Shown here in pieces: positions 1 to 34,796 of a DNA stretch of 34,796 nucleotides. The DNA lies in assembly GCA_012522475.1 (NCBI GenBank), contig JAAYKH010000010.1, positions 1 through 34,796 of the forward strand, written 5' to 3'. A program made the position numbers and the translations under genes. The stretch comes from Chloroflexota bacterium (GTDB lineage Bacteria; Chloroflexota; Anaerolineae; Anaerolineales; Anaerolineaceae). The notes beneath the pieces were generated by a model. It did no database searches. It had not been told where the DNA came from and saw nothing but the letters and a program-made list of their open reading frames with translations. The stretch's first letter is position 1. The number at the start of each line of letters is the position of its first letter.

Positions 1-1794
1 AAGTTTACGATGTAATCTAAATAATACTTGGTTATTGAAATGCCTTAACAAACTAATAATCATATGAAAATCTTGATCTTGTTCTTTTGTTTTTCCAGTT
101 TGTCTGAAAATCTCATCACTGTTCCTTTGATAATAATTGGTTTTTACTTTTACTTTTAGTCCGAACTCAGGTCTGAACTTGAAATAACCACCCCCAACTG
201 GGACAAAGCAAGGGAGTTTATAAAGAAGAGAAAGAACTGTGTGAGGTGAACTCATTCGATTTTTGAAAAACACAGCATTAAAAACTTCATTTTGATGAAC
301 TAAACCATCAGCGCTAATTTCTGTTAATTCTTGAAAGGCTAACAAAACACAGTCCTGAATACTATATTGAATGTCTTCAGCTTCTTTAAATAATGCTTTT
401 TTGTCAACAAGGCGGATTTCTGCTTTAAAAATATTTTTCTCATGTTCAAACCTGACTGGGATTTCTGTTTCTTCAAATTGAAGGTTTCCATCATCATCCC
501 ATTTAGCAATTTTACATCGGTGATTAACAGGCTTTTCTAAGGGTTTTGCGAAAATCCGATAATTATTATTGTGTTGATACTCTATCCATAATTTGATACC
601 TGCATGCGGAATTTCCTGACGTAAAATAGAAGCCCCATTCTCATCCATCGTTTTTAATACATTTTCATAATAATCAACAACGAATGGTAAATATTCGCTT
701 TCACCTATTTGAATATTTGGAATGAAGTATCCCTCAGAGGGAGGAAAAGCTTTTCGTAATTCTTTTGATAAATTAAAGAAACCCTCCAAAATATTTTGAT
801 ATGTAACAATCGGTAATTTGATCTCAGTTGATGGGGGTTCCCATGTTGTAGCTACACTGTCACCACTATCTTCTTGAAAATCACCATATTCTAGTATGTT
901 TGGTATTACATCACCTGGCAGTTGAGATTGTTTGATTTCATCTAATTCAGTTTCAGTGATATTAAGTAAATCTATAAGAATAGATGTATTTCGTGGGACT
1001 TCTGGTCTTTTTTGGATAGGTCGTTTTAACTTTTGTTGATCTTCTGATTTAATCCATTGACCATTGCCAAGTTCTGTAAAACCATTTTTAGATAAGTATT
1101 TTTCAAGTAAATATTTAAGTTCTAATTCTGAATACTGATTAAAATCCCAATTTTCTAAATCACGAATAATTTGAGTAATCCTTATAATTATTTTTTCTTT
1201 TGCTTGATTCTTAATAATTTCATCGAGGACATGCAATTGGTCAGAAGTAAAAACATTTTGTATTTCACCAATTACAATAATGTTATCGGAAATTTGAATC
1301 CCAAAATCCGATGCTTGGTTTTTTAGATTTGAAATTATTGAATTTTCGTATAAATTAACATTTTGATTGACAAATAACTCAAGACTATCGTTGTCATTTA
1401 TTGGAATGTGGACTTCAAAAGGTGATGCATCTGGAATATCAGAGGCATATGTAAATAAATCACCATCTATATTTACAAAGAGGACTTGAAAGGCACCTTG
1501 AAGAGGATTGGATGCTGGCACAATTTCTTTAATGACACCAATTTTCCAACTTGTTGGGCTTAACTCTTGAGGATCTTCCTGGGGAAAAGCGATATATTCA
1601 TCAGCGCAATATGATTTTGATGGATCAAATAAATCAATAGTGTCTGATCGATCACGCCAGGGATATTGCATTACAATCTGTCTGATTAAATTTTTTAGGA
1701 ATACACGGGTGGGAGCAATTTGACCTAATTCTTGGCATACGGCTAGGACTTCTTCTTGCGATAATTTTAGGTCCAACCAATTAATAACTTGCAT
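1..1794 (-). CDS. Large unrecognised protein, C-terminus outside window
   Basis: An open frame of 598 codons runs from ATG at 1794 to the window edge with no stop, so the protein is longer than 598 residues. The start follows AAGGGG five bases upstream and lies about 35 bases after a good promoter. I do not recognise the family. The N-terminal half is acidic and mixed alpha/beta. Near residues 480-550 is a stretch (FQELTEISADGLVHQNEVF, then SPHTVLSLLYKL and GGGYFKF) that reads like a winged-helix domain of the HARE-HTH kind; this is a weak impression. It is co-oriented with the NERD nuclease and helicase upstream, 116 bases after the helicase stop, so it may be a third component of the same cargo module. 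No signal peptide or membrane segment is visible. Base composition is AT-rich like the rest of the left arm. Confidence 0.8.
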   Translation of the reverse strand, partial: MQVINWLDLKLSQEEVLAVCQELGQIAPTRVFLKNLIRQIVMQYPWRDRSDTIDLFDPSKSYCADEYIAFPQEDPQELSPTSWKIGVIKEIVPASNPLQGAFQVLFVNIDGDLFTYASDIPDASPFEVHIPINDNDSLELFVNQNVNLYENSIISNLKNQASDFGIQISDNIIVIGEIQNVFTSDQLHVLDEIIKNQAKEKIIIRITQIIRDLENWDFNQYSELELKYLLEKYLSKNGFTELGNGQWIKSEDQQKLKRPIQKRPEVPRNTSILIDLLNITETELDEIKQSQLPGDVIPNILEYGDFQEDSGDSVATTWEPPSTEIKLPIVTYQNILEGFFNLSKELRKAFPPSEGYFIPNIQIGESEYLPFVVDYYENVLKTMDENGASILRQEIPHAGIKLWIEYQHNNNYRIFAKPLEKPVNHRCKIAKWDDDGNLQFEETEIPVRFEHEKNIFKAEIRLVDKKALFKEAEDIQYSIQDCVLLAFQELTEISADGLVHQNEVFNAVFFKNRMSSPHTVLSLLYKLPCFVPVGGGYFKFRPEFGLKVKVKTNYYQRNSDEIFRQTGKTKEQDQDFHMIISLLRHFNNQVLFRLHRKL

Positions 1795-1835
1795 AGGAAC
1801 CCCTTAAAAGAAAAGAAATGCATTGTTACATAATG

Positions 1836-1864
1836 AGTATAATTTATCAAAAGAATGACGTCAA
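1836..1864 (-). promoter_or_regulatory. Sigma70-type promoter of the large unknown gene
   Basis: On the minus strand TTGACG (1864-1859) is followed by a 17-base spacer and TATACT (1841-1836). Transcription would begin near 1829, leaving a leader of about 35 bases before the ATG at 1794. This gives the third gene its own promoter in addition to any readthrough from the helicase. Confidence 0.7.
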
Positions 1865-1910
1865 ATATTATCAAAATATTTTCAGGATTGTGCGAAAAGA
1901 AACAGGGTGT

Positions 1911-3419
1911 TTACGAAGCGGGCTCTTCGCACCAGGTGACATTATCATTCAATGAATTAAATATTTTTGGCAATTTCTGTTGATATGAAAGATAAAGGTC
2001 GGAACGCGCCCTGGACATCATCATGTAAACTAGCATTTTCTGTCGACTTTGATCCTCATCCCAACTTAGTTCGGTGTCTCGATCAAATAGTTTTTGAATT
2101 TGTGGCATAAAGACAATCGTATACTCTAGACCAGTTTGACGACGAGCTTCGTCTGTGTTTATACCACTTGGCAATTCACGGCGATATTTATCTCTAACAT
2201 AAGACTGAGTATGTAAAACCCCGATTTCCTTTGGGAGAACACCCTCGTCTAGGAGTTCTTCAATTTTATTTTTTATGAACACAACCTCAGCTGTAACGTC
2301 GTTAAAGCGGAAAACTTTTGGTTTAGGACCTTCGCGAAGCTCATAATTGGAAATAATATCCAGTTTTTGCAACTCTTCCTCCATTAATAATTTTTGCGCA
2401 AAGGGGTCGTTTTCAATCATGGAAAATGCTGCAGTGAATATTTGCCTGGTATTTCGATAAGGTATCCTTAGCCAACGGGTTCGACCGAGAACATCCACAC
2501 CTTTTTGCTTCCAACTGAAGAACCTATAAACACTCTGGGTTGGATCATCGCAAATAAACAATGAGCCATTTGGTTTAAGAAAATAATAAAGGATATTCAT
2601 CCAATTTGGGGCAAAATGCTGGGCTTCATCAATCAGAATAACATCGTACTTCTTTTTAGGTTCTGTACCGTTTTTCAAGAATTGCAGGGTAATATTCCGC
2701 CTATCCACCCAATCATGAGCCGGTAAATAACTTAATTCTTGCTGATACAACTCGAATATATCAAAAACTTCTGATTTCATCTGATGCGTAAGTGTTTTTC
2801 CCTTTACACCCCCTCTACCCTCACGAACGTTATTACAATAATCATCGCGCGAAACACGCCCGATTTCTTTCATCCATTCAAATTCATCGGACAAGAAATC
2901 AACACCCCATTCGTTAATATTTTGATAGACATTAGCTAATTTTTTCAATACACCCTGCGTGTTTTGAGCATTTGAAAGTTTGCCTGTCCTAATGAGATGA
3001 ACTTCTGCACACAATTTATCAAAATTAATAACGTCAACCCTATCAAGATGTTTCAATTCCGGCCGCAATCTGTTTTCTAGTATTGGTTTATTGAAAGTTG
3101 TGACAAGTATTTCTATTTCATCATAATTTTTATGCAAATAATTAGCTCTGAGAATAAGGACATCCGTTTTGCCTGTGCCGGCAAAACCCCTGAGAAGACG
3201 AATATTGGCATTTGATTTTAAATCTGCTATTTCTGATGGCATTTCACGTTCCAAATGCTCAATGCGCTTTTCAGGATTAACCATGTCGATAGAAGAGAAT
3301 ATATCAGATTGTAGCCTATCAACCGTTCCCACTTTTTGTTCAAAATTTAATGGTTCTTTGGATATTTCTTCTTGAACTACGTCATAAACCCCACGAAACT
3401 GTTTATTTACGGGGTCCAT
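1911..3419 (-). CDS. Superfamily 1 (UvrD-like) helicase paired with NERD nuclease
   Basis: This 502-residue protein shows an SF1 helicase core. Walker A is GFAGTGKT at residues 78-85, motif II is LIDEAQHF with DEAQ at 264-267, motif III is CDDPTQSVYRF, motif IV is RIPYRNTRQI, motif V includes TGLEYTIVFM and motif VI is SRARSDLYLS. There is no canonical Q motif near the N-terminus. The layout resembles the helicase half of NERD-UvrD fusion proteins, in which an N-terminal nuclease-related domain precedes an AAA/UvrD helicase. Here the nuclease is a separate gene ending 6 bases upstream, so the two are almost certainly co-transcribed. It is shorter than housekeeping UvrD/PcrA (about 720 residues). 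Predicted role is ATP-driven DNA translocation or unwinding with its nuclease partner; a defence role is inference from context. It is not a recognisable GajB because no OLD/TOPRIM partner is present. Confidence 0.85.
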   Translation of the reverse strand: MDPVNKQFRGVYDVVQEEISKEPLNFEQKVGTVDRLQSDIFSSIDMVNPEKRIEHLEREMPSEIADLKSNANIRLLRGFAGTGKTDVLILRANYLHKNYDEIEILVTTFNKPILENRLRPELKHLDRVDVINFDKLCAEVHLIRTGKLSNAQNTQGVLKKLANVYQNINEWGVDFLSDEFEWMKEIGRVSRDDYCNNVREGRGGVKGKTLTHQMKSEVFDIFELYQQELSYLPAHDWVDRRNITLQFLKNGTEPKKKYDVILIDEAQHFAPNWMNILYYFLKPNGSLFICDDPTQSVYRFFSWKQKGVDVLGRTRWLRIPYRNTRQIFTAAFSMIENDPFAQKLLMEEELQKLDIISNYELREGPKPKVFRFNDVTAEVVFIKNKIEELLDEGVLPKEIGVLHTQSYVRDKYRRELPSGINTDEARRQTGLEYTIVFMPQIQKLFDRDTELSWDEDQSRQKMLVYMMMSRARSDLYLSYQQKLPKIFNSLNDNVTWCEEPAS

Positions 3420-3425
3420 GACTTT

Positions 3426-4004
3426 TTACTCTTTATTAATGATTGCACAGACTGCTCTGATTTGTTTATTAGACATTTCCTTTGTGTATTGATAAGGAAT
3501 GCTAATATTTAATAGCTTTTTAGCAAGGACTTCAGGATTAAGGTCATCTCTACCAAAAACAAAAGTGTCACCCCATACTTTTACCAGTTTACTTACAACA
3601 CTTTTAGGCATATGAGGTAAAACACCTGCATATCGATAAGGAAAATCTAATTTTCCTGCATAACCCCGAAGATCCTCATCTTCTTTAAGCATATTTGCCA
3701 ATATAGTAGCTGATTTTCTAGCTTGGTCAACTGGACTTGTCTCTTTTTCAGGAACATCAACTGATCTACGTTGAACCATTGCGGATTTTGAGTCAACTTG
3801 TATTATTGAAACCCAATCTTTGACTTCTAGAACAATAACACCTGCCTTTTTGTGAATAAGAACATAATCTGGGTGTCGGCGCTGATCTTTGTAAACAAGT
3901 AAAGGTTGTGCATAAATATGGAAATCGTCAGGTAGTTTTTGTAATACTTGATAAAGCCGTTGATCGCCCCACTCCTCACCTGGTTGACCAAAAATCATTG
4001 CCAT
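3426..4004 (-). CDS. NERD-domain nuclease-like protein
   Basis: The 192-residue reading starts at ATG 4004, chosen because AGGAGG lies nine bases upstream and the NERD domain normally begins at once, as here (FGQPGEEWGDQRLYQVLQKL). The same frame extends to an ATG at 4118 (38 more residues) but that start has only a poor ribosome site. The PD-(D/E)xK-like core is visible: PDYVLI with D46, then VLEVKDW with E60 and K62. NERD (nuclease-related domain) proteins are predicted DNA-processing enzymes, often fused to helicases. It is followed 6 bases later by an SF1 helicase, which supports a split version of the fused enzyme. The C-terminal half, with FPYRYAGVLPHMPKSVV and VFGRDDL, matches the usual strand-rich remainder of NERD proteins. 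Confidence 0.85.
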   Translation of the reverse strand: MAMIFGQPGEEWGDQRLYQVLQKLPDDFHIYAQPLLVYKDQRRHPDYVLIHKKAGVIVLEVKDWVSIIQVDSKSAMVQRRSVDVPEKETSPVDQARKSATILANMLKEDEDLRGYAGKLDFPYRYAGVLPHMPKSVVSKLVKVWGDTFVFGRDDLNPEVLAKKLLNISIPYQYTKEMSNKQIRAVCAIINKE

Positions 4005-4302
4005 GCTGATATTCCTCCTTATACCATCAGTGTGAAGAGAATCATACCATGAAGTAACCCAAGTAATTTTGTTAGCTTTAGCTATCTGTGTTACCTTTAA
4101 ATTTGAAAAATTTTCCATTTTGATTCCCCAGTGTCTTCAGCATTTAAGAATGTTCATGTTATTGTCATGACCTGGAGTGCCTGATTTAGCCATCCTGGAC
4201 GGCGCTTGAAGAAATAGTCTTACAAAAAGTGCTTCAACCTTGCAATCCTGATTTTGAACTTCCTACTGCTAAATATTCTCAAACTCAATTATCAGCATTC
4301 TT

Positions 4303-4316
4303 CTCCACGCGTGGAG
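4303..4316. repeat. 14-bp perfect palindrome CTCCACGCGTGGAG
   Basis: The palindrome is followed by TTTTGTTTAAA, the same tail that follows the terminator hairpin at 11190-11218. Its CCACGC core resembles the TTTCCCACGC palindromes at 9.2-10.9 kb, so it may be an outlying member of that family or a worn terminator. Confidence 0.5.
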
Positions 4317-5087
4317 TTTTGTTTAAAGACTTCTTTTCACTTTTTCTTCCCTTGTATCTTACGTGTCTATTGTTGGCTTAATTGGTCGTGGTTTGCAGGG
4401 TATTTCCAGGCGCTGCTTTCAAAAAAAAGGCTACAAAAAGTGTCAAAAAACTAGTCCAAATTCAACAAAAATTAGGCAATTTGGGCATCATTTCCCTTTT
4501 CCACCTTTAGTGCAAAAAGGGCGAAATATTGGACAAAAAGGCACCCTCCACCGGTTGAGAATGAGAAATTGATAGTATTTTTTCGAGTAATTTTTAGGGT
4601 GAAAAGCAGCGTGAGTTTGCCTAGAAATTGTTCAAATAATTCTCTAAGCGAAAAGAAAATTATCTCTTTCTATTGTTCTAATCCAAGGAAACATTTTGGT
4701 TTAAAAAATTTAGACGAGATAAAGGTCGTTATAAAAACTTATAAAATTTTTTCAGTGTGCCAGTCCTGTTAAAGCTTGTTCTTTTTAAAAAAGTTTGTTT
4801 CTGTTATCGTTCTTTCAAATTGAATAATTAAGGGAATGGTGAGAGATGTATTGTATAGCACTTTTACTGATGTTAACTATTATGATATGAAAGTAAAAGA
4901 ACCGCTCCTGGGATCTATGGTATGGGTAAATATTATGAAATATTATTCAATAGTCCATTGCTACAGCAGTTTCAGAATTTTTGAAGACCGTTGTTGCAAA
5001 GAACTTTCAGAAAATTTTGACAATATATATACAATTATTTGTGTGAGAAGTTTGTCTTAAAAAGTCTATTTGCTAATCTGGTTGAAA

Positions 5088-5117
5088 ATTGAGTTTATAA
5101 TCATTGAGTTTATAATC
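5088..5117. repeat. Perfect tandem duplication of a 15-bp unit
   Basis: Two adjacent copies of ATTGAGTTTATAATC, followed by a partial inverted echo (GAGATTATAC). No gene overlaps it. Slippage or a protein-binding site are both possible. Confidence 0.6.
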
Positions 5118-5685
5118 TGTGAGATTATACAGCTAATTTCCTTTATTACAAATAAAAGGATGGTTTTGGAGAGAAAATGGTTCTAGATCGTCTTCTGTAA
5201 AGCTGATTTCAAAAAAAGATTGTCCGAAATACAACTAAAATAGAAAAACACTGATTGAAAAATTAACTGTTTTTGGATATGTTGGGTTAAGTTTGACGTT
5301 ATTTGTCCAACACTTACCAAAAGACGAACTATATAAGAAATATTAATCACATATTGTTTACCTGTTTCAATAAAGAGCTTGTTGATTGGTATCAGAATTT
5401 ATCAAAAAGCATTAGGTAGCGATGAACACCAAATTCTTTTTTTGAATTTAGCGAAGGTTGTTTCGTAAATCACCGGAATACTGGAAACTGTTAGGTCCAC
5501 AATGCTTTTTGAGAAAACTTCCATACTCATGACCACTTTGTGAAGTTTGATGGGATGATTGTCGTTGAAAATCAATACTTTAATGATGACTGGTGTTGAA
5601 TATTGTTGAACATAACAAGAGAAGTGAACCATTAAAATACTGTTATAATATTGACAACGAGAAATATTAATTAGAAGAGGTCTAT

Positions 5686-6420
5686 ATGTTTTCAGAGAAT
5701 TTTCAAAATAACAATAATGGTTGGCTTGAGAAAAGCAATCCCGATGTTTATATGAGAGTGGCAAACGGTACATATACAATATCGAACGAAAGCAGTTCTT
5801 GGTGTGCTTCTTGGAATTATTTTAATTGTTCCAAACAAAATAATTTTAGGATTGTGACACGACTGAAATGCTGTTATACTAGTCTTACTTCAGGGTTTGG
5901 GATAATTTGGGGGGTAAGAGACATTGATAATTTTGTATCATTTCAGATCAGTAGTGATCTGCGTTCTTACCAATTCAGTGAATGCAAGAACGGAAAATGG
6001 AATTATCGTAACAGATCAAGGTTAAGATTTAGGGCTCTGCCATATGCGCCTTTAGTTATTGAATTATCAGTGCGGGAAAATGGCCGATTTGTAAGTGCAG
6101 ATATAAAAGATTACCGTTATCACTTCATGGATCCTCCCCCCTTTGATTTAAACGGTGGTATTGGATTTATATGTCCTGGTCATACTAGAATTGAGGTCTA
6201 TTCACTTTTTTTACCAGATTGTGAACCCAAATTAAATCATAGCAATAAAAAAGCGGGCCATGTTAGTTATTTTGAGGATGAAAAGTTTTTTCCAAAGGAA
6301 TACATAAAATCAGATGGAAAAGTAACAACCGATTATTTTGAATGGCGACAAGATTATGATGAAGGCGGTTACCTTCAAGACGAGGACTATTTTATCTATG
6401 GATTTGATCATGATGACTAG
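5686..6420 (+). CDS. LamG/concanavalin-like beta-sandwich protein, cytoplasmic
   Basis: The 244-residue protein opens with FSENFQNNNNGW, the classic start of LamG or 3-keto-disaccharide-hydrolase-like beta-sandwich domains (usually DDFSDP..GW), followed by YTISNES, the FGIIWGVRDIDNFVSFQIS segment and a glycine-rich strand GGIGFICPG near residue 160. The fold covers roughly residues 1-185; the tail (about 186-244) is acidic and rich in D, E and Y. There is no signal peptide or membrane helix, unusual for this mostly extracellular fold. AGAAGAGG precedes the ATG. The UvrD-type helicase gene starts 97 bases downstream on the same strand, so the two may be expressed together. The cytoplasmic lectin-like fold with a helicase is an odd pair; a role as a recognition module is speculation. 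ATG 5686 is the only good start. Confidence 0.75.
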   Translation: MFSENFQNNNNGWLEKSNPDVYMRVANGTYTISNESSSWCASWNYFNCSKQNNFRIVTRLKCCYTSLTSGFGIIWGVRDIDNFVSFQISSDLRSYQFSECKNGKWNYRNRSRLRFRALPYAPLVIELSVRENGRFVSADIKDYRYHFMDPPPFDLNGGIGFICPGHTRIEVYSLFLPDCEPKLNHSNKKAGHVSYFEDEKFFPKEYIKSDGKVTTDYFEWRQDYDEGGYLQDEDYFIYGFDHDD

Positions 6421-6517
6421 GATTATTTCGATATCAATCTTCGATTATGATTATTGTTACACTTGAATTTAATTATCATAAGCATTTGCGACACATTTTT
6501 GTTAAAGGTCTCTAAAT

Positions 6518-8440
6518 TTGTTTTTAAAGAACATTTTTCATCTTGATCCCAATCAAGAAAAGGCAATCAACTATCGAGGTGGTAATCTGTTGATACTTGC
6601 TGGGGCTGGGAGTGGAAAAACTAGAACTCTCACGAACCGCGCAATTTCATTACTAAATGAGATTGTGCCAGAAAGCATAATGGTTGTTACTTTTACAAAA
6701 AAGGCAGCCAAAGAAATTAAACAAAGAATTGAATCCCAAGCATCCGCCTCTCTGTTCCAAAGTCTTAAATTAGCTTGGATTGGCACATTTCACAGCGTTT
6801 GCTGGAGAATATTAATTGAAAATCCTGGCTTAGTGAATTTGCAAAAAGGGTGGAGTGTTTTAGACAATGCGGATTCACTGCTGACAATGCAACGGGCATC
6901 CCAACCTTTTGGTATCGATGCACATACTTCAAAAGAAATATTTAGCCTTTATAGCTATTCTCGCAACGCAAAGTTGGATTGGAGAGAACTCTATGGCTCT
7001 AACCGATTTCCCTTGCATAAAAAAATAGATACTAACACCTTGTCTCGGATCATCGATATTTATAGACGACGATGTAAAAGAAGTAATCGTGTCGATTTTG
7101 ATGATTTGCAATGTTTCTCTGTTGATATTCTTGAGAAATTCCAAGATGTAAGACACGAATACCAAAAACGATTTAAAGCAATATTGGTCGATGAATATCA
7201 GGATACAAACGTAATTCAAGAAGAATTTCTTAGCCTATTAGACATGAATAATATCACGGTCGTTGGAGATGATGCTCAATCAATTTATGGATTTAGGGCT
7301 GCAACAGTTGATAATATCTTAAACTTTGAATCTCGTTTCAATGCAGAAAAAATTATCCTGGGCAGGAATTATCGTTCATCAGAAGAGATCGTTGAACTTT
7401 CAAATGTGATAATTTCTAATAACCCAAACCAATTTCGGAAATCTATCCATTCAAAAAAGGGGTCGCATCACAAACCAAATTTGCTATATGCACGAACTAT
7501 GGATCAAGAAGCAAATTACGTCGTTGAAAGAATTAAACAATATATATCTTTGGGAATAAAGCCTGAAGAAATTGCTGTTTTGTTTAGAGCTACCCGCTTG
7601 GTAGCAACAATTCAGATAAAGCTGAAAGAAGCTGGAATACCCTATATTCTTACTGGCGGAGAGGACTTTTTTAATTTGTCCCATATCAAAGCTGTTCTCG
7701 ATATGCTTCGATTGATGGTGAATCCAGAAGATTGGATTGCGCTTTCTTCAATCCAAAATTTGGTTGGTTTTTCAAGTGAAAAGACAATTTTAGATATTGA
7801 ACAAGTAGCTGAAGAAAGGCAACTTTCATTTTGGGATGTTCTAGACGACATTTCATTACCGACCCTTTCATATCAGAAAGATGATATTAGCTCGTTAAAT
7901 CAGTTTCATATTGTGTTAAAAGAGCTTGCTCAATATTCCAATTCTTCTGAAGCAGTCTCAGACACAATAGTGCGTGTTATAGAAATTCTTTATAACGACC
8001 TAAGAAGAAAGTTTTACAATACTTGGGCCGATGTTGAAGCAGATTTCACTATTTTAAATGATATTGCCTCAAGTTTTTCATCATTACCTGATTTTGTCAA
8101 CACCTTGGCATTACAACAATTTCAGGAGGAACAACATCCTCCTGATTCTTACCCAATTAGTTTGTCAACAGTTCACAGTGCCAAAGGATTGGAATGGCAA
8201 GTTGTGTTTATTATTGGTCTAGTTGATTATTGGTTTCCAAGTCAACTTACTATTCAACAAACAGGTACAGACGAAGAAGAAAGACGATTGTTTTATGTAG
8301 CAGTCACACGGTCAAAGGAAGAGTTATTTTTAACCACTTATGCATCTTCTCCAAACCCGTATGGAAAAATGAAATCGCAAACCGTGTCAAGATTCTTAGA
8401 AGAGTTGCCCAACCATCTTTTTTCCATTGATGGTATATAG
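6518..8440 (+). CDS. UvrD/Rep-family ATP-dependent DNA helicase
   Basis: The 640-residue protein has the full SF1A motif set: Q motif LDPNQEKAI, Walker A AGAGSGKT (K34, T35), motif Ia VVTFTKKAAKEI, GTFHSVCWRIL, motif II VDEYQDTN (D225, E226), motif III GDDAQSIYGFRAA, motif IV GRNYRSSEEI, motif V STVHSAKGLEWQVVF and motif VI EEERRLFYVAVTRSKEELFL. The start is TTG at 6518 with AAAGGT about eight bases upstream; no ATG fits. It is shorter than PcrA/UvrD (about 720) and lacks their C-terminal extension. Family members unwind DNA 3' to 5' in repair, plasmid rolling-circle replication or defence. Its place beside a beta-sandwich protein in an integrated element suggests accessory rather than housekeeping function, which is inference. 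Confidence 0.9.
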   Translation: MFLKNIFHLDPNQEKAINYRGGNLLILAGAGSGKTRTLTNRAISLLNEIVPESIMVVTFTKKAAKEIKQRIESQASASLFQSLKLAWIGTFHSVCWRILIENPGLVNLQKGWSVLDNADSLLTMQRASQPFGIDAHTSKEIFSLYSYSRNAKLDWRELYGSNRFPLHKKIDTNTLSRIIDIYRRRCKRSNRVDFDDLQCFSVDILEKFQDVRHEYQKRFKAILVDEYQDTNVIQEEFLSLLDMNNITVVGDDAQSIYGFRAATVDNILNFESRFNAEKIILGRNYRSSEEIVELSNVIISNNPNQFRKSIHSKKGSHHKPNLLYARTMDQEANYVVERIKQYISLGIKPEEIAVLFRATRLVATIQIKLKEAGIPYILTGGEDFFNLSHIKAVLDMLRLMVNPEDWIALSSIQNLVGFSSEKTILDIEQVAEERQLSFWDVLDDISLPTLSYQKDDISSLNQFHIVLKELAQYSNSSEAVSDTIVRVIEILYNDLRRKFYNTWADVEADFTILNDIASSFSSLPDFVNTLALQQFQEEQHPPDSYPISLSTVHSAKGLEWQVVFIIGLVDYWFPSQLTIQQTGTDEEERRLFYVAVTRSKEELFLTTYASSPNPYGKMKSQTVSRFLEELPNHLFSIDGI

Positions 8441-8680
8441 CATGGGTTTCGGATAGAAAAGCGAGTTAATAAAAATTGGTAAACGTTGCCCATTCATTTG
8501 AATAGTACATGTTTATCACAGGCAAACCTTCACTCGTCTAGAATAACGGCCTTCAAAAAAGCCCTGTAAAAATTTAACCCCGTTATATTGTGTGTACTTC
8601 AAGCCAGAAGTGAACTCAGAGGGATATGGGAACAATTGAATAGCCCTTGTAATGTGCTCCCAGCTGGCGCTACCGATTCA

Positions 8681-8709
8681 CCCGCTAAAATGAGGCGGGC
8701 TTTTTATTT
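8681..8709 (+). terminator. Terminator-like hairpin before the dead zinc-motif gene
   Basis: CCCGC (8681-8685), a loop, GCGGG (8695-8699), then CTTTTTATTT. It lies about 25 bases before the pseudogene start at 8733 and is homologous to the hairpin at 11190-11218, with one stem pair lost. Confidence 0.65.
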
Positions 8710-8732
8710 AAACCCAAGAGAAAGGAAGGGTT

Positions 8733-9038
8733 ATGGAAACAATCAAAGTGAAGATTCTCAGCAAATGTGATGATTGTGAAGGTCAGGCCTATCTACCTTC
8801 AGCTAAGGGCACGGATTCTCGAGGTGTGGATTATCAACGCCACGCTCCCTGCACAACCTGCAAAGGCTTTGGCCAAACCGAGAAGTGAATTACGCTGAAG
8901 GAATTCCAGATACTGCTCAAAGGTTTGGAATGTCCCCATGAGCACGTCTCGCAGGTGGGCGGTTTCCACTTCTCAGCCGGTGATGTGTAGGACGATATTC
9001 AAGATGTGTGCGAAGACTGCGGTCAAATCCTGGATTAG
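8733..9038 (+). pseudogene. Dead copy of the zinc-motif gene at 11242
   Basis: Same length as the intact gene at 11242-11547 (102 codons including stop) and alignable without gaps, but with two in-frame stops: TGA at 8886-8888, where the intact gene has a tryptophan codon TGG, and TAG at 8988-8990, again in place of TGG. The preserved 5' part reads METIKVKILSKCDDCEG and keeps both CxxC pairs. The upstream hairpin and part of the leader are also duplicated. Both lesions are G to A changes in TGG codons, as expected from decay by point mutation without selection. Confidence 0.9.
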
Positions 9039-9077
9039 GCCAAGCACACCATTTTCTGATTTAAAAAGGAGGTTCCG

Positions 9078-9215
9078 ATGAGCAATCGTGTAGAAAGTAT
9101 AAACGAGCGTTATATTGGCTATGGTGAAAAATCTTGTAAAAACAACCCATTTGGTTATGGTAATCTTGGCGTTGGGGTTGTTTTTGAACATTGTTGCTTA
9201 AATAATACGGTGTAA
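9078..9215 (+). pseudogene. Truncated copy of the gene at 11629
   Basis: A 45-codon frame starts MSNRVESINERYIGYGE after a perfect AAGGAGG, matching the start MSNRAENTNERFISFGE and the ribosome site of the intact gene at 11629. Similarity is lost after about 18 residues, and the frame ends inside the first 72-bp-period repeat. The order dead zinc gene, then this remnant, repeats the order of the intact pair, so a segment of about 600 bp was duplicated. Confidence 0.75.
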
Positions 9216-9317
9216 TCACCAAAAAGCCCTTCGGGGCATTGAACCTATTTTCCCACGCTGTGGGAAAGATAATTAAGCTGGGTGTAATCACCAAGAAGCC
9301 CTTGGGGGTATTGAAAC
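9209..9317 (+). repeat. Two CRISPR-like repeat units, 72-bp period
   Basis: Units at 9209-9244 and 9281-9317 share GGTGTAATCACC, an AAGCCCTTSGGGG segment able to form a small hairpin, and a terminal TATTGAAAC or CATTGAAC. The 36-bp interval holds the palindrome TTTCCCAC-gct-GTGGGAAA (9249-9267). Close copies lie at 10199-10368. The geometry copies CRISPR, but the interval is itself repeated, so I call this an interspersed repeat family. Confidence 0.75.
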
Positions 9318-9420
9318 GGGTGTAGCATATATAATTCAGGGGCTATGAGCTAGACAAAGGCGATATCCGTAAACTTCGACATTAACATCAATAAACCGGG
9401 GTAAATGCTTATCTTATGAA

Positions 9421-9852
9421 ATGTGGAGGCGTATAATATGGAGGGTCTTGAAGCCTTGGTCACGGAGCACGAGGGTATCTGAAGAAATACCTCAAAAGCT
9501 AAAGAGGTTTACTTTGGAATACAACATATCCGTTGTTTCTCTCAGCCAGCAAAGCAGAAAAGTACCAAAGTCATTTGAAAACCAAACAGCCCCCATAGCG
9601 GGTGCACAAAGCCTGGTCGGGCATTGTGATAGATGATTGATGATCTTTCCTTGCCGCAAAGGTGGCAGGGGAGTCCCTCATTTGGGAAAGCTGCCTGTAA
9701 CCTTACCCAGAAATTTAGATTACGAGCTTACGCTTGACAGTGTATTTTCAGGCGCATATTCAAGCATGGGCGAACCAGCTGATAGTGAGGTGACAGCAAT
9801 GCCACCAGCACAAGAAGAATGTGAGAACAAGTCAAGGAGTGCATATGATTGA
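9421..9852 (+). pseudogene. Possible remnant of a DnaB/RepA-like ATPase gene
   Basis: One frame carries IPQKLKRFTLEYNISVVSLS followed by QQSR, resembling the region around motif H3 of DnaB-type ATPases (LK.LAKELNIPVV.LSQL.R), then GAQSLVGHCDR. It is broken by TGA at 9634-9636 and continues in the same frame to 9852. In another frame just upstream, MEGLEALVTEHEGI ends in a stop, which would fit a frameshift. No Walker A is left. The identification rests on one motif-like segment and is tentative. The frame ends 8 bases inside the next gene. Confidence 0.35.
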
Positions 9853-10123
9853 AGAAAATACCCCGAAAGTTGTCTACCTCCCACGGGAAGATATCTACTA
9901 TTCGGAAAGGTCTGATTTTATGATCATGATGAGTTTAGTAGAAAGTCCCGATAAGAAAAGCGTGAAGCTTATACTCTCAACGGGAGAGGATGAGGTCTAT
10001 TGTGAATTTCAAGCAATGACACACGGGAAGGTTTTGTATTCTGTGCCACTAAGAGATGCACTGGAACAAATAAAGATGGGCTATGACTATAAAGAAGATC
10101 TAGATGCTGAAGATGTTGTCTGA
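9845..10123 (+). CDS. Small acidic protein of unknown function
   Basis: The 92-residue reading from ATG 9845 is chosen because AAGGAG lies five bases upstream; an in-frame ATG at 9821 has no such site. The sequence (MIEENTPKVVYLPREDIYYS, later FQAMTHGKVLYSVPLRDALE) is acidic, strand-rich in the middle and ends in an acidic tail EDLDAEDVV. I recognise no family, metal site or membrane segment. It is the only intact frame between the decayed segment and the repeat cluster at 10.2 kb, and its start overlaps the end of the broken upstream frame by 8 bases. The small size and acidity would suit a regulator or inhibitor protein, but nothing in the sequence proves that. Confidence 0.6.
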   Translation: MIEENTPKVVYLPREDIYYSERSDFMIMMSLVESPDKKSVKLILSTGEDEVYCEFQAMTHGKVLYSVPLRDALEQIKMGYDYKEDLDAEDVV

Positions 10124-10198
10124 GGGTTATTTCTCAATCCCCGATATGCCTGAAGAAATCGGTAAAACTTGTGCAGCCGTGTATAAGCATTCACAAGA

Positions 10199-10368
10199 TG
10201 GCAATAACCAAAAGGCCTTGGGGGCATTGAAGCCTATTTCTCCCACGCCATGGGAAAGATAATTAATCTGGGTGTAATCACCGAGAAACCTTTCGGGGTA
10301 TTGAAACTTTGTTTCCCACGTGTAGGAAAACTATCAATCTTTAATTAGAGTCCTTCGGGGAACTGAAA
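10199..10368 (+). repeat. Second cluster of the CRISPR-like repeat family
   Basis: A worn unit (about 10199-10232), a good unit (10271-10307, ending TATTGAAAC) and a very worn unit (about 10343-10368, CCTTCGGGGAACTGAAA). The first interval is nearly the same sequence as the interval at 9245-9280 and holds TCCCA-cgcca-TGGGA (10241-10255). The second holds TTTCC-n8-GGAAA (10312-10329). Periods are about 72 and 62 bp. Confidence 0.7.
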
Positions 10369-10369
10369 T

Positions 10370-11189
10370 ATTCACACCTTGGGCGCACTGGTTTCCGGAG
10401 ACGATCAAAGAGTGCTTTGGGAAAAGGAATGTCCAAAAGGACAGGATGGCCTGGAAAGCCCCTTTGGAAGGGACTAACGCTTTATAAAGCTATTTTGTAT
10501 CGTAGTCGTTCATGAACATCATACCCCCGTGAAAATAAGCTCTTGATATGCACCTGCCTTGTGCTTTTATTTAAACGCTCCCCTTCAGCAAATGTTAGCG
10601 CCCATTAATCAATGGCGTTTTGTTAATACTTGAAAAACATGCAGATAAAACTGGTTTTTTAGCCTGGTTACACGGCTTTAATAGCCCCTTAAAGCTGTTT
10701 TTCTATCGTAAAGCGTTAAGCGTAAAACCTATGAAATCCAGCATTTTCGGGACAAAAACGCCCATCCCACGGGTGGGAAACCCTTACTTTTAAAACCTCC
10801 AATCTCAGGTATATACCCATAAAAGGTGAGCGATTTCCTGGATAAAGATGATGGCCTATTTCCATCATTGAAACAATAATTTTTTAAAAAAACCTTTCCC
10901 ACGCGGTAGGAAAAGGCTCTGCGCATATAATCATGCAGGCTTTTTGGGATAAGGTGTGCGCTTTATGACCCTGATTAAACACTCTGTCCTCATCAGGGTA
11001 ATCGTCTGGAACCAGTAATAAACGGATACCTATCAACGGATGGTGTTATTGAAAAGGATTTCGTAGCAAAACCTCCCTGCAAAAGTTTACGCTGGTTATA
11101 TCTTGAGTGACCCTGGTCAGGAGTGAACTCGGGGGGTATTGAAAACAATTGAATAACTGCTTTGATGTGCGTCCAGCTGGCGCAGTCCA
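10370..11189. other. Non-coding stretch rich in inverted repeats
   Basis: No convincing gene in about 820 bases. It holds a hairpin at 10597-10624 (GCGCCCATT-aatc-AATGGCGT then TTTGTT), a palindrome at 10765-10778 (TCCCAC-gg-GTGGGA), another at 10893-10916 (CCTTTCC...GGAAAAGG) preceded by CATTGAAAC at 10865-10873, an 8-bp inverted repeat ACCCTGAT/ATCAGGGT (10968-10999), and a worn GGGGGGTATTGAAAAC unit near 11131. An origin or a set of protein-binding sites is possible; no relaxase or Rep gene in the window supports a specific choice. Confidence 0.55.
10968..10999. repeat. 8-bp perfect inverted repeat ACCCTGAT/ATCAGGGT
   Basis: The arms are 16 bases apart, with no T-run after them. This fits an operator or a transfer/replication site better than a terminator. 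It lies about 240 bases before the first intact backbone gene. Confidence 0.5.
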
Positions 11190-11218
11190 CCCGCCAAAAT
11201 GAGGCGGGCTTTTTGTTT
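11190..11218 (+). terminator. Intrinsic-terminator-like hairpin 24 nt before the 11242 gene
   Basis: CCCGCC (11190-11195), loop AAAATGA, GGCGGG (11203-11208), then CTTTTTGTTT. There is no gene directly upstream for it to terminate, so it may act as an attenuator of the 11242 gene. The homologous element sits before the dead copy at 8733. Confidence 0.75.
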
Positions 11219-11241
11219 AAACCCCAAGAGAAAGGAGCTAT

Positions 11242-11547
11242 ATGGACAAGATAAAAGTGAAGATTCTCAGCAAATGTGACGATTGTGACGGCCAGGCCTA
11301 TCTGCCTTCAGCTAAGGGCACGGATTCTCGGGGCGTGGATTATCAACGCTACGCGCCCTGTCCGACCTGTGAGGGCTCTGGCCAAGCGGAGAAGTGGATA
11401 ACGCTGCACGAGTTCCAGGCACTGCTCAAAGAGCTTCAATGTCCCCATGAGCACGTCTCGCAGGTGGGCGGCTTCCACTTCTCAGCCGGTGATGTGTGGG
11501 ATGATATCCAGGATGTGTGCGACGACTGCGGTCAAATCCTGGATTAG
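11242..11547 (+). CDS. Small protein with DnaJ-like CxxC zinc motifs
   Basis: A 101-residue protein. The first half has CDDCDGQAY and then CPTCEGSGQ, the spacing and glycine pattern of the DnaJ central zinc-finger repeat (CxxCxGxG). The second half has CPHEH and, 25 residues on, CDDCG, a second likely zinc site. The ATG follows AAGGAG. No J domain is present, so it is not a chaperone; such free-standing zinc ribbons are common in plasmid and phage genomes and may bind nucleic acid or protein. A dead copy with two nonsense changes lies 2.5 kb upstream. It is flanked by terminator hairpins on both sides (11190-11218 and 11572-11608), so it forms an isolated transcription unit. Confidence 0.8.
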   Translation: MDKIKVKILSKCDDCDGQAYLPSAKGTDSRGVDYQRYAPCPTCEGSGQAEKWITLHEFQALLKELQCPHEHVSQVGGFHFSAGDVWDDIQDVCDDCGQILD

Positions 11548-11571
11548 TCCCACCGCGCTGTATTGTTCAAT

Positions 11572-11608
11572 GAGCGCTTCTCCAAATATGGAGGGACGCT
11601 CTTTTTTT
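11572..11608 (+). terminator. Intrinsic terminator between the 11242 and 11629 genes
   Basis: GAGCGcTTCTCC pairs with GGAGGGaCGCTC around the loop AAATAT, then seven T. The T-run ends about 20 bases before the ATG at 11629, which leaves no room for a promoter between them. Confidence 0.85.
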
Positions 11609-11628
11609 GTTTTAAAAAGGAGGTTCCC

Positions 11629-12021
11629 ATGAGCAATCGTGCAGAAAATACAAATGAGCGTTTTATCAGCTTTGGTGAGGCCAGTGCCACCTGGTCCACC
11701 CGTTATAGGGACCCATCAGGCTTTGAGTGCATGTTATTGCTGCAGGCAGAAAACGGCTCAGAAGCGCTCAAAAAGGCTGCAAGCGTGCTGGCGCACCTGA
11801 GCCAGGCCCAATGTACACCTCTGCGCAAAGACAGCGCTGAGAGCGCTAAAAAGAGCGCCAACAAACCATCTGGAGCCACGGTGTTGATTAAGCCTGAGGG
11901 AGACGCCAAAAACCCGGTGTGTCCACTGCATGGCGTTGAGATGCAGAAATGGGCGCGCAATGGGCGCACCTGGCACTCTCACCGCTGGGAAGATGGCTGG
12001 TGCAACGGCAAACAGACATGA
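11629..12021 (+). CDS. Unknown protein with C-terminal C/H metal motif
   Basis: The 130-residue reading starts at ATG 11629 right after AAGGAGG; the frame is open further upstream through the terminator, which argues against an earlier start. The N-terminal half (FGEASATWSTRYRDPSGFEC, then LLLQAENGSEALKKAASVLA) looks like an alpha/beta domain. A basic linker rich in lysine and serine follows. The C-terminus carries CPLHGVEMQKW, then HSHRWEDGWCNGK, a likely zinc site made of C, H, H and C residues, often seen at the ends of element-borne single-strand DNA-binding or hypothetical proteins. Function is unknown. Its stop overlaps the next start (ATGA), so translation of the SymE-like gene is coupled to it. 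A truncated copy lies at 9078. Confidence 0.75.
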   Translation: MSNRAENTNERFISFGEASATWSTRYRDPSGFECMLLLQAENGSEALKKAASVLAHLSQAQCTPLRKDSAESAKKSANKPSGATVLIKPEGDAKNPVCPLHGVEMQKWARNGRTWHSHRWEDGWCNGKQT

Positions 12022-12212
12022 AAAAACCAGCAGCTACATTCCCCAGAAAGCTCACAGTCCAGGATGTCGGTGATTATTTTAGAAAGGAGGTCAAACCCCA
12101 AATTCGTCTACAAGGCAAATGGTTACTCCAAGCCGACCTGAAACCCGGCAGCCAGGTGCAAGTGACCAATCCCCAACCGGGGGTGCTTATCCTGCAAAGT
12201 CTGGACCAATAA
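12018..12212 (+). CDS. SymE-like (AbrB-fold) small protein
   Basis: A 64-residue protein ending in KPQIRLQGKWLLQADLKPGS, then VQVTNPQPGVLILQ. This matches the SymE pattern (P.I.LKGKWL..AGF..G..V.V....G.L.I), an AbrB-fold toxin family whose E. coli member is SOS-induced and held down by an antisense RNA (SymR). The N-terminal part, LTVQDVGDYFRKEV, is family-variable. The ATG sits in an ATGA overlap with the stop of the preceding gene and has no strong ribosome site of its own, so expression is likely coupled. I see no obvious antisense promoter. It may be a stabilisation toxin or simply a DNA-binding AbrB-like protein. Confidence 0.65.
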   Translation: MKKPAATFPRKLTVQDVGDYFRKEVKPQIRLQGKWLLQADLKPGSQVQVTNPQPGVLILQSLDQ

Positions 12213-12237
12213 ACACACAAAGACCACCATCCACCCT

Positions 12238-12277
12238 GGAGGGTTGCTCGCTTTTGAGCAGCCCTCCTTTTTTATTT
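12238..12277 (+). terminator. Strong intrinsic terminator before the HIRAN gene
   Basis: GGAGGGTTGCTC and GAGCAGCCCTCC form a 12-bp stem (one G-U pair) around GCTTTT, then TTTTTTATTT. It ends about 21 bases before the ATG at 12299. Confidence 0.9.
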
Positions 12278-12298
12278 AAGCTAAGGAGGCTAAAGAAA

Positions 12299-12769
12299 AT
12301 GAAAAATCGAGACGTGATAGAAAAAATTATCCCACCCATTCACCAGGTTGAACCCCCCAAACTGCAAGGGTCCTATCCGCAGGCGCGGGTCAAAGGGCGC
12401 CTTGTCACGACCAAAGTGGTTGGCGTCACCTTCGAAGGGCGGCAGGAAGTGGTTGCCCGCTTGCAGCGGGGTGACCGGGTCTGGCTGGAAAGGGAGCCAG
12501 ACAACCCTTATGACCGCGATGCAATCAGGGTGTCCCGTGAAAACGGTGAGCAAATCGGCTATCTCAACCGGCATCTGGCGGCCAGCTTGAATCCCTATTT
12601 CCAGGCCTATGGCTACCCGGTGCGGGGACGGGTGTCATTGCTGACGGGCAGTGGTTTTGGCGGTTACTCACTGGGCTGCCTGATTAGCTTCAAGCTCCCC
12701 CGGCCAAATCAACTCAATAACAATCGTAATGGTCTTCACTTTGAGGATTGGGACGATTGGGACCTTTAA
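12299..12769 (+). CDS. Stand-alone HIRAN-domain protein
   Basis: The 156-residue protein has a HIRAN domain at about residues 40-105: VVGVTFEGRQEVVARLQRGD, LEREPDNPYDRDAIRV and IGYLNRHLAASL. HIRAN domains (first seen in HLTF and Rad5) bind 3' DNA ends or stalled-fork structures and in bacteria occur alone or fused to nucleases and helicases. AAGGAGG precedes the ATG at 12299; the frame extends upstream through the terminator and should not be counted. The N-terminal 35 residues are proline-rich, and the C-terminus is acidic and aromatic (FEDWDDWDL). It lies among element backbone genes, so a role in replication or repair of the element is plausible. Confidence 0.85.
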   Translation: MKNRDVIEKIIPPIHQVEPPKLQGSYPQARVKGRLVTTKVVGVTFEGRQEVVARLQRGDRVWLEREPDNPYDRDAIRVSRENGEQIGYLNRHLAASLNPYFQAYGYPVRGRVSLLTGSGFGGYSLGCLISFKLPRPNQLNNNRNGLHFEDWDDWDL

Positions 12770-12788
12770 TCGAAAGGCGATGCTGGAT

Positions 12789-13157
12789 ATGAAAGACACA
12801 AACACAATTGTTTTGAAAGCATGGAACGCTGAGACTCACATGAGCGAACCGACTGGTGAAGTGGTCAGCATCTACGCTGTTGCCCGCTCAATCACGCCTG
12901 AGAAGTTTGCCAGGTTGCTGGACAATTATCTCAACTATGGAGGGAAGGGTTTCAATGAAGGTCGGTTGGTAGGTTTGCACCTGCGGCATACCCACCGCAC
13001 CTTGCAACGCCTGGTGATTTGCTTTGCACTGGGACTGATTATGGGGCTTTCGGAACAGGAACACACCGATGCCCGCAACCAGACCGCGATTGAAACGGCA
13101 AAAAAGCTGGCGCAAATGATGCGTGAAGGTGAGCTGCCAATGGGCACGCACATCTAA
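12789..13157 (+). CDS. Conserved-looking element protein of unknown function
   Basis: Read from ATG 12789 (122 residues); an in-frame ATG at 12780 is only two bases from the GAAAGG site, and 12789 is eleven, so the start is uncertain by three codons. The frame is open further upstream into the HIRAN gene, but that overlap is probably not used. The sequence is mostly helical (ITPEKFARLLDNYLNYGGKG, then LHLRHTHRTLQRLVICFALG and ETAKKLAQMMREGE). A hydrophobic stretch, VICFALGLIMGL, might be buried rather than membrane-spanning. I recognise no family. It follows the HIRAN gene by 19 bases and is closed by the hairpin at 13168-13196. Confidence 0.65.
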   Translation: MKDTNTIVLKAWNAETHMSEPTGEVVSIYAVARSITPEKFARLLDNYLNYGGKGFNEGRLVGLHLRHTHRTLQRLVICFALGLIMGLSEQEHTDARNQTAIETAKKLAQMMREGELPMGTHI

Positions 13158-13167
13158 AACTAATAAA

Positions 13168-13196
13168 GAGGGAGTGGGCGAAATGCCTGCTCCCTC
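13168..13196 (+). terminator. Hairpin between the 12789 gene and the ArdC-like gene
   Basis: GAGGGAGTGGGC (13168-13179) pairs with GCCTGCTCCCTC (13185-13196) apart from the fourth and fifth positions, with loop GAAAT. The following AAATTATTT is a poor T-run, so termination may be partial. It ends 24 bases before the next ATG. Confidence 0.7.
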
Positions 13197-13220
13197 AAAT
13201 TATTTAAGAAAGGAATACCG

Positions 13221-14048
13221 ATGGACACTGTAGTTAAAACAAGAAGTAAAGCCAATGATTTACAACTGAAAATTCAAAAGCACCTGGAAGAACTGACCAA
13301 AGCGACAGAAGCAGCCAAGAAAAGCGAAGTGATGCTAAACTACCTCTCCTTTTGTGCACGCTTTCATAATTACTCTGCGTCCAACATCTGGTTGATAATG
13401 CTGGCAAAGCCCGAAGCAAGCTATGTGGCAGGCTTCCACAAATGGAAAAGCTTAGGTCGCTGGGTTCGTAAAGGGGAGAAGGGCATTCCGATATTGGCAC
13501 CATTGCTGGTCAAGGATGAGGAGCAGGACGGCGTCAAAACACAGCACCTGGTGGGTTTCAAGGTGGTATATGTCTTTGATGTCTCACAAACGGACGGTGA
13601 ACCGCTCCCGCCCGAACCGGATTGGAAAAGTCCTGAAAAGAATCATGATTTGAACCAGCGATTACTTCAATTTGCAAAAAGTCGGGGGATTGTTGTATCG
13701 TTCAAAACCCTCCCTGGCGACATTCAAGGGATCTCCAGAGGCGGAGCGATTGAAATAGATCACGGTGCTGGCACCAAGACGCTGGTCCATGAAATTGCCC
13801 ATGAGCTGATGCATAAAGACGAGGATAATTTTGAGAGTAGGGCTATAAAGGAATTAGAAGCAGAAAGTGTTGCTTATGTTGTCTGTCGTTATTTTGGTCT
13901 GGGAAGTTTGAACAGTCCAAACTATATTGCATTCTATGATGTTTCATTTGAACAAACGCAGTCTCATCTAGATCGTATCCGAATAACTTCAAATAGGGTT
14001 ATTACTGCCTTAATCTCTGACCTTGGCCGTCTAACAGCCATCGAATAA
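13221..14048 (+). CDS. ArdC-type antirestriction protein (ssDNA-binding + metallopeptidase)
   Basis: The 275-residue protein has the two-part ArdC layout. Residues 1 to about 125 form the ssDNA-binding domain (LNYLSFCARFHNYSASNIWL, then VAGFHKWKSLGRWVRKGEKG and IPILAP). Residues about 150-275 form a zincin-like peptidase domain with LVHEIAHELMH (H190, E191, H194) and the downstream acidic helix ELEAESVAYVV that supplies the third ligand. ArdC proteins protect incoming DNA from host restriction during element transfer. AAGGA precedes the ATG. Its presence supports the view that the element moves as DNA between cells, although no relaxase or secretion gene is in the window. Confidence 0.85.
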   Translation: MDTVVKTRSKANDLQLKIQKHLEELTKATEAAKKSEVMLNYLSFCARFHNYSASNIWLIMLAKPEASYVAGFHKWKSLGRWVRKGEKGIPILAPLLVKDEEQDGVKTQHLVGFKVVYVFDVSQTDGEPLPPEPDWKSPEKNHDLNQRLLQFAKSRGIVVSFKTLPGDIQGISRGGAIEIDHGAGTKTLVHEIAHELMHKDEDNFESRAIKELEAESVAYVVCRYFGLGSLNSPNYIAFYDVSFEQTQSHLDRIRITSNRVITALISDLGRLTAIE

Positions 14049-14121
14049 CAAATTGTATGTTGGTCTTCCATCTCCAAGCATGAAAATTGTCATTTTTTAA
14101 TATTGTTTTATACAACACATC

Positions 14122-14150
14122 TTGACACTGTGTATATGTCAGCGTATAAT
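14122..14150 (+). promoter_or_regulatory. Consensus sigma70 promoter upstream of the RHH gene
   Basis: TTGACA (14122-14127), a 17-base spacer, then TATAAT (14145-14150): both hexamers and the spacing are perfect. It is the strongest promoter in the element and would make a leader of about 190 bases before the ATG at 14347. This suggests tight control of the downstream regulatory genes by a repressor or by the leader itself. Confidence 0.85.
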
Positions 14151-14248
14151 AAAATCACTTAAATATATTCATGCGTTTAGGATGGGAGATAATCCTGGTA
14201 GGTGACACCGAAATTGTAAGCGGCGTCGATCTACAACAAAAAATGAAC

Positions 14249-14269
14249 ATGTAAAATGTAAAATGTAAA
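14249..14269 (+). repeat. Three tandem copies of ATGTAAA in the leader
   Basis: Perfect 7-bp tandem repeats in the untranslated leader of the RHH gene. Each contains ATG followed by TAA, a minimal start-stop, and they could also be binding sites for the RHH protein, whose family often binds short direct repeats. A small hairpin GGCGT-TTT-ACGCC (14319-14331) lies just before the ribosome site. Confidence 0.55.
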
Positions 14270-14346
14270 AAATTTTATAAGAGCGATTGTAAGGAGTCGT
14301 TGATGTTCATTTTAGATTGGCGTTTTACGCCTATCAGGAGGAAAGC

Positions 14347-14553
14347 ATGAATCCAAAAATTTTTAATTTTCGGATGCCAGTGCAAACCTGGCATGAATTA
14401 AATATTCTCTCAAAAAGTCTTCTGCGGACAAAATCTAGCCTTATCCGTTGGCTCATTCACAAAGAGTTCAAAAGGCTTGGTTTAACTTCTTTAGAAAAGA
14501 GCATTGAGCTGGAAGAAGCGGCGGGCAATGCGTTTTCTTTAGATTGTCAATAA
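14347..14553 (+). CDS. Ribbon-helix-helix DNA-binding protein
   Basis: The 68-residue reading from ATG 14347 has AGGAGG seven bases upstream; an in-frame TTG at 14317 lies before this site and inside a hairpin. The N-terminus, IFNFRMPVQTWHELNILSKS, followed by SSLIRWLIHKEFKRLGL, is a typical RHH (CopG/Arc-like) pattern of one strand and two helices. The tail is acidic. RHH proteins usually repress their own promoter or act in copy control, partition or antitoxin roles. The strong promoter and tandem heptamers upstream fit autoregulation. The next genes (excisionase-like, DUF3987, integrase) lie more than 500 bases on. Confidence 0.75.
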   Translation: MNPKIFNFRMPVQTWHELNILSKSLLRTKSSLIRWLIHKEFKRLGLTSLEKSIELEEAAGNAFSLDCQ

Positions 14554-14582
14554 GAAGGTGGGGGATTTGAAATGCAATTAAT

Positions 14583-14612
14583 AAAAAGCCCAGTGTGGTC
14601 TGGACACTGGGC
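14583..14612 (-). terminator. Perfect hairpin oriented as a minus-strand terminator
   Basis: GCCCAGTGT (14588-14596) and ACACTGGGC (14604-14612) form a perfect 9-bp stem with loop GGTCTGG. Five A before it give a T-run on the minus strand, so it would stop transcription coming from the right. It lies just after the RHH gene. Confidence 0.75.
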
Positions 14613-15099
14613 ACCTGAACCAACGCCGGATTTGCTCCCAGGCAATTTGTTCATGCCTTATTATATCACCAACAGTGCTAATATTGAAAATATAAATAGT
14701 TTCTGGCTACTTGTATTTAAATTTCATAAGAATGCTATAAAAGGCGTTGGAACGTCAATAATTTTCATGGAAGAATTTGCCTTTGTAAATCGAATAGCAA
14801 ACTACATATTCTTCGTAATAAAACTAATTTTTTTCAAAAATGCTCGTGTAACAAATGGGTTTCACGAGTTTTTATTTTTATGGCGGTGGAGCGATCAATA
14901 AATTGCTATAAAACAATGTTGAGATTGTCTGGATCTTAGAAATTAGCTGTTCAAAGGCATATTTAATGGCACTTCTACAGAATAATTTAAAGATCGCAAT
15001 TGGGATAGAAAACAAATGAAATATCTGTTTTGGTGAAATTTGATTTGCCAAAAATATTTCAAGAGGAAACTGAGTGACTTTTATAAAGAAAGGCGAAAC
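14613..15099. other. AT-rich intergenic stretch
   Basis: I see no supported gene in these 487 bases. A 109-codon frame starting at 14572 runs through part of it, but its first codons are made of the hairpin and the rest has no recognisable pattern. A promoter for the excisionase-like gene is expected here; I could not find a good pair of hexamers. Confidence 0.5.
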
Positions 15100-15306
15100 A
15101 TGATTGAAAACAAATTATTGAATGCAGATCAACTTGCAAATATTTTAAACATCAGTCGCTCAAAAGCATATCAACTGATGCGAAATAGTGAAATTCCAAC
15201 AATCACGATCGGTAGAAATGTTCGCGTGAGCCATAAGGATTTGGAAGAATTCATCGAACAAAACCGATCAAATAATGGAGGTAATGATGAACAACAAGGA
15301 TCATGA
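15100..15306 (+). CDS. Excisionase-like (MerR-type) HTH protein
   Basis: The 68-residue protein reads LLNADQLANILNISRSKAYQ, LMRNSEIPTITIGRNVRVSH and KDLEEFIEQ, the standard excisionase-family winged helix-turn-helix (turn around ISRSKAYQL, wing around IGRNVRVS). GAAAGG precedes the ATG at 15100; longer in-frame readings to 15040 lack a site. These proteins bend DNA at att sites with tyrosine integrases or activate element genes. An integrase gene lies 1.6 kb downstream on the same strand. The end of the gene carries GGAGGT and overlaps a possible start of the next frame (ATG 15284/15287), so coupling is possible. Confidence 0.85.
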   Translation: MIENKLLNADQLANILNISRSKAYQLMRNSEIPTITIGRNVRVSHKDLEEFIEQNRSNNGGNDEQQGS

Positions 15307-15323
15307 AAGACAAACAGACAAAA

Positions 15324-15351
15324 TAAAAACCCGCCACGGACAGGTAGCGGG
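15324..15351 (-). terminator. Hairpin oriented as a minus-strand terminator
   Basis: CCCGC (15330-15334) and GCGGG (15347-15351), preceded by AAAAA, which is a T-run on the minus strand. It lies 35 bases before ATG 15386 and repeats the hairpin-before-gene arrangement in the opposite orientation. Confidence 0.5.
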
Positions 15352-15385
15352 CCATCAAATAAATCCCCTGAAAGAGGAATCTACT

Positions 15386-16807
15386 ATGATCAATTTTAAC
15401 ACAACTCCTATATTTAATCAAATGAATGCTGAAGTTCCTGAATTACCGGAAGAAGCACGGTTGCCAGACAGACTTGGTGAAGGCGCTTGTCCCTGGTTGG
15501 ATGACTATGTTGCTTTCAGTAAAAAATGGAGCCCAGAATCGTATCATGGCTACCATGAGGCGTGTGGGTTATTTGTATTGTCGACCGTAGCTGCAAGACG
15601 AGTTGTCTTTAACCTGGGGGGAGTTAAAGCAACAAACTTGTATATTCTTCTGGTAGGCAGAACAAGTATCCATGCTAAAACCACTGCAGCACGAATTGGA
15701 ACAGGCCTGCTGAAAGAAGCAAATCTAGGCTGGTTATTAGCCCCGAATGAAATAACCCCTCAAAAGCTGATTGAAATAATGTCATCTAAAGCTCTACCTA
15801 AAAATTACAACAGTTTAAGTGCTCATGCGCAGAAAAACGCATTAAATCGAGTTCGAACAGCTGGTCAAAGAGGCTGGTTTCTCGACGAATTTGGAGGAAA
15901 CATCGCTTCTATGATGCAGCTAAGTTCTGTAATGTTTGGGATTAAGAACTTGATCAGGATATTGGACAGTGCTCCTGAAGATTATGAATATTCAACAATT
16001 AAACGAGGTCAAAATTTAATATTCAATCCTTATCTGTCAATTTTGGGAAACATCACAATAGCAGATTTGATTCCATATGCAAAAAAGGGAAACACTTTAT
16101 GGGGAGATGGTTTCCTCGCTCGTTTTTGTATGGTGGTTCCCCCCAATGACAATTTGTCTTTTGGTAGATTTCCAAACGAGGAAAGGGTGTTTCCTGAATC
16201 GCTAACTTCACCTCTAAAAGAATGGAGTGATCGGTTAGGATTTCCCGAATATCAAATCATTGATTCTGAAGGTCAAAAAATTGTTAAATGCGAACAAACC
16301 ATATTTTCAAGTTTGACAATTAGTGATGAAACATTTGATGCTTATTACGAGTATCGCGATGCATTGAAAATGATGATGACAAACAACCCTGACCATGATC
16401 TTGATGGTAATTATTCAAGATTAGCTGAAAAAGCGCTCCGGATTGCTGCGTTATTTGCCAGTCTTGGAGGATCTGAATGTATTGAGTTAGCTCATTGGGC
16501 AAAGGCTCAAGAAATCACTGAGCACTGGCGGGTCGGTCTGCATGAACTGCATCGACAAGTAAATGATAACAACCGAGACCAACCGAAAGCCTATATTAAA
16601 GATATGTCTCATGAAGAGCAGATCCTGAGGGCGGTAAGAAAAAAGGGAGTTTTGGACAGGCGTGGAATTGCTCAATTTACAACGCTCAAGACGGATGTTA
16701 TCAAACCAATAATGGCCGAGCTTGTTCAAGAAGGCAAGCTTACAGCAATCAATGACAACGGTAAAGAGTGCTATAAATTGCCGAGTTCAAAATTGAACAC
16801 AAGCTAA
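15386..16807 (+). CDS. DUF3987/YfjI-like replication ATPase of the element
   Basis: The 473-residue reading starts at ATG 15386 with AGAGGA nearby. The frame is open to 15275 and an alternative start at 15287 has GGAGGT four bases upstream, but those residues are partly encoded by a hairpin. The protein resembles the DUF3987 family, helicase-like ATPases of phages and integrative elements thought to act in replication with primases. Visible features are a loose Walker A (VGRTSIHAKTTAA, with K98 and T99 and six residues after G91 instead of four), GWFLDEFGG (D167, E168) as Walker B, and a C-terminal winged-helix-like part near 425-465 (RGIAQFTTLKTDVIKPIMAE). The spacing of Walker A is odd. It sits between the excisionase-like and integrase genes, as in many small integrative elements. 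Confidence 0.7.
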   Translation: MINFNTTPIFNQMNAEVPELPEEARLPDRLGEGACPWLDDYVAFSKKWSPESYHGYHEACGLFVLSTVAARRVVFNLGGVKATNLYILLVGRTSIHAKTTAARIGTGLLKEANLGWLLAPNEITPQKLIEIMSSKALPKNYNSLSAHAQKNALNRVRTAGQRGWFLDEFGGNIASMMQLSSVMFGIKNLIRILDSAPEDYEYSTIKRGQNLIFNPYLSILGNITIADLIPYAKKGNTLWGDGFLARFCMVVPPNDNLSFGRFPNEERVFPESLTSPLKEWSDRLGFPEYQIIDSEGQKIVKCEQTIFSSLTISDETFDAYYEYRDALKMMMTNNPDHDLDGNYSRLAEKALRIAALFASLGGSECIELAHWAKAQEITEHWRVGLHELHRQVNDNNRDQPKAYIKDMSHEEQILRAVRKKGVLDRRGIAQFTTLKTDVIKPIMAELVQEGKLTAINDNGKECYKLPSSKLNTS

Positions 16808-16828
16808 TTCGTAGGGATTTTGCAGGAT

Positions 16829-16879
16829 GTAGGAGTGTAGGAGTGTAGGAGTGTAGATGGTAGTACTTCATCTACACTC
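16829..16879 (+). repeat. Three GTAGGAGT direct repeats joined to an 11-bp inverted repeat
   Basis: Three perfect tandem octamers occupy 16829-16852. The last one runs into GAGTGTAGATG (16849-16859), which pairs perfectly with CATCTACACTC (16869-16879) around a 9-base loop. The element lies between the DUF3987 stop and the integrase start, with no T-run, so it is more likely a protein-binding site (integrase arm or excisionase sites) or a leader hairpin than a terminator. Confidence 0.65.
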
Positions 16880-16924
16880 TTCCTCGTTCTCAATTGAAAC
16901 CCATTGTATGAAAAGGAGGTAGTA

Positions 16925-18076
16925 ATGGCAAAACGTGGCGCTGGAGAAGGAAGTGTTTATAAACGAGGAAATAGCTGGGTGGCCCAGGTGGGATCCGGAA
17001 AAAATCGTGAGTACCGTTCTTTTAAAACACAAAGGGAAGCCAATTCATGGCGACTTAAAGCTGTTGAGCAGCGGCGACAGGGTTTAGACTTTGCTGGATC
17101 AAAGGTCACATTAGCAAAATTCCTTGATGATTGGTTGGTTGTAGCGAGGTCTTCAGTGAGACCAAACACTTATTATCAATATGCTCAGATTGTCCGGGAC
17201 CATATCAATCCTACACTTGGGAAAGTATTGTTGAAGGATTTACGCCCTGAACAGGTTCAATCCTTGTATACCAGTAAATTAAAAAACGGTGTCAGCCCAA
17301 GGACAACACGAATGATTCACGCTGTGATTCGCCGGGCTTTAAATCATGCCTTGCAACTTGGATCAGTCATTAGAAATGTGTCCGCTTTGGTTACCCCTCC
17401 CAAGGTTCCTAAAAAAGAAATGCAGATACTTGATGAGTATCAAGTGCGCCAATTGATCCAAGCCACAGAGCGCCCTCAAATGGCGGTATTGTTTTGGATG
17501 GCTGTTACAACGGGATTGAGGCAAGGTGAAATACTGGGATTGAAATGGTCTGATCTTGACTGGGATAACAGAAGGATACATGTTCAAAGGCAGATCCAAA
17601 GAAGGAAAGGCGAGGGCCTGGTTTTTTGTGAACCAAAGTCTTCATCTGGAAGACGAGTCATTGTCCTGGGGCAATCAACAATTGAAAAATTACGCTCACA
17701 TAAAAACAGGCAAGAAAAAGAACGGATGCTGAAGGGAAATGAATGGCAAGAAAACGATTTGATTTTTCCATCACCCATCGGGACACCACTTGACTCCTCC
17801 AATGTTGTCAAGGCTTATAAGCGTAGTTTAGAAAAAGCCGGTTTGCCAAATATCCGCTTTCATGACCTGCGCCATACTGCTGCAACGCTCATGTTACAAG
17901 AGGGTATCAATCCTAAGATTGTTCAAGAGCGATTGGGTCACGCTGATATCAGCCTTACGTTAAATACGTACAGTCATGTCCTCCCACATTTGCAAGAAGA
18001 AGCAGCTGAGAAAATGGATGAACTCCTAACTTTAATCGATGTTAGTGATGAATTAGAAGTGATCAAAAAAACCTAA
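16925..18076 (+). CDS. Tyrosine recombinase (phage/ICE-type integrase)
   Basis: The 383-residue reading starts at ATG 16925 with AAGGAGG five bases upstream. The N-terminus (GEGSVYKRGNSWVAQVG) is the AP2-like arm-binding domain of Tn916/lambda-type integrases. A SAM-like core-binding domain follows (residues about 60-150). The catalytic domain shows TGLRQGEILGLKW (R199), HDLRHTAATLM (H313, R316), LGHADISLTLNTYSHV (H339) and the nucleophile Y349. All the usual residues are present, so the enzyme should be active. It ends 120 bases from the 3' end of a tRNA-Arg gene, its likely attachment site. A bidirectional terminator separates the two. Confidence 0.95.
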   Translation: MAKRGAGEGSVYKRGNSWVAQVGSGKNREYRSFKTQREANSWRLKAVEQRRQGLDFAGSKVTLAKFLDDWLVVARSSVRPNTYYQYAQIVRDHINPTLGKVLLKDLRPEQVQSLYTSKLKNGVSPRTTRMIHAVIRRALNHALQLGSVIRNVSALVTPPKVPKKEMQILDEYQVRQLIQATERPQMAVLFWMAVTTGLRQGEILGLKWSDLDWDNRRIHVQRQIQRRKGEGLVFCEPKSSSGRRVIVLGQSTIEKLRSHKNRQEKERMLKGNEWQENDLIFPSPIGTPLDSSNVVKAYKRSLEKAGLPNIRFHDLRHTAATLMLQEGINPKIVQERLGHADISLTLNTYSHVLPHLQEEAAEKMDELLTLIDVSDELEVIKKT

Positions 18077-18117
18077 TCAAATAAATAAAGAATTCTCGTA
18101 GCTGTAAAGTGGCTGTA

Positions 18118-18150
18118 AAAAAGAGCCTTCACAATCTGAAGGCTCTTTTT
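18118..18150. terminator. Bidirectional terminator between integrase and tRNA-Arg
   Basis: A 13-bp perfect stem, AAAAAGAGCCTTC and GAAGGCTCTTTTT, with the loop ACAATCT. The A-run and T-run flank the GC-rich part on both sides, so it can stop transcription of the integrase and of the tRNA from opposite directions. Confidence 0.95.
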
Positions 18151-18183
18151 ACCCATACATATGGGGGTTTATAATGTATTTAC

Positions 18184-18197
18184 CGCTATATATAGCG
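18184..18197. repeat. 14-bp palindrome at the tRNA 3' end
   Basis: CGCTATATATAGCG is a perfect palindrome whose last two bases overlap the discriminator and last acceptor base of tRNA-Arg. It lies exactly at the expected junction between the element and the chromosome. Confidence 0.6.
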
Positions 18198-18268
18198 CCC
18201 CCGGGGCGACTCGAACGCCCAACCAACTGATTCGAAGTCAGGTACTCTATCCATTGAGCTACGGGGGC
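18196..18268 (-). tRNA. tRNA-Arg (anticodon TCG)
   Basis: On the minus strand a 73-base cloverleaf can be written: acceptor GCCCCCG/CGGGGGC, D arm GCTC...GAGT, anticodon arm CCTGA-CTTCGAA-TCAGT with anticodon TCG, T arm GGGCG-TTCGAGT-CGCCC, discriminator G. CCA is not encoded. It reads CGA codons. Its 3' end faces the integrase gene, the usual arrangement for tRNA-targeting integrases, so the tRNA 3' part is the likely attB/attR core. Confidence 0.95.
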
Positions 18269-18424
18269 AAGCAGGTTTATTATACCGCAAATTCAGAAAT
18301 TGAAACTTTCCTGGCCCTTTTTAACAATATTGAACTTAACTGATGCCGTTTACTGTCTTATTCCGCTAAACGTCTGTTAACTAATCTAATAATTTGTTAA
18401 ACTTAAGAATAATTGATATGACCC

Positions 18425-18452
18425 TTGACAAATCTTAAATATATGCTACGAT
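18425..18452 (+). promoter_or_regulatory. Probable promoter of the SHOCT-like gene pair
   Basis: TTGACA (18425-18430), a 16-base spacer and TACGAT (18447-18452). It lies about 55 bases before the ATG at 18509. Confidence 0.5.
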
Positions 18453-18508
18453 ATCTTGAAGTAATCATAGTTTTAGTGTTGATTTCTTAATAGAAAAGGA
18501 AATGAATC

Positions 18509-19738
18509 ATGACACATGTTCTTGAGCTCGCCAGCGATGATCCGATCATCTATTTAAAGGCCTACGGTGGTGTGCAGATCAAGGGCGTCGAAAATACGAC
18601 AACAATAGCCTGTGAAATCGCCGCACCTCAATTGGCGACACTGATTGAAGAAGATGGTCATGTTTATGTGACGGTTAACGCTTCCTGCCATTTGACGGTG
18701 CCTGTAAAATCATCAATCACGATAGAGCGCGGCATGGGATCTGTCTTGATTGAAGGCGTTCAAAACCCGATTAACATTGAAAAAGTATTGGGTAACCTGG
18801 TTTTACTTGGGGTTGGCCAAGCCGTGGTTGGCAAGGTAGGCGGCAATTTATCTGCTCGCAACGTTTCCGGGCTGCTCCGTGCAGATAAGATCGCAGGGAG
18901 TCTGACCGTCGAGGATGCGCAAGCGCTAATCTGTGGAAAAGTGGGCGGTAATTGTGTATTAAGGCAGATCCATGCTGAAGCCCAGGTGGATAAAGCTGGT
19001 GGTTCATGCAGGGCCCAGGATATTTTCGGGGAAGCCATATTGGCCAGGTTTGGCGGCTCGATAAAAGCTAAGGGTGTTAATCTGGGAGCGGATCTTAAGG
19101 TTGGCGGCAGTATCGAACTCTTCGATTGTCGCTTCGCAAGAGATTTACGATTGGCAGCGGGTGGGAATATTCTTGTTGCGTTGCCGGAGGATCAGACAGA
19201 CCTCACGTTTGTTATCAACTCGAGCGGCCAGAAGATCAAAATTCAGGCAAAAGGTGAAGATCTCAAACTGCGGAGGTATGCTCACACCCAGGAATTTGGT
19301 GAAGGCGGTCAACCGATTGAACTATCTGCGGGCGGTTCTGTGTCGCTAATTGATGATTCGAGGTCGGATGAAAATTTTATCGGAGACCTATCAGATCGAT
19401 TTTCCTTCGAGGAATCAGCTTTTAGCGAGATGGTTCAAGAGCGCATTGAATCCGCCACGCGCCGGGCTGAAGCGAAGGTTAAGGCAGCTGAAATTCGATT
19501 GAGCCAAATTCAAGATCGGGTTGAAAAATTTCGCGAGATTGATCTTGATGTGGATTTGGGAAATGAAGCGCCTGAAACACCTTCAACATTTACGAAACAA
19601 CCCGTACCGCCTGTCCGCCGACTTGCAGGAAAAAAGGGCGCTACAGGTGAGGAACGTTTGATGATCTTGAATATGCTCGAAAAAGGTACTATCAATGTCG
19701 ATGAAGCTGAAGCGCTATTCAAAGCGATGGAAAGCTGA
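18509..19738 (+). CDS. DUF4097-like beta-helix protein with C-terminal SHOCT-like domain
   Basis: The 409-residue protein is made mostly of short repeating strands (IEKVLGNLVLLGVGQAVVGK, GGNLSARNVSGLLRADKIAG, VGGNCVLRQIHAEAQVD), typical of DUF4097 or bactofilin-like beta-solenoids, up to about residue 290. A charged helical part follows (QERIESATRRAEAKVKAAEI). The end (EERLMILNMLEKGTINVDEA) is a SHOCT-like domain as in YvlB and LiaX proteins of envelope-stress systems. No signal peptide or membrane helix is visible, so it is probably cytoplasmic or membrane-associated through its partner. The next gene, a membrane protein with a similar N-terminal SHOCT-like segment, begins 8 bases on, so both form an operon. 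Role in envelope stress is inference from the family. Confidence 0.75.
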   Translation: MTHVLELASDDPIIYLKAYGGVQIKGVENTTTIACEIAAPQLATLIEEDGHVYVTVNASCHLTVPVKSSITIERGMGSVLIEGVQNPINIEKVLGNLVLLGVGQAVVGKVGGNLSARNVSGLLRADKIAGSLTVEDAQALICGKVGGNCVLRQIHAEAQVDKAGGSCRAQDIFGEAILARFGGSIKAKGVNLGADLKVGGSIELFDCRFARDLRLAAGGNILVALPEDQTDLTFVINSSGQKIKIQAKGEDLKLRRYAHTQEFGEGGQPIELSAGGSVSLIDDSRSDENFIGDLSDRFSFEESAFSEMVQERIESATRRAEAKVKAAEIRLSQIQDRVEKFREIDLDVDLGNEAPETPSTFTKQPVPPVRRLAGKKGATGEERLMILNMLEKGTINVDEAEALFKAMES

Positions 19739-19746
19739 AGGTAAAG

Positions 19747-20391
19747 ATGGTGGATCAAGCTGAACGAAGAGTTTTGGAAATGGTTGAGCATGGGGTGCTC
19801 TCGGCTGAGGAGGGATTGCGATTGATTGATGCGATGGCAGTGGGAAGGACTGATGTATTCTATGATGACGAGTTTGCTCCTGATATAGAAGAAGTTTCTG
19901 CTGAGGATCTATTGACACCTGCTGTAACGAACGTTTCTGAAAAAGAATTAGCGCGGATGAAGCAACTGAAACGCTGGTGGATTTTCCCCTTTGCACTTGG
20001 TTTGTTGTTTACCATTTTGGGCGCATACTGGATGTCCACGAGCTACAGCCGCTCTGGTTTTGGTTGGGGTTTCTGGATGTCCTGGATACCATTTCTGGGC
20101 GGTATTTTCGTGGTGGCGGTCAGTTTTCAAAGCAGTCGAAATGTATGGTTGCACGTACGGATTAAGCAAAAGCAAGGCGATTCACCGGAACGTATTTCGA
20201 TCAGTCTTCCAATACCGCTAACTTTCACGCAATGGTTTATTTCAAAATTTGGCCAAAAAATCCCCGGGCTCAAAGAACAACCTCTAAGCGAAACATCTGA
20301 TTTGCTTCAGAAGATATCCCCCGATGAGCCCTTTTACATACAAGTTAATGATACAGATGAGGGGCAGAGGGTGGAAGTCTTTATTGGGTGA
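19747..20391 (+). CDS. Membrane protein with N-terminal SHOCT-like segment
   Basis: A 214-residue protein. Residues 1-30 (QAERRVLEMVEHGVLSAEEG, then LRLIDAM) repeat the SHOCT-like pattern at the end of the preceding protein. Two membrane helices follow at about 78-97 (WWIFPFALGLLFTILGAYW) and 110-126 (MSWIPFLGGIFVVAVSF). The C-terminal 80 residues are soluble, with a prolonged ISISLPIPLTFTQWFISKFG segment. GAAGGT precedes the ATG. With the upstream beta-solenoid gene it forms a two-gene operon; a likely picture is a membrane anchor and a soluble partner meeting through their SHOCT-like parts. This is inference; neither family has a settled function. Confidence 0.75.
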   Translation: MVDQAERRVLEMVEHGVLSAEEGLRLIDAMAVGRTDVFYDDEFAPDIEEVSAEDLLTPAVTNVSEKELARMKQLKRWWIFPFALGLLFTILGAYWMSTSYSRSGFGWGFWMSWIPFLGGIFVVAVSFQSSRNVWLHVRIKQKQGDSPERISISLPIPLTFTQWFISKFGQKIPGLKEQPLSETSDLLQKISPDEPFYIQVNDTDEGQRVEVFIG

Positions 20392-20520
20392 AGACTGTTT
20401 GCTTGGGAATGTTTTCAATTATTGGGTCTCAGACCAATAGTGATGCGCCAATAACTTTTGCAATGGAGGGAAGGTGGGGTCGCCCGACGTCCGGCAGGAA
20501 TTAATTCTATGTGACGAGCC

Positions 20521-21999
20521 TCAGTTATTAAAGAAATTATAGATGGCGCCGCTGATACTGGCAAACAACGCATTAACAGGATCGAAAACTGCCTGAACCG
20601 GATGATATGCAAAAATAGTGAGGGCATAGTTGCCGCCGGGGGAATAGATCAGAGCTGCATTGCCATAGGTGTGGACCAATCCATCCGTCTCTATCGCCCA
20701 GCCATGTTTGTGCGCAACTTTGGTGCCCGCTGGCACGCCAGCCTGGATGAGAACGCCAATTTTGTTTAACGCCATGATATCAATCATCAACTGGCATTTT
20801 GCCTGTGTGATTTCACCCGGGAAAGCTGCTATCAATGATCCGCCGCCGTGCTCTGCACAGAGGTAGATATCCTCCATTAACATGCCCATATCGGCTGCTG
20901 TTGTCTGGTTGTATCGATCGGGGTGGGTATCTACATCGACGCGTGTATTGGCAGGTGTTTCGAAGTTCTGCAACAAGGGGGCGCCGAGATAAAAATGGCC
21001 GGCCCAAAAGGTGTTTTCCAGCCCCAAACGCTCTAAATCGGCAGTGACGATTAAAGGCGATAAGTTGGCATCGATCACCATCATGGCCAGCTTATCGGTG
21101 CTGGTATTTTCCGATTGCTGAATCATCTCTTCCATTAACTCGATGGCTTCAGGCGGGTAAGGTGCTTCCATGAAGCGAAAGGCAGTGACCATCAAAGGGA
21201 TTTTCACCAGGCTCCAGGAGGAGAAGGCGATATTCGGCGGGAGTTCCTGCCCGTTGCCCTGACGGGCAAGCAGCAAGTTGCGGGAAGAACTTAAATCTTG
21301 CAGATAAACTTCAACGAGCCCATCGAAATTTGAAACGTCAATGATCTGGCGAATCATTAACTCCAGGTCAGATAGTGACGGCCTGGGGATGGAGGTTTGA
21401 TCGAGGGCAAGGTTAACCTGCCGATTGGATGATGATTTGAGCACATCGACGATCTGGAGTGTCGCCCGATCAATATCGATGCTGGTTCCGGTAATGCCTT
21501 CAGCAAATTGTGATGTACCCGGGACGGGTTTGGGTGGTACGGCAGGGGTGTCGTAACGTGCGCTGATCTCCGTTTCTAAATAATCCCGGATGCGGTTTTC
21601 ATCATATTTAGCAGTCAGCGGGACGTGGATATCATGGATATTACGGTTCCACAAGAAGTTCCAATACCCCCCCCAGAAGGGTTCTGTAACACGCTGGTTA
21701 TCAGCAACAGCCAGCATATGATCAACTTCTGGCTCGAAGCCCAATACAGCCGGGCGAATTTGGATTGGACTGCCATTGTAAATTATTTCGATGGGCGAAC
21801 GGTACACCGTGTAAATTCGTTCAGCAGCCTGGGCATAATTCAAGCCGCCAATAGGCACGTTGCCCACCTGCATACCTAAGGGGAAATTATTACGCAAACG
21901 GCTATAGGCGATTAATTGACTGGTTGCCAAAATCAGGGTAAGAAAACTGCTCAGGATAGCCGCCCAGCGAAAGAGGGGAAAGCGGTGTCTTTGTTTCAT
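20521..21999 (-). CDS. Membrane-anchored class A beta-lactamase-like serine hydrolase
   Basis: The 492-residue protein has one N-terminal membrane segment (about 13-32, AAILSSFLTLILATSQLIAY) and then a VanW/PG_binding_4-like region (about 40-205: GNVPIGGLNYAQAAERI). The serine hydrolase domain starts near residue 215. Its motifs are SxxK at S263-L-V-K266, SEN at 296-298 in place of SDN, and KHG at 431-433 in place of KTG. Residues FWAGHFYLGAPL fill the usual helical part. Family members are extracellular penicillin-binding-like enzymes of unknown substrate, often beside cell-wall genes; a true beta-lactamase is less likely because of the large N-terminal part and the altered KTG. No neighbour overlaps it. 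Confidence 0.85.
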   Translation of the reverse strand: MKQRHRFPLFRWAAILSSFLTLILATSQLIAYSRLRNNFPLGMQVGNVPIGGLNYAQAAERIYTVYRSPIEIIYNGSPIQIRPAVLGFEPEVDHMLAVADNQRVTEPFWGGYWNFLWNRNIHDIHVPLTAKYDENRIRDYLETEISARYDTPAVPPKPVPGTSQFAEGITGTSIDIDRATLQIVDVLKSSSNRQVNLALDQTSIPRPSLSDLELMIRQIIDVSNFDGLVEVYLQDLSSSRNLLLARQGNGQELPPNIAFSSWSLVKIPLMVTAFRFMEAPYPPEAIELMEEMIQQSENTSTDKLAMMVIDANLSPLIVTADLERLGLENTFWAGHFYLGAPLLQNFETPANTRVDVDTHPDRYNQTTAADMGMLMEDIYLCAEHGGGSLIAAFPGEITQAKCQLMIDIMALNKIGVLIQAGVPAGTKVAHKHGWAIETDGLVHTYGNAALIYSPGGNYALTIFAYHPVQAVFDPVNALFASISGAIYNFFNN

Positions 22000-22109
22000 T
22001 GAGACTATTGTACTAATTTTTGTTAATTATTGCTGTCTGGTAGTGCCCAGACGGACTTGATTGAAAAAGCATAAAAAACACGGGCAGGCAGCGTAAAACG
22101 GATTTAATT

Positions 22110-22574
22110 TCAAGTGTCTAACCCCGCCAGAACCTTTAAAGGCTCGGCATTGTCTGGTTCCTCAATGTAAGAGCCCGCATAGTGGGTGTACACGATCTTT
22201 CCTCCTCTTTCCACCAGGATGACCGTGGGCGTACCCAATGAAAAGAGCTTCTGATCCTGGAAATATGCCTGTGCTACGCGAGAGCCTTTATCGCTCAGGA
22301 TGGTGTAGGGCATTGGGTGCTTGGTAAGGTATCGTTTGATCATGAAAGGCCCGTTGGGCACCAGGACCAGGATTTTTGCATTACGATCAGAAAATTGCTC
22401 ATAATCATGGCGCAACTGCGCCATATGGTTGGTGCAATGTGGTCAGGCAAACCCGACGTTGAACACAAGCAAAACATGGTGTTGTTGATACAGTGTTGAG
22501 AGTTTTACAAGGTTCCCAGCTTGATCGGGAAGTGAAAAATCCGGGGCAAAATCGCCAATCGTTAGTTTGTCCAA
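22110..22574 (-). CDS. Peroxiredoxin-like selenoprotein (in-frame UGA as Sec44)
   Basis: Read through one TGA, this gives a complete 154-residue AhpC/TSA-type thioredoxin-fold protein. It opens LTIGDFAPDFSLPDQAGNLV, reaches VLLVFNVGFA, then UGA (22445-22443), then PHCTNHMAQLRHDYEQF, and ends with SLGTPTVILVERGGKIVYTH (with the cis-proline TPT). In homologues the UGA position is the active-site cysteine of a CxxC motif, so the protein has UxxC. A SECIS-like hairpin lies 18 bases downstream. The start is TTG 22574, preceded by AGAGGT. A start at ATG 22424 would remove the active site and half the fold, so it is not believable. The likely role is selenium-dependent peroxide or thiol reduction. 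A nonsense mutation of TGC or TGT is the alternative. Confidence 0.8.
22407..22424 (-). promoter_or_regulatory. Bacterial SECIS-like hairpin after the UGA codon
   Basis: On the minus strand ATGGCGC-AGTT-GCGCCAT forms a perfect 7-bp stem with a four-base loop. The stem begins 18 bases after the UGA, and G is the second loop base followed by U, matching the known bacterial SECIS rules (a G among the first two loop bases, apical loop some 16-37 bases from UGA). Confidence 0.75.
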
Positions 22575-22801
22575 AGTATACCTCTTGTCATTTTCAGCGG
22601 GTTTTGATAGGGTTCAGGTCATATTTGTGATTGATAATCATACCTGAAAATTAATAAAATCACCATTTTTCTGTGAACATCTCGAACCTGTCAGGTTAGA
22701 TATGTATGTAGAAACCGGACTTCTGGTACAATAGTGCAGGCAATATGCGTGGCATATTGGCGAGATTTATAAAATAGGCTTCGAGCAGACTGGCTTTGCA
22801 T

Positions 22802-22830
22802 TTGACACGCTTCAATGCAAGGAATATACT
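22802..22830 (+). promoter_or_regulatory. Promoter of gmd
   Basis: TTGACA (22802-22807), a 17-base spacer, TATACT (22825-22830). Transcription would start about 30 bases before the GTG start of gmd at 22869. Confidence 0.8.
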
Positions 22831-22868
22831 ATCAACGCTTGTTTTGGAAGTCGACTTTGGAGGTTTTT

Positions 22869-23939
22869 GTGAAAACTGCATTAATCACAGGCATTACCGG
22901 GCAGGATGGTTCCTACCTGGCCGAGTTGTTATTACACAAAGGGTATGAGGTTCATGGGTTAATCCGCCGCTCGAGCACTTTCAATACCCGCCGAATTGAC
23001 CACATTTATCGCGACCCTCATGGCAATAATGGCAAGGTTAACCTGTTTTTGCATTATGGGGATGTCACCGCCGGCGATACCTTGCTGGATGTGCTCTACA
23101 ATGTCAAACCTGATGAAGTGTACCACCTGGCAGCACAGAGCCATGTGCGGGTAAGTTTTGATATGCCCGAGTATACCGGCGATGTGACGGGCTTGGGCAC
23201 AATTCGCATCCTGGAAGCTATCCGTAAAGCCGGGATGAAATCTCGCTTTTACCAGGCCTCATCCAGCGAGCTGTTTGGAGATTCCAAGCCGCCTCAAAAT
23301 GAGAACACACCCTTCCGACCGCGCAGCCCCTACGCTGCTGCAAAACTTTACAGTTACTGGATTGCTAATAACTATCGAGAGGGGTATGGCATGTACGCGG
23401 TCAATGGGATTTTGTTCAACCACGAGTCGCCACGCCGTGGCGAGACCTTCGTAACCCGCAAAATCACCCAGGCGCTGGCGAATATCATGGCTGGAAATCA
23501 GAAGCATCTCTACCTGGGTAACCTCGAATCGCGCCGTGATTGGGGTTATGCGCCCGAATATGTGGAGATGATGAACCTGATGCTCCAGCAGGATCAGCCA
23601 GAGGATTACGTGGTTGGCACCGGAGAAGCGCATACGATTGCTGAATTTCTTGATGAAGCCTTTGGCTATGTGGGCTTGGATTGGCATGACTATGTCCGTA
23701 TTGACCCCCGTTACTTCCGCCCAACCGAAGTCGATTACCTGGAAGCAGATACAAAAAAGGCGAAAAAGTTGCTCAATTGGGAGCCCAGGGTGAAATTCCA
23801 TGAGTTGGTACGGATTATGGTTGACGCTGACCTTGACCTGGTTGGCATAGAAAGCCCTGGCGATGGCAAGAAAATTATCGAAGAAAAATTTTCGGGCTGG
23901 CATCGCTGCGAAGATCAAGTCGTTTCAATGGAGCGATAA
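22869..23939 (+). CDS. gmd: GDP-mannose 4,6-dehydratase
   Basis: A 356-residue short-chain dehydratase. The NAD(P)-binding GITGQDG (residues 8-14) is followed by the GMD-typical [19 protein letters not shown]. The catalytic set is S132-x-E134 (ASSSELFG) and Y155-x3-K159 ([10 protein letters not shown]). [20 protein letters not shown] and [20 protein letters not shown] are signature stretches of the family. The enzyme converts GDP-mannose to GDP-4-keto-6-deoxymannose, the first step to GDP-fucose, rhamnose or similar sugars. The start is GTG 22869, with TTGGAGG in the proper place; an in-frame ATG at 22815 lies upstream of the likely transcription start. No partner epimerase/reductase (fcl or rmd) is next to it, so the pathway is completed elsewhere. 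Confidence 0.95.
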
Positions 23940-23949
23940 CCGGGAAAAC

Positions 23950-23978
23950 TTGTAAAACCCGATTATTCTTGCTATAAT
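23950..23978 (+). promoter_or_regulatory. Promoter of the T-box leader and valS
   Basis: TTGTAA (23950-23955), a 17-base spacer and TATAAT (23973-23978). The predicted transcript starts near 23985, right before the T-box leader. Confidence 0.7.
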
Positions 23979-23984
23979 TTTAAA

Positions 23985-24270
23985 TTGTTAGTAACCGGCG
24001 GAAGAGTAGTTTATTTCCACCTGCCAGAGAAGGAACGCCCCAGGCTGAAAGCATCCACAGGCGAGGGATAGATGAAGTCACCGCAAGGGAATGTTGAAGA
24101 AAGCCCGGGTTTAAGTTGTGTGCGAACCGGGTGAGTAGAACGGCACGGGTGCGCCCGTTATCGCGCAGCCGGTTAATGATCCGGACTGAGCGCGCTGGCC
24201 AGGGCTGGCGAATAGAGGTGGTATCGCGGAAGTAACCTTTCGTCCTCTGAGATGAAAGGTTTTTATTTTT
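23985..24270 (+). promoter_or_regulatory. T-box riboswitch (valine), transcriptional, upstream of valS
   Basis: The leader has the T-box hallmarks: GAAGAGTAG near the 5' end (stem I), the T-box sequence AGAGGTGGTATCGCGGAAG at 24214-24232, and an intrinsic terminator AACCTTTC...GAAAGGTT followed by TTTATTTTT (24234-24270). The TGGT within the T-box would pair with an ACCA tRNA end, fitting tRNA-Val, whose discriminator is A. A likely specifier is GTC in GAAGTCACC (24077-24079), a valine codon. Uncharged tRNA-Val should stabilise the antiterminator and turn on valS. Confidence 0.9.
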
Positions 24271-24292
24271 AAAAAAGTGAGGAGCACAGCTC

Positions 24293-26983
24293 ATGGCTAA
24301 AGAACTACCGAAAACTTATGATTTCAAAGAAACGGAAGGGCGAATTTACCAAGCATGGTGGGAAGGTGGTTATTTTAAACCCAATAATGACCCCAAGGAT
24401 CCAGATTTTAACCCTGCGATCAAACCCTTTGTAATCTCAATACCGCCACCCAATGTGACCGGCAGCCTGCACCTGGGACATGCTCTGTTTGTTTCTATGG
24501 AAGATTTGATGATCCGTTATCACCGCATGAAAGGTGAGCCTGCCCTGTGGGTTCCCGGAACAGATCACGCAGGAATAGCCACGCAATTGCAGGTTGAAAA
24601 TATGCTGCAGGAGCTTGGAACCAGCCGGGAGGAGATTGGGCGGGAAAAATTTCTGGCCCATGCCTGGGCATGGAAAGAGAAATTCGGAGGGATCATCACC
24701 GAGCAAATCCGCAGGTTGGGCGCATCCTGTGATTGGAGCCGCGAACGCTTCACCCTGGATGAGGGATTGTCGCGAGCCGTGCGAGAGGCTTTTGTGTTAT
24801 TGTTTGAAAAGGGCTGGATCTACCGCGGCCCGCGTATGATCAACTGGTCACCTGGCTTGCAGACGGCAGTGTCGGATCTGGAAGTGGAATACTCCGAGGA
24901 ACTTGGCAAGCTGTATTACTTTAAATATCGTGTTGCCGATAGCGACGCGTTTATCCCGGTAGCAACCACACGACCCGAAACGATCCTGGGGGATACTGCT
25001 GTGGCTGTACACCCCAACGATGCGCGTTATCAACACCTGGTGGGAAAAATGGTGCTGGTTCCAATTTTAGGACGTGAAATCCCGGTGATTGCCGATGATT
25101 ACGTTGATAGGGAATTTGGGACCGGCGCGTTAAAAATTACGCCGTCCCACGATCCGAATGATTACATCATCGGTCAACGTCACCACCTTGAATTTATCAA
25201 CGTACTCAATAAAGACGCCACGATTAATGAAAATGGCGGCCCGTATGCTGGTTTGGATCGCATGGATTGCCGGCAGAAGCTCTGGGTAGATATGGAGGCA
25301 GACGGCTTGGTGATTAAGGTAGAGCCGTATGCGATGAAGGTGCCGCGCTCCCAGCGCGGGGGTGAAATGATTGAGCCTTTGATCTCTACCCAATGGTTTG
25401 TGAACATGGAGGCCATGGCCCAGGCTGCCTTTGACGCTGTCAAGGATGGTCGCATTGAGATCATTCCTGAACGGTTCAAGAAGGTGTATTATAACTGGCT
25501 GGAGAATATCCAGGATTGGTGTATCAGCCGACAACTCTGGTGGGGACATCGTATCCCGGTGTGGTATTGTAACGATTGCCACGCCATGATTGTCGCCCGT
25601 GAAAACCCCACGCATTGTCAACAATGTGGCAGTTCAAACTTGCAGCAGGATCCGGATGTGCTGGATACCTGGTTCTCTTCTGCCTTGTGGCCATTTTCTA
25701 CCCTTGGCTGGCCGGAAAAAACCGCCGACCTGGATTACTTTTACCCGACATCGGTGATGGAAACCGGCTACGATATCCTGTTCTTCTGGGTAGCACGTAT
25801 GATCATGACCGGGCTGGAATTCACCGGTGAAGCGCCTTTCCATACCGTCTATTTGCATGGCATGATCCGGGATGAACATGGGCAAATCATGAGCAAAACC
25901 AAGAACAACGTGATTGACCCTTTGATGGTGATGGATGAGCTGGGTACGGATGCGCTGCGCTTCTCCTTGCTGGTTGGAACGACGCCCGGAAACGATCCCA
26001 ATATCTCGTTAAAAAGAGTGGAAGCCAATCGGAATTTTGCCAATAAGCTGTGGAATGTTGGCCGTTACGTGATTCGCAACCTGGAAAACTTGCCCGCAGC
26101 ACCCCTTGATGAGCCGGATTGGACTCTGGCGGATCGCTGGGTCTGGGCGCGCATGCGACAATTAAGTGAAGCGGTCAATCGGTTGTTTGAGAGCTACCAG
26201 TTTGGTGAAGCTGGCCGCCAGATCTATGATTTCTTTTGGGGAGAATTTGCGGATTGGTACGTGGAGATTTCAAAAAACCAGATCGCAGAAGGCCAAGACC
26301 GGGCTTTCTATACCATTCAGACGCTGGTGAGGATTTTTGATACTTGCTTGCGGTTTTTGCACCCGTATACCCCCTTCGTTACAGAAGCCTTGTGGGGGCA
26401 CCTGCGGGATGCCTGCGAAGCAACTTCAGCAGCTTTAGCACCAACCCGTGGATGGGAAGATGCGCTGATTATTGCACGCTGGCCAGAACCCCTTCCGTTG
26501 GAAGGCTGGGAAGCGGAAGCAGTTGAACAATTCTCGCTCATCCAGGACATGGTGCGCGCAATCCGCAACATCCGCTCGGGATATAAGGTTGACCATCAGC
26601 GAAAAATCCCCTGTACGATCAGTGCGGGTGGAAGAATGGCGATGATTGGAGCGCAACAAGAGGTCTTTGTGTCCCTGGCAGGGATTGACCCGTCTGCGAT
26701 TACGATCGTTGAAACGCCTTTAGAACCATCAGACGATCGGGTTACACTGGTGGTGGGCCCGGTAGAGATCTCATTGCCGTTAGCAGGTTTGGTCGATTTA
26801 CAGGCCGAACGTGCCCGTCTGGACAAGGAATTGCTGGAGGTACGCTCACAAATCGAGCGCTTAGAAAAACTTCTGGGAAGTCCCTTCGCGGAAAAGGCGC
26901 CGGTGGAAGTTGTGGCGAAGGAACGCGAAAAATTGGCTGCTTACCAGGAGACTGCTGAACGTTTACAACAGCAATTGGGTTAA
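24293..26983 (+). CDS. valS: Valyl-tRNA synthetase
   Basis: An 896-residue class I synthetase. The HIGH motif is PPNVTGSLHLGHAL (H60-LGH63), the KMSKS motif is IMSKTKNNVIDP (M533 onward), and WSPGLQTAVSDLEVEY and TTRPETILGDTAVAVHP mark the editing (CP1) region start. A CxxC...CxxC zinc pair is visible (CNDCHAMI, CQQCGSS), followed by DPDVLDTWFSSALWPFSTLGW. The C-terminus ends in the usual valyl coiled coil (LQAERARLDKELLEVRSQIE). GAGGAG precedes the ATG. It charges tRNA-Val with editing of threonine. Control by the T-box upstream is clear. Length is normal. Confidence 0.97.
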   Translation: MAKELPKTYDFKETEGRIYQAWWEGGYFKPNNDPKDPDFNPAIKPFVISIPPPNVTGSLHLGHALFVSMEDLMIRYHRMKGEPALWVPGTDHAGIATQLQVENMLQELGTSREEIGREKFLAHAWAWKEKFGGIITEQIRRLGASCDWSRERFTLDEGLSRAVREAFVLLFEKGWIYRGPRMINWSPGLQTAVSDLEVEYSEELGKLYYFKYRVADSDAFIPVATTRPETILGDTAVAVHPNDARYQHLVGKMVLVPILGREIPVIADDYVDREFGTGALKITPSHDPNDYIIGQRHHLEFINVLNKDATINENGGPYAGLDRMDCRQKLWVDMEADGLVIKVEPYAMKVPRSQRGGEMIEPLISTQWFVNMEAMAQAAFDAVKDGRIEIIPERFKKVYYNWLENIQDWCISRQLWWGHRIPVWYCNDCHAMIVARENPTHCQQCGSSNLQQDPDVLDTWFSSALWPFSTLGWPEKTADLDYFYPTSVMETGYDILFFWVARMIMTGLEFTGEAPFHTVYLHGMIRDEHGQIMSKTKNNVIDPLMVMDELGTDALRFSLLVGTTPGNDPNISLKRVEANRNFANKLWNVGRYVIRNLENLPAAPLDEPDWTLADRWVWARMRQLSEAVNRLFESYQFGEAGRQIYDFFWGEFADWYVEISKNQIAEGQDRAFYTIQTLVRIFDTCLRFLHPYTPFVTEALWGHLRDACEATSAALAPTRGWEDALIIARWPEPLPLEGWEAEAVEQFSLIQDMVRAIRNIRSGYKVDHQRKIPCTISAGGRMAMIGAQQEVFVSLAGIDPSAITIVETPLEPSDDRVTLVVGPVEISLPLAGLVDLQAERARLDKELLEVRSQIERLEKLLGSPFAEKAPVEVVAKEREKLAAYQETAERLQQQLG

Positions 26984-27212
26984 GGTATGCCCTGAAAGCC
27001 GCTGCTTGCCAGCTGGCAACTTAAAGCGGGCGCCTTGCTGCTGGGAGCAAAGCGTAATGACGATGGGCCCTCTGCCTTTGGAGCGCAGTTTGTTGTTAAC
27101 ATTGATAATTATGTGAAATAGCTTCGTCAACCGTGCGGAATTATTGGGCGTGACGTTGTAAACGCCCATTGCGTTACATGCAATCATAAAGCCGACGAAC
27201 CGGTTTTACAGC

Positions 27213-28958
27213 TTACGAATGCTTTTCCGTTGTTGGTAAAATACGATCATATTCGCGCTGCATAAGGCGTCTCAGGATGGCCAACGAGGTGGCGTAGGTG
27301 GAATCAACGCCGAAATAAGATAAGGTTCCAGCGCCCAGATTTTCTCCCTTGGTGAGGGGCGTATCGGAAGCATAATGGAGGATACCCAGGTCGAAGGGTA
27401 CACTGTATAAATTGACAATTTCATCTACAGGGTGGCGAGTGGGGCGATGGAGTTCAGCAACCGCAGAAAGATACGGGCCGGCCTCCATTTCAATGTCTGT
27501 ATAACCTTCGCGGTAAACCACCTCCATAATCTGTGCATTTTGGAGATACGTTCCTAAAACCGAGACCGATTTCTGGTTGTCTAAAACGGTACCATACACG
27601 AGGTATGGGCTGACATCACTCGCTGAGAAGCAATTGTGATACATGTAGGTGTTACGTGAATGCTCATCATAGGTAACGTTCGGGATCATCACGTCTCCAC
27701 GGCGGCCATTAAGGGTGGCAGCCTTTCCCATGATGTAGATACCCAGCAGAGGGCTGGTGTGTTCGGCAATTTTTACCAACAGGTTATACGCAGCCAGGCC
27801 AAGCGGATAATCAATATTCAGAATGAGGGCATTGCTTGTTTTCAGGAATGACCAATCGGCCTCTCGATCAGCAAATCCCACCGGCGAGAGGCGGGGGTCG
27901 ATCGTCTCTGGGTTGAGGGCGGCCAGGTCGATGATCTGTGCATCAATATTGAAAGCGTGTTCACTGGGAAAACGGTAAACCCCATTTGCTTTTTCAAAGA
28001 TTGCCTGGGCTTTTATCAGGTCTTTACCCTGTGACGTCGCCTGGTATTTCTTAAGAATATAGTTGAGAAAATTTTCAGGCCTTGAGGGAATTTCTTTCTG
28101 GCTGATATCCTGCCATTCGGCCAGCAGGTCATCATCCCCAGCAGTGTGGAGGAAATGAGTCAGGCGTTCCTGCTGGGTGAGGGCAAATCCGGTTAACAGG
28201 TTGGGGATACTGTGGGTATTGCTGGAGATGAAGTAGACAGGACGCTGAGAGATTTCAGGAAAAGCGGATTCGATACTATCCCACCAGTAGCGGGTTGCCC
28301 GGCGGTATTCGTTGAGAGAACCGCTGAGGAGCTGGACTTCAAGATCTAATTTTTGGTCACGAATATGTTTGAGCATCCAAGAAAAGCGATCACCCCAGAT
28401 GACCTGCAATCGTTCCAGTTCTTTTACGGCGATTTTTAATTGCCGGGCGATTTTCTCAAAAGTCTCATTATTCTGGATGGCTGCTTCCGTTAGAGATTCA
28501 TCACTGACTTCACTCAAGAGGTAGTGAAGTTTATTCCATTCGATCTGATAAGCAGTTAACACGGGGATGACATCGTCAATATCCGAACGAGAAGCGATAA
28601 AACAGGCTAAAGTGTCGTTGTTATCAAAAAAACAACGACGCCGGCGGGCGCGAGCAGATACCTCGGTCCAGTTTACAATCTGGCGATACCCGGATTGTTC
28701 GAAGACGGTTTCGCTTTGCCCGAGAAGGACAGCTTGTACATGCGGCATACAATCCGGTAAACGCAAATTCGCATAGATAAAAGAGGATATATCCGGTTGT
28801 TCCTGACGTGCCAGCAGGTGCAGCGAGGAATTGATCCCCGCGTGGATTTCTTCGAGGGAGCGAATGCGCACCCGGGTGGTTGACCTCAATAGAGAATAAA
28901 TCGTGCGGAGGTAGAGATCAATTTCTTCAGAGGCCCTGGTTGGAACGGTTCTTTCCAT
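27213..28958 (-). CDS. Unknown protein with nucleoside-phosphorylase-like C-terminus
   Basis: A 581-residue protein without signal peptide or membrane helices. The N-terminal 300 residues are helical and charged (RTIYSLLRSTTRVRIRSLEE, FEKIARQLKIAVKELERLQ), unlike known domains. The C-terminal part, from about 355, has MGKAATLNGRRGDVMIPNV, GTVLDNQKSVSVLGTYLQN and YTDIEMEAGPYLSAVAEL, which recall the purine-nucleoside phosphorylase/nucleosidase fold with its GxxxxL..GD and VEMEA motifs. It may match the DUF6909 family; I could not test that. Function is unknown. The gene is transcribed toward valS, and 320 bases separate its start from the divergent HAD gene. Confidence 0.75.
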   Translation of the reverse strand: MERTVPTRASEEIDLYLRTIYSLLRSTTRVRIRSLEEIHAGINSSLHLLARQEQPDISSFIYANLRLPDCMPHVQAVLLGQSETVFEQSGYRQIVNWTEVSARARRRRCFFDNNDTLACFIASRSDIDDVIPVLTAYQIEWNKLHYLLSEVSDESLTEAAIQNNETFEKIARQLKIAVKELERLQVIWGDRFSWMLKHIRDQKLDLEVQLLSGSLNEYRRATRYWWDSIESAFPEISQRPVYFISSNTHSIPNLLTGFALTQQERLTHFLHTAGDDDLLAEWQDISQKEIPSRPENFLNYILKKYQATSQGKDLIKAQAIFEKANGVYRFPSEHAFNIDAQIIDLAALNPETIDPRLSPVGFADREADWSFLKTSNALILNIDYPLGLAAYNLLVKIAEHTSPLLGIYIMGKAATLNGRRGDVMIPNVTYDEHSRNTYMYHNCFSASDVSPYLVYGTVLDNQKSVSVLGTYLQNAQIMEVVYREGYTDIEMEAGPYLSAVAELHRPTRHPVDEIVNLYSVPFDLGILHYASDTPLTKGENLGAGTLSYFGVDSTYATSLAILRRLMQREYDRILPTTEKHS

Positions 28959-29279
28959 AACAGCTCACTTTTTCTGGTTTTGATGTTCAGTTTAGTTTTC
29001 TGGCTGATCGGCAATAACTACGCATTATTTTACCCTTACTGCCAGTGATTAATGCTTTACGTTGAAGTTATTAATTAAAAAGTGTAGATTAGCCCAATGC
29101 ACACCATGTTGTTAAGACCACACTCAGTGCCGGTTTAAAAGACCATTTACGCTTGCAAGATAATGAAATTATTGTTGGTTTGCCTCTAAAAACTTTTGCT
29201 TTGCTGAACAGTTAACCTAAACGAATATCTTCGGTACAATTGGACTTGTTCAAATACCCTTTACTTACAAGGATTATCG
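28959..29279. other. Divergent intergenic region
   Basis: About 320 bases without a supported gene between the divergent 27213-28958 and HAD genes. TACAAT at 29235-29240 is a possible -10 for the HAD gene, but I see no good -35. No strong hairpin is present. Confidence 0.5.
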
Positions 29280-29903
29280 GTGATTAAAACGATCTTTTTT
29301 GATTTTGGCGGTGTGATCATAAAGCAGCCCAATCATCGCGGAATAAACTTCTGGAAAAAAGCCCTGGGTGTTACCGGCTGTCCGGAAATCATGGAGATGC
29401 TGGAAAACCCGCATGATTCGCAACTGGTCAAGGATATCTGTTTGGGAAAACTCCCCGAAGACTATATGTGGATGCTGATGACGGAAAAATGGCTCCTCAA
29501 GCCCACAGCAATGAAATTCTTGAAGCGATGGATGTTTTCAAAACGCCAGTTAAACCGGGCCATTGTTAATTTTATGGTGGAACTGCAGGCGGATTATAAC
29601 ATTGCAATTCTGAGTAACGCGGGCGATCAAACCCGGGCCTTGCTGGAAGATACCTACCAGTTGAAATCTGTGGTGGACGAGATGATCATTTCAGCGGAAG
29701 AGGGGGTCATCAAACCTGATCGGCGCATTTTCGAAATTGCCATGGAACGTCTGAATACGAGGCCTGAGCACTCGTTGCTGCTGGATGACTACCTGACTAA
29801 TATAACTGCCGCCCGCGAATTTGGCATGCACGCCGTGCAATTTATCAGCACGCATCAGGCGATTGCAATGGTGCGCAGTTGCCTGGATAGCAGGCAGGCC
29901 TGA
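29280..29903 (+). CDS. HAD-superfamily hydrolase (subfamily IA-like)
   Basis: A 207-residue protein with the HAD motifs in order: FFDFGGVI (nucleophile D8; the second acidic position is G10, as in many IA members), ILSNAG (motif II), [11 protein letters not shown] (motif III lysine) and [20 protein letters not shown] (motif IV). The helical cap lies between residues 15 and 90. The likely reaction is hydrolysis of a small phosphate ester; the substrate cannot be told from the sequence. The start is GTG 29280 with AAGGA upstream. Its stop codon overlaps the start of rsmI (TGATG), so the two are translationally coupled. Confidence 0.9.
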
Positions 29904-30568
29904 TGTTGTACCTGGTAGCAACCCCGATTGGCAACCTGGGTGACATGACGCTGCGGGCACTGGAGGTTTTACGTTCGGTAGACCTGATTGCCAGCGAGGA
30001 TACCCGCAAAACCTCGATTTTGTTGAACCATTACGACATCCACAAACCTCAAAAGAGTTATCATGCCTTCAATGAAGAAAAGGTTGTACCCAAGCTGGTA
30101 GCGCTGCTTTTAGAAGGACAATCCATTGCAGTGGTCACCAGCGCGGGAACGCCGGGCATCTCTTATCCGGGGTATTCTCTGGTAGAAGCCGCAATCGAAC
30201 ATGAGATCCCGGTAACGGCGATTCCGGGCCCATCTGCATTGATATTGGCGTTGACATTATCGGTCTTACCTGCGCATAGCTTCACGTTTAAGGGGTTTGC
30301 GCCGCGCAAATCTGGGGCACGTCGGCGGTTTATCGGCGCTGAAACAGAATCGCCCCATACATTGATCTTTTACGAAAGCCCGCACAGAATCCAGGCATTC
30401 CTGGCGGATGCCCTGGCGGTGTTGGGGGACCGCCAGGCCCTACTGGCAAATGATCTGACTAAGAAGTTTGAAACCCTGCAACGGGGCCAATTAAGTGAGT
30501 TGCACGACGTATTTAATCAGGAGGCCCCGCGCGGTGAATACACTGTGGTAATTGAAGGAAATCGGTAG
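29903..30568 (+). CDS. rsmI: 16S rRNA (cytidine1402-2'-O)-methyltransferase
   Basis: A 221-residue SAM-dependent tetrapyrrole-methylase-fold enzyme. Family motifs are [59 protein letters not shown] and [11 protein letters not shown]. The usual SDAGTPGISDPG loop reads [12 protein letters not shown], so both aspartates are replaced (S and Y), which is unusual. RsmI adds the 2'-O-methyl on C1402 at the ribosomal P site. The length is shorter than the E. coli enzyme (286) because the C-terminal extension is missing, as in many bacteria. Start ATG overlaps the HAD stop by one base. Confidence 0.95.
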
Positions 30569-30577
30569 GTGCGCAGC

Positions 30578-31309
30578 TTAAAACTTGAAGGGTGGCAGGT
30601 TGGCCTCGTCGTCGAAAGCTTCTACCTTTTCGACGCGTTTTAACCCGTTGACAACCCAATACGTGAATGGTGTGACAACAATTTCAACCAGGAGTTTGAA
30701 GATATAATTGGTAATGGTCAAGCTCCACAGCAAGCCCCATGGGAACACACCCAGTGCGCTGGCAATAAAGACAAAGACAAAGGTATCAAGCGCTTGCCCG
30801 ATGACGCTGCTACCGATGGTACGGAACCAAAGCAACTTGCCCTTAGTGAAGGCTTTCATGAGCACCATGGTGATGGCATTCGAGAAAGACCCTGCCAGGT
30901 ACCCGGCTAGACTGGCGATGACGATCGTTCCCGAGCTCATGCTCCCCAATATCCGGTCAAAGCTTTCCTGGCCGACGCTGGATTCCCAGGTGGCTTCTCC
31001 GGGAAGGACCTGTACAAACCAGAAGACCAATGCGCTGAAAACCAGAGCGCCAAAGCCAATCCAGATGATGCGCCGGGACCGTTTATAGCCGTAAACTTCT
31101 GTCAGCACGTCGCCGATGATGTAGCTAATTGGGAACAGGACGGTCCCCGCGTCAAAGCTGAGTTCCAGGGCGCCCAAGCTGAAACCCCAATCGATGATCT
31201 TGGCGGATGAGGCGACGTTGCTGAGTACCAGCGCCAGCACGAAGATCACCGTAAGGATATCGAGGTAGTGAAAGGATTGTGTTGCAGAGAGATGGTTCTT
31301 TTTTTTCAC
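30578..31309 (-). CDS. Queuosine precursor transporter (YhhQ/VUT family)
   Basis: A 243-residue membrane protein with about six hydrophobic segments: ILTVIFVLALVLSNVAS, LSFDAGTVLFPISYIIGD, IIWIGFGALVFSALVFWFV, GTIVIASLAGYLAGSFSNAI, IGSSVIGQALDTFVFVFIAS and TNYIFKLLVEIVVTPFTYWV. The DVLTEVYGYKRSR segment after the second helix is a signature of this family, which imports 7-cyano-7-deazaguanine or related queuosine precursors. No queuosine biosynthesis gene is in the window. It overlaps nothing; its stop lies 9 bases from the convergent rsmI stop. Confidence 0.9.
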   Translation of the reverse strand: MKKKNHLSATQSFHYLDILTVIFVLALVLSNVASSAKIIDWGFSLGALELSFDAGTVLFPISYIIGDVLTEVYGYKRSRRIIWIGFGALVFSALVFWFVQVLPGEATWESSVGQESFDRILGSMSSGTIVIASLAGYLAGSFSNAITMVLMKAFTKGKLLWFRTIGSSVIGQALDTFVFVFIASALGVFPWGLLWSLTITNYIFKLLVEIVVTPFTYWVVNGLKRVEKVEAFDDEANLPPFKF

Positions 31310-31350
31310 GAATGGCTCCGTACTTGACCACGGGCTAAGTATACCTTGAT

Positions 31351-32094
31351 ATGCATCATTTCTTTCTAACGCCAGAATCGATTCAGGGAAAGCAAGTCAG
31401 CTTTCCGCCACAGGTAGCCCACCAGATCAGGCACGTCTTGCGCTTGGGAGCAGGTGACCAGGTGGCTGTGCTCGATAATAGCGGAATGCTTTTCACGGTG
31501 GTTCTAACTGGCCATGTGTCAAATACGCAGTTGACAGGTCAAATTGTTGCCTCCCACAGAGTCACCTCGGAACCCGGGATCGGGGTTACGTTATTCTTTG
31601 GATTATCAAACCGCGAAAAGGTGGAATGGATCTTACAAAAGGGGACCGAAATTGGGGTTTCTAAGTTTTATCCTTTTGTCTCATCTCGAACACGGGTGAG
31701 TACCCCGGCTCTATCAGAATCCAGAATTACGCGCTGGAAGCAAATTATTAAAGAAGCCGCAGAACAATCCGGGCGCGGCAAGCTGCCAACTTTTAACCCC
31801 CCAGAATTTTTAAAAGAGTGTTTCGTAAAAGCAAAGCATGATCACCAAATGTGCCTTTTGGCATGGGAGAACTCGCCTGGCGATGAGATCAGATTGAAAG
31901 AACTGCTGCAAGGTTTTTCAGGGGATGCAGTCGCTTTGTTTGTGGGGCCTGAAGGTGGCTTTTCTGAAGATGAGATTGTTGCAGCTAAGGAAAATGGATG
32001 ACAGGTAGTTTCTTTAGGCCCTCGGATTTTACGCATGGAAACAGCTGCGATTGTGTTTCCAGCCCTGGTGCTTTACGAATTTGGGGGTCAATAA
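31351..32094 (+). pseudogene. rsmE: 16S rRNA (uracil1498-N3)-methyltransferase, interrupted by UGA
   Basis: The full frame of 248 codons matches RsmE: HHFFLTPESIQGKQVSFP, the SPOUT-fold GLSNREKVEWILQKGTEIGV, EAAEQSGRGKLP and VGPEGGFSEDEIVAAKENG. An in-frame TGA at 31999-32001 (codon 217) then stops it, yet the frame goes on with QVVSLGPRILRMETAAIVFP and ends at TAA 32094. The part after the stop includes the LGPRILRxETA knot that binds SAM, so the short product of 216 residues should be dead. The stop replaces what is probably TGG (tryptophan is common here). No SECIS hairpin is visible after it and the site is not redox-active. Nonsense mutation, sequencing error or readthrough remain possible. 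Confidence 0.85.
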
Positions 32095-32178
32095 ACAGTT
32101 GATCTGTGTTATGATTTTGTAACTATAAGCCCCGTTTTGGGTTATAAATAGTAATGACTTCATGAACAGGACATCAAA

Positions 32179-33102
32179 TTGAAACGAAGCTGTGTTATTG
32201 TCAACCCGACTGCAGGTAAAGGTGCAGCCAAAAAAGTTATGCCCCAAATTGAAGCCCTATTACAAGGACTTGGTTTGGATTATGAAATTAAATACACAGA
32301 CCATCCCGGTCATGGCATCGAACTGGCGGAAGAGGCCTGCAACGATGATTACGCGACCCTGGTTGCCGTTGGGGGCGACGGGACGGTAAACGAGGTTATT
32401 AACGGTATGATGCGGTCAGATCGACAGAATGAACGCTTGCCGCATCTGGGCGTGCTACCTGTAGGCCGGGGAAATGACTTTTCATTTGGCATGGGTATTC
32501 CCCAAGACCTTGAATCTGCCTGCCGACTGTTGGCCAATGGGTATTCCCGAGAGATTGACGTTGGCTTTGTAAAAGGTGGTGATTATCCAGATGGGCGCTA
32601 TTTTGGAAATGGCATCGGTATCGGTTTTGATACGGTTGTGGGTTTTGAAGCCGCAAAATTACCCCCATTTATCAGTGGCATCCCGGCTTACCTGGTTGCG
32701 GCACTGAAAACCATCTTCTTATTCTTTGACGCACCGACCATTCAACTGAATATTGATGGCGAAATTTTAGAACAACCCTGCCTGCTGGTATCTGTTATGA
32801 ATGGACGTCGCATGGGTGGCTCCTTTATGTTTGCACCCGATTCAAAATCGGATGACGGCTTGTTTAGCCTGTGTATTGTCGAGCAGGTGACCCGTTGGCA
32901 GGTTTTGGGCTTATTTCCAAAGGTGATGTCTGGTACACATGAATCGCACCCAGCAATTAAGATACCAATGGGAAAGATGATTAAAATCAGTGCACTTTCT
33001 GGCACTTTGCCTGTGCATGCTGATGGCGAGACAATCTGTGAAACCGGTAAAAGCCTGGAAGTTGATCTTTTCCCTCGTGCGTTAAGGCTGGTGTGTCCAT
33101 GA
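32179..33102 (+). CDS. Diacylglycerol kinase family lipid kinase (YegS/DagK-like)
   Basis: A 307-residue protein with VIVNPTAGKGAAKKV at the N-terminus, the nucleotide-binding GGDGTVNEVINGM (G65-T69) and LPVGRGNDFSFGMGIP. The C-terminal beta-sandwich carries GNGIGIGFDTVVGFEA and FMFAPDSKSDDGLFSL, and the end has VHADGETI, a family signature. It probably phosphorylates diacylglycerol or a related lipid at the membrane. The start is TTG 32179; no ATG fits at the N-terminus. Its stop overlaps the acyltransferase start (ATGA), so a two-gene lipid operon is clear. Confidence 0.9.
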   Translation: MKRSCVIVNPTAGKGAAKKVMPQIEALLQGLGLDYEIKYTDHPGHGIELAEEACNDDYATLVAVGGDGTVNEVINGMMRSDRQNERLPHLGVLPVGRGNDFSFGMGIPQDLESACRLLANGYSREIDVGFVKGGDYPDGRYFGNGIGIGFDTVVGFEAAKLPPFISGIPAYLVAALKTIFLFFDAPTIQLNIDGEILEQPCLLVSVMNGRRMGGSFMFAPDSKSDDGLFSLCIVEQVTRWQVLGLFPKVMSGTHESHPAIKIPMGKMIKISALSGTLPVHADGETICETGKSLEVDLFPRALRLVCP

Positions 33103-33833
33103 AAACCCCGTTAATTTGGTTGGTGAATTCAATCATTCGTTCCATCTTGTTTTTGATAATGAGAATTGATGACAAAGCGTTGAGAAATGTGCCCTGGCAT
33201 GGCCCGCTTATTCTCGTTTCCAATCATGTTAATTTTTTAGATGTACCAGTGATTTTTACGCATTTGATCTCACGGCCGGTGACCGGGTTTGTTAAGCGAG
33301 AAACCTGGGATAACCCTGTAATGGGATTTTTGTTTACGCTTTGGGGCGGAATCCCGATTGATCGCGGGGTTGCTGATTTTGACGCATTTAAGGCGGCGAA
33401 ACACGCGCTGTTGGATGAACATAAAATCCTGGCCGTTGCGCCTGAAGGCACCCGGTCTGAGGATGGGCGCCTGCTCAGAGGGAAACCAGGCATTACTATC
33501 CTGGCCAGCCGAACCGGGGTACCAATTCTACCAATAGCTTGTTTTGGGCATGAGAATTTCAAACACAATTTTCGGCGTTTGAAGCGCACGCCGATCACCA
33601 TCAGGGTGGGGGAGCCCTTTCGCTGCAAATTTGACAGCCGAGAGAAAAACAAAGCCGTTTTGCTGGCAATGACGGATGCCATCATGTTGGAGATTGCCGA
33701 CTTATTGCCTGAAGAATATCATGGCGAGTATGCAGGGGTGGATATCAACCGGGAGATGTACCTGGAGTATCTTGATTCACCCTCAAGGGAGGAGATTTCG
33801 CAGGCGCTGGGAAAGCAGTTTTCCCACGCCTAA
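33099..33833 (+). CDS. 1-acylglycerol-3-phosphate acyltransferase-like (PlsC)
   Basis: A 244-residue protein from ATG 33099 (in an ATGA overlap with the kinase stop; a GTG at 33093 is possible). One N-terminal hydrophobic helix (LIWLVNSIIRSILFLIMR) anchors it to the membrane. The catalytic HX4D is SNHVNFLDVP (H43, D48) and the substrate-binding motif is APEGTRSEDG (E116-R119). GGIPIDRG is the third motif. It probably adds the second acyl chain to make phosphatidic acid, the counterpart of the kinase reaction upstream. The last 51 bases overlap the end of the convergent methyltransferase gene. Confidence 0.9.
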   Translation: MKTPLIWLVNSIIRSILFLIMRIDDKALRNVPWHGPLILVSNHVNFLDVPVIFTHLISRPVTGFVKRETWDNPVMGFLFTLWGGIPIDRGVADFDAFKAAKHALLDEHKILAVAPEGTRSEDGRLLRGKPGITILASRTGVPILPIACFGHENFKHNFRRLKRTPITIRVGEPFRCKFDSREKNKAVLLAMTDAIMLEIADLLPEEYHGEYAGVDINREMYLEYLDSPSREEISQALGKQFSHA

Positions 33834-34796
33834 ATTTCGCCCGGTTTCATCCGTGACAAGCAAGTACTGCCCTTGAGGTGTTAGCCCTGTCTCTGGCTTG
33901 CGGATATCCCGGCCTTCGACCCATTGAGCGACTTGGGCGTGATTGAGCTGGGTTTTGCCCCGCGTAAATTGATGCCCAAAACGACTGGCGAACTCAAGGG
34001 AGGGTTGAAATTGCTCGCCAACCCATTGACCAATCCGCATACCGATGTATTCGAAGGGCAGGGTTATAAACTGCTCACAGTAAACCGTGGGAATTAGAAA
34101 GACACTTTCAAGCCGCTGAAACAATTGAAATTGAGAACCGACAATAATTTGATCGAGTTGCAGACCGAAATTGTGCTGAACTTGCTCGTAAAGCTGTTTT
34201 TGAAGGGCTGGTTTAAGCGGCTGAAGCTGGGTGCGTGAAAAATCACGAGCTGGCGGTACTTCAGATATTGCGGGTATAGACCCTGTTTTTTTCAAGCGGC
34301 AGCAGAAAAAGCCCGACATGCCGGTCAGGTGGGGCCAAAGCCGCAGAGCGTTTTTCAGTGAGGGGTGAAAGGATTGATCGTCAAAGCCGGTCAGCCCGGG
34401 TGCCTGGAAGGGAACCTTGTCTGAGACGTCTTCAACGATAAAAATGTCCGGATATTGTTCCAGCACGTGGTTAATCACGGCTTCGTCTTCTTCCGGAGCT
34501 AATGAGCAGGTCGCATAAACGAGTTCACCACCGACTTTAAGCGCACTCAATCCGCTGATCAGAAGTTGAATTTGCCGATCTTGTAAACGTAAGCGCTCTG
34601 TGGGGGTTGTTTCTCGCAGGGGATGGGTGAGCGTTGGTCTGAGACTCTCCATACTGCACGGGGCATCCAGCAGGACGATATCGAAGGTCTCTGGGAACCA
34701 TTTTCCGAAGGATTCTCCGGGGAAATGAGTCACAGCCTGGTTGATGCCACCCCAGGCGGCAAGGACTGATCTTAATGCCGGGATGCGGCTTCGGCT
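33783..34796 (-). CDS. NOL1/NOP2/Sun (RsmB/RsmF-like) rRNA m5C methyltransferase, N-terminus outside window
   Basis: The frame enters from the right edge and is open to 34796, giving 337 residues of the C-terminal part. It starts in SRSRIPALRSVLAAWGG, normally found after the SAM-binding motif I. Motif IV is VLLDAPCSMESL with the catalytic-cycle cysteine; motif VI is LVYATCSLAPEEDEAVI with the nucleophile cysteine. Then come FHPSLKNALRLWPHLTGMSG and a C-terminal PUA-like or RsmF-type domain (GQYLLVTDETGRNLGVGKLL). Such enzymes make m5C in 16S rRNA. It is convergent with the acyltransferase and overlaps it by 51 bases. An apparent start (GTG) near 34733 would cut the SAM domain and is not the real start. 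Confidence 0.9.
   Translation of the reverse strand, partial: SRSRIPALRSVLAAWGGINQAVTHFPGESFGKWFPETFDIVLLDAPCSMESLRPTLTHPLRETTPTERLRLQDRQIQLLISGLSALKVGGELVYATCSLAPEEDEAVINHVLEQYPDIFIVEDVSDKVPFQAPGLTGFDDQSFHPSLKNALRLWPHLTGMSGFFCCRLKKTGSIPAISEVPPARDFSRTQLQPLKPALQKQLYEQVQHNFGLQLDQIIVGSQFQLFQRLESVFLIPTVYCEQFITLPFEYIGMRIGQWVGEQFQPSLEFASRFGHQFTRGKTQLNHAQVAQWVEGRDIRKPETGLTPQGQYLLVTDETGRNLGVGKLLSQRLRNLLP

Follow-up and report, generated by a model that had tools for sequence, protein, structure and literature searches.

Peroxiredoxin-like (Prx-like) UxxC selenoproteins are listed by surveys of 2005, 2008, 2022 and 2026 (PMC1088965, PMC2398784, PMC9312934, PMC13188914). These list a Prx-like selenoprotein (PMC1088965), Prx-like 1 and 3 (PMC2398784) and, in the tables of PMC13188914 and PMC9312934, Prx-like thiol:disulfide oxidoreductase selenoproteins with UxxC/UxxU motifs (pfam00578) together with UxxC proteins of the Redoxin family (PF08534). 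For selenoproteins and Anaerolineae, the available part of PMC5736913 mainly concerns formate dehydrogenases. The gene characterised here belongs to the already known kind of Prx-like UxxC selenoproteins (pfam00578): its product scores above the AhpC-TSA gathering threshold, it carries a UxxC motif with UGA and a SECIS-type hairpin downstream, and its genome contains the Sec genes.

The window, a stretch of 34,796 nucleotides from an Anaerolineaceae genome (GCA_012522475.1, contig JAAYKH010000010.1), carries the following features:

22110..22574, minus strand: predicted selenoprotein gene, Prx-like/AhpC-TSA; TTG start, 154 aa, TGA terminator
22443..22445, minus strand: UGA codon 44, very probably read as selenocysteine (U of UPHC); TGA in 100 of 107 distinct matches, own gene included
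22434..22436, minus strand: Cys47 (TGC), partner of U44 and the protein's sole cysteine; Cys here in 100 of 100 UGA-bearing rows
22407..22424, minus strand: putative SECIS hairpin of bacterial type; 7 bp, loop AGUU (22417-22414), UGA 18 nt before
22581..22585, minus strand: AGAGG, as read from the sequence a probable Shine-Dalgarno site for TTG 22574
22227..22229, minus strand: Pro116 (CCC), invariant in alignments A1 and A2; aligns with the peroxiredoxin Arg and the thioredoxin-like Pro

The minus-strand reading frame extends from TTG 22574 to the terminator TGA at 22112-22110, with the TGA at 22445-22443 as its sole interruption, and this in-frame UGA forms part of a UxxC motif. When residues 1-151 were used as query, the Pfam models AhpC-TSA (87.7 bits, cut-off 26) and Redoxin (78.8 bits, cut-off 26.6) were both matched across the TGA. 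A preliminary description had proposed an AhpC/TSA-type protein that is complete only when this TGA is read, with UGA in place of the first cysteine of an active-site CxxC; the 154-residue product, the Pfam matches and the homologue alignment at codon 44 (U-P-H-C) bear this out. On sequence grounds, the internal UGA very probably specifies an active-site selenocysteine of a Prx-like redox protein.

The same UGA recurs in relatives. A search of 147 genomes of the family found exactly one TGA in 87 of 89 matches at E<=2e-16, the 87 spanning 72 genomes, and a search of 396 genomes of the class found TGA in 118 of 119 matches at E<=1e-20 (one also with TAA); in both searches stops were counted within the match without locating their position, and some genomes occur in both. 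Loci were then fetched as best matches (30 per genome search, the best 80 of 259 contig-database matches, and 20 stretches by position), which may lean towards Sec forms because the query is itself a Sec form. Aligned to the A1 profile, the fetched loci gave 167 rows, three of which were dropped for a gap at the Sec column (L068, L078, L134), and the remaining 164 reduced to 107 distinct rows. TGA occupied the Sec column in 100 of these 107, own gene included, with Cys at +3 in all 100; these 100 genes are interrelated, and L069 and L177 among them form long branches in the tree. L069 is distant, its match also holds a TAA, and in the tree it joins a separate AhpC-TSA paralogue (TRHFGCTQC and alike). 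Five of the seven rows lacking TGA represent this paralogue and are not counterparts of the window gene; the other two are L065 and L066. At five loci (L078, L147, L151, L168, L175) a Cys-type AhpC-TSA paralogue of this sort (TRHFGC[TP]QC) lies about 2 kb or less from a selenoprotein gene of the widespread group, in opposite orientation to it in four of them and in the same orientation in L078.

A perfect 7-bp stem, AUGGCGC/GCGCCAU (22424-22418 / 22413-22407), with the loop AGUU follows the UGA, matching the hairpin with a G-U-containing loop 18 nt downstream that the preliminary description had reported. Its fold z-score was -2.64, with 3 of 200 shuffles equally stable. Across the 100 UGA-bearing genes, which are akin and whose codon and hairpin counts are not independent draws, the five-pair stem core was intact in 93 and the loop was AGUU in 98, while in the MAQLR stretch Ala was encoded by GCG in 97 of 100 (background share in the same genes 0.247), Gln by CAG in 98 of 98 (0.665), Leu by TTG in 99 of 100 (0.208) and Arg by CGC or CGT in 97 of 98 (0.584). 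At most other conserved residues codon entropy was close to background; milder biases concerned Phe at -2, just 5' of the UGA (TTT in 77 of 97), and Arg at +5, which is less conserved (CGG in 40 of 53). A SECIS-like rule, loose and of our own making, held for 92 of 100 natural UGA-bearing genes versus 462 of 20,000 random synonymous recodings of the hairpin stretch. When the 48 nt from the UGA onwards were folded freely, 10 of 30 genes favoured another minimum-energy fold, starting at or near the UGA. As for the Cys-type counterparts, the hairpin core and frozen codons are gone in L065 (CxxC); in L066 (CxxA) the codons differ, yet the loose rule still holds. The near-frozen state of the hairpin codons, while most conserved residues stay at about background, points to an RNA element: to judge from its sequence and codon usage, selection acts on the hairpin as RNA, as a bacterial SECIS, and the reading of it as a SECIS put forward earlier thus agrees with where the synonymous-codon constraint falls. 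Rfam models were run over 22100-22900, and the two matches obtained scored far under their gathering thresholds.

The host genome (2.26 Mb, 89 contigs, 98.6% complete) was searched for the Sec machinery. The preliminary description had made its selenoprotein depend on selA, selB, selC and selD, and all four are present. For selB, selA and selD the scores were 356.6, 535.9 and 334.1 bits, each above the curated cut-off, which in the 14 control genomes was exceeded by selA in one, selB in two and selD in two; among the machinery tests, that for selA is the most specific. Ten matches to the tRNA-Sec model were obtained, of which the highest-scoring (66.6 bits, cut-off 47) is called tRNA-SeC by ARAGORN; the next four (L002-L005) are tRNA-Ser or tRNA-Leu, one of them also above the cut-off. 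The ARAGORN call matters here because the model matches loosely, with a match in 14 of 14 controls, 5 of them above the cut-off. The host selD (L018, G000:C33) has one in-frame UGA of its own (SSCAG-U-ASK), and SelD is therefore probably a selenoprotein too.

Of the family genomes, 69 of the 72 that have a UGA copy (E<=2e-16) contain selA (E<=1e-50), versus 43 of the 75 others (Fisher p = 1.4e-8, kinship of genomes ignored). At the same selA threshold there was no match in G063, G098 and G109 despite their UGA copy, these being drafts of 440, 360 and 440 contigs, nor in G111, where the UGA-bearing match was a weak one at 27% identity and E = 4.8e-13. The 14 genomes of genus g9 (G036-G049) had neither selA at E<=1e-50 nor a UGA copy at E<=2e-16, possibly reflecting loss of the Sec trait.

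These results bear directly on two readings in which the UGA is not decoded. A Cys codon (TGC or TGT) mutated or misread to TGA could look alike, leaving a gene that is intact but for a lone in-frame stop. However, 99 other distinct sequences share the TGA, so sequencing error is excluded in practice and the codon is genuine, as had been proposed, and not a misread TGC or TGT; with the frame intact, the hairpin codons frozen and a complete Sec machinery in the genome, a pseudogene or error is improbable in the extreme. The UGA could alternatively be a true stop, followed by a second start at ATG 22424, which is in frame and could be picked by a gene caller, giving a short C-terminal protein. 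Against this, the residues before the UGA are conserved among relatives and part of the same Pfam domain, and ATG 22424 itself lies within the hairpin. The short form would lack the active site, as the preliminary description had stated; its further claim that half of the protein would go was too high, the loss being 50 of 154 residues, or a third. We consider a true stop very unlikely, and ordinary gene finders would probably cut the window gene short.

Which reaction the protein performs was approached through alignments with solved structures. The best matches were the peroxiredoxins 2ywn and 2cx3, where U44 falls at the Thr/Ser three residues before the peroxidatic Cys, Cys47 falls at the peroxidatic Cys itself, and Pro116 aligns with the peroxiredoxin Arg (as it also does in Rv2238c). 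In the thioredoxin-like chain 2l5o, a Cys stands opposite U44 and a Pro opposite Pro116. Both Cys47 and Pro116 are invariant in alignments A1 and A2. In peroxiredoxins the Thr and Arg are catalytic, and the Pro equivalent to Pro116 is cis in thioredoxin folds. The placement of U44 and Cys47 therefore suggests a thioredoxin-like UxxC site with no peroxidatic Sec, so that the earlier label "peroxiredoxin-like" suits the domain (AhpC-TSA) but not the site, in which by alignment Sec is away from the peroxidatic position.

Direct attack of U44 on peroxides, as in a true peroxiredoxin, would be compatible with Sec and differs on the reaction only. The peroxiredoxin structures among the best matches speak for it, as does the top NCBIfam match, thiol peroxidase PRK09437 (57.7 bits, below its cut-off of 140; none of the NCBIfam models listed for the window protein exceeded its own cut-off). 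Yet the peroxiredoxin Thr and Arg positions hold U and Pro, and the lone Cys is Cys47 of the UxxC motif. A Sec peroxidase is thus unlikely, if still to be reckoned with. Because U replaces the Thr and Pro the Arg, a thiol:disulfide reaction appears likelier than classical peroxidase chemistry, and a disulfide substrate likelier than a peroxide.

Taken as a whole, the gene very probably encodes a selenoprotein of the Prx-like thiol:disulfide oxidoreductase kind, with hairpin-directed Sec insertion predicted at codon 44 and U44/Cys47 chemistry likely. By analogy with known bacterial Sec decoding, the hairpin 18 nt past codon 44 would recruit SelB and Sec-tRNA-Sec, and UGA 44 would be decoded as selenocysteine. 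The product would present a U44-P-H-C47 active site on a thioredoxin-type fold with the invariant Pro116; U44 would be the likely attacking nucleophile, Cys47 would resolve the selenenylsulfide, and a thioredoxin-type reductant would presumably reset the enzyme.

In the tree, which was built on few columns, leaves 26 forks open and carries long-branch warnings, the clade of the window gene (GFA-U-PHC; 20 of 20 rows with UGA, one of them, L177, a long branch) sits on a long stem of 2.23 with support 100/100 inside a wider NRGF-U-PFC group. In twelve genomes of the family, a copy at >=54% identity is accompanied by another UGA-bearing match at 34-41%, which suggests that two Sec paralogues coexist there. 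We tentatively suggest, as a possibility short of an even chance, that the clade is a separate Sec-only subfamily with a substrate of its own and a need for Sec strict enough that Cys forms do not persist, the loop AGUU being near-invariant in the relatives examined.

Records labelled with other lineages also carry such genes. Widespread-group UGA members occur in L125, L138, L140, L143, L144, L160 and L174, labelled Desulfobacterales, Desulfobulbus/Desulfobulbaceae, Syntrophaceae, Syntrophomonadaceae and Deltaproteobacteria; L138 is the named strain Desulfobulbus alkaliphilus DSM 24258, which makes transfer likelier than misbinning in that case. At the end of locus L133 (6001-6291), labelled Ignavibacteriaceae, lies a copy of the GFA-U-PHC clade with 58% identity over residues 1-97.

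Gene neighbourhood was considered as a guide to function and dropped. Of 18 regions compared, 4 to 5, the window's included, share a large ORF, which we take to be valS, a GDP-mannose dehydratase and a beta-lactamase2-like gene, but synteny yields no function because the other regions with these neighbours come from the same genus, save L102 with a related synthetase-like ORF.

With this gene, Anaerolineaceae gain a selenoprotein that is well supported and bears a clear signature at the RNA level; the freezing of the hairpin codons may offer a simple means of separating Sec from Cys members in metagenomes. Among known systems, the SelL-related redox protein model NF040769 is matched by 30 of 30 A1 members at E<=0.001; the window protein scores 56.8, below the cut-off of 120, and lacks the UxxU motif that characterises SelL. 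With Sec peroxiredoxins (TxxU) it has the AhpC-TSA domain in common, but their Sec is the second of the motif's reactive residues, whereas in the window protein it is the first. The Thr/Ser of the TxxC/U motif and the Arg are active-site residues of classical peroxiredoxins; the window protein has U and Pro in their place. ResA/TlpA-type thiol-disulfide oxidoreductases were matched by both the profile and the single sequence and likewise have a CxxC-type pair, from which the window protein differs in having Sec for the first Cys and no signal peptide seen by eye. The accessible portions of the open-licence literature searched gave no account of the GFA-U-PHC clade. As far as the published descriptions extend, Prx-like UxxC selenoproteins share with the window protein the AhpC-TSA/Redoxin domain and the UxxC motif; compared with them by description, the GFA-U-PHC clade differs in being centred on Anaerolineaceae.
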